From NCBI GenBank assembly GCA_017396005.1, contig JAFQNG010000068.1, positions 1 to 63,116 on the forward strand: a stretch of DNA of 63,116 nt. Direction: 5' to 3'. This stretch comes from Desulfovibrio sp. GTDB taxonomy: Bacteria > Desulfobacterota > Desulfovibrionia > Desulfovibrionales > Desulfovibrionaceae. The notes below the pieces were generated by a model. It searched no databases, was not told the DNA's origin, and worked only from the letters and a program-made list of their open reading frames with translations. This document shows, one piece after another, positions 1-63,116 of the stretch. The translations under genes were made by a program, and so were the position numbers. Numbering within the stretch: the first letter of the stretch is position 1; the number at the start of each line of letters is the position of its first letter.

Positions 1-129
1 CGACACAAAATAGAAATCATGTTTGGCAGACTTAAGGATTGGCGCAGAATTGCCACGCGTTATGACCGTTGTGCCCATACATTCTTTTCTGCCATTTGCA
101 TTGCTGCCATTGTTATCTTTTTTATTTAA
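1..129 (+). mobile_element. IS5-family transposase, C-terminal fragment
   Basis: Open from the first base to a TAA at 127-129, giving the last 42 residues of a DDE transposase. The peptide contains IEIMFGRLKDWRRIATRYDR, the usual IS5-family C-terminal signature, whose Glu is the last residue of the catalytic triad. The 5' part lies outside the window, so whether this element is intact cannot be seen. The sequence after the stop (about 131-165) should hold the right end, but the left partner is missing. A broken relative lies at 38661-39166. Confidence 0.85.
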
Positions 130-356
130 TGAGTCCTGAGACTAAACAAATCGGGGTAGTCTAAAACATTCTGGGAAAATACGTCAAAGCCTGCTGTTAC
201 ACAGTGTAACTTTTATTTTAAAAAATTTTGTTACAGCAGATGTACGGCGTTTTATGCCCCCCTTTCACGGGATACCTTTCGGTAGTCCCCTGCAGGAGAG
301 GAAAGGACTCTCTTTTCAGAGCGGGTAGCTAATCCGCACCTAGCCGGGAAATGTCA
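130..356. other. Non-coding, structured stretch downstream of the toxin-antitoxin pair
   Basis: No convincing gene. It holds a perfect 15-bp palindrome at 196-210 (GTTACAC, one spacer base, GTGTAAC). CTGCTGTTACA at 191 and TGTTACAGCAG near 229 form an imperfect larger inverted pair around an AT-rich core. Near 269-289 GGGATACC and GGTAGTCCC form a hairpin with one bulge. Part of this is probably the right end of the IS5 element and the 3' region of the minus-strand toxin-antitoxin operon. I cannot assign a specific RNA family. Confidence 0.4.
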
Positions 357-713
357 CTACACGCTCAAAAGTCTGCGCGGGTCTATGTTCAACACCTCTG
401 CCAGTTTCCGAGCGTTCTGCTTGCCAATGGGGCGCCTGCCATTTTCCATTTCGCTGATATGTCTCCGGGGTATCCCTGTCTTCCCGGCAAGTTGCACCTG
501 GGTCATTCCTTCGCGGTAACGTGCGCCAGATAACAGAACTCTGGGAAGTTCTTCGTCTGAATATGGCAGCACTTCACGCCAGGGCACAGACTCCTGCGCT
601 GGCTCAAATCCAAGTCCTCTCATGGCCTGCACCGCCTCGGCTACACGGAAGGAGGGTACAGCAAAGGAAAGGATTACGGTCTCAGTATGGGGCGCGTTCG
701 TGTGTCCCTGCAT
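357..713 (-). CDS. XRE-family antitoxin of a type II toxin-antitoxin pair
   Basis: 118 residues. The C-terminal half is a helix-turn-helix of the XRE/HigA type (around TQVQLAGKTGIPRRHISEME). The N-terminal half (about residues 10-60) is a small domain typical of antitoxins paired with RelE-like toxins. The ATG at 713 is preceded by GAGGTGAC, a good ribosome site inside the toxin gene, and the two frames overlap by 32 bp, so translation is probably coupled. By family knowledge it would neutralise the toxin and repress the operon. No operator could be defined. It lies next to the tRNA-derived island boundary, a common place for such modules. Confidence 0.8.
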   Translation of the reverse strand: MQGHTNAPHTETVILSFAVPSFRVAEAVQAMRGLGFEPAQESVPWREVLPYSDEELPRVLLSGARYREGMTQVQLAGKTGIPRRHISEMENGRRPIGKQNARKLAEVLNIDPRRLLSV

Positions 714-1014
714 ATGTCACCTCGATAAGCTGTATTCCATTCGGTGATTCTTCCCACACTGCCACATATGTTGGATGACCTTTTTTTAGATGGCAGTGGT
801 GACGGCGTTCACCGAGTTTTCCATAATTGGGCCAGTCACCACGGACGGGGCCAGAGTCTTCCATATCGGCAATCAGCAGCGCCAAAGTTTTCTTGATCTT
901 TTCAGGGAGCTTGCTCACCCCCTTTCTTGCCCGATTGTGGATATTGAAAGTATCGGTCAGGCTTCCCCTTGTAGAGACGACCTTCTTGCGTTCTCGCCCT
1001 AATGCCCGGAGCAA
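682..1014 (-). CDS. RelE/HigB-like toxin of a type II toxin-antitoxin pair
   Basis: RelE-superfamily protein, expected to be a ribosome-dependent mRNA interferase. The fold is visible from the first strand (FNIHNRARKGVSKLPEKI) through GPVRGDWPNYGKLG, HHCHLKKGHPTYVAVWE and the C-terminal VEVTY-like strand and THERAPY. The reading frame is 110 codons from a TTG at 1014, but the family normally starts about 20 residues later, just before FNIHN, where no ATG or GTG exists in frame. A GTG further in would remove the first strand. The start is therefore uncertain, and the original start may have been lost or changed when the element inserted beside the tRNA. Toxin-first order as in higBA. Confidence 0.75.
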   Translation of the reverse strand: MLRALGRERKKVVSTRGSLTDTFNIHNRARKGVSKLPEKIKKTLALLIADMEDSGPVRGDWPNYGKLGERRHHCHLKKGHPTYVAVWEESPNGIQLIEVTYAGTHERAPY

Positions 1015-1080
1015 TGGTTTCGGTTTTTCTGGCAGCCATGCGCGTTATCCTTCACCTCAATTCTGGCCCCACATTTTGCT

Positions 1081-1120
1081 TGTTCAAAGGTCGTGCGTTC
1101 GAATCGCGCCGGGCGCGCCA
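1081..1120 (+). tRNA. tRNA 3'-end fragment, probably tRNA-Arg: attachment-site duplicate
   Basis: The 40 bases read as a tRNA from the variable loop to CCA. They contain a T-arm (GTGCG, loop TTCGAAT, CGCGC, all five pairs formed with one G-U), the 3' acceptor strand CGGGCGC, discriminator G and encoded CCA at 1118-1120. The matching 5' acceptor strand (GCGCCCG) and a D-arm are absent upstream, so this is only the 3' end. The GCGCCCG acceptor suggests tRNA-Arg. Tyrosine integrases use this part of a tRNA as core site and duplicate it at the far end of the inserted element. Confidence 0.65.
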
Positions 1121-1130
1121 AAGAAAATCA

Positions 1131-1170
1131 AGGGGTTATGATATAAGCGTCATAACCCTGTTTTCTTTTG
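1131..1170 (+). terminator. Rho-independent terminator behind the tRNA fragment
   Basis: Perfect 9-bp stem GGGTTATGA (1133-1141) and TCATAACCC (1150-1158) with an 8-base loop, followed by TGTTTTCTTTT. It directly follows the tRNA CCA, so it is best read as the native terminator of the tRNA gene that the island interrupted. It may also stop minus-strand transcripts from the M23 peptidase gene. Confidence 0.8.
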
Positions 1171-1214
1171 CCTACGTTACCCCTGCACTGTGCATAAACT
1201 GACCCCGTTTTCTG

Positions 1215-2597
1215 TCAGCTGTTTTTTTTCTGTTTATGTCCAGCTTTTTTTTCTGCCTTCTCCTCTCTTTCCTGCACTATGCTGCCTGCCGTGTATTCTG
1301 CAAGAGGCTTTTCACCTTTCAGATATGCCCGTTCTGTTGCCATTATTTGCAGAAAAGCGGGCATGTCCTTCTTAGAAACAGGTGTACTTCGTGGGTTGAT
1401 AGCCTTAGTTGGATCAATAAATCTGCCATTCTGCCTGATTCGAAAATCCAGATGTGGTCCGGTAGAAAGACCGGTACTGCCTACAAAACCAATGACCTGA
1501 CCCTGCCGAACACTGCTCCCTTTTTTCAGACCTCTGGCATAACCGGAAAGATGAGCATACATGGATTCCAGACCGGCATCATGTCTGATAATAATATGAT
1601 TGCCGTAGCCCCCAACCCAACGACGCAACGTAACAACGCCATCACCTACAGCCTTGACAGGCGTACCAGTAGGTGCCGCGTAATCCACACCAAGATGTGG
1701 CCTTCGTATACCAAGGATTGGATGTCTGCGGCTATGTGAAAAACGGGAAGTCAACCTTGTAAAAGCAAGAGGGGCCTGTAAAAGCGTCTTACGCAGACTT
1801 TCTCCTTTTTCGTTGAAATAGCCTGTATGCCCCTTGGCCGTCTGAAAAAGATATCCTTCAAATGTCTTGCCACGATTTGTAAAATGTGCAGCCAACACAC
1901 GGCCATATCCCTTGTACTCTCCCTCCCGATAACGCTTTTCCACCAGTGCAGAAAAAGAATCCCCTTCCTGGATGTTTCGTATAAAATTTATCTCAGAGCC
2001 GAACATTTCTGCCAGCTGCAGAGCCAGCTGTGGGCTCTCCCCTACATCTGCCACTGCCTGAAACAGACTGTCGTTGATTGTGACCTCTACTCTTTCCAGC
2101 AATATACTATATTTAATAGGCTCTACTCTTGCAATAGGCTCTTCTGCTCCTTCAACGACCAGTCGGTGACTTTTATCTATCTCATATTCAAAACGTTTGA
2201 CGCGTCCTGTAGCTGTATCGGTCACGATAACATAGGGCTGACCGGCTCTGAATGAACGCATGGAGAATACCTCACGCGCTGCGCTGATGTAATCATGCAC
2301 ACAGTCTGTACCAGTATCTTCGAGTATCTTACTGATGGTATCACCCTTTTCTACTGTGCCTTTATGAACAGCCTCATCAGGTACAGAATTCTTGCTTTCT
2401 TCAGATAATGATACAGATTTTTCTGACGAAGTAAGACCTATAGCCTGCGAGAGCGCAGATTGTTGCATCTGATTTTCTGGTGAGACTTCTGTAGAAATTT
2501 TCTCAGGTACAGTCAATAATTGACGCCCTGTATGTTCAACTAACAGCCCGCCTGTCAGTACAACAAATAAAATAGTCACCAGCCAGTAACGTCTCAT
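1215..2597 (-). CDS. M23-family murein endopeptidase with OapA/LysM-like domain
   Basis: 460 residues, expected to cleave peptidoglycan cross-links in the periplasm. An N-terminal membrane anchor or signal (WLVTILFVVLTGGLLV) is followed by a linker, an OapA/LysM-like segment starting near HKGTVEKGDTISKI, and the M23 domain in the C-terminal third. The zinc ligands are visible in HLGVDYAAPTGTPV (H-x3-D) and in YAHLSG and GPHLDFRI. The layout matches MepM/YebA-type endopeptidases. I chose the ATG at 2597, which has GGAG six bases upstream, rather than the GTG one codon earlier. It is transcribed away from dnaA and ends facing the tRNA terminator. The C-terminus is Lys/Glu rich. Confidence 0.85.
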   Translation of the reverse strand: MRRYWLVTILFVVLTGGLLVEHTGRQLLTVPEKISTEVSPENQMQQSALSQAIGLTSSEKSVSLSEESKNSVPDEAVHKGTVEKGDTISKILEDTGTDCVHDYISAAREVFSMRSFRAGQPYVIVTDTATGRVKRFEYEIDKSHRLVVEGAEEPIARVEPIKYSILLERVEVTINDSLFQAVADVGESPQLALQLAEMFGSEINFIRNIQEGDSFSALVEKRYREGEYKGYGRVLAAHFTNRGKTFEGYLFQTAKGHTGYFNEKGESLRKTLLQAPLAFTRLTSRFSHSRRHPILGIRRPHLGVDYAAPTGTPVKAVGDGVVTLRRWVGGYGNHIIIRHDAGLESMYAHLSGYARGLKKGSSVRQGQVIGFVGSTGLSTGPHLDFRIRQNGRFIDPTKAINPRSTPVSKKDMPAFLQIMATERAYLKGEKPLAEYTAGSIVQEREEKAEKKAGHKQKKNS

Positions 2598-2827
2598 CAC
2601 CTACTCCATAATGAAAATATAGATCTCTGCTCTCATCCAGACAATGAGACCATCATAGTATATGACTGTTTATCTTATACAGTCTGTTGCAATGATCGTA
2701 ATTTGTCTTTCTTCCTGCCCCAGCCAAGAAATAAGGCTTGTTCAAAAATTATTTTTATGCTATATTTATATATGGTTTTTCACTATTTCGAACAGTTATG
2801 AACTTTATTCACAATTTTCATACAAGC
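2598..2827. promoter_or_regulatory. Intergenic control region between the M23 peptidase and dnaA
   Basis: 230 bp that must hold both divergent promoters. Visible items are an inverted repeat GACTGT/ACAGTC (about 2663-2683), an AT-rich run at about 2745-2775, and one DnaA-box-like 9-mer TTATTCACA at 2805-2813 (one base from TTATCCACA). TTTCAC followed by TTATGAAC at about 2778-2802 resembles the motif repeated before dnaN. A single weak box is not enough to call the replication origin. Confidence 0.4.
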
Positions 2828-4141
2828 ATGCTCAAAACCACATTGCGGCAATTCCTGCCAGGGGATAACGGTCAGGGCTGGCTCGACAGTCTGTGCCTTT
2901 ATCAGGAAGGTGACATCATCAGAGTCACCTTTCCTCATGCCTATTTTGGCGCATGGTTCTCACGCCATAAACGCAGCCTTTTCGAAGAAGCCCTGAACAG
3001 ACATTTTAAGGGGGGGATGCCACGCATCTGCTATCAGTCGACGTCTGTATCGACAGAGACCTTCCCCATGTCTTTTCCCTTAACCGAATCTTCTGCCACA
3101 AACCTACTTCACTTGGAGCGCTCCGACAATATCCCTGACAGGGCCGCAGAACAACAGGATTACTTTGCCTCATTCTTGAGCAATGCTAAAAATGCCTTCC
3201 CTTTAGCGGCAGCCAAAGAGGTTGCTTCACACGCTCCGGGAACTATCTATAATCCTTTTCTGTTGTGCGGGCGCAGCGGTACTGGTAAAAGCCATCTTCT
3301 GCAGGTTCTGGAAAAGGCATTTTCGGGTAAAACATTGCCTGGTCGCGTTATCCGGCAAAAAGCTCTCACATTCTGTCGCGATAATGCAGTCAGTCTCGTC
3401 CGTCCCGAAGTATTTTGGCAGGATTGTGCTGTTCTCCTGCTGGATGATCTTCAAGAACTTATTGAGCATCATCTTTGGCAGCAACAGATAGCTGCACTCA
3501 TGGACGCCTGTCCACGAGAGGCAGAACGTATGCATCAGATGATCTTTGCCTATGCTGCTCCTTCTCAGACGCTAAAAACCTTTGATGAACGCCTTTACAG
3601 CCGTCTTGAGGGCGGACTTGTACTTGAGCTTCTTGAACCGGACCTAGACGTCAGGTTGCGATATTTACAAATTCTGTGCAGGGAACGTCAGTTACATCTT
3701 GGTCGGGATCAACTGATGTATCTGGCCCAGCGCTGTACTCAGTTCAGGCTCCTGCAGGGTCTCATTCTCAAACTAGAGGCCTTTGTAAACATCCGCGGCA
3801 GGAATCTGAGTCCTTCTGATCTGGAAAATATCGTACGAACAGGAGGAGTTGCACGTCTTCCAGCCTGTCGGGATATCCTTACAGGTGTAGCCGCCAGTTT
3901 CAACCTGCGTCCTGAAGATATTCTGGGCAGCAAACGCCGCCCTGACCTGGTACTCGCTCGACAGATGGCCATGTATGTCTGCCGTCAGCGTCTGGGGCTT
4001 TCCTATCCTGAACTGGGACGCGCTTTTGGTGGCAGAGACCACAGCACAGTTATCTATGCTATTAAAAAGATTAAACAATTAATGAAAACTGACAAAACTG
4101 TCTATCACAAGGTGACAGAGCTGGAAAATATGACCTTCTGA
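2828..4141 (+). CDS. dnaA: Chromosomal replication initiator protein DnaA
   Basis: 437 residues. The AAA+ domain has a Walker A motif GRSGTGKS (about residue 150) and a Walker B motif LLLDDLQEL. The C-terminal DNA-binding domain carries the signature FGGRDHSTVIYAIKKI, which reads DnaA boxes. The N-terminal domain is short and poorly conserved. The frame extends 30 codons upstream with alternative ATGs at 2738 and 2798, none with a clear ribosome site. I chose 2828 because MLKTTLRQFL resembles the start of Desulfovibrio DnaA proteins. dnaN follows after 145 bp. Confidence 0.93.
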   Translation: MLKTTLRQFLPGDNGQGWLDSLCLYQEGDIIRVTFPHAYFGAWFSRHKRSLFEEALNRHFKGGMPRICYQSTSVSTETFPMSFPLTESSATNLLHLERSDNIPDRAAEQQDYFASFLSNAKNAFPLAAAKEVASHAPGTIYNPFLLCGRSGTGKSHLLQVLEKAFSGKTLPGRVIRQKALTFCRDNAVSLVRPEVFWQDCAVLLLDDLQELIEHHLWQQQIAALMDACPREAERMHQMIFAYAAPSQTLKTFDERLYSRLEGGLVLELLEPDLDVRLRYLQILCRERQLHLGRDQLMYLAQRCTQFRLLQGLILKLEAFVNIRGRNLSPSDLENIVRTGGVARLPACRDILTGVAASFNLRPEDILGSKRRPDLVLARQMAMYVCRQRLGLSYPELGRAFGGRDHSTVIYAIKKIKQLMKTDKTVYHKVTELENMTF

Positions 4142-4217
4142 CCTTGGGTGTACTTGGTATGCGCATGAGCAAAATGCACTAACAGTCCAGCTGAGCAAAA
4201 GGAACTGACTAAAAAAA

Positions 4218-4258
4218 TACTTTTATTTCAGTATGTTATCGAAGATATGAACAAAATA
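4218..4258 (+). repeat. Copy A of a recurring AT-rich motif, in the dnaN leader
   Basis: TTTCAGTATGTTATCGAAGA followed by TATGAACAAA, immediately upstream of dnaN. Two close relatives lie at 43773 and 43952, matching over TTTCA(A/G)TATGTTAT, two or three variable bases, then AA..TATGAACA. The ends are a weak inverted pair (TTCAgTAT/ATATGAA). It could be a promoter of a particular class or a regulator site. Its function is unknown. Confidence 0.5.
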
Positions 4259-4286
4259 ACAACCATAATAATAAAAAGGAATATAT

Positions 4287-5441
4287 ATGAAACTCATATT
4301 TAATAAAGAAACTGTCATCGAGGGCCTCCAGAAGGCTGTAGCAATTCTTCCCACTAAGGCAGGAGCTACCTATCTTCGCTCCATCTGGCTCAAAGCCTCT
4401 GAAGAAAGCCTTTCCATAATGTCTACAGATGCCAACATAGAATTTACCGGGCAGTATCCTGCCCAGGTGATGGAGGAAGGGCTTATCGGTGTACAGGGCC
4501 GCGCCTTTGTGGATTTGATTCGCCAGTTGCCAGCAGGAGAAATAAGGATGACTCTGGACGGTGCCTCGGGCAATCTTCTTCTGGAGCAGGGACGACGTAG
4601 CTACAAACTGCCAGTAAACGGACCGGAGTGGTTTCAAAACTTTTCTGACTTTCCGTCCGAAGATGCTGTAGTCTGGTCCGGTGATTTTCTGCAGGATATC
4701 CTGGATAAGGTGACATTCTGTATCAGTGACGATGATGCCATGGATGCTATTGCCTGTCTTTGTATGAAACCTGCAGAAAACGGCCGTATAGACGTCTGTG
4801 GACTTAACGGACATCAGTTTGCACTTGTCTCTTTCTTGCATGATGATCTGGCTGCACGTCTGCCGAAAAACGGGATACTTATTCAGAAAAGATATCTACA
4901 GGATATTAAAAAATGGCTCGGTAATGATGAGATAGAGTTGAATATCACCGATAAACGCCTCTATCTGCGCAGTATGGGAAGGGCGGAAAGCCTTAGTCTA
5001 CCTCGTGCTGCTCATGAATATCCAGATTATAATATTTTCATGGCAAAACTTTCGGAAGAGGGAGTCAGACCCATGAATCTGGACCGTAAAGAAGGTATGG
5101 AAGCTCTCAGTCGTATTCTTATCTTCAATACTGATAATGATCGCTGTACCTATATGGATCTGAATGCAACTGAAGTACGTCTGTCTGCGCAGGGGCAGGA
5201 TATAGGTTCAGCTACAGAAAGTCTGGAAATCAATTACTCCGGTGATATCTCACGAATTGCCTTCCCTACACGTAATTTACTGGATGTTTTTGGTCATTTT
5301 ATTTCTGGGAGACTGGATATGTTGCTGACAGATCCTGAAGGTCCCTGTGGTATACGTGGTATCGAAGATCCCGACTATACGGTTATCATCATGCCCATGA
5401 AGGTTTCTGAAGCTACCTATTACAGTGAAGAAGACGTCTAG
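4287..5441 (+). CDS. dnaN: DNA polymerase III beta subunit (sliding clamp)
   Basis: 384 residues. It forms the dimeric ring that tethers DNA polymerase III to its template. The three-domain clamp pattern is readable (KLIFNKETVIEGLQKAV at the start, QGRAFVDLIRQLP in domain I), and the C-terminus (DYTVIIMPMKV) matches the clamp ending that helps bind partner proteins. It ends with a short acidic tail, slightly longer than in E. coli (366). AAAAGGA lies upstream of the ATG. It sits 145 bp after dnaA and 24 bp before gyrB, the usual order near the origin. Confidence 0.95.
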   Translation: MKLIFNKETVIEGLQKAVAILPTKAGATYLRSIWLKASEESLSIMSTDANIEFTGQYPAQVMEEGLIGVQGRAFVDLIRQLPAGEIRMTLDGASGNLLLEQGRRSYKLPVNGPEWFQNFSDFPSEDAVVWSGDFLQDILDKVTFCISDDDAMDAIACLCMKPAENGRIDVCGLNGHQFALVSFLHDDLAARLPKNGILIQKRYLQDIKKWLGNDEIELNITDKRLYLRSMGRAESLSLPRAAHEYPDYNIFMAKLSEEGVRPMNLDRKEGMEALSRILIFNTDNDRCTYMDLNATEVRLSAQGQDIGSATESLEINYSGDISRIAFPTRNLLDVFGHFISGRLDMLLTDPEGPCGIRGIEDPDYTVIIMPMKVSEATYYSEEDV

Positions 5442-7859
<2,418 letters not shown>

Positions 7860-7986
7860 TATTTAATATTATATAATCTGAAAATTATTTGCGCTGTATT
7901 TTCTATGAAAAATATATTGTAGGCGCATAAGCGTATAGTTACAGTACTATGTCTATCTGACCTGAAAAACAATCAGTGAGGAAATT

Positions 7987-10479
7987 GTGTCTGAAGAATA
8001 TCAAGGGCAGCATCCGCAGATCAATATAGAAACAGAATTACGCCAGTCTTATTTGGAGTACAGCCTCTCAGTCATTATAGGGCGAGCTATTCCCGATGCT
8101 CGAGATGGCCTCAAACCAGTACACCGGCGCATCATGTTTGCTCAATATGAACTTGCTAATAATTATAATCGTCCGCATAAAAAATCAGCACGTATTGTGG
8201 GTGATGTTATTGGTAAGTATCATCCACATGGTGATTCGGCAGTTTATGATGCTCTGGTGCGTATGGCGCAGGATTTTTCCATGCGTGATCCTCTGGTAGA
8301 CGGGCAGGGTAATTTCGGCTCCATTGATGGTGATTCTGCGGCAGCCATGCGCTATACAGAAGTGCGCATGTCCCGTCTGGCACAGGAATTCCTCGGCGAT
8401 CTTGATAAGGATACTGTAGATTTTCGACCTAATTACGACAATACCCTGCAGGAACCTTCAGTCATGCCGACCAGAGTCCCCAATCTGCTGGTCAATGGCT
8501 CGTCGGGTATTGCTGTAGGCATGGCAACCAATATTCCTCCGCATAATCTTGGTGAGCTGTGCGATGCCATACAGCTTCTGCTGGATAAACCTCAATGCAG
8601 CGTTGATGAGCTGATGGAGATAGTAAAAGGTCCAGATTTTCCCACATATGGTTTTATCTATGCGGGTAAAGGACTTCGCGATGCCTATCATACAGGCCGA
8701 GGAACAGTAAAAATACGTGGCCGTGTAGAACTGGAAGAGAGAAAAAAAGGCCTGCAGTCTGTGGTCATCAGGGAAATCCCTTTTGGACTCAATAAATCCA
8801 GTTTAGTAGAAAAAATTGCATCTCTGGTCAATGACCGTAAAATAGACGGTATAGCAGATCTTCGAGATGAATCAGATCGTAGAGGTATACGTATAGTTAT
8901 TGACCTGAAACGTGGAATCATTCCAGATATAGTTATTAATGCTCTCTATAAGTTTACTCCTTTAGAATCCAGTTTTGGCATTAATATGCTGGCTGTGGTA
9001 GACAACAGGCCTGTTCTCCTTAATCTGAAGAGTGCATTAAACTGCTTTATAGATCACCGGCGGGAAGTTGTCATAAGGAGAACCCGTTATGATCTGGCTA
9101 AAGCCGAAGCCAGAGCACATATCCTTGAAGGATTACGTATTGCCATCGACAATATCGACAGGATAGTTTCCCTGATTCGGAATTCTGCCAGTCCGGAAGA
9201 AGCCCGTCAGCGGCTTATGGCTGATTTTACTCTTTCTGAATCACAGGCCAGGGCTATTCTTGAAATGCGTCTGCAACGTCTGACAGCTTTGCAGCGCGAT
9301 GAACTTATATCTGAATATAATGAATTGCTCCATAAAATAGAATTTTATAAGTCCATTCTAGGTAATACCGAGGTTTTGCGTTGTGAGATAAAGCGTGAGA
9401 TACACGAAATACGAGAAACTTTCGCCACGGTACGTCGTACTGAAGTGTTGGCTGAGACTCTTGTCGGTATAGATATAGAAGATCTAATACCTGATGAAGA
9501 AGTTGTCATAACGCTTTCACGGCGTGGATATATGAAGCGTACCAATCTTGAGAATTACCAGCAGCAGAGACGCGGAGGCAAGGGTATTGCTGCTGTACAT
9601 ACTGCTGAAGATGACTATGTGCAGGAGTTTTTAACTACTACCAGCCATCAGTATCTCTGTCTTTTTACCAACAAAGGACGCATGCATCAGCTTAAGGCAC
9701 ATCAGGTTCCCGAGGGCAGTCGTACAGCCAAAGGCGTACACATCAATAACCTGTTGCCGCTTGAAGATGGGGAATGGGTCACGACTGTTCTGGCTCTGCG
9801 TGAATTTGCTGAAGACAAATATTTTCTCTTTGTCACTAAAAGAGGTATGGTAAAACGTTCATCTGCATCACTCTACGCACGATGTCGAAAAACAGGGCTT
9901 CTGGCAGTAGGCCTGCGTGAGGATGACGAGCTGGTGGTAGTGCGCCCCATTCGTGAAGATGATCATATTGTCCTGGCAACAGCTGATGGTTTCTCCATAC
10001 GTTTTTCATGCGGAGACATCCGCCCCATGGGGCGCTCGGCAACCGGGGTCAAGGGTGTGGCACTGCGGCGACAAGACTATGTTGTGGCAGGTGTCATTAT
10101 TAAGGATATAGACCAGACCACAGAAATAATGTCTATCTCGGCTAATGGTTTTGGTAAGAGGACAAGTGTGGAACTTTATCGCCTGCAGTCGCGTGGAGGA
10201 AAGGGAATCATCAATTTTAAAGTGACAGGCAAGACCGGGGCAGTAGTTGGTGCCATGCCCGTTAGAGATAATGATGGGCTCATTCTCCTTACTTCAGCTA
10301 ATAAGGTTGTGCGTATCAGTGTGGAAGAAGTTCGCAGTAAGGGGCGGGCGACCATGGGTGTCATGCTGGTTCGCCTTGATGAAGGTGCACGTGTAGTCGG
10401 TTTTGACCGACTGGATGAAGGTGGTATCAATGATCGCGTCGGGATTGATCATGCTGATGCTCAAGATAGTGGAATGTGA
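7987..10479 (+). CDS. gyrA: DNA gyrase subunit A
   Basis: 830 residues, the DNA breaking and rejoining subunit of gyrase. The catalytic tyrosine is Tyr123 in MRYTEVRMS. The quinolone region reads [17 protein letters not shown], that is, the sensitive-type Ser and Asp. The beta-pinwheel C-terminal domain has the GyrA box QRRGGKG needed for DNA wrapping. It starts with GTG, with GTGAGGAAA just upstream. A 127-bp AT-rich gap separates it from gyrB, so it may have its own promoter. It ends next to a lipoprotein gene that begins 2 bp later, so the following operon may be co-transcribed with it. Confidence 0.97.
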
Positions 10480-10481
10480 TA

Positions 10482-11285
10482 ATGAGCCATGTGGGTCGCC
10501 TGCTGACAGGTATGATCATCTGCCTGAGCCTTGGAGCAGCCTGTGAAAGGATGCCTCTTGCGGAAGATGATCTGACAGCGGCTCTCAATGCTGTGGAGGG
10601 GCATAACTGGCCGCTTGCTGAGAGATTGCTGGAGCGCTCGCTTCGCCATGAGACTGATGCTGACAGACGTTGGGAAATCTGGAATACGCTTTTGACAGTC
10701 ATCAATGCCATTAGCCCTGAGCCGCACGCTACACTGGATTATCTGGAAGCCATGCGTGAAGAATTTGCTGATGATGATCAACGAAGCAAGGTGATACTGG
10801 AACGCATGGGTCTTCTGGCAGAGCAGCTGCATCTTTTCGAGCGGGCTGCTGAAATATGGAATATCTATGTGGGGCTGGGATGGCTGAGCGCTGAAGATAT
10901 GGTGCATGGCTATCGCCGTCTGGCGGCTATGCAGTTTCGTCAGCGACGTTTTGATGCCATGGAGGAGACCTTGCAGCAATGCCTGAGTATGCCACTGCCC
11001 GAAAATGACAAGATTATGTGTATGTATGATCTCGCAGAACAAAAAGCTGCTCGAGAAAGCTGGCAGGAGGCGGCTGATCTGGGTCAGCAGGTTATGGAGG
11101 GACTTGACGGCAATAAGGATGGCCTGTTACGCGGTCAGATTCATTTTTTGCTGGGGGATGCTCTTGAACAGCTTGGGCGCAGTGAGGAGGCTCTGCAGCA
11201 GTTTGAGCTGGCGCGCGAGGCCTACCCCAATCCGGCAGTAGTAGAGAATCGTATCGCGCATCTGCGCACAAAAAAGAAGAAGTGA
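10482..11285 (+). CDS. TPR-repeat lipoprotein
   Basis: 267 residues. An N-terminal hydrophobic segment (LLTGMIICLSLGAAC) ends in a plausible lipobox, so the protein is probably a lipoprotein facing the periplasm. The rest is helical with TPR-like repeats, for example AERLLERSLRHETDADRRWE and the C-terminal unit HFLLGDALEQLGRSEEALQQ. This suggests a protein-interaction scaffold. The partner is unknown. I chose the ATG at 10482 over a GTG at 10476 that overlaps the gyrA stop. It ends 3 bp before purF. The C-terminus is Lys-rich. Confidence 0.75.
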   Translation: MSHVGRLLTGMIICLSLGAACERMPLAEDDLTAALNAVEGHNWPLAERLLERSLRHETDADRRWEIWNTLLTVINAISPEPHATLDYLEAMREEFADDDQRSKVILERMGLLAEQLHLFERAAEIWNIYVGLGWLSAEDMVHGYRRLAAMQFRQRRFDAMEETLQQCLSMPLPENDKIMCMYDLAEQKAARESWQEAADLGQQVMEGLDGNKDGLLRGQIHFLLGDALEQLGRSEEALQQFELAREAYPNPAVVENRIAHLRTKKKK

Positions 11286-11288
11286 GCC

Positions 11289-12683
11289 ATGATACGACAC
11301 GAATGCGGTCTTTTCGGCATTTATGAACATGAGGACGCAGCGCGGCTGGCCTATTTTGGTTTGTACGCGCAGCAGCATCGGGGTCAGGAAAGTGCTGGTA
11401 TAGTCACCTGTGATGATGAGGGCATGCATGAGCACAAGGGTATGGGCCTGGTGCCGGATGTCTTTACCGAACAGCAACTATGTAAACTGCCAGGCAGGAC
11501 TGCTGTGGGGCATGTGCGCTACTCCACTACAGGGCGCTCTTCTTTCAGCAATGCACAGCCTTTTGTCGCTCATTATAAGGGTATGGATATTGCTCTCGCA
11601 CATAACGGTAACCTGGTAAACTGCGTAGAGCTGCGTGAAGATCTTGAAAACCGCGGGGCCATATTTTCTACCGGTAATGATACGGAAGTTTTCATGCATC
11701 TTCTGGTCAGAGCCCTGCGTGAGCGAGACCTGCCCGAAGCTGTTCGCGAGACCTGTGCCCAGGTTCGCGGGGCTTACTGCCTGCTGATTATGGCCGGAAA
11801 AACACTTGTAGCCGTACGAGATCCCCATGGTTTTCATCCTCTGGCCCTTGGTCGCCTGGATGGTAAGCCGGTTTTCGCCTCTGAGACCTGTGCCTTTGAT
11901 CTGCTGGAAGCTGAATATGAGCGTTCTATAGAGCCTGGTGAAATGCTTATTGTTGATGAGGATGGTGAGCGTAGCTGCAGGCTGCATGGACTTCTGCCGG
12001 AAAAGCCCCGACAGTGCATTTTTGAACTGGTTTATTTTGCCCGTCCTGACTCTTATGTTTTTAATGAGCAGGTCTACCTTTGTCGTAAACAGATGGGCTG
12101 GCAGTTAGCCCATGAATCTACACCGGATGTGGATTTTATTCTGCCATTCCCAGATTCTGGGGTATATGCTGCCGTAGGTTTTGCACAATGTGCAGAACTT
12201 CCCTATGAACATGCCAATATACGCAATCACTATGTGGGCCGTACGTTTATTCAGCCCACACAGAGTATGCGTAATTTTGGTGTTCGCGTAAAAATAAATC
12301 CTGTACGGGCTATGATAGAAGGTAAAAGAATATGTATTGTGGATGACTCCATAGTACGTGGTACTACCATGATAACCCGTGTCAAAAAATTGCGTGAGCT
12401 TGGCGCCAAAGAAGTACACATCCGTATATCCTGTCCCCCAGTGAAGTTCCCTTGCCGCTATGGTATTGACTTCTCTTCACGAGGTGAGCTGATAGCTGCC
12501 ACACATTCACTTGAGGAAATTGAAAAGAAACTTGATGTAGATTCTCTGCATTATCTGAGTATCGAAGGTCTTCTGCGCTCGGTCATGCATTCGGACAGTT
12601 ATTGCCTGGCCTGTTTCAATGGTGATTATCCTGTACGATGTTCGAGAGGTGAAGGCAAAATCTGCATGGGCAAGGGATTATAG
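11289..12683 (+). CDS. purF: Amidophosphoribosyltransferase
   Basis: 464 residues, the first committed step of purine synthesis: PRPP and glutamine give 5-phosphoribosylamine. The glutaminase nucleophile is Cys6 in MIRHECGLFGIYEHE, exposed after removal of a five-residue propeptide. YAQQHRGQESAGI follows. The phosphoribosyltransferase site is ICIVDDSIVRGTT. The C-terminal cysteines (YCLACFNGDYP) fit the family's iron-sulfur cluster ligands. The ATG has GAAGTGAGCC upstream. Two bases separate its stop from hisS, within a tight housekeeping operon. Confidence 0.95.
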   Translation: MIRHECGLFGIYEHEDAARLAYFGLYAQQHRGQESAGIVTCDDEGMHEHKGMGLVPDVFTEQQLCKLPGRTAVGHVRYSTTGRSSFSNAQPFVAHYKGMDIALAHNGNLVNCVELREDLENRGAIFSTGNDTEVFMHLLVRALRERDLPEAVRETCAQVRGAYCLLIMAGKTLVAVRDPHGFHPLALGRLDGKPVFASETCAFDLLEAEYERSIEPGEMLIVDEDGERSCRLHGLLPEKPRQCIFELVYFARPDSYVFNEQVYLCRKQMGWQLAHESTPDVDFILPFPDSGVYAAVGFAQCAELPYEHANIRNHYVGRTFIQPTQSMRNFGVRVKINPVRAMIEGKRICIVDDSIVRGTTMITRVKKLRELGAKEVHIRISCPPVKFPCRYGIDFSSRGELIAATHSLEEIEKKLDVDSLHYLSIEGLLRSVMHSDSYCLACFNGDYPVRCSRGEGKICMGKGL

Positions 12684-12685
12684 TC

Positions 12686-13945
12686 ATGAGCAGATCATAT
12701 TCCCGTATTAAGGGCTTTGCGGATATGTTCCCTCCGCAGAGTAACAATTTTACGCGTATGGAAAATTGTGCGCGTGAAATCTTCAGACGTTATGGTTTTG
12801 TTGAGCTGCGCACACCTCTGCTTGAATTTACAGATCTTTTTCAGCGTTCTATCGGCGAACAGACCGATGTAGTGCAAAAAGAGATGTATACTTTTCCGGA
12901 CCGCAAGGGTCGTATGCTGACCTTGAGGCCCGAGGCTACTGCTGGTGTCATGCGGGCTTATATAGAAGCTGGCCTGGTCAACAGAGAGGCTGTCAGCCGT
13001 CTGTTCACTACAGGTCCCATGTTTCGTTACGAGAGACCTCAGGCCGGCCGTATGCGGCAGTTCCATCAGATCAACTGTGAGTGTCTGGGTTCGTACAGCC
13101 CCTTGGCAGATGCTGAACTCATCATTATGCTGATGAGCTTTTTGCAGACACTGGGTGTGGATGAACCTTCTCTCAAAATCAATTCTCTGGGCTGCTCTTC
13201 CTGTCGTCCGTTGTTCCGGCAGGCTCTGACAGATTTTCTGAATGGAATCAACCGATCTGCCCTGTGTGAAGACTGTGCACGACGGGCAGACAGCAATCCT
13301 CTGCGTATACTGGACTGCAAGCAGCAAGGATGCCGTGATCTGACAAAAGATGCTCCTCTTTTACTGGAATATAACTGCCCTGACTGCAGAGAGCATTTTC
13401 AAGCGGTGCTGGATGCTCTGAAGGGAGAAAAGCTTTCGTATGAGATAGATCATCGTTTGGTACGTGGTCTTGACTACTACTGTCGTACGACTTTTGAGGT
13501 GGTCAGCGGCAGGATTGGTGCCCAGACCGCTGTTGCCGGAGGCGGTCGTTATGATGGTCTGGTAAAAAGCCTGGGTGGACCTGATGTACCGGGTGTAGGC
13601 TTTGCCTGCGGTATGGAACGGCTGGCTCTGCTTCTGGGAGAAAATAATAATAACAAGCCCGATTTTTATATTCTTGCTCTGGATGAACTTGCCCGCCGTC
13701 AGGCTTTTACCCTGGCTCAATGTCTGCGAGGTGCGGGTTTTACCGGCGAGATGAATTTTACTGCAGCCAGTTTTAAAAGTCAGATGCGCCAGGCTGGAAA
13801 GTCCGGTGCGCGGTTTTGCCTGATTATTGGCCCTGATGAGGCTGCGCAGGCTCACGTGGCGGTCAAGATACTGGAAAGTGGCGAACAGCAGGCCATGCCT
13901 CAGGCTGACGTCATATCTTATCTGAAAAACAGGAATGAGCAATGA
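12686..13945 (+). CDS. hisS: Histidyl-tRNA synthetase
   Basis: 419 residues, class II synthetase that charges tRNA-His. Motif 1 lies near the start ([22 protein letters not shown]). Motif 2 is [18 protein letters not shown]. The histidine-binding loop is [14 protein letters not shown], and motif 3 is [15 protein letters not shown]. The C-terminal anticodon-binding domain is present. Several Cys pairs in the middle ([24 protein letters not shown]) form a zinc-like insertion found in many bacterial HisRS. It overlaps aspS by 4 bp (ATGA). Confidence 0.95.
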
Positions 13946-15798
13946 TAGAGCAGAATCAGGATCTTCAACTGGAACACCAGAAATTTGTTGCAGATCTGGG
14001 GCAGTGGCAGCGTACACATACCTGTGGCCAGCTGACTCTGGAAAATGATGGGGCCGAAGTATGCCTTATGGGGTGGGTACAGTATCGGCGTGACCATGGA
14101 GGTCTTATTTTTGTTGATCTGCGTGATCGTCAGGGTCTTACCCAGATAGTCTTCAGCCCTGATATGGCTCCTGAGGCACATGAGAACGCACATATATTAC
14201 GTTCGGAATACGTGCTTGCTGTGCGTGGCACTGTTCGTCCGAGACCTGAGGGCATGGTCAACCCCAATATGCCTACAGGCCAGATAGAAGTTGTAGTTCT
14301 TGAATGGAAGCTGCTCAATACTTCCAAAACACCACCTTTCCCCATAGAAGATCGTTGTGATGCTGGTGAAAATCTGCGCCTAGCATGGCGTTATCTTGAT
14401 TTGCGCCGTCCTCGTATGCAGGGCAATCTCTTTATGCGGCACAAGGTGAGTCAGACCATACGGCGTTATTTGGACGAAGGCGGTTTCGTGGAGGTAGAAA
14501 CTCCGGTGCTGACCAAATCCACCCCTGAAGGCGCGCGTGACTTTCTTGTACCCAGCCGTTTGAACAATGGTGAATTTTATGCATTACCCCAGTCACCTCA
14601 GCTTTTCAAACAGATGTTGATGGTGGCCGGTTTTGAGCGTTATTTTCAGATCGTACGTTGTTTTCGTGATGAAGATCTGCGCGCAGACCGTCAGCCTGAA
14701 TTCACTCAGGTTGATATAGAAATGAGTTTTGTGGATGAAGAACAGGTCATGACCATGGCTGAGGGTCTGATGGCGCGTGTGTTCAGGGATGTTCTGGGTA
14801 AAGAACTCACACTGCCTTTCCCGCGTATGCCCTGGGCCGAAGCCATGGCCCGTTTCGGTGTTGACAAGCCGGATACGCGTTTTGATCTTGAACTCAAAGA
14901 TATCACTGATGTAGTGCGTGGCTCTGGATTCAAACTTTTTGCTCAGGCACGACTTGTAAAGGGGCTCAAGGTCCCTGGTGGTGAAAATCTGACCAGAAAG
15001 GAGATTGATGGATTCACCGAATTCGTTAAAATTTACGGTGCTCAGGGCTTGGCCTGGATTAAGGTCAAGAGTGAAGAAGAGTGGCAGTCACCTATTGCCA
15101 AATTTTTATCTGAAAATGAACGTAAGGGTATTGCTGCTGCCCTTGATCTCAGAGTTGGAGATATAGCGTTCTTCCAGGCAGGCGAAGCCGATATGGTCAA
15201 TGCAGCTCTTGGTAATCTGCGTGTACATCTGGCTGAGCATCTTAATCTTATTCCAGAAGACAGTTTCAATTTTCTCTGGATAACGGATTTTCCTCTCTTT
15301 GAATATGATGCTGAAGCAGGCCGCTATGTAGCCTGCCATCATCCTTTCACCTCCCCTGCCCCTGGTCATCTGGAGCTGATGAATACAGAGCCGGAGAAAG
15401 TACTAGCCCGTGCTTATGATATGGTACTCAATGGCAATGAAGTAGGTGGAGGCTCCATACGCATTCATACAGAGGCTGTACAGCGTCGTATGTTTGAGGC
15501 ACTTGGTTTTTCACCTTCTGAGGCAGAAAGCCAGTTTGGTTTTCTGATCCAGGCTCTGGCACAGGGGGCGCCGCCACATGGTGGTTTGGCTTTTGGTCTT
15601 GACCGCCTGGTCATGCTTCTGTCTGACTCAAACAGTATTCGTGACGTCATTGCTTTCCCAAAGACGCAGAAAGCGACCTGCCTGCTCACTGACGCCCCTT
15701 CACCGGTATCTGCAGTGCAGTTGCGTGAGCTGGGTTTGCGTCTGCGTGAACAGGTTAAAGAAGAAAGCAGAAAAAAAGCTGATGATGGCGGAGCCTGA
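13942..15798 (+). CDS. aspS: Aspartyl-tRNA synthetase (probably non-discriminating)
   Basis: 618 residues, bacterial-type class II AspRS with an N-terminal OB fold, catalytic core and GAD insertion. Motif 2 is [16 protein letters not shown] and motif 3 is [14 protein letters not shown]. The OB-fold segment reads [15 protein letters not shown]. The His-Gly pair there is the state described for non-discriminating enzymes, which also charge tRNA-Asn (discriminating enzymes such as E. coli have Leu-Gly). This suggests, but does not prove, that Asn-tRNA is made through an amidotransferase. The start is extended by about 25 residues relative to E. coli. Confidence 0.95.
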
Positions 15799-15803
15799 GA
15801 AGT

Positions 15804-16322
15804 ATGATTCTCAATATCATAACCTATCCTGACCCGAGTTTGAAGGAAGCCTGTGAACCGGTGAAGGAAATTAATGAGGATATACGCCAGCTGGCGGCGG
15901 ACATGCTTGAAACCATGTACGCCGCCCCTGGTGTAGGCCTTGCGGCCCCGCAGGTAGGGCGCAATATTCGTATGCTGGTCATGGATCCGGCAGGTAAAGA
16001 TGAGCCCCGTCAGCCACGTGTGCTGATTAACCCCCAGATTGAGCTTTCTGGTGAAGAAGTCTGCAGTGAAAAAGAGGGCTGTCTTTCTGTACCAATGGGT
16101 TATCGCGCCAATGTAATGCGTAAAAAACAGGTTCGTTTGCGTGCCACGGATCTGGAGGGGAATGACATTGATGAAATGCTGGATGGTTTTCCGGCCATCG
16201 TCATACAGCATGAATATGATCATCTGGAAGGTGTGCTCTTTATAGATCGCATCAGCAGGCTGCGACGCAGCCTTTATGACAGCAAGGTCAAAAAATGGCT
16301 CAAGCGCAAAAGTGCAGATTAG
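15804..16322 (+). CDS. def: Peptide deformylase
   Basis: 172 residues. It removes the formyl group from the N-terminal Met of new proteins. All three family motifs are present: GVGLAAPQVG, EGCLSVP with the metal-binding Cys, and QHEYDHLEG with the HExxH metal site and catalytic Glu. The length is normal. It starts five bases after aspS and overlaps fmt by 28 bp, the classic def-fmt pairing of genes that remove and add the formyl group. Confidence 0.96.
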   Translation: MILNIITYPDPSLKEACEPVKEINEDIRQLAADMLETMYAAPGVGLAAPQVGRNIRMLVMDPAGKDEPRQPRVLINPQIELSGEEVCSEKEGCLSVPMGYRANVMRKKQVRLRATDLEGNDIDEMLDGFPAIVIQHEYDHLEGVLFIDRISRLRRSLYDSKVKKWLKRKSAD

Positions 16323-17296
16323 TATTCATGGGGACGCCCGATTTTGCGGCGCGTATTCTGCAGAAGTTGGCCTCATGGCCTCATGGCGATATTGTTGCTG
16401 TTTATACACAGCCTGATCGCCCTGCAGGGCGTGGGCACAAATTGACGCCTTCGCCAGTCAAGCAGCTGGCGCAGGAACTGGCGCTACAGGTGTTGCAGCC
16501 TGTCAATTTCAGACAGGCTGATGATATTCAGACTCTGGCAGCCTTTGAACCCGATCTGTTGATTGTTGCTGCCTACGGTCTGATCCTTCCTCAGGCAGTA
16601 ATCGATATTCCACGCATTGCTCCACTCAATGTACATGCCTCACTTTTACCGCGTTATCGTGGCGCAGCCCCCATACAGCGTGCCATCATGGAAAACTGGC
16701 AGCCCGGCGCACAGACCGGAGTGAGCATTATGCGTATGGTTAAGGAGCTTGATGCAGGGCCGGTATATGTCTGTGCAAGTCTTTCCATTGAGGAGCATAC
16801 TGCAGGCAGCCTGCATGATGCTCTGTCAGATCTCGGCGCTGAAAGTCTGATAACTGTTTTGGAAGATATCAGGGCAGGAGTTGCCATAGCAAGTCCGCAG
16901 GATGAAAACAGTGTCAGCTATGCTGCAAAAATGCAGAAAAGTGATGGTCTTGTGCTGGACTGGGATCGCCCAGCTGCTGCAGTCCATGCACAGATTCGCG
17001 CTGTAACACCGTGGCCGGGAGCTCGTGCTGTATTTTTTTTCAACGGGCAAGCTACACCGCTTGAGCTTACTCTTTTACCCGGGAAGCCACTCGTCTCTGC
17101 TGGTACAGGCTCACCAGGGCAGGTATTCTATAATGACGGACATCTTTATGTCGCCTGTTCTGATGGCTGGTATGTGCTTGGTGCTGTCAAACTTCAGGGA
17201 CGTAAATTCATACAGACGTCGGAATTCGTCAATGGGTATTTACGATTGAGTGCCCATGGTCTGTGTGGTTCTGCCATACCTCCTCCCGAGAACTAG
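16295..17296 (+). CDS. fmt: Methionyl-tRNA formyltransferase
   Basis: 333 residues. It transfers a formyl group from 10-formyl-tetrahydrofolate to initiator Met-tRNA. The N-terminal formyltransferase fold starts at CRLVFMGTPDFAARIL. The active-site segment is LNVHASLLPRYRGAAPIQ, with SIMRMVKELDAGPVY following. The C-terminal OB-like domain begins near KSDGLVLDW. The start overlaps the end of def. The family often begins at the Met before GTPDF, and this frame's ATG (MAQAQKC) lies about nine residues upstream of that, so the start is slightly uncertain. Confidence 0.94.
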   Translation: MAQAQKCRLVFMGTPDFAARILQKLASWPHGDIVAVYTQPDRPAGRGHKLTPSPVKQLAQELALQVLQPVNFRQADDIQTLAAFEPDLLIVAAYGLILPQAVIDIPRIAPLNVHASLLPRYRGAAPIQRAIMENWQPGAQTGVSIMRMVKELDAGPVYVCASLSIEEHTAGSLHDALSDLGAESLITVLEDIRAGVAIASPQDENSVSYAAKMQKSDGLVLDWDRPAAAVHAQIRAVTPWPGARAVFFFNGQATPLELTLLPGKPLVSAGTGSPGQVFYNDGHLYVACSDGWYVLGAVKLQGRKFIQTSEFVNGYLRLSAHGLCGSAIPPPEN

Positions 17297-17298
17297 AG

Positions 17299-18117
17299 AT
17301 GCTGTATAAATCGCCCCACTCTCTTCCGCCTTCTGATTATGGTGGTGGCCGTAAGCGTTATTTTATTGGTCTGATGGGGGCCTCCTGCCTTCTGTTATGT
17401 CTTTGTCTCTGTATTTTTCTCATATTACCTTGGTTCGGCCTCGACCTGCTTGAATGGTGGTTGCCGCGCATTAGTATAACAGTGGGTCTATGCGGTATAG
17501 TAATCTTGAGCTGGCTTTGTCTGGCTCTTCTCATCCATGTCTATACAGGAAGAGCTTTTGCCGGGGTATATTCCATTCGGCATATGACCATACGTTTTTT
17601 TTATCCCTTCATGGAGTTGCTGGCCAGGCTGACAGGTATAGAAAGAGACAAGCTACGTCGTTCTTTCATAAAGGTTAATAATGAGCTTTTACTGGCTGAT
17701 TTTAAGCAGGTAACGCCTGATCGCCTGTTACTTTTGCTACCGCATTGTGTGCAGAACAGCAGGTGTCCTCATCGATTAACGCATAATGTTGACAATTGTC
17801 GGCGTTGTGGTCTTTGCCCTATAGGAGCCCTGTTGGCTATGCGTGACCAGTATGGCTTTCGTTTCGCCATAGCCAGTGGAGGCACCATAGCCAGACGTAT
17901 CGTAACTTCTCTCAGGCCGTCTGCTATCATTGCGATTGCCTGTGAGAGAGACCTTATTTCCGGTATACAGGATAGTTATCCTCTTGCAGTATTCGGATTG
18001 CTTAACGAAAGACCACATGGCCCGTGTACGGACACTCTTTTGCCCTTGTCGCGTCTGGAGAGTCTTGTACGCCTTTTTCTAGGGCTGCCACCTCAGGAGA
18101 TATCCACTGGATCATGA
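17299..18117 (+). CDS. DUF116-family membrane protein with cysteine cluster
   Basis: 272 residues of a conserved family of unknown function (DUF116). Two hydrophobic segments (about residues 25-55 and 60-85) are followed by a soluble domain containing CPHRLTHNVDNCRRCGLCPI, which could bind zinc or an iron-sulfur cluster, and later CERDLISGI. The ATG lies three bases after the fmt stop. It overlaps rsmB by 4 bp. The fmt-DUF116-rsmB order suggests a link with translation factors, but that is context only. Confidence 0.8.
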   Translation: MLYKSPHSLPPSDYGGGRKRYFIGLMGASCLLLCLCLCIFLILPWFGLDLLEWWLPRISITVGLCGIVILSWLCLALLIHVYTGRAFAGVYSIRHMTIRFFYPFMELLARLTGIERDKLRRSFIKVNNELLLADFKQVTPDRLLLLLPHCVQNSRCPHRLTHNVDNCRRCGLCPIGALLAMRDQYGFRFAIASGGTIARRIVTSLRPSAIIAIACERDLISGIQDSYPLAVFGLLNERPHGPCTDTLLPLSRLESLVRLFLGLPPQEISTGS

Positions 18118-19475
18118 GTAAGAAAATTCATATTCCTGCTTCTCTTCTGTCTTCAGCCCGTGGAGCTGCCCTGAAGGTATTGTTTCATGTGGAACATGGT
18201 CAGACTGCACAAAGTGCTCTGGCAGCAGTCATTGGGGAAAAAACTGGCAGTGCTGCCCTGCCTGTACAGGAGAGGAATTTATGCAGCGAGCTTGTCTACG
18301 GTGTTTTACGCTATGAACACAGGCTTAATTTTATTTTACGCCCTTTCTTGAAACAGCCTGAAAAAACTCCATTAGCACTTTTACTTATTTTGCGTTTGGG
18401 AGTGTATTCTCTGCTTTTTCAGGAAAAAATTCCCCCACATGCGGCAGTCTACACTGCTGTATCGTTGACTTCAGCCGTCTGTGGAAAAAGCCTGAGCCGT
18501 GTGACTAACGGCGTTTTGCGCTCTGTGCAGCGCTTGGGCAATGTTTTGTACAATCAGAATTTTTATACCACAACGGATAAAATAGTTGAAGCTGGTTTGT
18601 CGCGCTATTTCAGTTTACCTCTCTGGCTGGTGCAGCTCTGGCGTAAGGCATATGGTGAAAAAAATGCTGACAAGTTGATGCAGCGCTCTCTTTCCCGCCC
18701 CTGGTCGGGTCTGCGTTTTAACCCTCACCACAATGAAAGTGAGAATTTGCGTAAGGCGCTTTGTGCTTATCTGGATGAAAATCACTATGCATCAGTGACA
18801 GAATACGGTCTTGCCGTTGCCCCTGGGAAGTTGCCAGAATTTCTGTGTGATCGGCGTTTGGCAGACTGGATAGCCGAAGGGGCGGTTTCTTTTCAATCTG
18901 CAGGCTCGCAGGCTGTACTGCAGGCTTTGGGCTGCACACACTGGCAAAAGCCTGTCTGGGATGCCTGCGCCGGGTATGGCGGTAAAAGTATGGCACTGCT
19001 TGAGGCAGGTGTTCGCTGTGCGCTTGCCTCAGATATCAGCCTGAAGCGCCTGCATCATCTTCCTGACGTATGCAGGCGTTTAGGCCTTGATGCTCCTTCA
19101 ATAGTCTTGGGTAATGCTGCTCAGCCACCTTTGCAAACATGGTCTGGCCATATACTGGCTGATGTACCCTGCTCCGGCCATGGTGTACTTTCAAGGCGTC
19201 CAGATTTGCGTAAACGCATTACTCCTGAGCGTACGCGTCAATTGCAGCTCCTGCAGCGGCAGATACTTGCCAAGCTAACAGCAGTTCTTGCCCCAGGCTC
19301 ACAGCTTGCCTACATAACCTGCGCGCTTGACCCTGCTGAAAATGAGAAAGCCATACATAATGTTCTTGAAGGGCGTCATGATCTTATGCTGAAAACACAG
19401 TGGCAAACACCGCATGACCATCCGTGGATGGAAGGTATGTACGGTGCACTGCTGGAAAAAACTGTTAAAGCATAA
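18114..19475 (+). CDS. rsmB: 16S rRNA (cytosine-967-C5)-methyltransferase
   Basis: 453 residues. The N-terminal NusB-like RNA-binding domain (RGAALKVLFHVEHGQT, ERNLCSELVYGVLRYEHRL) is followed by a SAM-dependent methyltransferase domain. WDACAGYGGKSMALLEAG is the SAM site, ADVPCSGHGVLSRRPDL motif IV with its Cys, and ITCALDPAENE motif VI with the catalytic Cys. The ATG overlaps the DUF116 stop as ATGA. A longer frame exists upstream but would run deep into that gene. A parS-like site (18181-18196) lies inside its coding sequence. Confidence 0.92.
   Translation: MSKKIHIPASLLSSARGAALKVLFHVEHGQTAQSALAAVIGEKTGSAALPVQERNLCSELVYGVLRYEHRLNFILRPFLKQPEKTPLALLLILRLGVYSLLFQEKIPPHAAVYTAVSLTSAVCGKSLSRVTNGVLRSVQRLGNVLYNQNFYTTTDKIVEAGLSRYFSLPLWLVQLWRKAYGEKNADKLMQRSLSRPWSGLRFNPHHNESENLRKALCAYLDENHYASVTEYGLAVAPGKLPEFLCDRRLADWIAEGAVSFQSAGSQAVLQALGCTHWQKPVWDACAGYGGKSMALLEAGVRCALASDISLKRLHHLPDVCRRLGLDAPSIVLGNAAQPPLQTWSGHILADVPCSGHGVLSRRPDLRKRITPERTRQLQLLQRQILAKLTAVLAPGSQLAYITCALDPAENEKAIHNVLEGRHDLMLKTQWQTPHDHPWMEGMYGALLEKTVKA
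18181..18196 (+). promoter_or_regulatory. parS-like centromere site inside rsmB
   Basis: TGTTTCATGTGGAACA, two bases from the ParB consensus TGTTTCACGTGAAACA. Its reverse complement, TGTTCCACATGAAACA, fits the known variant with C at position 5. It lies about 1.3 kb from parB and 3.6 kb from the better site at 21755, as expected for clustered parS sites near the origin. Confidence 0.6.
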
Positions 19476-19485
19476 GAGAGACACG

Positions 19486-20403
19486 TCATGAATCCAGTTC
19501 TTCATGATCAATGCCGAGCTTTTGCAAAAGCTGCAGCAGATCTGCATGACTCGCGTACTTGAGGGTAATTCTTCCGTTTTCCATAGTGCCACTCATGCTT
19601 GCTCGGCAAGGCAGACGCTGTGTCAGAGACTGCTCGATATTATGGAGCTCCGGTATCTTTCTGTTCTGCTTTTTTTGTGATTTTTTTGGCTTTGTTTCTT
19701 CCGGCTGGGCAGTCCAGGGCAGAATGCCACGCTGACGCCAGAAAGCCACAGCTTCTTCTACCTGTCGCACTGTCAGCGATCGAGTCAGAATTTCTTGTCG
19801 TAAGTGCTCGGCGCACTGGGTATCTGTAATACCCAGTAAGCAGCGTGCCTGGCCGGCACTGAGCCTGCCATCGCGTAGGTCCTCCTGTGCTGCCGGGCTG
19901 AGCTGCAGCAGGCGAAGAGTATTGGCTATACCGGGTCGACTTTTGCCAATACGTGCAGCAAGTTCTTCCTGCGTCATGTTCAGCGTGTTTTTCAGGGTTT
20001 GCAGAGCAAGTGCTTCTTCAAGAGGGTTGAGATCTTCCCTCTGCAGGTTTTCAATAAGAGCTGCAGCCATGGCCTCTTTTTCGTCCATTTCGCGTATATA
20101 TACCGGTACCTGTGTGAGACCGGCCATGCGGGCTGCACGCCAGCGACGCTCCCCTGCAACAATCTGATAGGTTTTGTTATCCAGAGGTCGTACCAGAATA
20201 GGCTGTATGATCCCCTGTTCTCTGATGGATTCTGCCAGTTCTTCCAGAGCCTGAGGGTCAAAATGACGTCGAGGCTGTTTTGGATTGGTTTTTAGAAGAT
20301 CTATAGCAAGAAGGCTCTCTGTTTTTGCTTCTGAAGCCCCAGTTTCTCTACCGCTCCAGAGGGCTTCCAAGCCGCGCCCAAGACCTTTATTGATATGGCT
20401 CAT
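19486..20403 (-). CDS. parB: Chromosome partitioning protein ParB
   Basis: 305 residues. A CTPase and parS-binding protein that loads condensin and positions the origin with ParA. The N-terminal GLGRGLEALW, the ParB/Spo0J domain with YQIVAGERRWRAARMAG (nucleotide-binding GERR box), ENLQREDLNPLEEA, and the HTH segment (MTQEELAARIGKSRPGIANT) are clear. The C-terminal dimerisation domain follows a Lys-rich linker. It is convergent with rsmB, with only 10 bp between the stops. It is not in one run with parA, because a plus-strand gene lies between them. Confidence 0.94.
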   Translation of the reverse strand: MSHINKGLGRGLEALWSGRETGASEAKTESLLAIDLLKTNPKQPRRHFDPQALEELAESIREQGIIQPILVRPLDNKTYQIVAGERRWRAARMAGLTQVPVYIREMDEKEAMAAALIENLQREDLNPLEEALALQTLKNTLNMTQEELAARIGKSRPGIANTLRLLQLSPAAQEDLRDGRLSAGQARCLLGITDTQCAEHLRQEILTRSLTVRQVEEAVAFWRQRGILPWTAQPEETKPKKSQKKQNRKIPELHNIEQSLTQRLPCRASMSGTMENGRITLKYASHADLLQLLQKLGIDHEELDS

Positions 20404-20512
20404 CTTATTCTGCCTTTACTGATTATCTGTTGTGCTTGACAAGTGTGCTGCATCTGGGCACGTTTTTACTGATCACTGGGGAACATTTTTATAAACCAGG
20501 AAAAGGTTATTT

Positions 20513-21745
<1,233 letters not shown>

Positions 21746-21754
21746 TTACTGTGA

Positions 21755-21770
21755 TGTTTCATGTGAAACA
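21755..21770 (+). promoter_or_regulatory. parS-like centromere site upstream of parA
   Basis: TGTTTCATGTGAAACA, one base from the ParB-binding consensus TGTTTCACGTGAAACA. The symmetry extends to 24 bp (21751-21774) with only the two central positions mismatched. It lies between the parA start and the next gene, so ParB bound here could also affect parA expression. Confidence 0.85.
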
Positions 21771-21918
21771 TCACAGCCTCGCCTGCCATGTTGTAAAAAA
21801 GCACACCTGTTCAGTCAAGTCGCCTTTTTGCCGTTCTGATCTCTGCAGCTTATTTATCTTGCGCAGTGTAGAGATTGCGGGTAATTTTGCTGCACAGTTT
21901 TTTATATACGAGGAGAAT

Positions 21919-22719
21919 ATGAAAAAAACACCAGCCATGACGTTAGCAGCCCTGTTTATTCTGGCTATGCTTCTTTTACAACCTGGGCAGGTCAGAGCAG
22001 ATACCGTAACAGAAAAAAATCTGCCTCAGCTTCTGGAGAATATTTTGCAGGAGCACCCTGGCATCCTGCTGGATGTACTGCGGCAGCACAGTGAGACTGT
22101 TCTTGACATAGCCCAGCAGGGATCCAATGTACGGCGTAAGCGTAATCTTGAAGCACAGTGGCTGCAGGATATGAAAACGGCGAAACAGGTAACTTTGACC
22201 GACCGCCCCGTTTTGGGTAATGCCAAGGCCAGAGTACGTATTGTCGCCTTCTCGGATTTTACATGTCAGTTTTGCCGTCAGGCTTCGCAAACTCTGGATG
22301 CCCTTCTGCCCCAGTACGGTTCAGATGTCTGTCTGATATTCAAACATTTACCTATGGATGAAAAAGGTGTTTCTGCTCTGGCATCCCGCTATTTTGTGGC
22401 CATTGCCCTGCAGAATGAAGAAAAGGCATGGAAGTTTTACCATTCACTTTTTCAACAGAGAGAAGCTCTCTTGGGTGGAGGAGAAGATTTTCTCAAAAAG
22501 ACAGCTACTGCACTGGATATTGATATGAAAAAGTTGTCTCGCGATATACGCGGCAAGAAAGTAATGACAGTACTGACAGAAGACGCGCAGGATGCCGAGC
22601 GTCTGGGTGTGGAAGGCACACCGCACTTTCTTGTCAATGATCTGGTAGTGCGCGGGGCACTGCCGCCTGATCTTTTCAAAGCCGCTGTGGACATGGCTCT
22701 GAAAAAAAACGGTAAATAA
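21919..22719 (+). CDS. Secreted DsbA-like thiol oxidoreductase
   Basis: 266 residues. A signal peptide (MKKTPAMTLAALFILAMLL) is followed by a helical N-terminal segment and a DsbA-type thioredoxin domain. The active site is FSDFTCQFCRQ (CxxC), and the cis-proline loop is GVEGTPHFLVN. It probably makes or reshuffles disulfides in the periplasm. The N-terminal helical extension recalls DsbA-like and DsbC-like proteins of the Com1/BdbD group. AGGAGA lies just before the chosen ATG. A strong terminator follows, so it is probably a single-gene unit. Confidence 0.87.
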   Translation: MKKTPAMTLAALFILAMLLLQPGQVRADTVTEKNLPQLLENILQEHPGILLDVLRQHSETVLDIAQQGSNVRRKRNLEAQWLQDMKTAKQVTLTDRPVLGNAKARVRIVAFSDFTCQFCRQASQTLDALLPQYGSDVCLIFKHLPMDEKGVSALASRYFVAIALQNEEKAWKFYHSLFQQREALLGGGEDFLKKTATALDIDMKKLSRDIRGKKVMTVLTEDAQDAERLGVEGTPHFLVNDLVVRGALPPDLFKAAVDMALKKNGK

Positions 22720-22740
22720 CATTGCGGCATATACTATGGT

Positions 22741-22777
22741 AGACAGGGCATCTGTACAGATGCCCTGTCTTGCTTTA
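22741..22777 (+). terminator. Terminator after the DsbA-like gene
   Basis: Perfect 13-bp stem GACAGGGCATCTG (22742-22754) and CAGATGCCCTGTC (22757-22769) with a two-base tip, followed by TTGCTTT. Confidence 0.8.
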
Positions 22778-22909
22778 CAGCGGCGCCTTTTTACCTGTCT
22801 TATATCCTATACCATTTCAGGCGGAAGAATCTCTGCGCTTCTTACTTGCCTACCCGGGCTGAATCCGGCATACTTACTTTCTGTTATCTGCCTTGTTACG
22901 GGGAGGCCC

Positions 22910-25028
<2,119 letters not shown>

Positions 25029-25060
25029 TTAAATCTGTGTTTAATCGAAAGTAAACTTAC

Positions 25061-25093
25061 AGAGAAGGCCACCTTCATCTGGTGGCCTTCTCT
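25061..25093. terminator. Bidirectional terminator between eno and the diguanylate cyclase gene
   Basis: Perfect 13-bp stem AGAGAAGGCCACC (25061-25073) and GGTGGCCTTCTCT (25081-25093) with a 7-base loop between two convergent genes. T-rich sequence follows weakly on the plus side (GCTTTCGG). Confidence 0.8.
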
Positions 25094-25112
25094 GCTTTCG
25101 GTTGCTATACTT

Positions 25113-26453
25113 TCACAGACATTGGGAAATACAGACCCTGTTACGCCCATTCTGTTTGGCCTGATACAGGGCGTTATCAGCATTGCCCTGAAGGATGGCG
25201 AGCTCCATACCGCTACGGTACTGTGCAATGCCTATACTGCAGGTCACTGCCCTGCAGTCAGGTAAAATCAGCCTTTCTTCAACTGCTTTGCGGATGCGCT
25301 CTGCCAGCTGATAGGCCTGGTTACTGTCGCCATGTGCCAGGATGACGAACTCCTCGCCGCCCACTCTTGCCAGCAGATCATCCGAACGGGAGCATTCTTT
25401 GAGAATCAAAGCAAAGCTTTTCAGAACCTCATCGCCATAGACATGCCCAAATGTATCATTGATTTTTTTGAAAAAATCTATGTCGATACTGAGTAGAGAA
25501 AATACAGGATGACTCTCTTCCTGATCTTCGCGTAATTCCTGCAGCTTTTTATCGTAATATCGTCTATTGTATAGATGTGTCAATGCGTCAGTACTGCTGC
25601 GATTCTTTTCTTCTTCAAGTTTATCCAGAAGAAAATTAAAACTCTGTGATAGATTTTCAGCTTCAAAGCTTGAAGACTCAGTACATCGTTTATCGACCTG
25701 ACCTTTCATAATATTTGTAGAAAATTGAATAATTCTATTGAAAGGTATAATATATTTATTTCTTATGTATAATGATATAAAAAATATTATCAACAAAATA
25801 AATATTAAAATTCCTATAAAAATTGTAGTTATAATAGATGTATAATGATATTCATCAGAAATATAATTACTGTATTTTCTCCTTACCTGTATCAGAGAAT
25901 TCTGTAGAGGATCAAGTATTTCCTTTTGCCAGTTTTGGTATACTGGGCTGAATACAAGAAAACGTGCGTGCTCCCAGTCTGGCTCGCCATGTATTACAGT
26001 GCCATTTTTATCTTGTATACCCTTTGCAGCATCCATTGCCTGTTTTTCGATTTCTACAAGTTTTTCTGAAAGCACAAAAGCCCGATGAACCAGTGCATAA
26101 TCGTTTTGTGAGGGGGCATATTGCTGGAGCAGATTTAAAAGACTGATGGTAACACCCGGAGATACAGCACATTTTTCAGGCCTGGGGATCTCACCTGAGC
26201 GCTGTCTGAATATATTCCAGAAGCGAGCTTCATATTCGGCTTTTTGCGTTACGGTGTAGAGCCTGACCGCCTGGGTAAGTTGTCTGGAAGACTCGGTCAG
26301 CTCATGAGTCAATTCCAGGAAGATGTGGTTTTGTTCTGCAAGGCGAATATTTGCCCTTGCACGCTGGTGCAGGACGTACACAGCAAACAAAGCACTGCAC
26401 AAAAGAACCACAAAAAGAGCTGAAGCAATTTTTAAGACTCGCTCCAAAGGCAT
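25113..26453 (-). CDS. Membrane-bound diguanylate cyclase (GGDEF)
   Basis: 446 residues. One N-terminal membrane segment, a mostly helical periplasmic sensor region (about 35-205), a second membrane segment, a HAMP-like stretch and a C-terminal GGDEF domain. The active site is GGEEF. RSDD sits five residues before it, the RxxD inhibitory site, so product inhibition by c-di-GMP is expected. SIDIDFFKKINDTFGH is the metal-binding segment. The signal is unknown. The stretch coding for the second membrane segment is strikingly AT-rich (about 25700-25880). It is divergent from folD. Confidence 0.92.
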   Translation of the reverse strand: MPLERVLKIASALFVVLLCSALFAVYVLHQRARANIRLAEQNHIFLELTHELTESSRQLTQAVRLYTVTQKAEYEARFWNIFRQRSGEIPRPEKCAVSPGVTISLLNLLQQYAPSQNDYALVHRAFVLSEKLVEIEKQAMDAAKGIQDKNGTVIHGEPDWEHARFLVFSPVYQNWQKEILDPLQNSLIQVRRKYSNYISDEYHYTSIITTIFIGILIFILLIIFFISLYIRNKYIIPFNRIIQFSTNIMKGQVDKRCTESSSFEAENLSQSFNFLLDKLEEEKNRSSTDALTHLYNRRYYDKKLQELREDQEESHPVFSLLSIDIDFFKKINDTFGHVYGDEVLKSFALILKECSRSDDLLARVGGEEFVILAHGDSNQAYQLAERIRKAVEERLILPDCRAVTCSIGIAQYRSGMELAILQGNADNALYQAKQNGRNRVCISQCL

Positions 26454-26584
26454 GTTCGACCTCCAACATCGTCGGATGTTATAAGGGAAAGACAGCCTGC
26501 GTCAATAAGGAGCTTGAGAGCTGAAAAGCTATGGCGTATAAAAACACAGAAAGTCAAAACAGGGAAAGCCCTGATGGAGTTGAT

Positions 26585-27442
26585 ATGATTTTAATCGACG
26601 GAAAAGAGACTGCCCATACTGTGCGGGCAGAACTGCGTGCAGAAATAACTTCGGCCTGTAGCCGGGGGGTACGTGTTCCCGGGCTGGCTGTCATTCTTGT
26701 GGGCAATGATGCCGCATCGCAGGTCTATGTACGCAACAAGATTCGGGCATGCGCCGAAGTGGGCATTGCTTCTTTTGCCCACCGCCTGCCTGCTCATACT
26801 TCGCAGCAGGAGCTGATGGCCCTCATCCAGAGGCTGAACGCAGCATCTGAGGTAGATGGTATTTTGCTGCAACTGCCTCTGCCTGCGGGGCTGGATACAC
26901 ATGCCTGCCTTCTGGCCATTGATCCGGCCAAGGATGTGGATGGATTTCATCCGGAGAACGTAGGTCGCCTTTCATTAGGGCTGCCGGGTTTTATTTCGTG
27001 TACGCCAGCAGGTGTCATGGAGCTTCTGCGTCGGTATAATCTGTCACCAGCAGGCAGAAAGGCCGTAATCGTGGGCCGGTCGGACATAGTGGGCAAGCCT
27101 CTGGCTCTTTTGCTGGCACGGCAGGCTGAATATGGTAATGCGACAGTGACGCTCTGTCATTCCCAGACAGCAGATCTGGCAGCCGAGTGCCGCAGTGCGG
27201 ATTTTCTTTTTCTGGCATTGGGGCGGCCTCGTTTTATAACGGCAGATATGGTGCGCCAAGGGGCTGTGGTTATCGATGTAGGTATCAATCGCGTGGCTGA
27301 TGGTTTGTGCGGAGATGCCGATTTTACTGAGGTCAGTAAAAAAGTTCGGGCTATCACCCCTGTACCTGGCGGTGTGGGCCCCATGACCATTGCCATGCTT
27401 CTGCGCAATACAGTGCAGGCCTGGCGGCAACACACAGCCTGA
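26585..27442 (+). CDS. folD: Bifunctional methylene-THF dehydrogenase / methenyl-THF cyclohydrolase
   Basis: 285 residues. It interconverts 5,10-methylene-, methenyl- and 10-formyl-tetrahydrofolate using NADP, the formyl donor route for purines and fMet-tRNA. The catalytic Lys lies in YVRNKIRACAEVGI. VDGILLQLPLP, the nucleotide-binding IVGRSDIVGKPLALLL and the ending PVPGGVGPMTIAML are all typical. The ATG at 26585 has TGGAG six bases upstream, and the frame runs 18 codons further without support. A DUF805 gene begins at 27457, with its ribosome site just after the folD stop. Confidence 0.95.
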   Translation: MILIDGKETAHTVRAELRAEITSACSRGVRVPGLAVILVGNDAASQVYVRNKIRACAEVGIASFAHRLPAHTSQQELMALIQRLNAASEVDGILLQLPLPAGLDTHACLLAIDPAKDVDGFHPENVGRLSLGLPGFISCTPAGVMELLRRYNLSPAGRKAVIVGRSDIVGKPLALLLARQAEYGNATVTLCHSQTADLAAECRSADFLFLALGRPRFITADMVRQGAVVIDVGINRVADGLCGDADFTEVSKKVRAITPVPGGVGPMTIAMLLRNTVQAWRQHTA

Positions 27443-27456
27443 TGCAAGGAGACGTT

Positions 27457-27882
27457 ATGATGAGCCCTGTTACCTCCATAGCGGTCTGCCTTGGAGAAAA
27501 ATACCGTTGTTTTGCAGGGCGCGCCAGCCGTTCTGAATACTGGTGGTTTTCTCTGCTGGCCTGGCTGGTCTGTGGCTATGTCTTACATACCTTCCCCTTC
27601 AGGTCTCTGAGTGCCACCTTCTGCATAGTGGCTGTGCTGGCCTTTGCCCCACCGTGGCTGGCTGCAACAGCACGCCGCCTGCATGATATCGATCGCTCGG
27701 GATGGTGGCAGGCCCCTGCCCTGCTCATACTTTTATTGAGCATACTGCTGCTTTCCAGAGGTGGCTTACTGCTGGCTCTGGGGGCAGTACTGGGTCTTGG
27801 TGTTCTACTGCCGGCCTGCTGGCATCTGAGCCGTCCAGGCAGCAGAGGTACTAATCGTTTTGGTGAAGAACCTCTTGTCTAA
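27457..27882 (+). CDS. DUF805 membrane protein (first of a tandem pair)
   Basis: 141 residues with four hydrophobic stretches. The DUF805 pattern is visible: an aromatic start (KYRCFAGRASRSEYWWFSLL), the middle ARRLHDIDRSGWW and the end GTNRFGEEP. The function of DUF805 proteins is not settled. AAGGAG lies before the chosen ATG. It is followed 40 bp later by a second DUF805 gene of similar size but low identity, so this is an old duplication. Confidence 0.85.
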   Translation: MMSPVTSIAVCLGEKYRCFAGRASRSEYWWFSLLAWLVCGYVLHTFPFRSLSATFCIVAVLAFAPPWLAATARRLHDIDRSGWWQAPALLILLLSILLLSRGGLLLALGAVLGLGVLLPACWHLSRPGSRGTNRFGEEPLV

Positions 27883-27922
27883 TGCTCATAAACAGGCAGT
27901 ATACCGCAATACAGGAGCATAT

Positions 27923-28375
27923 ATGACCTTCAGCCAGGCTTTTCATGTCTGTTTTCTTAAAAAATACTGCGATTTTAAAGGCAGGGCATCACGCTCGGAA
28001 TTCTGGTGGTTCTCGATGAGCGTGGTAGGCATCAGCACTATCAGCAATCTGATTTTTCAATATATCCTGTCTCCACAGATTATGGTCTGGGCCAGCCTTA
28101 CTGTTTCGCTGATCTTTATGTTGCCCAATCTGGCTGTGACCGTACGGCGCCTGCATGACCGCAATCTGCGTGGTTGGTGGCTGCTGGCTCCCATAGCAGC
28201 CTCTCTCATGGGGCAGCCACAGCAGACCAGTACAACGGCCCTCATCACCGGTATGCTCATGCTGAGTATGTGCCTGTGCTTTCTTGTCATCCTGGCTCTG
28301 CCCGGCAGCACTGGCGACAACCGTTTTGGGCCTGACCCTCTGGGGCAGACTCCCTCAGCAGAAGATCAAGAGTAA
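27923..28375 (+). CDS. DUF805 membrane protein (second of a tandem pair)
   Basis: 150 residues. The same family landmarks as its neighbour: KYCDFKGRASRSEFWWFSM, VRRLHDRNLRGWWLLAP and GDNRFGPDPLG, with four predicted membrane segments. CAGGAG precedes the ATG at 27923. The frame is open from 27860, but that would overlap the previous gene. Function unknown. It ends 20 bp before kdnB, so it may be transcribed with the sugar cluster. Confidence 0.85.
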   Translation: MTFSQAFHVCFLKKYCDFKGRASRSEFWWFSMSVVGISTISNLIFQYILSPQIMVWASLTVSLIFMLPNLAVTVRRLHDRNLRGWWLLAPIAASLMGQPQQTSTTALITGMLMLSMCLCFLVILALPGSTGDNRFGPDPLGQTPSAEDQE

Positions 28376-28395
28376 TCATAAATCGGGGTAGAAAA

Positions 28396-29475
28396 ATGTA
28401 CCGTAACGCTAAGAATGTTGGTTATTATATGATTGGCAAGGGCGCACTGGGTCAGCTCGGCGATGTGCTTGCCCCTCGTCGTCAGTCTGTTCATGGTCCA
28501 GCTGTCTTTTTTCTGGATCATTATTTTAATGATGGCTGTCTGGAAGCACAGCTACCTGTGGAAAAAGATGATCTTGTTATCTATGTGGATACAAAACAGG
28601 AGCCTACCACGCACAGTGTGAACACGTATACAGATCAGACCCGCAGCTATCTGGACGGACGGCCCCCCTGTGCTCTGCTGGCCTTTGGGGGTGGCTCTAC
28701 CATGGATACCTGCAAGTGCGTGGCAAATCTTTTGACAAACCCTGGCAAGGCAGAAGATTATCAAGGCTGGGAGCTAGTCAAGAATCCTGCGCCCTACAAA
28801 ATTGCAGTGCCTACTCTGGCAGGTACTGGTTCTGAAAGTTCTCGTACGGGTATCATCTGTAACGAGGCCAAAAATCTCAAACTGGGTATGAACAGCGATT
28901 TTACCATGTTTGATCAGGTATTGCTGGACCCGGATCTCACAGCAAGTGTACCCCGGAATCAATATTTCTATACAGGTATAGATACATATATGCACTGTTT
29001 TGAGAGCCTGGCTGGATCCTATCGTAATGTGGTGGTGGATTCTCTGGCTGAAAAAGCCATCGACCTTTGCAAGCAGGTTTTTCTCTCAGCAGACATGATG
29101 CGTGAAGACAACCGGGAGCGTATGATGATAGCCTCCTTCCTGGGGGGGATGGCTGCTGGTTTCGTAGGGGCGGTACATCCTGTATCAGCAGGGTTGAGCA
29201 TGGTTCTGCACATGCCTCACGGCCTGGCCAACTGCTATGCTCTTTCGGTGGAGGAAGATATTTATCCTGTACAGTATCGCGAATTTATGAACATGATGGA
29301 GCGGCAGGGCATTGATCTGCCCAGAGGTATCTGTCAGGGGCTGAGCGAAGCACAGTATGACGACCTGTACGAAGCCAGTATCGTGCATGAAAAACCGCTT
29401 ATCAACTGCCTGGGACCTGATTTCAAAAAGATACTCACCAAAGAGAACGTCATTGAACGTTTCAAGCGCATGTGA
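28396..29475 (+). CDS. kdnB: Iron-type alcohol dehydrogenase, probable Kdo 8-oxidase
   Basis: 359 residues of the iron-containing alcohol dehydrogenase family. The nucleotide site is ALLAFGGGSTMDTCK. The metal ligands are expected in GIDTYMHCFE (D-x3-H) and VLHMPHGLANC. Its best-known relatives with this companion are KdnB proteins (Shewanella), which oxidise C8 of Kdo to an aldehyde. The next gene encodes a DegT-type aminotransferase of the KdnA kind, which supports this call. A different sugar alcohol substrate remains possible. A GGGGTAG stretch lies 9-15 bases before the ATG. Confidence 0.78.
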   Translation: MYRNAKNVGYYMIGKGALGQLGDVLAPRRQSVHGPAVFFLDHYFNDGCLEAQLPVEKDDLVIYVDTKQEPTTHSVNTYTDQTRSYLDGRPPCALLAFGGGSTMDTCKCVANLLTNPGKAEDYQGWELVKNPAPYKIAVPTLAGTGSESSRTGIICNEAKNLKLGMNSDFTMFDQVLLDPDLTASVPRNQYFYTGIDTYMHCFESLAGSYRNVVVDSLAEKAIDLCKQVFLSADMMREDNRERMMIASFLGGMAAGFVGAVHPVSAGLSMVLHMPHGLANCYALSVEEDIYPVQYREFMNMMERQGIDLPRGICQGLSEAQYDDLYEASIVHEKPLINCLGPDFKKILTKENVIERFKRM

Positions 29476-29489
29476 GCAAGAGGCAGATC

Positions 29490-30677
29490 ATGGATATTCG
29501 GGTTAATTTCAGCGGTCGTGCCATTCGCTATACGGAAGAAGAGATAGCCGTGGTGGCAGAAGCTATGCGCACTGCTGATCCCCTGACACAGGGGGAATAC
29601 ATGCGTGCCTTTGAGCGCAAGTTTGCAGTGTATCAGGGCGTTCCTGAGGGGACATGCTTTACTACAATGAACGGTTGTGCGGCACTGGAAATGTCAGCTC
29701 AGCTCTGCCGGTTCAGACCGGGGGATGAAGTAGTCATCCCTTCACATACCTTCACTGCTTCAGCGTATCCCTACCTGAAAAAAGGTGCCAGGCTGGTTTG
29801 GGCTGATATAGACCCGGTAAGCCGCGTTGTGACTGCAGAGAGCATTGAGCCCCTGATCACACCCAGAACAAAAGCTGTAGTTGTGGTACACCTTTACGGC
29901 TATGTGGCTGATATGCCAGCAATTATGGCATTGTGTGAGGAACGTGGACTCATCTGCATCGAAGACGCTGCTCAGGCTATCGGGGCTGAGGTAGAGGGCC
30001 AAAAGGCTGGCAGTTTTGGCCATATGGGGATCTTTTCCTTTCATTCGCATAAAAATCTGACTACGCTGGGCGAAGGTGGTATGCTTTATGTGAAAGACCC
30101 GGACCTGGCTGCCATTATTCCTGCCCTGCGTCATAACGGGCATTGTGCGTACAGTTTTGAGCGCGCGGATTACTGGAAGCCGGCCATGGGCAATGTAGAC
30201 GTACCCATGCTGGGGAATGAGATGCTCATGCCCAGTAACTATTGTCTGGGAGAGGTAGAATGTGCCCTGGGCGCCAAGTTACTGGACAGAATAGACGACA
30301 TCAACGATGAAAAAAGACGCAGAGCATTGCGGTTCATTGATGCCCTGGACGATTGTTCAGAGCTGGAGTTTCATCGTGTAGACTCGCGTCGCCATAACTA
30401 CCATCTGCTGGCAGCCCGTATAACTGCAGGGCCGGCCATGCGTGACGCTTTCATGCGTGCCATGTACGAGAAAAAAGGTATCAAGTGCGTGGTGCAGTAT
30501 ATCCCGCTTGATCGCTATGACTTCTATCGGCGTCACGGTCTTGATACTGCCAGCTGTCCACATGCGGATGCCTTTTTTGACAGTATGGTATCCTTTCCCT
30601 TCCAGCACTGGTTGAGTGAGGATGATTTCGAGTACATGCTGGTGTCGACACGCGAGGTCTTGGCCGACTTGCGATGA
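29490..30677 (+). CDS. kdnA: DegT/DnrJ-type aminotransferase, probable KdnA
   Basis: 395 residues, PLP-dependent sugar aminotransferase. IEDAAQAIGAEVEG is the PLP-binding region, and the Schiff-base lysine is in FSFHSHKNLTTLGEGGM. By analogy with KdnA it would aminate the 8-aldehyde of Kdo to 8-amino-3,8-dideoxy-Kdo (Kdo8N), a lipid A-core sugar that alters charge and antibiotic sensitivity. I chose the ATG at 29490 (AGAGG upstream) over a GTG at 29472 that overlaps the kdnB stop. It is 6 bp from the next gene, so clearly co-transcribed. Confidence 0.78.
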   Translation: MDIRVNFSGRAIRYTEEEIAVVAEAMRTADPLTQGEYMRAFERKFAVYQGVPEGTCFTTMNGCAALEMSAQLCRFRPGDEVVIPSHTFTASAYPYLKKGARLVWADIDPVSRVVTAESIEPLITPRTKAVVVVHLYGYVADMPAIMALCEERGLICIEDAAQAIGAEVEGQKAGSFGHMGIFSFHSHKNLTTLGEGGMLYVKDPDLAAIIPALRHNGHCAYSFERADYWKPAMGNVDVPMLGNEMLMPSNYCLGEVECALGAKLLDRIDDINDEKRRRALRFIDALDDCSELEFHRVDSRRHNYHLLAARITAGPAMRDAFMRAMYEKKGIKCVVQYIPLDRYDFYRRHGLDTASCPHADAFFDSMVSFPFQHWLSEDDFEYMLVSTREVLADLR

Positions 30678-30683
30678 GTAATT

Positions 30684-32312
30684 ATGAAAGAGCGCTGTAT
30701 CATCATTCCGGCCGTTAAGAAAAATGCGGTTATCCCTGACCAGCTGGTTAAACGGCTGGCCGGGGTGACACTGATAGAGCGGGCCATACATATTGCCCGG
30801 GCTGTGATGCCGGGTGAAGACATCACAGTACTGACCGACAGTCAGGAGATATCGCTCATCAGTGAACGGGCTGGTGTTGGCTGTGTATGTCAGCAGGAGT
30901 TACGTTTTAGCAGCCTTGATATAGTAAGTGAAATGCGCGGTCTGCTGACCGGGATGGCGGCCCGTTACAGGAACTGCATTATCCTGCGGGCATCCTGTCC
31001 GCTGCTGACCTGGGTGGATGTGGAGGACGCATGGAAGCACTATCAGGAGGAAAAAGCAGATCGTCTGGTGACAGTGAGGGGGGTGCGTCAGCGTATCTGG
31101 AATATGCGTCAGGGGAATCTGCACAGTCTTCTGTATGAAGCACATGGCGCAGAGCAGGATTATGTGGTGGAAAGTCGTGCCCTGTATATATTGAATCTGC
31201 AGAGTGTAATCCTTGATGGCACTGCACAGACTGGCAGGACTATTCCTTATTTTCTCAACGAGCGGGCCATAGAGATACAGAACTATCAGGACTGGTGGAT
31301 ATGCGAGCGTCTGCTTTTGCGTCGGCATGTGCTCTTTGTGGTAGCCGGTTATCCGGCCATCGGTATGGGGCATATCTATCGGGCTCTGATGCTGGCACAT
31401 GAGATAACGGATCATAAAATAACCTTTGTCTGCACTCGTGAAAGTGAGCTGGCAGTTGAGAGCATAGCCCGTAAAGACTACCGTATCGTCAGGCAGGGAG
31501 CGGAAGATCTGGCACACACGGTTCTGGCGCAACGACCTGATCTTGTGATTAATGATATACTGGATACAAATCTTCACTATATGGAAGGCCTGCAGGCGGC
31601 CGGGGTACGCTGCGTCAACTTTGAAGATGCCGGGTCAGGAGCGGCCCTGGCCCGCCTGACCATCAATGCCCTGTATGAGGATACGGCAGGTACGGAGACA
31701 CTGCGCTGTGGCCCTGACTATTTCTGCCTGCGCGATGAATTTGCCGGAGCGCGGCGTAACCCTCTGCGATCACAGGTACGTACTGTGCTCGTAACATTTG
31801 GCGGTACAGATCAGCGTGACTGTTCCCGTCGTGTACTGGATATCATTGAGCCCATCTGTCGTGCCTATGGTATAGCTATTCGGCTGGTGGCTGGCCCTGG
31901 TTATAGCCATCGTACACGGATGGAAGCCCATGTTCGTACTCTGGAAAATCCTCTGCTGGAATTTACCTGGGCCACAAATGTCATGAGTCGCATGATGGAA
32001 GGCGCAGACCTTGCTATCTGTTCTGCCGGGCGTACGGTTTATGAGCTGGCACATATGCGTGTGCCTGGTCTTGTGCTGGCCACGCACGAGCGTGAGGCGA
32101 GACACGGTTTTGCGCGTCCGCGCAATGGCTTTGCTTTCGTGGGTCTTATGGACAGCGTTGGTGACGGGCGCATCCGCAATGTTTTTCTGGCCATGCTTAA
32201 ACAGGAGCGTCGGAGGCGTTACTGGCAACGACAGGACAGACTGGATTTCATGCACAACAAGGCACGTGTGGTATCTCTGATTCTGGAGCAGCTCAAGGAC
32301 GACAGAGTCTAA
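30684..32312 (+). CDS. Cytidylyltransferase fused to PseG-like glycosyl hydrolase/transferase domain
   Basis: 542 residues in two parts. Residues 1-210 resemble the CMP-sugar synthetase fold (NeuA/KdsB/PseF type), with IIIPAVKKNAVIPDQLVKRL at the start and LRASCPLLTWVDVEDAW in the middle. The usual Arg-rich loop is degenerate, so activity is uncertain. Residues 215-540 look like PseG, a GT28/MurG-like fold: GHIYRALMLAHEI, VINDILDTN, VLVTFGGTDQRDCSRR and ADLAICSAGRTVYELA. PseG cleaves UDP from a sugar nucleotide in pseudaminic acid synthesis. Here the neighbours point to Kdo8N rather than pseudaminic acid, so the substrate is open. Confidence 0.72.
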   Translation: MKERCIIIPAVKKNAVIPDQLVKRLAGVTLIERAIHIARAVMPGEDITVLTDSQEISLISERAGVGCVCQQELRFSSLDIVSEMRGLLTGMAARYRNCIILRASCPLLTWVDVEDAWKHYQEEKADRLVTVRGVRQRIWNMRQGNLHSLLYEAHGAEQDYVVESRALYILNLQSVILDGTAQTGRTIPYFLNERAIEIQNYQDWWICERLLLRRHVLFVVAGYPAIGMGHIYRALMLAHEITDHKITFVCTRESELAVESIARKDYRIVRQGAEDLAHTVLAQRPDLVINDILDTNLHYMEGLQAAGVRCVNFEDAGSGAALARLTINALYEDTAGTETLRCGPDYFCLRDEFAGARRNPLRSQVRTVLVTFGGTDQRDCSRRVLDIIEPICRAYGIAIRLVAGPGYSHRTRMEAHVRTLENPLLEFTWATNVMSRMMEGADLAICSAGRTVYELAHMRVPGLVLATHEREARHGFARPRNGFAFVGLMDSVGDGRIRNVFLAMLKQERRRRYWQRQDRLDFMHNKARVVSLILEQLKDDRV

Positions 32313-32328
32313 GCACAAGGAGTACGTC

Positions 32329-33051
32329 ATGGCTAAAAAATGTATCGCCATTGTCCAGGCCCGGCTTGGCTCCAGCAGGCTGCCGATGAAAAGCCTGCTT
32401 TGTATGCGCGGTCTGCCTCTTATAGACTGGGTAACCAGCCGATTGACTACTGCCCGTTGTCTGGATGGGCTCATCGTGGCTGTTCCTGACACACCTCTTG
32501 ACCGAGTATTGGTAGAGCATTTGCAGCGCCGTAATGTACCCTGCATGACCGGACCAGAAAATGATGTTCTGGAGCGTTTTCGCCAGGCAGCGGCATTTAC
32601 TGGCGCTGATTTCATAGTGCGTGTTTGTGCTGATAATCCTTTAATCTGGGGAGAGGCTGTGGACAGACTGGCAGATTTTTACAGACAGGGGCAGTATGAT
32701 TATGCCTATAATCATATTCCTCGTAACAATCTTTGGCCTGACGGTCTGGGGGCAGAAATATTCGCACGGGAGGTGCTGGAAACAGCAGCAGCCAACGCTA
32801 GAACTCCCTCTCAGCGTGAGCACTGCTGCAATTATATCTGGGAGAATGCTTCACGCTTCAGCATGGCTACTTTTGACCCGACTGAAAGATGGCTTTGCCG
32901 CCCTGATATCAAACTGGACGTGGACAGTGCAGATGATTTTCAACGACTGTCCCTACTGCCCTTTTCACCCCAGATGGATGCCCGGGCTATTGTGGATGTC
33001 TGTGATCAGGCAGGGTTTGAGACGGGCTCAGGCCAGATTCAGAATTACTGA
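32329..33051 (+). CDS. SpsF-like cytidylyltransferase
   Basis: 240 residues. The N-terminal IAIVQARLGSSRLPMKSLL is the nucleotide-binding signature of the SpsF/CMP-Kdo synthetase-like family. VRVCADNPLIWGEAVDRL is the middle motif, and LDVDSADDFQRL lies near the end. It probably activates the sugar made by the preceding genes as a CMP or related derivative. CAAGGAG is upstream of the ATG. The last 24 bp overlap the end of the convergent tunR. The cluster holds two nucleotidyltransferase-like domains and may need only one to be active. Confidence 0.82.
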   Translation: MAKKCIAIVQARLGSSRLPMKSLLCMRGLPLIDWVTSRLTTARCLDGLIVAVPDTPLDRVLVEHLQRRNVPCMTGPENDVLERFRQAAAFTGADFIVRVCADNPLIWGEAVDRLADFYRQGQYDYAYNHIPRNNLWPDGLGAEIFAREVLETAAANARTPSQREHCCNYIWENASRFSMATFDPTERWLCRPDIKLDVDSADDFQRLSLLPFSPQMDARAIVDVCDQAGFETGSGQIQNY

Positions 33052-34134
33052 AAATGCCTTGAATGATACGTGTACCCTGTCGCCCGGGCAGGGCTGCGGT
33101 CTGACTTCTCCCCTGCTGTGCAGTGCGCAGATCTGACTGCCTTCTGGCAGTGTGGCCAGAATTTCCATGACCGTCTCGTCCTCGCGTACACGGTCAATCA
33201 CGGCTTCATAACAATTTTCAGCCCCACTGTGTCTTTCTTCTACTGAGTTTACCAGTACCCACGGGGCTTTTACACTGGCATTGACCAGTGTGTGCTGTTT
33301 CAGGGCCAAACGGTGACAGCTCTCATCAGTAATCAGGGCGATGATGCGCAGGCCTCCGGCTGTCAGTATCACAACTTCCACAAGCAATCCTGTCTGACGT
33401 AAGCTGAATATCCTTCCCTGAAAGACATTACGGGCGCTGGTCTGCATATGACGTTCTTTCTTTATGTGCTGGTACAGGAGTCGCGTGGCCTCCTGCGTAT
33501 CATATAACAGTGGAGCTTCAGGCGCAGGGCAACGGCCAAGAAAGATATTAACGGCAGGCAGGGGCAGGCCCTGCAGTCCCAGTTCCAGAGCACGGCTTTG
33601 TCGCAGATTACGTGCACTTAAAAGGCCCTTGGGCATGCCGCAGGCAGAGCCGCAGCGTTGCATGGTACGGCGTACAAGACTTGCATCGCAGTGCAGAAAG
33701 AGGCCGCCACGTGGGCAGTGATGCGGATCATCCAATACATGCTGCAGCCTGTGGCTTACTTCCAGCGACAATGGCACAGTACGGGCATGTGACCCATGCG
33801 TTACAATGAGCCCTTTTTTCCAGTCAAAATGTCTGCGTTCCAGGGCAAAGATTTCACTCAGACGCAGGCCGCCGTAGCGAAGCAACATGAAAATCAGCCA
33901 CATGCGCAGGCGTGCCCAGTGTTCACGTGGCCCGTGAGCATCGTTGGTCTGCTCCCAAAACCAGGCTTCAGCAGCCAGCAGTTCCTCCCGGCTGATGCGG
34001 CGGCTGTTATGCAGAAGAGCTATACTGTCCTGACGCAACAGCTGTTGCCGCAACCTGCTCAGATCATCAGCTGAGAGATTGCACAGGAGAGTATCAAGAT
34101 CATGCGATACGGCAGGGCTGTCCATGTGATACAT
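33028..34134 (-). CDS. tunR: TunR-like tungstate/molybdate regulator (inactive tyrosine-recombinase fold plus TOBE domains)
   Basis: 368 residues. Residues 50-230 have a tyrosine-recombinase fold (RYGGLRLSEIFALERRHFDW with the first catalytic Arg). The second half of the active site is degraded: LSARNLRQSRALELG lacks the HxLRH pattern, and LGR replaces LGH. Residues 240-368 hold two TOBE/mop-type units (SARNVFQGRIFSLRQTGLLV and a second from ENCYEAVIDRV), which bind tungstate or molybdate oxyanions. This exact fusion is known as TunR in Desulfovibrio, a repressor of tungstate/molybdate uptake genes. No such transporter lies in the window. The palindrome CGTTAACG sits just upstream of the start (34137-34144). 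Confidence 0.8.
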   Translation of the reverse strand: MYHMDSPAVSHDLDTLLCNLSADDLSRLRQQLLRQDSIALLHNSRRISREELLAAEAWFWEQTNDAHGPREHWARLRMWLIFMLLRYGGLRLSEIFALERRHFDWKKGLIVTHGSHARTVPLSLEVSHRLQHVLDDPHHCPRGGLFLHCDASLVRRTMQRCGSACGMPKGLLSARNLRQSRALELGLQGLPLPAVNIFLGRCPAPEAPLLYDTQEATRLLYQHIKKERHMQTSARNVFQGRIFSLRQTGLLVEVVILTAGGLRIIALITDESCHRLALKQHTLVNASVKAPWVLVNSVEERHSGAENCYEAVIDRVREDETVMEILATLPEGSQICALHSRGEVRPQPCPGDRVHVSFKAFSVILNLA

Positions 34135-34160
34135 ACGTTAACGGTAAGCCAGGCATGTAG

Positions 34161-34202
34161 GCAAGAAGAACACGTTTTATGAAAAAAACGTGTTCTTCTT
34201 GC
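34161..34202. repeat. Perfect 18-bp inverted repeat between tunR and the UlaG-like gene
   Basis: Arms GCAAGAAGAACACGTTTT (34161-34178) and AAAACGTGTTCTTCTTGC (34185-34202), six-base loop. Both flanking genes are on the minus strand, so it lies after the hydrolase gene and before tunR. No T-run follows on either side, only the T/A within the stem near the loop. It may be a terminator for the hydrolase gene or an operator. Confidence 0.6.
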
Positions 34203-34301
34203 GTCAGTCTGACAAACATCTTCACCGGGCTCAAGAGCCTGTTTTAACAGCAGTAATCATCACACATGACCCTGATGATGTGGATGTCTTTGCCCACAGC
34301 C

Positions 34302-34994
34302 TTATTCTCTTGTCGGCGTGATGCTCTGGCCAGGGCTTAGATGCAGGCAGCTGCAGGATGAGCAGAGCCTGTCCAGTTCAGCTTCAAACTGCGCTGTGTT
34401 CTGTGCCAGTACAGGAAAAGTGCCCCAATGCATTGGTATGACTGCTCTGCATTGCAGCAGTTTACATGCCAGTGCTGCCTGCGCTGCATCCATGGTGAAG
34501 ATACCCCCGATAGGCAGCAGAGCCACGTCGATACGGTACAGTTGCCCCCAAAGCTCCATGCTGCTGAAAATACAGGTGTCACCCGCATGGTAGACGGTCA
34601 GGCCATCAGGCATCTCTATAATATACCCTGCTGGAGAACCGGATTCGCTGGAATGAAAGGCCTGAGTCATGGTGACGCGCATGCCTTTATGCTCAAGTGT
34701 ACCACCCATGTTGAAGCCGATACCATTCCATATTTGTGTCTGGGGTATGCCTGCAGCCATCAGCTTTGCAGCAGTGCCCACGATAGCTCCCAGCAGCGCC
34801 CCACTCTGACGACAGATATTGACGGCATCGCCTACATGATCACCGTGATCGTGTGTTACCAGCACTACGTCAACTGGGCCTGGCCCCTCAGATCCGAGAC
34901 CTGAAGCCGGAGTGAAGAATGGATCTATCAGGACACTGACCCCAGGTGTGCATATCTTGAACGCCGAATGTCCATACCAGGTAATTGTACTCAT
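34302..34994 (-). CDS. Metal-dependent hydrolase of the UlaG-like beta-lactamase fold
   Basis: 230 residues. The N-terminal [12 protein letters not shown] and the metal-binding [12 protein letters not shown] (HxHxDH) define the UPF0173/UlaG-like metallo-beta-lactamase family. [10 protein letters not shown] and [11 protein letters not shown] supply the further Asp and His ligands. All ligands look intact, so it should be an active hydrolase. The substrate cannot be told from the sequence. CAGGAGGC precedes the ATG. Confidence 0.88.
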
Positions 34995-35038
34995 ATAGCC
35001 TCCTGCCGTTTGAAATGACCTGTAATGGAGAAGTTTTT

Positions 35039-35386
35039 CTAATGTCCTGAATAGTCCAGTACGTTATTGAGCGGAGCGATATTGCTGATTATGTGTCCTT
35101 GCGAGAAGATATGACGGGTAAGCCGCCAGTTTTCCAGATCCAGTATGTCCAGCTTTCCCTGGTGCTGCGGTTCCAGATGCTGCCTCAGAGCGTCCAGACA
35201 GTCGTCATCGGGAAAGAAAATGCCTTCAAAGGAAATACGGCTCATATCACCTTCGCGTGACAATATGGCTTCATCCGAATATGACGAAGGCAGAGCCTGG
35301 GTACAGACCATATCCAGAGCCTGATGCAGGGCTTCACCAGATGGCCAGATATGCCCGTAGACTTTGACCAGCACTTCCTGACTCAT
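35039..35386 (-). CDS. Small conserved-looking protein of unknown function
   Basis: 115 residues with no motif I recognise. It is acidic, and the predicted mixed strands and helices suggest a small soluble fold ([20 protein letters not shown] at the start). Its ATG overlaps the stop of the upstream TPR gene by four bases, so the two are translationally coupled and probably functionally linked. The last residues are not hydrophobic and no signal is seen, so it is likely cytoplasmic. Confidence 0.65.
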
Positions 35387-36384
35387 GGTTTCTCCATATT
35401 TTTTGAAGGACGGCAGTGGCCCCTCTGACGGGCTTCAGCCAGCCCTTCGCAATCTCCCAGTCCACAGGCAGACGTAAAGTCCTCGCACATAGCATCGTAA
35501 TGGCCACGTAGCATGCGTACAGCCCCGCGTGCCCGCAGTCGCCGTATCTGTTCCTGCCCGTGTGGTGGGGGGATCAATGTGTTCTGCAAAGCAGCATTCA
35601 GATCTGTTTCGGCCAGTGCAAGCTGATGCAAACGCCAGTGGGCCAGCGCACGCACATAGAGGGCGCGCCCCAGATCAGGGGATATACGTAAGGCTATATC
35701 ACAGGACGCTACGCACTCCAGAGGAAGATTATGTTGCAGTTGTGTTTCTGCCAGCAGAAGGTGAACAGAGGGACTTTGTGGGGCCAGTCTGGCTGCTTCA
35801 GACAGTTTGGCCCGATCTTCGCCATCGCACAGCCAGCCTTCAGGACCAGACTGTATACAGGAAAGGGCCAGCCAGAGTCCATCCAGCTGACGGCATAAGA
35901 CAGTTTTGGTAACCGGGTTGTCGTTGGCCCGGCCGTAGCGCATTACAGCTTGCAGTTTGAGGAGCAGGGCTTTGGTTTCTTCAGCCAGTCGACCATACAG
36001 GGCTGGGAGTTCTGGGTTACGCAAGGCAAGAGACAGTGCATCTTGCCTGTCTGCCCGGGGGGTTAGGTGTACTTCTGCAGCCCTGTTTGTATCAGTACAA
36101 GATGTGAACAAGCTGAGTTCATACAGACAGGCCGTCAATCCAAGAGGGTATGCAGCAGATAATTGAAGGCCATGGGGCAGGTCAATCTTTGCCTTACGCA
36201 AGGCATCCAGCCAGGCGACAGCCCGAGCCTGGCTGGATGCCGCCGTCACCGAGGGCATACCTGCATGAATGCATGCCGCTGTGCCTACTACAGGCCGTAC
36301 TGTACCAGCCCAGGCTGTAGCTTGAGCAAGGATAAAACACAGGGCAAGCAGCCATAGTTCAAGGCAGAGTGACCGCATCTGCAT
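35383..36384 (-). CDS. Secreted TPR-repeat protein
   Basis: 333 residues. An N-terminal signal sequence (LELWLLALCFILAQATAWAG) ends at an Ala-type cleavage site. TPR-like units are visible in the second half (PSVHLLLAETQLQHNLPLEC, LGRALYVRALAHWRLHQLAL). It probably scaffolds proteins in the periplasm, and the partner is unknown. It overlaps the following 115-residue gene by four bases (ATGA). The lipoprotein gene upstream is separated by 47 bp and may belong to the same unit. Confidence 0.75.
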   Translation of the reverse strand: MQMRSLCLELWLLALCFILAQATAWAGTVRPVVGTAACIHAGMPSVTAASSQARAVAWLDALRKAKIDLPHGLQLSAAYPLGLTACLYELSLFTSCTDTNRAAEVHLTPRADRQDALSLALRNPELPALYGRLAEETKALLLKLQAVMRYGRANDNPVTKTVLCRQLDGLWLALSCIQSGPEGWLCDGEDRAKLSEAARLAPQSPSVHLLLAETQLQHNLPLECVASCDIALRISPDLGRALYVRALAHWRLHQLALAETDLNAALQNTLIPPPHGQEQIRRLRARGAVRMLRGHYDAMCEDFTSACGLGDCEGLAEARQRGHCRPSKNMEKP

Positions 36385-36431
36385 ACAGTGCCATAGCAGA
36401 AAAAGTTTAGATCTGGCAGGCGCATGCCTGA

Positions 36432-37028
36432 CTATCGTTTGGCTTCTATGTTTTGTACGATCTGTCGGGCCATGGGCTTGACCAGATCTCGCAGTGTGTC
36501 CAGCAGAAGATTTTCCGCAGCTGCTCCTGAAGGAAGCCCGGTACGGCTTTGACTGGAATTAAGAGTCTCGTGCAGAAGACGTCCCTGACGGTTGGCAAGG
36601 CTGAACTGGGCACGCAGATTGGCCCCCATTTCTGTGGCAGAAGTTTCACGCAGCCAGGCTTCCTCCAGTCTGCCGGTAACGAGATAGTCCGGGTTGGCGC
36701 TGCGGGCCTGACTGGTGTTGGTGGCGAAACTTACCTGCAGGGCATGGCGGGTCAGTTCGTCAGCCAGTGCACGGCTGACCCACAGGGCCACATTATCGCT
36801 GGTAGTAAAGGCACTGTTATCCCGCCGTGTACCCAGGGAAGATGTGTCAGCTCTTTTGTCGGTAAAACAGACTACACTGACACGGGGTGCGTTAGGTGCA
36901 GGCAGTACAGATGTGTCCAATGGGGGTGGTGAAATCAATTTCACACTATTGGTAGGGCCGCAGGCCACAAGCTGGGCCGTCAGCAAAAGAGCAAGCAGAG
37001 CACAGCAGACTGTGCGGGAGTAAGACAT
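36432..37028 (-). CDS. Lipoprotein of the YajG type (probable)
   Basis: 198 residues. The signal peptide ends in a clear lipobox (LTAQLVACGP), giving a lipid-anchored Cys. The mature part has strand and helix alternation like YajG or LpoB-type outer-membrane lipoproteins (PRVSVVCFTDKRAD, NVALWVSRALADELTRH, PDYLVTGRLEEAWL). Family assignment is by pattern only. The function of YajG-type proteins is unclear. A 9-bp inverted repeat at 37046-37071 lies just upstream and may hold its control site. Confidence 0.7.
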   Translation of the reverse strand: MSYSRTVCCALLALLLTAQLVACGPTNSVKLISPPPLDTSVLPAPNAPRVSVVCFTDKRADTSSLGTRRDNSAFTTSDNVALWVSRALADELTRHALQVSFATNTSQARSANPDYLVTGRLEEAWLRETSATEMGANLRAQFSLANRQGRLLHETLNSSQSRTGLPSGAAAENLLLDTLRDLVKPMARQIVQNIEAKR

Positions 37029-37045
37029 GATGACCTCGCGCGTAG

Positions 37046-37192
37046 CTAAAGAATTTTATGATATTCTTTAGAGTATCTTGAAAGGAATTGTCTGGCAAGG
37101 TATCCCCTAACGCAGCATTCTGGTAAGAACAGAAGCTCCATGGAGCGATCTGACTGCTGATCGTGCATGCTTTGCTTTTTATACGAAAGCAA
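37046..37192. promoter_or_regulatory. Three perfect inverted repeats in the serS/lipoprotein intergenic region
   Basis: CTAAAGAAT (37046-37054) pairs with ATTCTTTAG (37063-37071). GCTCCATGGAGC (37135-37146) is a 12-bp palindrome. TTGCTTT (37172-37178) pairs with AAAGCAA (37186-37192). They sit between the divergent lipoprotein and serS genes. I see no T-box features (no specifier loop and no conserved T-box sequence), so these are candidate operators or simple hairpins. Confidence 0.4.
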
Positions 37193-37257
37193 CGTAAAAC
37201 ATGGATTCAGATTGCTGTTCTATGATTCTCACTACGCGCTATGGCGCAGGAGCCTTT

Positions 37258-38532
37258 ATGATTGATCTCAAACTGGTGCAAAAACAGCCGGAGGTACTGG
37301 CCAGGGCCTTGGCCAGTCGCCATTCGGATCTTGATGTTAATGAGTTTCTCAGTCTGGACGCCCGTCGCCGGGCGTTACTGTCTGAGGTAGAAAGTCTCAA
37401 GAGTCAGCGCAATACTGCTTCTGGTCAGGTGGCAGCGTGCAAACGTGAGGGTCGAGATGCCTCTGCTCTGCTGGCTGAATTGGGTACTCTTTCAGATCGT
37501 ATCAAAGAGCTGGACGCCCAAACGGCTCAGGCCAGGGTTGATGTGGAGACATGGCTCCTGCGTGTACCCAATATACCGGACGCCTCTGTTCCTGTGGGAC
37601 GGGACGAAACGGAAAACGTAGAAGTGGCCCGCTGGGGACAGCCGCGCAGTTTTGATTTTACCCCACATGAACACGGAGATCTGGGTACGGCCTTGGGCGG
37701 ATTGGATTTTGAGCGTGCTGCCAAGCTTACGGGCAGTCGTTTTGCTGTTTCTCTTGGCTGGGCTGCCCGGCTGGATAGGGCCCTTGCCAATTTTTTTCTG
37801 GATCAGCATACCGTGCATGCCGACTATCTGGAGGTAAGTCCTCCATACATGGTCAATCGTACGACCATGACCGGCACCGGCCAGTTACCCAAGTTTGAGG
37901 AGGATCTGTTCAGACTTGCCGAGTGGGATTACTATCTCATCCCCACGGCTGAAGTTCCCCTGACCAATCTGCATGCAGGTGAAGTGCTGGAGGAGGCACA
38001 GCTGCCCCGCGCCTACTGCGCGGCTACGCCCTGCTTTCGTTCTGAAGCTGGCAGCGCAGGCAAGGATACACGAGGCCTTATCCGTATGCATCAGTTTACC
38101 AAGGTGGAAATGGTTCGTTTTGCCCATCCTGATGACAGCTTCAACCAGCTGGAAATCATGACAGGGCACGCACGTCGCCTGCTGGAATTGCTGGAACTGC
38201 CCTACCGTGTCATTACCCTGTGCACAGGTGATATGGGCTTTGGTGCTGCCAAGACCTATGATATAGAAGTCTGGCTGCCAGCCCAGCAAACCTATCGTGA
38301 GATATCCTCCTGTTCCAACTGCATCGATTTTCAGGCGCGCCGGGCTGATATCCGCTTTAAGCCCAAGGGTGGCAAGTCTGCCTTTGTTCATACACTCAAC
38401 GGTTCGGGCCTGCCGACGGGCCGGGCTATGGCCGCCATTCTGGAAAATGGTCAGCAAAAGGACGGCAGTATAGTACTGCCCAAGGTGCTTGTACCCTATA
38501 TGGCTGGTGTGGAGTGCATTGAGCCGCGATAA
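37258..38532 (+). CDS. serS: Seryl-tRNA synthetase
   Basis: 424 residues, class II enzyme that charges tRNA-Ser and selenocysteine tRNA. The N-terminal coiled-coil arm that grips tRNA spans about residues 30-105. Motif 2 is [20 protein letters not shown]. Motif 3 is [19 protein letters not shown] chose the ATG at 37258 (AGGAG seven bases before it, MIDLKLVQK as in the family) over a longer frame from 37201. Confidence 0.95.
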
Positions 38533-38555
38533 CGTTTATAATTTGCAGAAATAAT

Positions 38556-38600
38556 GTAATAGAAAGAGCCATCGATGATATCGGTAGCTCTTTCTGTTAC
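38556..38600 (+). terminator. Hairpin after serS
   Basis: AGAAAGAGC (38561-38569) pairs perfectly with GCTCTTTCT (38587-38595), and GTAA/TTAC extend it at the base with one mismatch. The T-run is missing (AAAACAG follows), so it may be a weak terminator or the edge of the adjacent insertion sequence. Confidence 0.45.
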
Positions 38601-38660
38601 AAAACAGACCTGTCTTATGATTCTTTAACAAGACAGAGAGCTTCAGCAATACGTTTATCT

Positions 38661-39166
38661 ATGTACGCACATCGCCGTCATGATATTTCTGACAGAGTTT
38701 GGGAAAGTATAAAGGACCATCTTCCCGGTAAGGGGGGAACAGTTGGCCGTCCTGCACAAGATAACAGACTGTTCATCAACGCAGTATTCTGGATATTGAG
38801 AACCGGTGCTCCATGGCGGGATCTGCCTCCCGATTTTGGCGACTGGAAGAATACCCATCGACGTTTTTGTCGCTGGCGTGACAGAGGGGTGTGGGAAAAG
38901 CTTCTTGAGATTCTTATAACCGAGCCTGACCATAAATGGCTGATAACAGATGTGACCCATTGTAAAGTGCATCTGGATACAGCCGAAACTGTTGGTGGTA
39001 ATCAGGCAGTGAGTCGTACAAAAGGTGGCTCAACACCAAGGTACATCTGGCCGTGGATGCGCATGATATGCCGTTCAGAGTTGTTGCTGCAGAAGATACC
39101 AGGTCTGATTGTAGAGAGGCATGCGCTTTAGATATATTGCTTTGTAGACAAAATAATTACAAATCG
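38661..39166 (+). pseudogene. IS5-family transposase, frameshifted and truncated
   Basis: The first 120 codons are a good IS5-family N-terminus (HDISDRVWESIKDHLPGK, FWILRTGAPWRDLPPDFG, then TDVTHCKVH with the first catalytic Asp). After SRTKGG the family sequence continues in the -1 frame from 39029 (LNTKVHLAVDAHDMPFRVVA, then DCREACALDILL). The switch lies at ACAAAAGG, and some IS5-family elements use programmed -1 frameshifting at such A-runs. Homology then stops near 39140 and the C-terminal half is gone, so it cannot be active. A separate C-terminal fragment is at 1-129. Confidence 0.85.
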
Positions 39167-39696
39167 GTTAAACTACCGCCTCTGGCGGTGTGACCGAAAA
39201 AGGTTCAACCGTTCCGGCGTTGTATAAATTGAGAAAGAGGCTCACACTGAAGTAGTTCATAAAACTGATAATCAAAGAGACCCTATACAACACTGGAACA
39301 AACATACCCATATGACGTTGCGACAATCATTTTTGAGTAAGAGTTATTGTGTAAATACAGCTGTCCTGAATGAGTAAATAGTCTGAGCATACATTTTGAA
39401 TCTGGAAGCTCAGGATAAATCAGAGGATCAATACTTGTTGCCATTGAGATAACCTTTTAGTTACACGGTGGGTAAGCCCCCTTCGAGGGGGCTATATCAT
39501 ACCACCACCTCTGGTGGTGGTAACTGATTTGACGCCAGCAGCTGGCTCCACCAGGCTCGACACTGAAGAAATTATAGCAAATCACCTATTTGACGACAGT
39601 GTATAAATATCTTTGACAAAGATACTATTTTTTGTATTGGTTTAAATTTTAGACAGAGACGTCCTGATAGCTGTTATTTTTGTTCAGGAGTGAGAC
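39167..39696. other. Gap without genes, carrying three perfect hairpins
   Basis: No coding potential is convincing. It contains ACCGCC-TCT-GGCGGT (39175-39189), AGCCCCCT-TCG-AGGGGGCT (39475-39493) and ACCACCACC-TCT-GGTGGTGGT (39501-39521). The first and third share the loop TCT and a stem that changes by paired substitutions. Hairpins near both ends of a roughly 350-bp unit resemble the subterminal hairpins of IS200/IS605-type elements or a derived non-autonomous element. The promoter of the hybrid kinase gene should lie in the last 100 bp. Confidence 0.45.
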
Positions 39697-42255
39697 ATGT
39701 GGCAGTCTATATACAGAATGTGGCGGCATGGCATACCATTGCGCTTCTGTATCGCTGCTCTGGTGGTAGTGACAGTCATTATACTCACCGCTCTGATTCA
39801 GTTCGGTACACATCGCTCCGTAGCCAAGATATCGCAGGATCTGGCAGAACAGCATTTTGCTCTTCTCATACACGATATTCGGGGTGATATAGAACTGCGT
39901 ATAAATCCCATTCTGCACATGCTGCAGGGTACAAGCCATTTTGTGCGAGACAGCAGTCTGCGCAGCTACAAGATGGCTCGTCAAACATACCGTCTCAGCT
40001 GTATACAGGCACTTTCTGCTCACCGTAATATCCTCGCACTCAATTTTGGTTTTCATGATGGCAGTTTTTTTTCTGTGGTAAAGCTGAATAGCCCAGAAGT
40101 TCGACAGCGCTTTGGTGCACCCGATAATGCCATGTTCGTCATCTGGGCAATAGCCCCTGACGAAAGTGGAGAACTGGTCGAATGGTGGGAATTTCTGGCA
40201 GCAGACAAGGGCTCCATATCACTGCAGAACAGACCTCTCAGCTACGATCCGCGCAAACGCAGCTGGTATATGGCCGCCATGATCACTGGCAGGCTGACGT
40301 TGACTCCCCCCTATGAATTCACTGTTTCCCGCGAAATGGGCATAACCTGTGCAGCACCCATGGGGCATGGACTGGGTGTTGTTTCTGTTAATATAATGCT
40401 GCAGGATTTCCGCAATCTGCTGCATACGCTGGAGCCCAGTGCAAACGGCAAGGTTTTTCTGCTGGATGCGCAGTATAAGGCTATTGCCGGGGTCATGCAC
40501 ACCAACAATACTGTTCGCCTGCTGGATACCAAGAATGTGCTCCCACTGGGGATGCATGGAATATTCAGTCCGAATGTTCTTTCTGAGCTGCTCTATTCTA
40601 CCTGTGATGACATACGCACCATAGAAATTGATGGTGAAACATATTTCTTTCGCTGTGATGATATCGAGATAGGCGACAAGGTAATGATCCTGCTTATGCT
40701 GGCTCCGGTCAGCGATTTTACCGGTTTTTCCAGAAATTTTCTTGGTTCTACCATCCTTTTCGCCATGCTTTCGCTCCTGCTGATAATTCCGGTTGGCGTA
40801 TTTTTCGCCATGCGTCTCAGCGCCCCGTTGCAACACTTGCAGCAGCGCGCCATGGAGGTCAAAAGAGGCGCTCTGGGATCCAAGCAAGCCATTGTATCGC
40901 GAATATATGAGGTACAACGCCTTTCACGTTCTCTGCGTTCCATGCAGGGCAGCATACTCCGTCGTACGAAAGCCCTGCTCGACATCCAGAAAAAGCAGGA
41001 GCAGATCGTGGCCGAACGTACTGCAGAGCTGGTACAGGCCAGAGATCAGGCTGAGCAGGCTACCCTGGCAAAAAGTACCTTTCTTTCCACAGTCAGCCAT
41101 GAAATGCGTACTCCTCTCAATGCGGTTATCGGTTTTACACATCTTTTTGATCTTACCGGCCTGAGTGAAAAACAAAAGAAATCATTGGAAAAGATACGCA
41201 TATCTTCAGAGCAGCTGCTCTGTGTCATCAATGATGTACTGGACTTTTCCAAAATTGAGGCCGGGAAGCTGGATATCGAAATCATCTCCTTCCAGCCCAG
41301 AGCACTGGTAGACTCTGTTCTCAGCGTGGTCAGCTTTGGGGCCCAGGCCAAGCATTTGAGCCTGACAGCATATGTAGCTGATGACGTGCCAGAAAACCTG
41401 ATGGGTGATCCAGCCCGCCTGCGACAGATATTACTCAATCTGCTCAATAATGCCGTCAAATTTACAGCCGTGGGGGGAATTACCCTGGATCTGAGGATTA
41501 ATACGGCACTGGCAGATCATCCTGAAAATGTAGTTCCCCTGTATTTCAGCGTTTCCGATACCGGCATGGGTATAGCTCCTCAGCAGCTTCGTACTATATT
41601 CCAGCCTTTTGTACAGGCCGACAACAGTATCTCACGCCGTTATGGAGGGACAGGTCTCGGCCTTTCCATTTGTCGCCATCTGGTGGAACTTATGGGTGGC
41701 AGCATACAGGTAACCTCAAAGACAGGACAGGGCACCTGTTTCTTCTTCACCCTGCCCATGACCCATGTGGCAGGAGAATCCGTGAAGGGTAACAACCGTG
41801 AAGACAGCCTGCTGCCCCTGCCAGTATCCAGTCTTTCGTCCCGAGTGCTGGTAGTGGATGACAATGCCATCAATCGTGAGATAGCCTGTGCCATGCTGGA
41901 GGCTCTGGGTATTGAAAATACTGATACTGCAGAAGACGGTGGTGAAGCCGTACGCAAGGTGCTGTCTATTTCCTATGATCTGGTCTTCATGGATATGCAG
42001 ATGCCAGTCATGGATGGGCTGGCTGCCAGCCGCGCCATACGGGCAGCCGCAGAGGAAGACAGACAGAATGTCGGCAGAAAGCCTGTACGTACCTGGCTGG
42101 AGAACCTGCCCATCATAGCCATGACGGCTAATGCTCTGGCTGAAGACAAAAAACGCTGTATAGAGGCCGGCATGGATGATCATATAGCCAAACCCCTGCT
42201 GCCGGATGTGCTGCATGCCCTCCTCTTACGCTGGCTGCCTGACAAAAGAGTATAG
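39697..42255 (+). CDS. Hybrid sensor histidine kinase with periplasmic sensor
   Basis: 852 residues. One N-terminal membrane segment, a large periplasmic Cache-like sensor (about 40-340, with WYMAAMITGRLTLTPPYE), a second membrane segment, HAMP, HisKA with phospho-acceptor His468 in VSHEMRTPLNAVIGF, an ATPase domain (ILLNLLNNAVKFT, SDTGMGIAP, GTGLGLSICRHLVELMGG) and a C-terminal receiver with Asp766 in LVFMDMQMPVMDG. No output regulator lies beside it, so it must signal to a distant partner. CAGGAGTGAG precedes the ATG. The flavohemoglobin gene follows after 157 bp, a hint of a small-molecule or oxidant signal. Confidence 0.92.
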   Translation: MWQSIYRMWRHGIPLRFCIAALVVVTVIILTALIQFGTHRSVAKISQDLAEQHFALLIHDIRGDIELRINPILHMLQGTSHFVRDSSLRSYKMARQTYRLSCIQALSAHRNILALNFGFHDGSFFSVVKLNSPEVRQRFGAPDNAMFVIWAIAPDESGELVEWWEFLAADKGSISLQNRPLSYDPRKRSWYMAAMITGRLTLTPPYEFTVSREMGITCAAPMGHGLGVVSVNIMLQDFRNLLHTLEPSANGKVFLLDAQYKAIAGVMHTNNTVRLLDTKNVLPLGMHGIFSPNVLSELLYSTCDDIRTIEIDGETYFFRCDDIEIGDKVMILLMLAPVSDFTGFSRNFLGSTILFAMLSLLLIIPVGVFFAMRLSAPLQHLQQRAMEVKRGALGSKQAIVSRIYEVQRLSRSLRSMQGSILRRTKALLDIQKKQEQIVAERTAELVQARDQAEQATLAKSTFLSTVSHEMRTPLNAVIGFTHLFDLTGLSEKQKKSLEKIRISSEQLLCVINDVLDFSKIEAGKLDIEIISFQPRALVDSVLSVVSFGAQAKHLSLTAYVADDVPENLMGDPARLRQILLNLLNNAVKFTAVGGITLDLRINTALADHPENVVPLYFSVSDTGMGIAPQQLRTIFQPFVQADNSISRRYGGTGLGLSICRHLVELMGGSIQVTSKTGQGTCFFFTLPMTHVAGESVKGNNREDSLLPLPVSSLSSRVLVVDDNAINREIACAMLEALGIENTDTAEDGGEAVRKVLSISYDLVFMDMQMPVMDGLAASRAIRAAAEEDRQNVGRKPVRTWLENLPIIAMTANALAEDKKRCIEAGMDDHIAKPLLPDVLHALLLRWLPDKRV

Positions 42256-42309
42256 CTTATATTTGTAACAAATGTGATTACCGCAGTTTTTTGTGCCAAT
42301 ACAGAAAAG

Positions 42310-42325
42310 TGTGATTTGACGCACA
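42310..42325 (+). promoter_or_regulatory. CRP/FNR-family-like operator upstream of hmp
   Basis: TGTGATTTGACGCACA, one base from the symmetric TGTGA-N6-TCACA pattern. A second partial site (AATGTGATTA) lies about 35 bp upstream. In Desulfovibrio nitrosative-stress genes are often controlled by the CRP/FNR-type HcpR, which suits hmp. The site is inferred from pattern only. Confidence 0.45.
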
Positions 42326-42412
42326 GTTTTTTTAATGGAAAAAGATATCATTCAAAAAAACTGCCGAACTTTTTTTACGGCATAAATGTTATCGTTGAAA
42401 GGAACTGATATC

Positions 42413-43615
42413 ATGGTCACTCCCCGCCAGAAAGAACTGGTCAAGGCTACTGTCCCTGTTCTGCGCGAGCATGGCGTAGCCCTTATTTCTCATTTTTACA
42501 AACGCATGCTGCATGGCAACCCTGAGTTGAAGAATATTTTCAACCAGGCGCATCAGGCAGAAGGGCATCAGCAGCGCGCACTGGCGTCTGCCGTGCTGGC
42601 CTATGCCGAAAACATCGATGACCTTTCCCCTCTGTTGCCAGCGGTGCGTCATATAGCCATCAAGCATTGCACCATTGGCATCCGTGCAGAACAATATGGT
42701 ATTGTAGGCAGGCATTTGCTGGCCTCCATCAAGGAGGTTCTCGGAGAGGCTGCAACAGATGAGCTTGTGGATGCCTGGGCTGCCGCTTATGGCTCATTAG
42801 CCAAAGTGCTTATAGATGCTGAAAATGCCATCTATGAGGAACAGGCCATGACCGACGGCGGCTGGTCCGGTTGGCGCCCCTTTGTGGTGGACAGGCGTGT
42901 GCAGGAATCTGCCGATGTGACGAGTTTTTACCTGCGTCCTGCAGATGGTGGAGCTCTGCCCGTATGTAAGCCCGGGCAGTTCGTCTCAGTACGTACCTTC
43001 CTGTCTCAGGCAGGTCTGGCACAGCCGCGCCAGTATACTGTAAGTTCTGTGGCGCATGAGGGCTGTTTGCGCATTTCTGTAAAGCGCGTGCCTGCTACGG
43101 CTGCTGCCCCTGCAGGCATGATGTCCAATCATCTGCATGACAGTCTGCAGGTAGGTGACAGCATTGATGTTTCTGCCCCATTGGGCGACTTTACACTTGC
43201 AGAAGGGAGTGGGCCTGTGGTGCTCATGGCTGCTGGGATCGGTATTACACCCATGCTGGCCATGCTGGGTTCCATAGTAAAAAATACACCGGAACGTTCA
43301 GTGGATTTTTTCATGGTCTGCCAGGATTGTGCTCACTTTCCACTCAAAGCGGAGGTAGAGCAGGCCATGGCATCTTTAAAAAATGGCAGACTACATCTTT
43401 TTTATACGAGAGCCAAAGGCGAAGAGACCAGCCAGTGCCGGGCTGTGCGTCGTCTTATGTCGGCTGACCTTGAGTCTTTACCTGTTGACGCAGACTGGTA
43501 TATCTGTGGTCCGGTGTCTTTCATGCATCAGCAAATCGAAGCTCTCAAGACTCGCGGTATTGCAGCAGAGCGCATCCATTATGAGATTTTTGGAACCGGT
43601 TCCATGAGTCAGTAA
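42413..43615 (+). CDS. hmp: Flavohemoglobin (nitric oxide dioxygenase)
   Basis: 400 residues. It converts nitric oxide to nitrate with O2 and NAD(P)H. The globin domain (1-140) has the proximal haem ligand His85 (HIAIKHC). The FAD domain has QPRQYTVSSV, and the NAD domain has MAAGIGITPMLAML and the ending YHICGP-like WYICGPVSFM. All three domains are complete. The start with GAAAGGA upstream is clear. Nearby CRP/FNR-like half-sites suggest control by nitrosative stress. Strict anaerobes use such enzymes to survive NO and traces of oxygen. Confidence 0.94.
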   Translation: MVTPRQKELVKATVPVLREHGVALISHFYKRMLHGNPELKNIFNQAHQAEGHQQRALASAVLAYAENIDDLSPLLPAVRHIAIKHCTIGIRAEQYGIVGRHLLASIKEVLGEAATDELVDAWAAAYGSLAKVLIDAENAIYEEQAMTDGGWSGWRPFVVDRRVQESADVTSFYLRPADGGALPVCKPGQFVSVRTFLSQAGLAQPRQYTVSSVAHEGCLRISVKRVPATAAAPAGMMSNHLHDSLQVGDSIDVSAPLGDFTLAEGSGPVVLMAAGIGITPMLAMLGSIVKNTPERSVDFFMVCQDCAHFPLKAEVEQAMASLKNGRLHLFYTRAKGEETSQCRAVRRLMSADLESLPVDADWYICGPVSFMHQQIEALKTRGIAAERIHYEIFGTGSMSQ

Positions 43616-43639
43616 CACAGCCTCTTCCCGTATTTTTTC

Positions 43640-43674
43640 AAGGCCCTGACCTTTGCAGGTCAGGGCCTTATTTT
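43640..43674 (+). terminator. Terminator after hmp
   Basis: Perfect 12-bp stem AAGGCCCTGACC (43640-43651) and GGTCAGGGCCTT (43658-43669), six-base loop, then ATTTT. Confidence 0.88.
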
Positions 43675-43772
43675 ACGCCATCCTGTCATCTCGTCATCTC
43701 GATATCCCTGCCAGCTTGGACTGTGCTCTGTATTGCCGTACAAAGAATTGATATGTCCATAAAAAATCATTA

Positions 43773-43805
43773 AATTTCAATATGTTATATAAGATATGAA
43801 CAAAG
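43773..43805 (+). repeat. Copy B of the recurring AT-rich motif
   Basis: AATTTCAATATGTTATATAA followed by GATATGAACAAAG. It differs from copy A (dnaN leader) at only a few central bases and from copy C at the GA/AT step before TATGAAC. The flanks are unrelated, so the similarity is limited to the motif. Confidence 0.55.
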
Positions 43806-43951
43806 AATACACAGAATCTTCAAACAGACTCTTCAAAATCTACACATAAAGCCTTACGTGTAAAAAAGCTCTTCTGCCGCCAGCGATGTCTATGATGATG
43901 TCGCTTCAGAATTTCTGTAAATCCATTAAAAGTTTTAAAAATAAATGTGTT

Positions 43952-43982
43952 ATTTCAATATGTTATATAAATTATGAACATA
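43952..43982 (+). repeat. Copy C of the recurring AT-rich motif
   Basis: ATTTCAATATGTTATATAAA followed by TTATGAACAT, same orientation as copy B and 179 bp downstream. TTGACA follows at 43983, so a promoter could overlap or follow the motif. Confidence 0.55.
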
Positions 43983-44149
43983 TTGACAAAGACCTTCATG
44001 TCCAGATTCTACAGAGTGGTATCTTGTACAAAAAAATATCGAAGAACAGCCTGCGTTCGTGCGATCACAACGGTCCTGCATGGCGGACTCTTTACTTTTA
44101 CTCTATCCCGGTATATAAAAATATTACATTATCCAGATAGTCTGTTGTC

Positions 44150-45868
44150 ATGTCAGCACTTATGCTCTCAGATTCATCCCATACCGGGCAGCGTTCGCAC
44201 TGGTTCGCTGACATGTTTTTTCTGTGTCTGGCGGCGTTCTATGCTCTGGCGGCCTGCAACGGCGTTGTGGCCCTTTCTGCCGGTGGCGCAGAAATGGACA
44301 GCGATCTGTCTACCTATGCCTTCAGTATGGCCGGGCATCAGCACCCGGCCAATTTCGTCCAGGACGAGATCCTGCGGGAAGCCACACCGGCTAATTCATT
44401 CTGGAATTTACAGCAGTTTCTGGCCCAGCATCTGACCCCAGGTGATCAGTATGCGGTAGGCCTGTTCCGGGTCGGAGCCCTGGCCATCTTCACCTTCTAT
44501 GCCGGAGCTTATCTTCTGGGGCGCTGGTTGTTTGGCCCTCCGGGTATCGCTGCACTGCTGGCCCTTTGCATGGGCATTACCATCTGGGTGGGTTGGGGAG
44601 ATTTCTGGGGCATCGTACATTCAGATCCTGTACCACGCGTCATTTTTTCCTGTTGCTGGCTTTTTCTGCTGATGGCTCTTATCAGCGCCATGGAACGTCC
44701 GTGGCTGCGTCCTCCTGTCATGCTGACCACAGGGCTTGCCATGTGGGTGCACGGTCTGAGCGCCTTGGGCTGTGGTGCCATGTTCTTTACGGCTTTTGCA
44801 CTCCATCGTCCGAAGGGCTTGACCTTCAGCGGACATCTGCTGCAGCTGATGCTCTGCCTTTGCTGCTATTTTGTGCCAGTACTTCTCTTCCTCTGGCCTT
44901 CCTTGGGGCAATCCTCTCCTTTCAGTCTGGCTGAACTGGATACCTTCAAAGAGCTCTTTGACCTGCGCTGGCAGAAAGATTACGGCCGTCTTGGCGAGAG
45001 GATCATGCTCTTTCTTGATCCCGGTGAAGTCCGTCTGTGGATATTATGCGGAGGTTTTCTGGGATGGCTGGCTGTTTTGGCCTGGGGAAAACCCAAAGCC
45101 CGACAGCTGGCAACCATGTATCCGGCTTTCTGGCTGGCCCTTATCTGCGTGACTCTTTTCTCCTGGCTGGAAGGTCTGTATGCCGCACGTGTGGGCCGCC
45201 TGCCCCTGGGGCATGAGCTGGTTCGTAATCTGCGTTTTCTCATTCCCCTCTCATGGCTGATGATTGTTGGCGCTGTAGCCATCATCTGGCCACATCTGCA
45301 AGGTTTGTGGGGACGGCTGTTCCGCATGGGCATAGTTACAGGGATGCTGTTTGCCATCATCCTCTTTTCGCAGGATCGCCAGCATGTAGCTGCGCTCTAC
45401 AGCCTCAGCCAGAGTACCGGGTTTCATCTGCCCCGCTCCCTGCAGAAAAAGGTCGAAGAGACACACCAGCAGGCGCTGGCCCACAGAGACGCCCTGGACA
45501 GCCTGCGCCGTCTGAGCAGCCCTGGTGATCTGGTATTCAGCAATACGGGTGATATGGGGGTACGCCATCTGGCGTTACGTGGGCTTGGCCACACCTTCAA
45601 AGACGGCTCTCACCCCTTCTATAACAAAAAGCCGGACCAGGCCCGCACCTGGCTCGAGTATGAAACCCTGATGCGCTCCGGCCCTCTCGGCTATCTGGAG
45701 GCCTGGCAGCGCTCTGGTGCGCTCTGGCTGTTAAGTACCCGACTGCAGGATAGAGAAGCTATTGCGCGACTGGGCGAGATCGTCTGGGAGAATCAGGGCT
45801 GGATTATTGCGCGAAGGTACAGGGAGGCTTTTTCCACGCCGTCAGCTGCTGGTCAAAACAGCTTTTAA
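44150..45868 (+). CDS. Polytopic membrane protein, possibly a GT-C glycosyltransferase
   Basis: 572 residues with about ten membrane segments in the first 420 and a soluble C-terminal part of 140. Early loop residues contain MDSDLSTYAFSMAG, with acidic residues just outside the first membrane helix as in GT-C glycosyltransferases. The C-terminal LVFSNTGDMGVRHLALRG also recalls polytopic sugar transferases or their relatives. I do not recognise the family, so the function is open. No clear ribosome site precedes the ATG at 44150, and ATG 44162 is an alternative. It follows a long AT-rich leader with two repeated motifs and faces a minus-strand gene. Confidence 0.7.
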   Translation: MSALMLSDSSHTGQRSHWFADMFFLCLAAFYALAACNGVVALSAGGAEMDSDLSTYAFSMAGHQHPANFVQDEILREATPANSFWNLQQFLAQHLTPGDQYAVGLFRVGALAIFTFYAGAYLLGRWLFGPPGIAALLALCMGITIWVGWGDFWGIVHSDPVPRVIFSCCWLFLLMALISAMERPWLRPPVMLTTGLAMWVHGLSALGCGAMFFTAFALHRPKGLTFSGHLLQLMLCLCCYFVPVLLFLWPSLGQSSPFSLAELDTFKELFDLRWQKDYGRLGERIMLFLDPGEVRLWILCGGFLGWLAVLAWGKPKARQLATMYPAFWLALICVTLFSWLEGLYAARVGRLPLGHELVRNLRFLIPLSWLMIVGAVAIIWPHLQGLWGRLFRMGIVTGMLFAIILFSQDRQHVAALYSLSQSTGFHLPRSLQKKVEETHQQALAHRDALDSLRRLSSPGDLVFSNTGDMGVRHLALRGLGHTFKDGSHPFYNKKPDQARTWLEYETLMRSGPLGYLEAWQRSGALWLLSTRLQDREAIARLGEIVWENQGWIIARRYREAFSTPSAAGQNSF

Positions 45869-45914
45869 GCGCTGCTTTTTCTGAATAGTACTCACCGAGC
45901 ATCCTTGAGTCCCG

Positions 45915-46319
45915 TTACCCTGCATTCAGATACTGCAGTATCTTTCTGCTCTGGTTTGAGACTGTCATACAAGACACTCCAAAAATACGCGAAATGTCAC
46001 CATAGTTCAGGCGTGTGCCTGTTGTGCCTCTATGGACATGACCGTTTCTGCTGGCTACATGCAGCAAACCCGCAGCCCAGCTTTCCGGCTTGCCGCTGTT
46101 CAGACGAATACTGTTCTTCCAGGCATGCAACAGCAGTTCCATGCAGATTTCCGCATAGTTCTCCGGTAGAGTGCCTGTATCAGCCCTTGCCAGTTTCTGA
46201 TAGATGGAGATAAAAATCTCTCTCTCAAAAGCGGGCACCTCGTCAATGTCCTTACCGTTTTTTTGCAGCATCTGCCCCAGTTTGGCATAGCTTTTTCTGC
46301 TGTCATAACAGACGCACAT
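45915..46319 (-). CDS. Small HTH-domain protein
   Basis: 134 residues. The C-terminal YGDISRIFGVSCMTVSNQSR is a helix-turn-helix, and the preceding region is helical (FEREIFISIYQKLARAD). I read it as a DNA-binding or nucleic-acid-associated protein of unknown target. The ATG at 46319 is chosen because it follows the upstream gene's stop by 16 bp with GGTG before it. A longer frame would overlap that gene. It is the last gene of the minus-strand arm with the GAF protein, exporter partner, TauE and regulator. Confidence 0.68.
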   Translation of the reverse strand: MCVCYDSRKSYAKLGQMLQKNGKDIDEVPAFEREIFISIYQKLARADTGTLPENYAEICMELLLHAWKNSIRLNSGKPESWAAGLLHVASRNGHVHRGTTGTRLNYGDISRIFGVSCMTVSNQSRKILQYLNAG

Positions 46320-46335
46320 ATAATCACCACTGTTT

Positions 46336-47466
46336 TCAGTTATCTTCTCTGCTGCCACCAGGTCCGTCCTCAAGGCGCAGTACATCCTGCCCGTATGCAT
46401 AATGCATGAGGCGGGGGCGCTCGGCTGAGAGCTTCAGCGCATTGATAAGACGGGCCATACGCCGTGTGCCTTCAATAAGGCCGCCCAAATGGCCTGCCAT
46501 ATCCTTGAGATCGGCATGAGCCAGACTGGCGCACAGCTCTCGGCTTAGTTTTTGTTCGTGCGAATCAGCGGCTGTACAGGCTTCCAGTTCCCTGCCCAAA
46601 CGTTTAATTCGGCCAAGAATTTCGTCAAGTTCTTCGAGCAGTTCACCGCAGTACTCAGCCTGATTGTGCATGATATGCAGCGTATTGTTGCCGTAGTGAG
46701 CCATGGCGCCAGCTGCTTTCTCCAGCGTGTCTCGGGCCAGAGCTATCCTGTGGCCCACAGTCAGCGAGACAATGCGGGCGAATTTGGTCAAGAATCGTTC
46801 ATCGTAGCTGTCGAAGCCGTTCTCGCGTCGTGTGTAGAGCTGCACCAGACCAAAAGCAGGGCGACTGCCGCGTTCTCGCAGCACAAAGACCAGACGGGAA
46901 CGATAGCCTTCCCTGTAGGCGGCACAGTCCAGTGAATCACCACCGCGTTCCAGGGCCTGAAGATTATTGGAAACTACATAACGCACATGTCCGCTTGCCA
47001 CGGCAGACATGACAGGGTGGCGATTGAAGCCTTCTTCCAGCCAGGGGGCCATAATGGGCAGGGAGGCACTGTCTATGCATTCTGCCGCGCGGGTTTCCCA
47101 ATCGCCCTGGGGGGTACGCAGACGGCAAACATACATCTCGGCATGCAGTGCATGTACCAGTATGTGGGCACTCTGGCGCAGCACATCATCAGGCGGCGCC
47201 ATCTGATCAGCTATGGTCAGCAGTTCGTGCGAAACACGCAGCAAGATCTCTGTATCCTGCCTGCATGTCGCTACAGAAGCCAGAAGATGCAGCAGGCCCC
47301 GCCAACTTTTGAGTGGGGTTCTGTGCACTTCAGGACGATAACCGGCATCAAGTTTGATTTTGGCAGCAGGCAGAAGGGCAAGAATAGCAGTACGCATTTC
47401 AGGCGGAGCCTGCTGCAGTAAAAAACTCAGTTCTGCCCGAAGCAGATGTGACGACAGCAGAAGCAC
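46336..47466 (-). CDS. GAF-domain protein with helical C-terminus (kinase-like without ATPase)
   Basis: 376 residues. Residues 75-240 are GAF-like (SHELLTIADQMAPPDDVLRQ at its start, GLVQLYTRRENGFDSYDERF at its end). Residues 240-365 form long helices resembling a histidine-kinase dimerisation region (MAHYGNNTLHIMHNQAEYCG with a candidate His), but no ATP-binding domain follows. It may accept phosphate or act as a sensor scaffold. It starts with GTG at 47466, just after a GC-rich hairpin. It belongs to the minus-strand arm of the TauE locus. Confidence 0.7.
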   Translation of the reverse strand: MLLLSSHLLRAELSFLLQQAPPEMRTAILALLPAAKIKLDAGYRPEVHRTPLKSWRGLLHLLASVATCRQDTEILLRVSHELLTIADQMAPPDDVLRQSAHILVHALHAEMYVCRLRTPQGDWETRAAECIDSASLPIMAPWLEEGFNRHPVMSAVASGHVRYVVSNNLQALERGGDSLDCAAYREGYRSRLVFVLRERGSRPAFGLVQLYTRRENGFDSYDERFLTKFARIVSLTVGHRIALARDTLEKAAGAMAHYGNNTLHIMHNQAEYCGELLEELDEILGRIKRLGRELEACTAADSHEQKLSRELCASLAHADLKDMAGHLGGLIEGTRRMARLINALKLSAERPRLMHYAYGQDVLRLEDGPGGSREDN

Positions 47467-47481
47467 AGGACAGACCTGCCT

Positions 47482-47506
47482 GCGGGGAGAGCAGTGCCCT
47501 CCCCGC
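47482..47506. terminator. GC-rich hairpin between the exporter partner and the GAF gene
   Basis: GCGGGGAG (47482-47489) pairs with CTCCCCGC (47499-47506), nine-base loop. On the minus strand it lies just after the membrane-protein gene and before the GAF gene. No T-run follows, so it may lower downstream expression or stabilise the transcript rather than stop it. Confidence 0.45.
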
Positions 47507-47521
47507 CTTTGGTGTGAAAGG

Positions 47522-48253
47522 TTAGCTTTCCTGTTTTGATGAAGATTTGGTCATGGCCAGACCGATACCTTCAAACAGCTCGAAGATGGCAAAACCGTAC
47601 CAGAGCGTATAGAGCACATAAAAGATAAGCATGCCGCTCATGAGCCAGATATGCTCGGATACTTTGGCCGGGGGTACACTATAGAAGTTGTTGCCTGGTT
47701 CCACGGCACGGCGAATGACCTGATCCACCACCTGAGCTTCACTGATCATGCCCTGCTTCTGCAGTTCCTTAATGGAAGGCTGCAGCAGGTACCACCAGGC
47801 AGCAGCTACCTTGAGGGCAGGTGTGCCGTTATATTTCTGCGTCACAGGGGCGGCTTCGTTATGATAGAGCTTGTCGGCGTCATCTGTAGCCGATGTCAGT
47901 ATGGCAGCCAGATTACCTTTAAAGCTGACTTTGCCGCCATCTGCTGCAGCTTCACTGATACCGGCAGTCTGCAGCAGTGTCACGGCCAGAGGCGCAAGGT
48001 CAGCCTTTTTCATGCTGACGGTGATCGCCACATCCTTGCCATCTACGGTTTTTATTTTGTCGCGAACGGCAGGGATAAAGTAGGACGAGCCTTTGGACAG
48101 TTCGTTGAATACGTTGTCCGCGTACTGCAGGCCTGTCAGACGATTGCCCTGTCCATCATTGAAAAGGGGCGTGAGCAACAGCACGAAGAGCACCAGGAAA
48201 GAAACCATCAGCAGGCTGCCCCGTACGAAGGGAGCTTTTTCATGAATAAGCAT
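47522..48253 (-). CDS. Membrane protein partner of the TauE exporter
   Basis: 243 residues with one N-terminal membrane segment (LLMVSFLVLFVLLLTPLF), a periplasmic domain of about 150 residues and one C-terminal membrane segment (WLMSGMLIFYVLYTLWYGFAIF). No enzyme motif is seen. Its start lies one base after the TauE stop, so the two are clearly translated together and probably form one transport unit. I do not know a function for the family. The large periplasmic part could bind the exported substrate. Confidence 0.75.
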   Translation of the reverse strand: MLIHEKAPFVRGSLLMVSFLVLFVLLLTPLFNDGQGNRLTGLQYADNVFNELSKGSSYFIPAVRDKIKTVDGKDVAITVSMKKADLAPLAVTLLQTAGISEAAADGGKVSFKGNLAAILTSATDDADKLYHNEAAPVTQKYNGTPALKVAAAWWYLLQPSIKELQKQGMISEAQVVDQVIRRAVEPGNNFYSVPPAKVSEHIWLMSGMLIFYVLYTLWYGFAIFELFEGIGLAMTKSSSKQES

Positions 48254-48254
48254 T

Positions 48255-49517
48255 TTACGCCTCCCCTCTCAATTTGCCGATATTGGCAAAGAACTTGCTG
48301 CAGACCCAGATGCCGAAGAAGGCTACAACAGCCCAGAAGACCACATTGCCTACATCTTCAATAATACCAACTACCTGAGGCGACCAGTTGAGCACTTCCA
48401 TTTCTACCAGTTTTTTGGGCAACGTGGCAGCACGGTTGATAAAACCGGCAATGATGGAAATCGCATAAAAGCCACGGATGTGTATGCCTTTGACCACCTT
48501 GGTAGTCAGAGCGCCGATCTGAATGCCCAGCAGCGAGCCCAGCAGCATGCCGATGGCCAGGGTGTAAAACACATAGCCGTATATGGCATACTGTCCTATG
48601 GCCGCAAAACCGGCAGTGAAGATGATCTGCAGAATATCCGTACCTACAGTGGTCATGGAAGACACACCGAAAATGTAGACGAACATGGGGAAGGTCACAA
48701 AACCGCCACCCACGCCCATGATGGCAGCCAGCAGGCCTACCACAACGCCACCAGCAGCCACAATCCATCCAGAAATACGGCGGCCACCAGGTACCAGATC
48801 TTCGTCAAAGGTGATCATGGGCGGCACGGCAATTTTCTGGATCTTTACAGAAAGGCCGGTCATGCCCGAACTGCCACCATGAGCATCCTGGCTGGCGCCT
48901 GTATTGCTACGGCTGGCCTTGAGGAAGTCAAACAGGGCATAGAAGCCCAAAAATCCCAGAAGCACAGCATAGATACTGCTGATGAAAAGCTCCGAAAGCA
49001 GGGGGTCGGCATTATAGAGGCCCTTGTTGATAGCCCCGCCGATGACCGTGCCCAGCACCGAGCCTGCCAGAAAAGCTATGGCCAGTTTGGCAGAAACGTT
49101 ACCGAGTTTCTTGTGTACCGTAGTACCCATGATGGCCTTGGCGAAGATATGGAAAAGGTCCGTACCCACAGCCAGAATACCCTTGACACCTACAGCCATG
49201 AGGGCCGGGGTAATGATAAAACCGCCACCTGCACCAATGCAGCCGGTGATCAGGCCTGCTGCCAGACCAACCGCGATGGACGCCAGGAAGATAGTGGTAG
49301 TATAGAAGGCCGGGGCATAGGCCGTCTTACCGCCAAGCATCTCGTGCGCTTCATAGGCTTCCGCAAGGCAGCCTGCCAGTACAGGCACGGCCAGTGCCAG
49401 CAGAATAAGCAGTTTCTTGCGGTTTTTCAGGATAGAGGTAGATACCTCCAGGTCCCACTGCGCGTAAGCCTGTGAGCCACGCAGCATGAATTCATACAAT
49501 TGTCTGCCAAAGCCCAT
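48255..49517 (-). CDS. TauE/SafE-family anion exporter
   Basis: 420 residues. The family transports sulfite, sulfoacetate or other organosulfur anions. Two related halves each carry a Gly-rich repeat (GCIGAGGGFIITPALMAVGV and IMGVGGGFVTFPMFVYIF). There are nine or so membrane segments and an extra N-terminal soluble stretch (about 1-30) and loop (200-270) longer than in short TauE proteins. TTGGAGGA precedes the ATG. It is read towards its membrane partner and away from the response regulator gene, with small palindromes in the 163-bp leader. Sulfite export would fit a sulfate or taurine reducer, but the substrate is inferred. Confidence 0.88.
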   Translation of the reverse strand: MGFGRQLYEFMLRGSQAYAQWDLEVSTSILKNRKKLLILLALAVPVLAGCLAEAYEAHEMLGGKTAYAPAFYTTTIFLASIAVGLAAGLITGCIGAGGGFIITPALMAVGVKGILAVGTDLFHIFAKAIMGTTVHKKLGNVSAKLAIAFLAGSVLGTVIGGAINKGLYNADPLLSELFISSIYAVLLGFLGFYALFDFLKASRSNTGASQDAHGGSSGMTGLSVKIQKIAVPPMITFDEDLVPGGRRISGWIVAAGGVVVGLLAAIMGVGGGFVTFPMFVYIFGVSSMTTVGTDILQIIFTAGFAAIGQYAIYGYVFYTLAIGMLLGSLLGIQIGALTTKVVKGIHIRGFYAISIIAGFINRAATLPKKLVEMEVLNWSPQVVGIIEDVGNVVFWAVVAFFGIWVCSKFFANIGKLRGEA

Positions 49518-49680
49518 ACATCCTCCAATATGTTTGCAAAACAGGGGGTCGCAGAGCGACCTGCCAAAGATGGAGGCAGTCTAGAACGGGCAGCATGGTG
49601 AGGCTATCAGGAGCTTCCTGATTTACTGACAGAAAACTCAGTGATTTCCCCATTGTAGTGCAGGGCAGAGATGAGTAGCT
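49518..49680 (-). promoter_or_regulatory. Leader of the TauE operon with small palindromes
   Basis: 163 bp between the LuxR-type regulator stop and the TauE start. It contains TCAGGA-GCT-TCCTGA (49607-49621), an inverted pair ACTGA/TCAGT (about 49624-49641) and GTCGC/GCGAC near the start codon. Any of these could be the target of the adjacent regulator. A sigma-54-type -24/-12 pair was looked for and did not have the right spacing. Confidence 0.4.
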
Positions 49681-50361
49681 TCAGACCTGCAGCATACCGT
49701 GGCGTATGGCAATTTTGACCAGATCACCCACGGATTCTGCCTTGAGTTTTGTCAGCAGATTATATTTGTGGCTTTCGACAGTCTTGGGGCTGATAAAAAG
49801 ATGTTGGGCAATGACCTTGATGCTTTTGCCGTCGGCCAGCAGGCGGAAGATTTCCTTCTCACGGGGGGAGAGCACACTGATGTCGACAGCATGCTCGTCA
49901 TGAGCTTCCAGCCGGGCACGCAGCATGGCGCTCAGACAGCCACCCGGATCAGGGCAGGTCAGAAATATTTCGTTCCTGCGCAGGCTTTCAATAGCCTTGA
50001 GCAGCACTTCCGGCGCTTCAGACTTGCGTACATGCCCCATGATACCCAGCTCCATGAGCTCAGGCAGGAAGCGCTGGTCTTCATGTCCTGTATAAATGAG
50101 GATGCGCGTCCTGGGCAGGGCCTGAAGGATGGCGCGGCTGGCTTCTACGCCATTCATTCCAGGCATGGTCAGATCCATAATGACTATGTGCGGCGTAAGA
50201 GATGCCGCCAGGGCCACGGCTTCGCTGCCGCTGCGTGCCATGCCAGTCACGCGAAGATGGGCGTACGGAGCCAGCAGGCTGCGTACGCCTTCCATAAGCA
50301 GCTTGTGGTCGTCCACCAGCAGAATGCGGCAGATGTCCTGCATAGGGCCTGCGGGCTTCAT
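49681..50361 (-). CDS. NarL/FixJ-type response regulator
   Basis: 226 residues. The N-terminal receiver has the phospho-acceptor Asp in IVIMDLTMPGMNG and the conserved Lys in HVRKSEAPE. The C-terminal LuxR-type HTH is SVLSPREKEIFRLLADGKSI and PKTVESHKYNLLTKL. GGGAGGACGC precedes the ATG. It sits at the centre of the locus, with only 36 bp to the divergent P1 gene and directly upstream of the TauE operon. It is the only DNA-binding response regulator in the cluster, so it is the likely output for the kinases encoded on the other arm. Confidence 0.93.
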   Translation of the reverse strand: MKPAGPMQDICRILLVDDHKLLMEGVRSLLAPYAHLRVTGMARSGSEAVALAASLTPHIVIMDLTMPGMNGVEASRAILQALPRTRILIYTGHEDQRFLPELMELGIMGHVRKSEAPEVLLKAIESLRRNEIFLTCPDPGGCLSAMLRARLEAHDEHAVDISVLSPREKEIFRLLADGKSIKVIAQHLFISPKTVESHKYNLLTKLKAESVGDLVKIAIRHGMLQV

Positions 50362-50397
50362 GCGTCCTCCCGGTTCAACGCCTCAGGTGGCGCCTAG

Positions 50398-51534
50398 ATG
50401 TTGTCAGCTGCAAACAGTCTTTTTGTCAAGCCTTTCCGGGGATTACGCGCTGTACTTGCCCGTTCGGCCAAGGCGGGGGAGGCTCTGCCCTGTGCGGATT
50501 TCCGGAATTTTCTGGCAGCCTGGAACGCCTTTCAGACCGCTATGGATGCAGCAGCAGGACAGAGCCCCGAAGCTGCAGCGCTCCTGGTGGCCCGGCAGGC
50601 CCTGCGGTGTGTCGACGCCTTGGAGGCTCTGGACCCGACCCCATGCCATGTTCTGCGGACCAGGCTGGCATCCTGGCTGTGCGGTATCCCTGAAGACTGT
50701 CGCGTGTCATCTTCAAAGCGGAGTCTGGACTGTACCTGTCTGCCCGGAGAACCGGATTTCGACGCAGCACATTGCAGTACACCGCGTGATGTGGCTGTTT
50801 TTTGTCATGCCAGAGCTGTGAAGCGCATGCTGGACCTGGCCGCTGCAGGACAGAAAAAAGCAGGGGTCAGGCAGTTGTGGGACGAAGTGCCCAAGCAGTT
50901 TTGGGCAGTGGATCTTGCCGATGCCTTTGCCCCTGAATCAGGGAGGGGAATCATTGCGGTAGAGCATATTGTCTCCCGTCCCATGCGTGCCATCTGGTAT
51001 GGCATGAATATTTTGCCGTGGCAGGGCCCGCCTGCTGTCAACGGACGGGGTTTTTTGTCTGTGCTGTTCGAGGCTACGGCTAATCCACAGCTGGACCCTG
51101 CCTTTGGCAAGGCTCTTTTCTTTGAGAAAAATCATTTTCTGCTTTCCAGTGATTACTGTCATATGCATTCCCGTTTCGGCTTCCATACCGTAGAGGTGGA
51201 GGCCCGTTTAGGACCACAGGCAAAGGAAAATCATCTGTTTTTCCGGTTGCGCGGCGGGGCTGCCAATTTGGAACGGCGTATGCTGCGAACCCGTTTTATC
51301 GCAGAAATGCTCGCGCCCTTTGGATTTACCGCGCAACTGCGCCATGATGTCGTCTGCGCCCGAAAGGGAGGCATCAACGCAGAAGAAGGGGAACGCCTGG
51401 CGGCTGTCATGGGCTATGTCACCATCCATACCCGCCAGCTGGATATGATCATGCAGGATGCAGCGCAGGTGACTGCCCGTCGAGAGGTGATACTGGCCCA
51501 TTGCCGGGCATTATACGCTGGACGGCCCCTGTAA
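50398..51534 (+). CDS. P1: stand-alone copy of the PEP-synthase-like C-terminal domain
   Basis: 378 residues. Residues from about 130 to the end align with the C-terminal 260 of the PEP-synthase-like protein two genes downstream (51959-54523). Both have HC....D..FCH, then SRPM.A.W.G....PW.GPPA, GF.S..FE...NP.L, a Gly-rich (R/K)GGAA(N/D)L.RR and (I/L)H(T/S)RQ.DM.MQD. Residues 1-120 are unrelated and helical. No ATP-grasp or phosphohistidine domain is present. It could be a second acceptor, a decoy or a subunit for the full protein. Function unknown. It is read with the receiver gene that follows 38 bp later. Confidence 0.8.
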   Translation: MLSAANSLFVKPFRGLRAVLARSAKAGEALPCADFRNFLAAWNAFQTAMDAAAGQSPEAAALLVARQALRCVDALEALDPTPCHVLRTRLASWLCGIPEDCRVSSSKRSLDCTCLPGEPDFDAAHCSTPRDVAVFCHARAVKRMLDLAAAGQKKAGVRQLWDEVPKQFWAVDLADAFAPESGRGIIAVEHIVSRPMRAIWYGMNILPWQGPPAVNGRGFLSVLFEATANPQLDPAFGKALFFEKNHFLLSSDYCHMHSRFGFHTVEVEARLGPQAKENHLFFRLRGGAANLERRMLRTRFIAEMLAPFGFTAQLRHDVVCARKGGINAEEGERLAAVMGYVTIHTRQLDMIMQDAAQVTARREVILAHCRALYAGRPL

Positions 51535-51572
51535 AAGCCCAAACAGTCAACGCTCTGGTACAAGGAGGAGGC

Positions 51573-51950
51573 ATGCGGGTACTTTTTGTGGACGACGAAA
51601 CTGAATTTCTGGAACTGATGAAAAAACGTCTGGTGCGTCGAAGCTTCAGCGTTGATACCGCTTCGGATGGGGAGAGTGCCCTGCGCCTGCTGGATGAGAC
51701 GCTGAACAGCGGTGAGAGCTTCGATGCCGTAGTCCTGGATGTGCGCATGCCGGGTACGGACGGCCTGGAAGTCCTCCGACAGATGAAGGAACGGCGTCCA
51801 GCGCTGCCGGTTATTCTGCTGACTGGTCATGCCAGTATGGGAGTGGCCATGCAGGGATTGGATCTGGGAGCGTATGACTATATGCTGAAGCCTGTAGGCA
51901 TCAATGAACTCATCATCAAGATAAGTGAGGCGGCCCGTATGGCCGCCTGA
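51573..51950 (+). CDS. Stand-alone receiver-domain response regulator
   Basis: 125 residues, a CheY-like receiver only. VDDETEFLELMKK carries the acidic pair, the phospho-acceptor Asp is in VVLDVRMPGTDG, the Thr is in LLTGHAS and the Lys is in MLKPVG. AAGGAGGAGGC precedes the ATG at 51573. It lies between P1 and the PEP-synthase-like gene. It is probably phosphorylated by the kinase encoded downstream, and its output is likely by protein contact. Confidence 0.93.
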   Translation: MRVLFVDDETEFLELMKKRLVRRSFSVDTASDGESALRLLDETLNSGESFDAVVLDVRMPGTDGLEVLRQMKERRPALPVILLTGHASMGVAMQGLDLGAYDYMLKPVGINELIIKISEAARMAA

Positions 51951-51958
51951 GACAGGGC

Positions 51959-54523
51959 ATGGCTTTTTGGCAATATTTGTGCCCATGGTGGAGAAAGAGA
52001 GGTGCGTCTGCTGATGTCGGGCAGGCAGAGCGCGAAGAAGCCTTGAAAAAGGCAGTGCGGCAACGCTGTGCTGCCTTTCGGCAGCTGCTTTCCGCCAACA
52101 AGCGCGCGCTGGAGGGCATGAGTGAGATGGAAGAACTGCTCTGCGGTGCACGTCTTTTTGGTATGGAGCATGTGCGCGCTGCTTCTACGCGTGTGACGGC
52201 TGCGGTTTTTCAGATGGTACGCGAGTTTCAGGCCCTGTCTCAGGGGAGCTGGCCAGGCCTGCCCGGTGCCTTGGAACGCATTGTTGCAGATATGGAGGTT
52301 CGCCTGGCCCGACCGCAGGATGTCAGCCCTGGGCCGTTACTCTTGCCCCTTCGAGAGCTCTCTCTGGCTGACGTTTCACTTGTGGGTGGCAAGATGGCCA
52401 GTCTTGGCGAAGTGGCGGTCCATGCAGGCTTGGATGTGCCAGATGGCTTTGCCGTAACTGTGGCTGCCTATGAGCGCTTCATGGCTTACAATGACCTGCG
52501 CGGTGAGCTGGAACACTGCATACGGGCGGCCAGTACCGCCGGACTGGATGCATTGTTCAGCCTCAGTACGGCCTTGCAGCAACGTGTACTGGCGGCTCAG
52601 CTGCCACCTGACCTCGAAGAAGCCATTACTGCTGCAGTGGCGGATATGCAGGCCCGTGCTGGAGAAGATCTGCTGTTGGCCGTACGCAGCAGCGCTGTAG
52701 GCGAAGATATGCCGGGGGTCTCTTTTGCCGGGCAGTTCCGCTCAGAGCTGAATGTACCGCCCGAAGAAGTCTGCCGTGTCTGGAAAGAGGTGGTGGCCTG
52801 CAAATACGCACTTGCCGCCATGACCTACCGCAGGCAACATGGCATTCCCGATCATGCCATGCCCATGGCCGTAGGAGTACTGGCCATGGTGCGGGCTTCT
52901 GCCGGCGGAGTGGCCTACAGTCGCGACCCTGTGGCTCCAGGACAGCAGGGAGAGCGTGTTGTCATCAATGCCGTACATGGCCTGCCTGTGGGCGTAGTGG
53001 ATGGTGCACAAGTTCCGCATGTCTATGTATGCAGCCATACCAATGCCCCGGAACTGCTGGAAACACGTCAGGCCGAAGGCCCCCTGCCTCTTGATGAAGG
53101 TCAGGCCCGGCGGCTGGCCCGTGTGGCTGTTGCCCTTGAGGAATACTATAATGCTCCGCAGGATGTGGAGTGGGCAATCGACAGCACAGATGGGAGGCTG
53201 GTCATTTTGCAGAGCAGACCTTTGCAAATAGCCTCTTCTCTGGATCTGACCCCCCATATGGACAGCCTTAATCAACTGCCGGTGCTGGCCGACGGCGGCG
53301 TGCCTGTTTCTCGTGGCCTAGTCTCAGGTACAGCTTTTGTGGCCCGCAGAGAAGCCGATATGCTGGCCTTTCCTGAAGGTGCTATTCTGGTGGTGGAGCG
53401 GGCCTGGCCCCGCTGGGCCCCGCTTCTGAGCCGGGCTGCAGGACTGGTGAGCGAGAGCGGAGGTGTAGCCGGGCATCTGGCATCAGTAGCGCGGGAGTAT
53501 GCCCTGCCTGCGGTTTTCAGTCTTCCCGGGGCCTGCCGTCTGCTTGACAGTGCAGGAGCAGTCACGCTTGATGCCCATAACGGCCGTGTACTGAGTGGTC
53601 TTCCGCCACAGGGGGCCTCTCTGACATCTTCTGCGGCCCCCCCCTGCCTCATGGCAGGCAGCCCTGTATACCGCTGCCTGCAGGAGGTCGCCCAGTTCGT
53701 AACGCCCCTGCATCTGCTTTGGCCGGATGCGCCGGATTTCACCCCGGAGCACTGCCGCAGTTTGCACGACATCATCCGTTTCTGCCATGAAAAGGCTGCC
53801 GGTCTGGTGTTCAGGGGTGAAGGGCTGAACGGGCACATGGGTAAGCAACTCAGGGTCGGTGCCAGGTTGCAATACTGGGTGGTAGACATGGGCGGGGGCT
53901 TTGACGGAGTTGTTGCCGGGCCCGAGGTAGAGCTGCGTCGTATTGCCAGCCGTCCCATGCTGGCTTTCTGGAAGGGTCTGACGGCCGTACCCTGGGCCGG
54001 GCCGCCTGCAACGGATGCTGGGGGATTCATGAGCGCTGTCTTTGAAAGCGCCATGAACCCCGCTCTGGAAAGTACCGCAGCCAATGATATGGCTGAGCGC
54101 AATATCTTTATTATTGATGCGCATTACATGCTGCTGCAGGCCCGGTATGGCTATCACTTCTGTACGATTGAGTGCCGGGCTGCAGGAGAGATACATGAAA
54201 ACTTTGTCTCTTTCCAGTTCAAGGGTGGGGCCGCAGACCTGCAACGCCGTTGCCTGAGAGCAGCTCTGCTGGCAGAGCTGCTGGAGGAGCAGGGTTTTCG
54301 CAGTGAAGTTCGCCAGGATGCTCTTTTTGCCATCGCCGAAGGCCTGGATGAGGGGGAGACCTTGCAGAAAGCCGCTCTGCTGGGCTATGTGCTTCTGCAC
54401 AGCCGTCAGACGGATATGCTCATGCAGGATCAGAACCGGGTGGAGGTGCTCCGTCGAACATGGCGCACAGACATGGCAGCTCTGGTGCAGGACTGGTCGC
54501 AGTCCGGGAATTTGAAATATTGA
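51959..54523 (+). CDS. P2: PEP-synthase-like protein with a substituted acceptor domain
   Basis: 854 residues. Residues 1-130 are helical and unassigned. About 132-455 is the PPDK-N ATP-grasp domain (LVGGKMASLGE, AVRSSAVGEDMPGVSFAGQF, QDVEWAID with LVILQSRPLQ at its end). About 490-580 is the phosphohistidine swivel domain with His506 in SGGVAGHLASVAREYALPAV. The PEP/pyruvate TIM-barrel that normally follows is absent. Instead residues 595-854 form the domain also found in P1. Known relatives of this plan include PEP synthase, PPDK and rifampin phosphotransferase, which differ mainly in the acceptor domain. A dikinase or phosphotransfer role with an unknown acceptor is inferred. Confidence 0.82.
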   Translation: MAFWQYLCPWWRKRGASADVGQAEREEALKKAVRQRCAAFRQLLSANKRALEGMSEMEELLCGARLFGMEHVRAASTRVTAAVFQMVREFQALSQGSWPGLPGALERIVADMEVRLARPQDVSPGPLLLPLRELSLADVSLVGGKMASLGEVAVHAGLDVPDGFAVTVAAYERFMAYNDLRGELEHCIRAASTAGLDALFSLSTALQQRVLAAQLPPDLEEAITAAVADMQARAGEDLLLAVRSSAVGEDMPGVSFAGQFRSELNVPPEEVCRVWKEVVACKYALAAMTYRRQHGIPDHAMPMAVGVLAMVRASAGGVAYSRDPVAPGQQGERVVINAVHGLPVGVVDGAQVPHVYVCSHTNAPELLETRQAEGPLPLDEGQARRLARVAVALEEYYNAPQDVEWAIDSTDGRLVILQSRPLQIASSLDLTPHMDSLNQLPVLADGGVPVSRGLVSGTAFVARREADMLAFPEGAILVVERAWPRWAPLLSRAAGLVSESGGVAGHLASVAREYALPAVFSLPGACRLLDSAGAVTLDAHNGRVLSGLPPQGASLTSSAAPPCLMAGSPVYRCLQEVAQFVTPLHLLWPDAPDFTPEHCRSLHDIIRFCHEKAAGLVFRGEGLNGHMGKQLRVGARLQYWVVDMGGGFDGVVAGPEVELRRIASRPMLAFWKGLTAVPWAGPPATDAGGFMSAVFESAMNPALESTAANDMAERNIFIIDAHYMLLQARYGYHFCTIECRAAGEIHENFVSFQFKGGAADLQRRCLRAALLAELLEEQGFRSEVRQDALFAIAEGLDEGETLQKAALLGYVLLHSRQTDMLMQDQNRVEVLRRTWRTDMAALVQDWSQSGNLKY

Positions 54524-54536
54524 TGCGGGAGGGGAT

Positions 54537-56276
54537 ATGGGCGGATCCATCAAAAAACGCATCCTTCGCTTGCTGGACCTGTCAGCAGGTCTTTCTCCTG
54601 CTCATTACCGGGCTCTGCGCTGGCTCATGACTGTTCTCATGGTGACGGTCTCGGTAGCTCCGCTGCTGATCCTTTCAGCCTTCAACCATATACAGTACAC
54701 AAGCACGCTGGAGAGAGAGCTGGAAAGGCCACTTCACACACTGGTCAGCAAGTCGCGCGCCTCTCTGGAGCTTTTTCTGGGCGAGCGTTTTTCCATGGTT
54801 AGTTTTATAGCCCATGCCTACAGCTTTGCAGACCTGAATGATCCTGTCATCTTTCGCCATGTTTTTCTGGCTCTGACCAGCGAGTTCAGAGGATTTGTGG
54901 ATATGGGGCTGGTCAATGGTCAGGGACGGCAGGTGGACTATGTGGGGCCGTATAAACTCAAAGGGGCTGATTATGCCGACCAGCCCTGGCTGCGTGAAGC
55001 CGAGATAAAAGGGCGCTATATCAGCAATGTTTTTCTGGGGCTGCGGGACTTCCCACATATGATCATGGCCGTACACCGTCTGGAACCTGACGGGACCCGC
55101 TGGACTCTGCGTGTGACCATCGATATCACTCAGCTGGAGCAGTCGCTCATGCCTGCCGGGCCGGACTTGGAGACCGATATTTTTCTTTGTGACAACTCCG
55201 GCGTTCTTCAGACCAGCTCCCGATTGTACGGCAAAGCGCTGGACACACTGCCCCTGATACTCCCCCCGGCAGGGAGTGAGCCTACTGTCCGCCGCCTGAC
55301 TGATAACAATGGGAAGCAGCTTCTGGTGGCTTCAGCCCTGCTGACAGGGACAGATCTTCGGTTGATGGCCGTCAAGTCGGGTCTTGCAGCCTGGCGGCCC
55401 TGGGGGAGCCTGCGTACAGAGCTTTTACTGGTGCTCTGTGGCGGTATAGTCATTATCGTGCTGGTTTCTCATGTGCTGATGAAGGCTCTTGTCGGGCGTC
55501 TGCAGGCTGCTGACGAGCATCGTGCAGCTATCTTTGCGCAGATGGAGCATCAGCAGAAGCTGTCTTCCATAGGTAGACTGGCGGCCGGAGTAGCCCATGA
55601 GGTCAACAACCCTCTGGCTATTATTTATGAAAAGGCCGGGCTCGCTCTGGATATGCTGCGTCTGCAGGAGGGTGCAGCCATTGAACAGCGTCGGGAACGC
55701 CTGATTTCCCTGCTGGAAGGTATTGAAAATACTGTGGAACGGGCGCGTGGTATCACCCATCGGCTACTGGGTTTTTCCCGCAGGATGGAGGCCAGCCGTC
55801 AGTCTCTGCAGCTGGCTGACGTCATTGGTGAAAGTATGGAGTTTCTCAGGCGTGAGGCTGGTAATCGCGGCGTCAGCATGGCCGTTCACCTGCCTGAAAA
55901 TCTGCCATCGGTTATTTCTGACCGTGGTCAGCTGCAGCAGGTTTTTCTCAATGTACTGGGCAATGCCCTGGATGCTCTCAGTGATCTGAAGGAAGGGGGG
56001 CGTATTGAAGTAGGTGGTAAGCTGGCTGATAACGATACGGTGGTTATCACTATTCGGGATAACGGCAAGGGCATGTCACCGGAAATGCTCAGGCATATTT
56101 TTGAGCCCTTCTATTCCAGCAAAAAAGATAAGGGTACCGGCCTTGGCATGTTTATTACCTATGCCATCATGAGACGGCTTGGTGGGGATATAGTGGTACA
56201 GAGCCAGGAGGAGCTCGGTACCACAGTACATATCACCCTGCCGCTGACACCGCCTGATGATATGGAGGTTATATAA
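54537..56276 (+). CDS. Sensor histidine kinase with periplasmic Cache-like domain
   Basis: 579 residues. A first membrane segment (WLMTVLMVTVSVAPLLIL), a periplasmic Cache-like sensor (about 45-290, DYADQPWLREAEIKGRYIS), a second membrane segment (LLLVLCGGIVIIVLVSHVLM), HisKA with phospho-acceptor His354 in GVAHEVNNPLAIIYE, and an ATPase domain (FLNVLGNALDALSD, IRDNGKGMSPE, GTGLGMFITYAIM). It is the only complete kinase of the cluster and the likely donor for the four receiver proteins. Its stop overlaps the next receiver start (ATAATG). The periplasmic ligand is unknown. Confidence 0.93.
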   Translation: MGGSIKKRILRLLDLSAGLSPAHYRALRWLMTVLMVTVSVAPLLILSAFNHIQYTSTLERELERPLHTLVSKSRASLELFLGERFSMVSFIAHAYSFADLNDPVIFRHVFLALTSEFRGFVDMGLVNGQGRQVDYVGPYKLKGADYADQPWLREAEIKGRYISNVFLGLRDFPHMIMAVHRLEPDGTRWTLRVTIDITQLEQSLMPAGPDLETDIFLCDNSGVLQTSSRLYGKALDTLPLILPPAGSEPTVRRLTDNNGKQLLVASALLTGTDLRLMAVKSGLAAWRPWGSLRTELLLVLCGGIVIIVLVSHVLMKALVGRLQAADEHRAAIFAQMEHQQKLSSIGRLAAGVAHEVNNPLAIIYEKAGLALDMLRLQEGAAIEQRRERLISLLEGIENTVERARGITHRLLGFSRRMEASRQSLQLADVIGESMEFLRREAGNRGVSMAVHLPENLPSVISDRGQLQQVFLNVLGNALDALSDLKEGGRIEVGGKLADNDTVVITIRDNGKGMSPEMLRHIFEPFYSSKKDKGTGLGMFITYAIMRRLGGDIVVQSQEELGTTVHITLPLTPPDDMEVI

Positions 56277-56659
56277 TGCGCATTCTACTGGCCGATGACG
56301 AACGGGATTTCGTAGAGACACTGGCAGAACGTCTGGCTCTGCGCGGGCATACGGTGCGTGTTGTTCTTGACGGGCCTTCCGCTCTGGCTGCGCTGGAGGA
56401 ATCTCAGCCCGATGTGCTGGTACTGGACTGGTTTATGCCTGGCATGTCTGGGCTGGACGTGCTGGAGCGCGTCAGCGTCATTTATCCTGCCCTGCCGGTC
56501 ATTTTGTTGACCGGTCATGGTCAGATGGAAGACGGTGATGATATTCCGCAGGCACAAGCCCGAATAGTTCTGACAAAACCGTTGCGCTTCGAGACGTTTC
56601 TGGAAATACTGGAAGACGCCGTTCATGGGACGTTTCAGCGACAGGGAGGGGACTCATGA
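56276..56659 (+). CDS. Stand-alone receiver-domain response regulator
   Basis: 127 residues, receiver only. The phospho-acceptor Asp is in LVLDWFMPGMSG, the Thr in LLTGHGQ and the Lys in VLTKPLRF. It shares the unusual opening DDERxFVETLAERLxxRG with the receiver at 57291, so the two are tandem duplicates. It overlaps the kinase by 1 bp and the degenerate kinase gene by 4 bp. No output domain is present. Confidence 0.92.
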   Translation: MRILLADDERDFVETLAERLALRGHTVRVVLDGPSALAALEESQPDVLVLDWFMPGMSGLDVLERVSVIYPALPVILLTGHGQMEDGDDIPQAQARIVLTKPLRFETFLEILEDAVHGTFQRQGGDS

Positions 56660-57294
56660 GCTACACATGTATGGCTCGTCTGCTGGCTTCGGCAGTGCAT
56701 GACATGCGTAATATTCTGGCCGTCATTCGTGAATCGGCTGGCCTGGCCCAGGATCTGACCTCTCTGGATAGTACCGGCCCGGTACAGGAAGAGCATAAAA
56801 AAGAGCTTGCATCATCGCTGGATGAAGTTCGCCGTCAGGTACTTCTGGCTGCACAGCTGGCCGAGGGTCTGGAATTTATGGCTCAGGCTGATATGGTGGA
56901 GGGGGCAGCCTCCTGTGATTTGGCCAGGGTTTGTCGTCTGTTCTGCCGTATGGCCACGCGCCATGCCAGAGCAACGCAGATACGGCTGCAGAGTAGTGAA
57001 CATGAAGAGCCTGTCTGGGCTGCAGTGTCTCCGCTCGATGTGCTGCAGGCTCTTCTGGATATACTGGACGTATGCATTGCTGTTGGCGGCAGAGTTGATT
57101 TGTCCTTTACTGCTGCCAGAAGGCTTCACGACGAATACGTGGAAGTGCGTGTGTCTGGCGGGGAAAATACGGCCCTGGCTCTTTCAGCTCTGACAGGTAA
57201 TCCTCTGCAGGATAAGAGCTGTCAATGCCTGTTACGCCCTGGTAGCGAGGCCGGCACATTTATTCTTGTGTGGCGTTCCAAGGAGGTAGCATGA
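56656..57294 (+). CDS. Degenerate histidine-kinase-like protein (phosphotransfer-like)
   Basis: 212 residues. An H-box is present (ASAVHDMRNILAVIRESA), with the candidate phospho-acceptor His17 at the start of a helical hairpin. The following region (about 115-205) has the order of a kinase ATPase domain, but the N-box and Gly boxes are missing (LLDILDVCIAVGG where the N-box should be). It probably cannot bind ATP. A phosphotransfer or phosphatase role between receivers is inferred. It overlaps both neighbouring receiver genes by 4 bp, so strict co-production is expected. Confidence 0.78.
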   Translation: MSYTCMARLLASAVHDMRNILAVIRESAGLAQDLTSLDSTGPVQEEHKKELASSLDEVRRQVLLAAQLAEGLEFMAQADMVEGAASCDLARVCRLFCRMATRHARATQIRLQSSEHEEPVWAAVSPLDVLQALLDILDVCIAVGGRVDLSFTAARRLHDEYVEVRVSGGENTALALSALTGNPLQDKSCQCLLRPGSEAGTFILVWRSKEVA

Positions 57295-57683
57295 GCCTCA
57301 AGGGTATCAAAGTTTTGCTTGTGGATGATGAACGGCGTTTTGTGGAGACCCTGGCCGAACGTTTGAGCATGCGCGGGCTGGCCCCGCGAGTGGCTCATGA
57401 TGGTCAACAGGCCCTGAAAGCGGTAACCATGCCTACTGATGTTATCGTTCTGGATCTGCGTATGCCCGGCATGGATGGCTTCGAGGTCTTGCGCAGTGTG
57501 AAGCAGAACAATCCGAAGGTACAGGTGATTATTCTGACAGGGCACGGCGGTGACGGTGAAGAAGAAATGGCCTATCGCATGGGGGCCTGTGACTTTCTCA
57601 AAAAGCCCATAGATATTGATGATCTTTTGCAGAGCATCCGGCTAGCCTGCACGCAACAGTTCAAATCAGACGTTTTTCATTGA
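57291..57683 (+). CDS. Stand-alone receiver-domain response regulator
   Basis: 130 residues, receiver only. VLLVDDERRFVETLAE is the acidic pocket, VIVLDLRMPGMDG holds the phospho-acceptor Asp, IILTGHGGDGEEE the Thr and FLKKPIDIDDLL the Lys. It is a tandem duplicate of the receiver at 56276. AAGGAGGTAGC precedes the ATG. It is the last gene of the arm. Confidence 0.93.
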   Translation: MSLKGIKVLLVDDERRFVETLAERLSMRGLAPRVAHDGQQALKAVTMPTDVIVLDLRMPGMDGFEVLRSVKQNNPKVQVIILTGHGGDGEEEMAYRMGACDFLKKPIDIDDLLQSIRLACTQQFKSDVFH

Positions 57684-57689
57684 GTTTGA

Positions 57690-57725
57690 TATCCTCCCCG
57701 GCCTGAATGCCGGAGATTCCTGTCG
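57690..57725 (+). repeat. IS200/IS605-type end-like hairpin
   Basis: TATCCTCCCCGGCCTGAATG and the following CCGGAGATTCCT. Sequences of the form ATCCTCCCCGGCC....GGCCGGGGATTCC are a familiar right-end hairpin of IS200/IS605-type (TnpB-carrying) elements. Here the stem is reduced to CCGGC/GCCGG plus a CT/AG edge. No tnpA or tnpB is nearby, so this would be a solitary scar. It may also work as a weak terminator for the receiver gene. Confidence 0.45.
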
Positions 57726-57861
57726 GCAGCGACTCTAATAAACATAATCTGACGATATCTCCTGTACCCGCCATGCAGGAGGTAAGTTATTGCTGTATCT
57801 TTCCGTAAAAGCATGCTAAAAAGATTACACTGTAATTTTATGCAAAAAACTGGGGCATGCT

Positions 57862-60800
57862 GTGGGCAGAGGCAGGAGCAGCATTTATTTTGACAAGCAG
57901 GACAGGGATATCCTTGCTCTGGTTAATCGCATACAGGAGTCTCAGACTTCCCCCGGGCAGAGCAGACTCTCTGCTTTGCCCGGTTCTGTGATCAGCACAC
58001 AATCCCCCTCTTCCGACCGTCTTTTTGATCCCAACCTGCATCCTCACGGTATCAAGGAGATGGTAGGCACCCCAGTCTCGCGCATGGCCTATGCCGTTAT
58101 CAATCTCCTGCATAATCTTGAAGCCGGTGGTACTCAGGCCAGAGATCGCCTGCTGGCTCTGCAAACCCTCTATGATGAGGTGCTCAACAGCGCTCATTCT
58201 ACCCTGCGGCGTAATACGGCGCGTGTGCTCGTACAAATCATGAAAAGTCTGGTGCGCGCTCATGGGCAACGTCTGACGCAACTTAAGCTGGCACATGATT
58301 TCAGACGCGTAGCTAAGGGTACGCCGCGCGTCGTGCGACAGATGCTGAACCGCTATCATCTGCCTGAAATGCCGGAGGAATGGAATCAGGTAGCTTTTGA
58401 TGACCATGTCTATGACGCCAATACGAAGGGCCGCAAGACGCCCACGCACCTTATCATGGATGCCTGGATTAAAGGCTTGCGTAAGTTGACCGTAGCCTAT
58501 CAGTACTGGGTAGACCCAGAAGCGGCTTGGGAACTACTGCGTGCGGCAGAGATAACAGGCATAGCCGTACGCATTGGTCTGGAATTTCAGACGCCTTTTT
58601 ATGACCGCTTTGTCAATATCTTTTGGATACCACGCGGCTTCAGTTCCAATGAGGATTTTCTGGACTTTTTGCACAGCCCAAAACTGGCAGAGCTCATGCG
58701 ACAGGGCAAATACGTGCTGCGCTGGCGCGAAGAACGCATCCTGCGCATCCTTGCCATGTGGAACGAGTCGCAACGTCCGCGTCTTGCAGATACATGGGGT
58801 GTAGCCATACCTGAGCTGAGCGCTCGTGAATTTCTGGATTTTGTGGGCCGGGGGCAGCCTTCACGTCAGTACCTGAGCGAATGCCTTCACCGGCATGTTA
58901 TGCCTGCCCTGGAAGTTCGAGCTCATTTTCTGATGGAGAAATCAGATGACGAAGCCCTGGCCGAGCTGGACTTTCTGGAAAGCATTAGTCCGGAATACAT
59001 CTTGGACAACTGGCTTTCGCCTGACAAGCATCCAGAGCTTCCTGATATGCGTCGCCCTGTGGCCATGGAGGAAATGCCGGCTCTATTACGCCTTTCTCCG
59101 GCAGAACTGGTTTCAGAACTGCAGGCTCTCAACCCTGGTTATCGTATGGTGCTGGTAACATCTCGTCTGCGGGTAGAGGATGTCATGGAGTTGCTCTATG
59201 ACTGTGGGGGGGGGATTTCTCATCTGGAGATATTTAATATGAAAGGCTGGGTAGGCGGCAAGATGCCTGACCTGGCGGCCATAGGCGAGCTGCAGCGTGC
59301 CCTGACCCTGGGACAGGGCGCACGGGTTAAACAGATGGTGCATCAGATGCTGCGCAAGATGGAAGCCAGTGGCGACAAGACGCGAGCAGCCAAGTTTCAG
59401 GAAATTTTACATAATCTGCCCACATTATGGGCTCATTACCGCAACAATCCTCTCAAATCACGCCTGGGTACAAGTTCGGCCAGCCGACGTACATTTGGCA
59501 TGGGGCTGGTACTCAAAGACACCCTGCCCCGTCGTGCATTACGCGTACTGCGTCGTAAAACATGGGAAAATCAGCCTATACCCATACACTATCCGGTAGA
59601 AGAACTAATAATTTTCCGTAAACCTGAAAATCCCTCTGTCTGGCAGCGCGTGGGGAGCAGATTGAGCTGGCTGCCGGGCTGTTGCCATTTGGGCATGAAA
59701 CAGCGGCGTGAATGGCAGAACGCAAGTGAGGAATGTCGAGTCAGCCAGCAGGGCAATGTGGCTAATCTTGGTGGCATAACATCCTTTACAGGTAATAAGC
59801 TGCTGCAGAAACAAGCTACGGTTAACAAGACTGCACCTCTTGATCTGAGTTATCTCAATAGCACCGCCAGCAACTGCTGCAAGGTCTTGCTGGGTTTCAT
59901 ACCGGCCTTTTTCTCCTTTTACTATACGCAGAGCTGGTGGTTTCTAGCCTGGTTCGGCCCCCTCATCTGGTTCGGCATAACAGGTTTCCGTAATGTGGTA
60001 CAAATGGTACTGGCCGCCAAGGGGGCCACGCGTGGCACTCTCATACAGTGGAAGGGACAGGTCAATATCAACCGTATTTGTGATTCCCTTATGTACACCG
60101 GCATTTCGGTTTTACTGCTGGAAGTCCTAGTGCGCGTTATACTGCTGCAAAACATTCTCAACGTGACCGTGGCCGAAAATCCCCTCTTTGTCTTTACAGC
60201 TCTAAGTACCATCAATGGCTTGTACATTTTCAGCCATAACATTTTTCGGGGCTTCCCCAGACAGGCAGCCATCGGCAACCTTTTTCGTAGTGTACTGGCT
60301 ATCCCTGTAGCTTCGTCCTACAATATGCTGCTGTATACTATACTTCCCTGTATGGGCGTGGCAGATCCGGCCCTCTATCTGGTGCCCAGTGCGGCAGTCA
60401 TTTCAAAGATGGCTTCTGATACGGTAGCTGCCGTCATCGAAGGGCATGCCGACAGCAAAGTCAACCTGCGAATGCGTCGCTGGGACTATAAAAGCAAGCT
60501 GGACAGCCTTTTTTTTTGCTGTACCCGGCTGGAGATGCTTTTCCCACAGGAGGACGCACTGGTCCATCTCTCCCATCCCGGCGGCCTGGCAGGACGTGGT
60601 GGCAGCAGAGCCCGCGAACTGGAAACTGCTTTCATCATCCATGCTCTGGACCTGATGTATTTCTGGTATTACCAGCCCCGAGCACAGGAGGCCTTTCGCC
60701 AGGTGGTACGCGCCCTGCCCGAAGCTGAACGTCGTGTACTTGTCCGTGTTCAGCTTGTATTGACACGTGAACGCGAGATCAGTCAGATGATGGTGGATGG

Positions 60801-60927
60801 CCTGCTGGGGCGGCACTTTTCACGACCCCTGGCCTTTTATCTGGATAAACGTAAAGGCTATCTCAAAAAAATGGTCAAGGCCTGTCGCCTGTCCAAAGGC
60901 CGTGAGCAGAGCCGGGCAGCACTCTGA
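57862..60927 (+). CDS. Very large membrane protein of unknown function
   Basis: 1021 residues, not assigned to a family I can name. Residues 1-640 are mostly soluble and helical (PVSRMAYAVINLLHNLEAGG, AWELLRAAEITGIAVRIGLE). Residues about 670-880 hold six to seven membrane segments (LLGFIPAFFSFYYTQSWWFL, LYTILPCMGVADPALYLVPS). The last 140 are charged and helical. GTG start at 57862 with TGGGG six bases upstream. It follows the signalling cluster after 178 bp and ends at a strong terminator, so it is a single unit. Confidence 0.75.
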   Translation: MGRGRSSIYFDKQDRDILALVNRIQESQTSPGQSRLSALPGSVISTQSPSSDRLFDPNLHPHGIKEMVGTPVSRMAYAVINLLHNLEAGGTQARDRLLALQTLYDEVLNSAHSTLRRNTARVLVQIMKSLVRAHGQRLTQLKLAHDFRRVAKGTPRVVRQMLNRYHLPEMPEEWNQVAFDDHVYDANTKGRKTPTHLIMDAWIKGLRKLTVAYQYWVDPEAAWELLRAAEITGIAVRIGLEFQTPFYDRFVNIFWIPRGFSSNEDFLDFLHSPKLAELMRQGKYVLRWREERILRILAMWNESQRPRLADTWGVAIPELSAREFLDFVGRGQPSRQYLSECLHRHVMPALEVRAHFLMEKSDDEALAELDFLESISPEYILDNWLSPDKHPELPDMRRPVAMEEMPALLRLSPAELVSELQALNPGYRMVLVTSRLRVEDVMELLYDCGGGISHLEIFNMKGWVGGKMPDLAAIGELQRALTLGQGARVKQMVHQMLRKMEASGDKTRAAKFQEILHNLPTLWAHYRNNPLKSRLGTSSASRRTFGMGLVLKDTLPRRALRVLRRKTWENQPIPIHYPVEELIIFRKPENPSVWQRVGSRLSWLPGCCHLGMKQRREWQNASEECRVSQQGNVANLGGITSFTGNKLLQKQATVNKTAPLDLSYLNSTASNCCKVLLGFIPAFFSFYYTQSWWFLAWFGPLIWFGITGFRNVVQMVLAAKGATRGTLIQWKGQVNINRICDSLMYTGISVLLLEVLVRVILLQNILNVTVAENPLFVFTALSTINGLYIFSHNIFRGFPRQAAIGNLFRSVLAIPVASSYNMLLYTILPCMGVADPALYLVPSAAVISKMASDTVAAVIEGHADSKVNLRMRRWDYKSKLDSLFFCCTRLEMLFPQEDALVHLSHPGGLAGRGGSRARELETAFIIHALDLMYFWYYQPRAQEAFRQVVRALPEAERRVLVRVQLVLTREREISQMMVDGLLGRHFSRPLAFYLDKRKGYLKKMVKACRLSKGREQSRAAL

Positions 60928-60928
60928 A

Positions 60929-60963
60929 GTAAGACCCCGGGCCATGAGGCCCCGGGGTCTTAC
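60929..60963. terminator. Bidirectional terminator between the large membrane protein and pdxT
   Basis: Perfect 13-bp stem GTAAGACCCCGGG (60929-60941) and CCCGGGGTCTTAC (60951-60963), with further GC pairing towards the loop. It separates two convergent genes. Confidence 0.8.
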
Positions 60964-60984
60964 CGTCTCATCCATACTGTGTTT

Positions 60985-61572
60985 TCAGCTACACATATCC
61001 AGAAAATAGCGGTGCATACGGCTATCCCTGGTCAACTCTGGATGGAAAGACGTAGCCAGGATATGACCCTGACGCACGGCTACGGCCTGCCCTTTGACTT
61101 CGGCCAGAACATCGACCTGTGGCCCTACCTGCAGGATGACAGGGGCGCGGATAAAGACCGCCGGAAAAGGCTGGTGTTCTTCACCCTGCCGGGCCAGTAC
61201 AGGCAGATCCAACAAAGTTTCAAAACTGTCTACCTGTCGGCCGAAAGCATTACGTCGCACTACGGCATCCAGCACCCCCAGGCGGGGCTGAGTGGAATTT
61301 TCTATTTCACGGCACAGTAAAATCAGTCCGGCGCAGCTGCCGTACACGGGCATACCGGCCTCTATGCGGGTGCGTAAAGGCGTCAGCATCCCCCAGTCTG
61401 TCAAGAGCTTGCCCATGGTTGTACTTTCACCACCGGGAATGACCATAGCGTCTACACTGTCTATTTCCCGAAGGTTACGTACTTCGCATGCCTCTACCCC
61501 CAGGCGTTTCAGAGAGACCACATGCTCTCGAAAGGCCCCCTGCAAGGCCAGTACGCCTATACGCATACCCAT
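60985..61572 (-). CDS. pdxT: Pyridoxal 5'-phosphate synthase glutaminase subunit
   Basis: 195 residues. It supplies ammonia to PdxS. The class I glutaminase triad is visible: nucleophile Cys in PVYGSCAGLILLC, and the His and Glu in ATSFHPELTRD near the C-terminus. IPGGESTTMGKL is the family motif. Two in-frame ATGs (61572 and 61566) are possible, and the first lies one base after the pdxS stop. Co-translation with pdxS is expected, since PdxS and PdxT form the 12:12 PLP synthase complex. Confidence 0.95.
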   Translation of the reverse strand: MGMRIGVLALQGAFREHVVSLKRLGVEACEVRNLREIDSVDAMVIPGGESTTMGKLLTDWGMLTPLRTRIEAGMPVYGSCAGLILLCREIENSTQPRLGVLDAVVRRNAFGRQVDSFETLLDLPVLARQGEEHQPFPAVFIRAPVILQVGPQVDVLAEVKGQAVAVRQGHILATSFHPELTRDSRMHRYFLDMCS

Positions 61573-61573
61573 A

Positions 61574-62455
61574 TTACCAACCCCGCTCCTGCATGCGCTG
61601 TGCTTCAGGAATGGAGGAGATTTCTATCCCAACCATGGGCTCGCCCAAGTCACGCGAGATCTCAGCCAGCATGGCGTAATCCTTATAATTTGTCACAGCC
61701 TGTACAATGGCTTTGGCTCTCTTGGCCGGGTCGCCGGACTTAAAGATGCCAGAGCCTACAAAAACGCCATCACAGCCCAGATGCATCATAAGGGCTGCGT
61801 CTGCCGGCGTAGCAATGCCTCCGGCAGCAAAATTCACCACAGGGAGACGGCCTTCCTTACGCACCATGAAGCAGATTTCCAGAGGAGCGCCGATCTCCTT
61901 TGCGTAATTGGCGACTTCTGCTTCAGGCAGGGCGCAAAGATGGCGTATCTCATCCATGACTTGACGACAGTGGCGCACAGCCTCCACCACGTTGCCCGTA
62001 CCTGGCTCACCCTTGGTGCGAATCATGGCCGCGCCTTCGGCGATACGGCGCAGGGCTTCGCCCAGATTGCGACATCCGCAGACGAAGGGCACGGTAAAAT
62101 CTCGCTTGTCGATGTGGTAGCGGTCATCAGCCGGGGTAAGCACCTCACTCTCATCAATGTAGTCCACGCCCAGGGCTTCCAGTACGCGTGCTTCCACAAA
62201 ATGTCCAATACGCGCCTTAGCCATGACCGGTATGCTCGCCACTTCCATAATTTTCTTGACAATGGTGGGGTCAGCCATGCGTGCCACGCCACCGGCGGCG
62301 CGTATATCAGCAGGCACACGCTCCAGTGCCATGACGGCGCAGGCCCCGGCCTCTTCGGCTATTTTAGCCTGCTCGGGTGTGGTGACATCCATGATGACCC
62401 CGCCCTTGAGCATTTCGGCAAGGCCGGTTTTGAGGCGCAGAGTGCCCTGTTCCAT
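61574..62455 (-). CDS. pdxS: Pyridoxal 5'-phosphate synthase subunit
   Basis: 293 residues. It makes PLP directly from ribose 5-phosphate, glyceraldehyde 3-phosphate and ammonia (DXP-independent route). The TIM-barrel starts with [20 protein letters not shown]. The catalytic lysines are expected in [12 protein letters not shown] and [16 protein letters not shown]. Both segments are intact. AGAAGGAGCA precedes the ATG. It is divergent from the PAS regulator, with 297 bp between the starts. Confidence 0.96.
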
Positions 62456-62752
62456 AATCGTGCTCCTTCTATGCCGGGCAAAGCCGGTAAATGGTGTGGC
62501 AAAAAAGCGCCAATGACGACGCTTGCGTGTATATATGCGATAATGTTCAGCCTGACAATACAGAACGCTGCTTCCCCTTAGCTTCTTCTGGGGCTACACT
62601 ATGGCCCATGGCTGGCAGGGAAAGGCAGTCTTTTATTGAAAAGGTGCCTTCCGCAGACAGCCTTCCCAAGAGATCTCACGCGGCGACCCGTAGTTCTGCC
62701 CAAAAGTCAGAAGCAGCAGAATCGCCGCCAGGCCAGCGCAGGGAGACAAGGT

Positions 62753-63116
62753 ATGCAGCCAGTTTCGGGCTTGCCACAAGCGGATACGAGCTTCATCAGC
62801 CAGCTTATGGATATTTTGAGCGATGGACTGTTCATGGTGGATACGGCCGGCCGGATTTGCGAGGTCAATGGCTCTCTGTGCCGCCTGATGGGCTATGAAC
62901 GGCATGAGTTGCTTGGGCAGCCCTGTTCTGTTCTTGGCTGTGATGCCTGCGCCACCGTGCGGTTGGATGATGTCGAACACTGGTGTACGTTGTTTGAGCA
63001 AAAGCTGGTCATGCGCCGGCGTTGCCATTTTCGGCACAAGAATGGCACGCGCATCCCCGTACTCAAGAACGCCCGTCTTGTAACGGCGTCTCCTGCAAGC
63101 GCAGGTCAGGGGGAAC
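62753..63116 (+). CDS. PAS-domain regulator, N-terminal part (cut by window end)
   Basis: 121 codons are open to the window edge. The first 100 residues form a PAS domain (MDILSDGLFMVDTAGRICEV, GYERHELLGQPC, HFRHKNGTRIPVLKNARL). A Cys group (CSVLGCDACATVR) sits in the middle of the domain, as in several Desulfovibrio PAS proteins that may bind metal or a redox cofactor. AGGGAGACAAGG precedes the ATG at 62753. The downstream part could be a sigma-54 activator or a histidine kinase. It is not visible here. Confidence 0.78.
   Translation, partial: MQPVSGLPQADTSFISQLMDILSDGLFMVDTAGRICEVNGSLCRLMGYERHELLGQPCSVLGCDACATVRLDDVEHWCTLFEQKLVMRRRCHFRHKNGTRIPVLKNARLVTASPASAGQGE

What the first reader, a model, noticed from the sequence alone, without database searches (positions are those of the whole stretch)
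46336..57683. Two-armed locus joining a TauE exporter, a PEP-synthase-like protein and a multi-part phosphorelay
Twelve genes face away from a 36-bp centre. Seen directly: exporter, membrane partner, GAF protein and LuxR-type regulator on one strand; P1, three stand-alone receivers, P2 (ATP-grasp plus phosphohistidine), one full kinase and one degenerate kinase on the other, several with 1-4 bp overlaps. Known: the domains separately. Inference: kinase-to-receiver signalling controls, or is controlled by, an ATP-driven phosphohistidine protein, with the regulator driving the exporter. I know of no described system with this combination.
Basis: partly seen in the sequence, partly recalled or inferred. 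Interest (0 to 1): 0.82.

Follow-up and report, generated by a model that had tools for sequence, protein, structure and literature searches.

The report
Sulfate-reducer transporter locus with phosphohistidine enzyme
In a Desulfovibrio-type bacterium, an anion transporter and its membrane partner lie beside a signalling relay and an ATP-using phosphohistidine protein that carries an undescribed domain; related sets recur in many sulfate-reducing bacteria and may govern how they take up sulfur compounds.

Summary
The locus is real: 11 genes (not 12), two arms, a 36-bp centre, 1-4 bp overlaps. P2 keeps ATP-grasp and phosphohistidine motifs but shows no PEP/pyruvate barrel, so it is not a PEP synthase. 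P1 ends a decay series: full-length relatives lost ATP motifs and catalytic His but kept that domain, which matches no Pfam or PDB profile here.
The neighbourhood is conserved. The membrane partner follows TauE in 35 of 35 loci; a P2-family gene lies within 4.2 kb in 17 of 26 genus-level genomes; TauE, partner and P2 recur together in 15 of 20 loci outside the order. In 297 phylum genomes the domain tracks AprA (101 both, 6 domain only, 18 AprA only, 172 neither; phylogeny uncorrected).
The combination is not undescribed: the D. vulgaris/G20 'nitrate cluster' (PMC4001038) has TauE, PEPS-like protein, lone receiver and kinase; insertions there give nitrate resistance. The window is a paralogous variant with another TauE subfamily.
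Best reading: a two-component-controlled sulfur-oxyanion permease that needs a phosphohistidine enzyme. Substrate, direction and phosphotransfer are inferred.

The parts
46336..47466 (-). GAF-like protein (376 aa) with a C-terminal kinase-like H-box (AMAHYGNNTL) and no ATPase domain found
   Evidence: H-box kept in L025 and L038/L045; GAF match only weak
47522..48253 (-). membrane partner of TauE (243 aa), hydrophobic segments at 6-34 and 208-227, no Pfam or NCBIfam match
   Evidence: homologue directly after TauE in 35 of 35 neighbourhoods; 72 of 297 phylum genomes
48255..49517 (-). TauE/SafE family permease (420 aa)
   Evidence: PF01925 E 5.5e-37, 128 bits; same subfamily at E <= 1e-60 in 144 of 199 genomes of the order
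49681..50361 (-). LuxR-type response regulator
   Evidence: PF00072 and PF00196; also upstream of TauE in L025, L038 and L104
50398..51534 (+). P1: stand-alone copy of the P2-family C-terminal domain with an N-terminal stub; no ATP-grasp, no swivel His
51573..51950 (+). R1, stand-alone receiver
   Evidence: PF00072 E 6.1e-28; start chosen by ribosome-binding site
51959..54523 (+). P2: PPDK_N ATP-grasp (140-427), PEP-utilising mobile domain with H506 (471-542), new C-terminal domain (about 570-846)
54537..56276 (+). membrane histidine kinase with weak dCache match
   Evidence: PF02518, PF00512, PF02743 below cut-off; H-, N- and G-boxes
56276..56659 (+). R2, stand-alone receiver
   Evidence: PF00072 E 2.1e-22
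56656..57294 (+). kinase-like protein with H-box (AVHDMRN) and no ATPase match; candidate phosphotransfer protein
57291..57683 (+). R3, stand-alone receiver
   Evidence: receiver matches in NCBIfam and motif

Best explanation
The locus encodes a signal-controlled permease for a sulfur oxyanion (sulfate, thiosulfate or sulfite). TauE and its membrane partner form the transport unit. P2 phosphorylates its swivel histidine from ATP, as PEP synthase does, but passes the phosphoryl group to, or reads it out through, its own C-terminal domain instead of making PEP, and this is needed for the permease to work. P1 is a catalytically dead relative that kept that C-terminal domain, probably a regulatory or assembly subunit. 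The membrane kinase, the three receivers and the ATPase-less H-box protein adjust P2/P1, and the LuxR-type regulator adjusts transcription. Shown here: gene content, conserved linkage, intact motifs in P2, their loss in P1, co-occurrence with AprA. From a paper on the paralogous nitrate cluster: insertions in the PEPS-like gene and in TauE both give nitrate resistance. Inferred: substrate, import direction, physical contact and every phosphotransfer step.
For: P2 has PPDK_N and mobile domain, no barrel match; its swivel sequence SESGGVAGH fits T/SxxGGxxxH given for these enzymes in PMC12167813 (passage). Membrane partner follows TauE in 35 of 35 loci, P2 family near TauE in 17 of 26 genus-level genomes, TauE, partner and P2 together in 15 of 20 loci outside the order. 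In five genomes 7 of 14 P2-family clusters have a TauE gene within 8 kb against 0.54 at random. The family also lies beside other TauE types and DASS symporters. C-terminal domain and AprA co-occur. In D. vulgaris, insertions in TauE, receiver and PEPS-like genes of the nitrate cluster each gave growth unaffected by 100 mM nitrate (PMC4001038).
Against: No biochemistry, structure or expression data; structure prediction was off. The phenotypes are from a paralogous cluster whose TauE is only about 20% identical, and insertions upstream could act by polarity on the PEPS-like gene, so a need for TauE itself is not proven. Pooled and single-mutant results there partly disagree. 7 of 14 clusters lack TauE within 8 kb, and L132, L142 and L143 show no obvious anion transporter. 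In most fetched loci of the genus the P1-HK-R1-P2 core lies apart from TauE. Co-occurrence tests ignore phylogeny.
Confidence: 0.45

Rival explanations
1. P2 is a small-molecule dikinase, as rifampin phosphotransferase and HpeHI are: the C-terminal domain binds a small substrate which P2 phosphorylates with ATP, and TauE moves that substrate or a product. The two-component genes only control expression.
For: Domain order ATP-grasp plus swivel plus an extra domain resembles these enzymes (PMC12167813 passages).
Against: No match of the C-terminal domain to known acceptor domains; a dead P1 and ATP-dead tandem copies are odd for a plain enzyme; transporters beside the family are of several types.
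Confidence: 0.2
2. P2 senses the adenylate state (ATP, AMP, phosphate) and feeds it to the receivers and regulators; it controls gene expression, not the permease itself.
For: Receivers sit next to P2 (R1 eight bp upstream) and receivers fused to a cytidylate-kinase-like domain occur beside the family in L103 and L109.
Against: Most receivers here have no output domain; TauE and P2 are adjacent in many genomes whereas DNA-binding regulators differ between loci.
Confidence: 0.2
3. The grouping is accidental: the genes lie close by descent or by a mobile island without working together.
For: In most fetched loci of the genus the core and TauE are apart; the locus has 56% GC against 50% for the rest of the window.
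Against: 0 of 20,000 random placements reach the observed linkage; TauE, partner and P2 stay together in 15 of 20 loci of other families; different TauE types go with different P2 clades.
Confidence: 0.05

Closest known systems
'Nitrate cluster' DVU0251-DVU0245 / Dde_0597-Dde_0605 (PMC4001038; abstract and sections 14, 16, 17 read)
   Same: TauE permease, PPDK_N plus mobile-domain protein, stand-alone receiver, histidine kinase. A relative of its PEPS-like protein (L127) aligns with P2 at 29% over 818 aa, C-terminal domain included.
   Different: Other TauE subfamily (20% over 234 aa), membrane protein not recognisably related, PtxB-like protein and phosphatase absent from the window; window has P1, three receivers, LuxR regulator, GAF-like protein.
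PEP synthase (PpsA, TIGR01418)
   Same: ATP-grasp and phosphohistidine swivel domain
   Different: No PEP/pyruvate barrel match; 270.6 bits against a cut-off of 739.75
Rifampin phosphotransferase and HpeHI/PpsAB-type dikinases (PMC12167813, passages)
   Same: ATP-grasp plus swivel, barrel replaced by another domain
   Different: C-terminal domain has no profile match to solved structures; no known substrate
TSUP/TauE transporters of sulfate reducers (PMC5840216, passages)
   Same: PF01925 family; the review reports putative TSUP transporters in all 44 genomes it examined
   Different: The passages seen do not mention a PEPS-like partner or this membrane partner

Membership tests
Nitrate cluster (DVU0251-0245 type) | TauE, PPDK_N/mobile-domain protein, lone receiver and histidine kinase together | tested here: met
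Nitrate cluster (DVU0251-0245 type) | PtxB-like protein and dual-specificity phosphatase in the cluster, TauE of that subfamily | tested here: not met
   BLAST of the L127 set against the window's gene products found no PtxB or phosphatase; TauE 20%
Nitrate cluster (DVU0251-0245 type) | Loss gives nitrate but not nitrite resistance | not testable with these tools
   phenotype known only for DvH and G20 (PMC4001038)
PEP synthase | ATP-grasp and swivel motif T/SxxGGxxxH | tested here: met
   motif from PMC12167813 passage
PEP synthase | PEP/pyruvate barrel and equivalog score | tested here: not met
   no barrel family in Pfam scan; below cut-off in NCBIfam
Rph/HpeHI-type dikinase | Known acceptor-binding domain | tested here: inconclusive
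   no sequence-profile match; folds could not be compared
TauE/SafE (PF01925) | Profile score over the curated cut-off | tested here: met
   128.1 bits against 32.6
TauE/SafE (PF01925) | Sulfite or sulfonate export | not testable with these tools
   needs transport assay
Spo0B/ChpT-type phosphotransferase (recalled parallel; no call) | Conserved H-box without ATPase domain | tested here: met
   for the kinase-like protein
Spo0B/ChpT-type phosphotransferase (recalled parallel; no call) | Four-helix dimer fold and phosphotransfer activity | not testable with these tools
   structure prediction off

The most novel reading that the evidence does not exclude
Sulfate-reducing Desulfobacterota gate, or help to energise, their sulfur-oxyanion permeases with a dedicated family of PEP-synthase-like phosphohistidine proteins bearing a new domain, each paired with its own transporter type (several TauE subfamilies, DASS) and set by stand-alone receivers; dead paralogues such as P1, and ATP-dead but His-keeping paralogues in tandem arrays, form a PTS-like phosphorelay outside the PTS. 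This would supply an ATP-sensitive control of sulfate uptake.
Probability: 0.3. Interest if true: 0.88.

Novelty: new variant of a known kind. Interest (0 to 1): 0.72.

Why it matters
How sulfate reducers take up sulfate and related anions is poorly resolved; a review could find only TSUP-type candidates in some genomes (PMC5840216, passages). Here a protein domain without a Pfam or PDB match follows the AprA marker across the phylum sample and often sits beside anion permeases of several types. If the coupling is real, it names genes with which control of sulfate or thiosulfate entry can be tested, and it would explain a published nitrate-resistance locus that bears on souring control.

Tried and rejected
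Ordinary PEP synthase or pseudogene: rejected by missing barrel, low equivalog score and intact motifs. P1 as an unrelated orphan: rejected. The nitrate-cluster TauE as a close relative of the window's TauE: rejected, 20% identity. Fusion of P2 to receivers or TauE as a Rosetta stone: in the 1833-aa frame of L188 P2 matches begin at residue 961 and the part before it overlaps kinase and receiver ORFs on the other strand; the other long frames of L189, L190 and L192 gave P2-family matches only. TauE in viral contigs: no relative. C-terminal domain on plasmids: no match. Fold of the C-terminal domain: structure prediction was off; profile searches gave nothing. A neighbour in L181 was first aligned as a membrane partner (A5) and dropped as unrelated (A6). 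Literature beyond the nitrate cluster: searches listed no other paper that I recognised as describing this combination; they cover only the held open-access library, and the listings were read, not every paper. In PMC10102598 (2023 D. vulgaris mutant library) the words TauE, phosphoenolpyruvate and PEP do not occur in the main text.
Full report
What is there. The window is contig C37 of a 2.26-Mb, 100-contig assembly, 85.6% complete. Between 46336 and 57683 lie eleven genes, four leftward and seven rightward around a 36-bp gap. Leftward: a LuxR-type response regulator, TauE (PF01925, 128 bits), a 243-aa protein with a hydrophobic segment near each end, and a GAF-like protein whose GAF match is below the cut-off. 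Rightward: P1, receiver R1, P2, a membrane histidine kinase with a weak dCache match, receiver R2, a kinase-like protein with only a HisKA match, and receiver R3. The receivers keep the Asp motif and the kinase keeps H-, N- and G-boxes.

P1 and P2 are one family. P1's residues 116-362 match P2's 589-832 at 36% identity, E 9e-48. P2 has PPDK_N and the PEP-utilising mobile domain, then a C-terminal domain without Pfam match where PEP synthase has its PEP/pyruvate barrel (the place of the barrel is recalled). A profile of 28 such domains (A4) found nothing convincing in the PDB (best E 0.21), and none of the 28 members had a convincing Pfam match (best E 0.045).

Active enzyme, dead partner. In an alignment of 97 family members, 75 keep the swivel histidine (H506 of the window's P2) and 22 do not: 15 have Arg, one Glu, one Tyr, five a gap. 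The 22 are the 19 rows of the P1 clade (SH-aLRT 100, quick tree) and L106, L108 and L111, where the family gene near TauE in other genera has decayed. In the window's genus most P1 relatives that were fetched are full-length frames (853-989 aa) with ATP motifs and His gone; in L034/L049 and L057 they are 641-647 aa without the swivel; in the window, L025 and L038/L045 a short N-terminal part and the C-terminal domain remain. Mean pairwise identity among 12 chosen full-length P1 is 77.5% in the C-terminal domain against 52.6% in the ATP-grasp; for 12 P2 it is 70.7% and 65.5%. So P1 appears to be kept for its C-terminal domain. In three loci with three tandem family genes (L151, L153, L154) the middle copy lost ATP motifs but kept the His.

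Conservation of the window's locus. A match to full-length P2 at E <= 1e-10 occurs in 55 of 61 genomes, the own one included; this query can also hit ordinary PEP synthases. The whole arrangement is in L025 and in L045 (Desulfovibrio sp. OH1186_COT-070; L038 is the same contig). Most other loci fetched from the genus have full-length P1, a kinase, R1 and P2 together without TauE nearby, in L028 beside flagellar genes. In a sister genus (L104) LuxR regulator, TauE, partner, dead P1, kinase, R1 and active P2 run on one strand. I examined 35 TauE neighbourhoods: the membrane partner follows TauE in 35 of 35, and a P2-family gene lies within 4.2 kb in 22 of 35. Because some were fetched for their nearness, the better figure is the genus-level list: 17 of its 26 TauE-bearing genomes (28 searched). 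One of the nine counted as negative (G162) was not fetched, it only lacks a listed match on its contig, and for six of the 28 I had already seen coordinates. A receiver-domain match lies within about 230 bp upstream of TauE on the same strand in 17 of 35, not counting the LuxR type.

Beyond the order. The C-terminal domain occurs in 107 of 297 genomes sampled across the phylum, 65 of 198 genera, up to eight per genome, in 36 families besides the window's. Of 20 loci from 20 such families (chosen among the top-scoring rows, hence biased to the profile), 15 carry TauE, a homologue of the window's membrane partner and a P2-family gene together, in most of them with receivers before TauE; one (L186) has a shorter TauE, one (L187) is of the nitrate-cluster type, one (L181) has a TauE fragment some genes away, two (L178, L185) none. 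The membrane partner is found in 72 of 297 genomes; 69 of these have the C-terminal domain, and at least 34 have it within 3.5 kb (the rows were cut, so this is a lower bound).

Other transporters. The family also lies beside other TauE types (with DUF4881 in L136 and L140; with Alph_Pro_TM in L139 and L151, and 4 of 77 scanned neighbours match it) and beside DASS Na+/sulfate symporters (L138, L152, L182; 4 of 77 neighbours). In five genomes with all C-terminal-domain matches listed, 7 of 14 clusters have a TauE gene within 8 kb; random placement gives 0.54 and reached 7 in 0 of 20,000 trials; at 5 kb it is 4 of 14 against 0.37, reached in 8 of 20,000. For this I used 38 of the 41 PF01925 rows of these genomes, leaving out two below the cut-off and the second half of one frame, and left out G000, which is in contigs. 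Seven clusters have no TauE within 8 kb (L028, L041, L132, L138, L141, L142, L143). L138 has a DASS gene and L141 a partial nitrate-cluster set; L132 (MscS, CorA), L142 (pyrimidine genes) and L143 show no obvious anion transporter among the neighbours scanned. This counts against a universal rule.

Link to sulfate reduction. AprA (TIGR02061, E <= 1e-150) and the C-terminal domain: 101 genomes with both, 6 domain only, 18 AprA only, 172 neither; Fisher p 4e-52. Within the order the TauE subfamily is in 143 of 180 genomes with AprA and in 1 of 19 that I classed by hand as lacking it (11 without match, 8 with weak ones; the exception, G110, is 77% complete); p 1e-10. Neither test corrects for phylogeny.

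Known relative. PMC4001038 (abstract and sections 14, 16, 17 read) describes the 'nitrate cluster' of D. vulgaris and D. alaskensis: TauE permease, hypothetical protein, PtxB-like protein, kinase, lone receiver, PPDK_N/mobile-domain protein, phosphatase. Isolated D. vulgaris insertion mutants in TauE, the hypothetical gene, the receiver and the PEPS-like gene grew alike with and without 100 mM nitrate and no better than the control with nitrite; the phosphatase mutant was inhibited by nitrate; pooled data for DVU0250 and DVU0248 disagreed. G20 mutants were mildly sick on thiosulfate (unpublished data cited there) and the authors propose a leaky thiosulfate transporter. I found homologous clusters in that gene order in unnamed relatives (L112, L127, L129, L130, L131, L133, L144) and partial ones in L125 and L126. 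The PEPS-like protein of L127 is 29% identical to P2 over 818 aa; its TauE is another subfamily and its membrane protein not recognisably related. So the kind is known genetically, its mechanism is not, and the window is a paralogous variant.

Mechanism. Because insertions in the PEPS-like gene and in TauE look alike in the published cluster (with the caveat of polarity from upstream insertions), and because the family keeps company with anion transporters of several types, I favour P2 as a positive factor for the permease, working by ATP-derived phosphohistidine, with P1 as a dead regulatory subunit and the kinase and receivers as its control. The order HK, R2, H-box protein, R3 would suit a kinase-receiver-phosphotransferase-receiver relay (recalled parallels: Spo0B, ChpT), and the H-boxes of both ATPase-less proteins are conserved in L025 and L038/L045. 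Contact, direction and substrate are inferred.

Noticed in passing
window 57862-60927 (+): Large protein (1021 aa, no Pfam match) 178 bp after R3; among the 96 sources compared its only homologue (36% over 1018 aa) lies beside another P2-family cluster, L138.
   Followed up: partly
window 45915-46400 (-): Small gene after the GAF-like protein, 57% identical to one at the same place in L025.
   Followed up: no
L151, L153, L154: Three tandem P2-family genes after TauE and a membrane protein; the middle copy lost ATP motifs but kept the swivel His, which suggests relay between copies.
   Followed up: partly
L103:6332-7630 (-), L109:12878-14131 (+): Receivers fused to a cytidylate-kinase-like domain (PF13189) beside P2-family genes.
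   Followed up: no
window 46336-57683: GC is 56% in the locus against 50% in the rest of the window.
   Followed up: no
L106, L108, L111: The family gene near TauE has decayed (His to Arg or Tyr, or swivel lost) in three other genera.
   Followed up: partly
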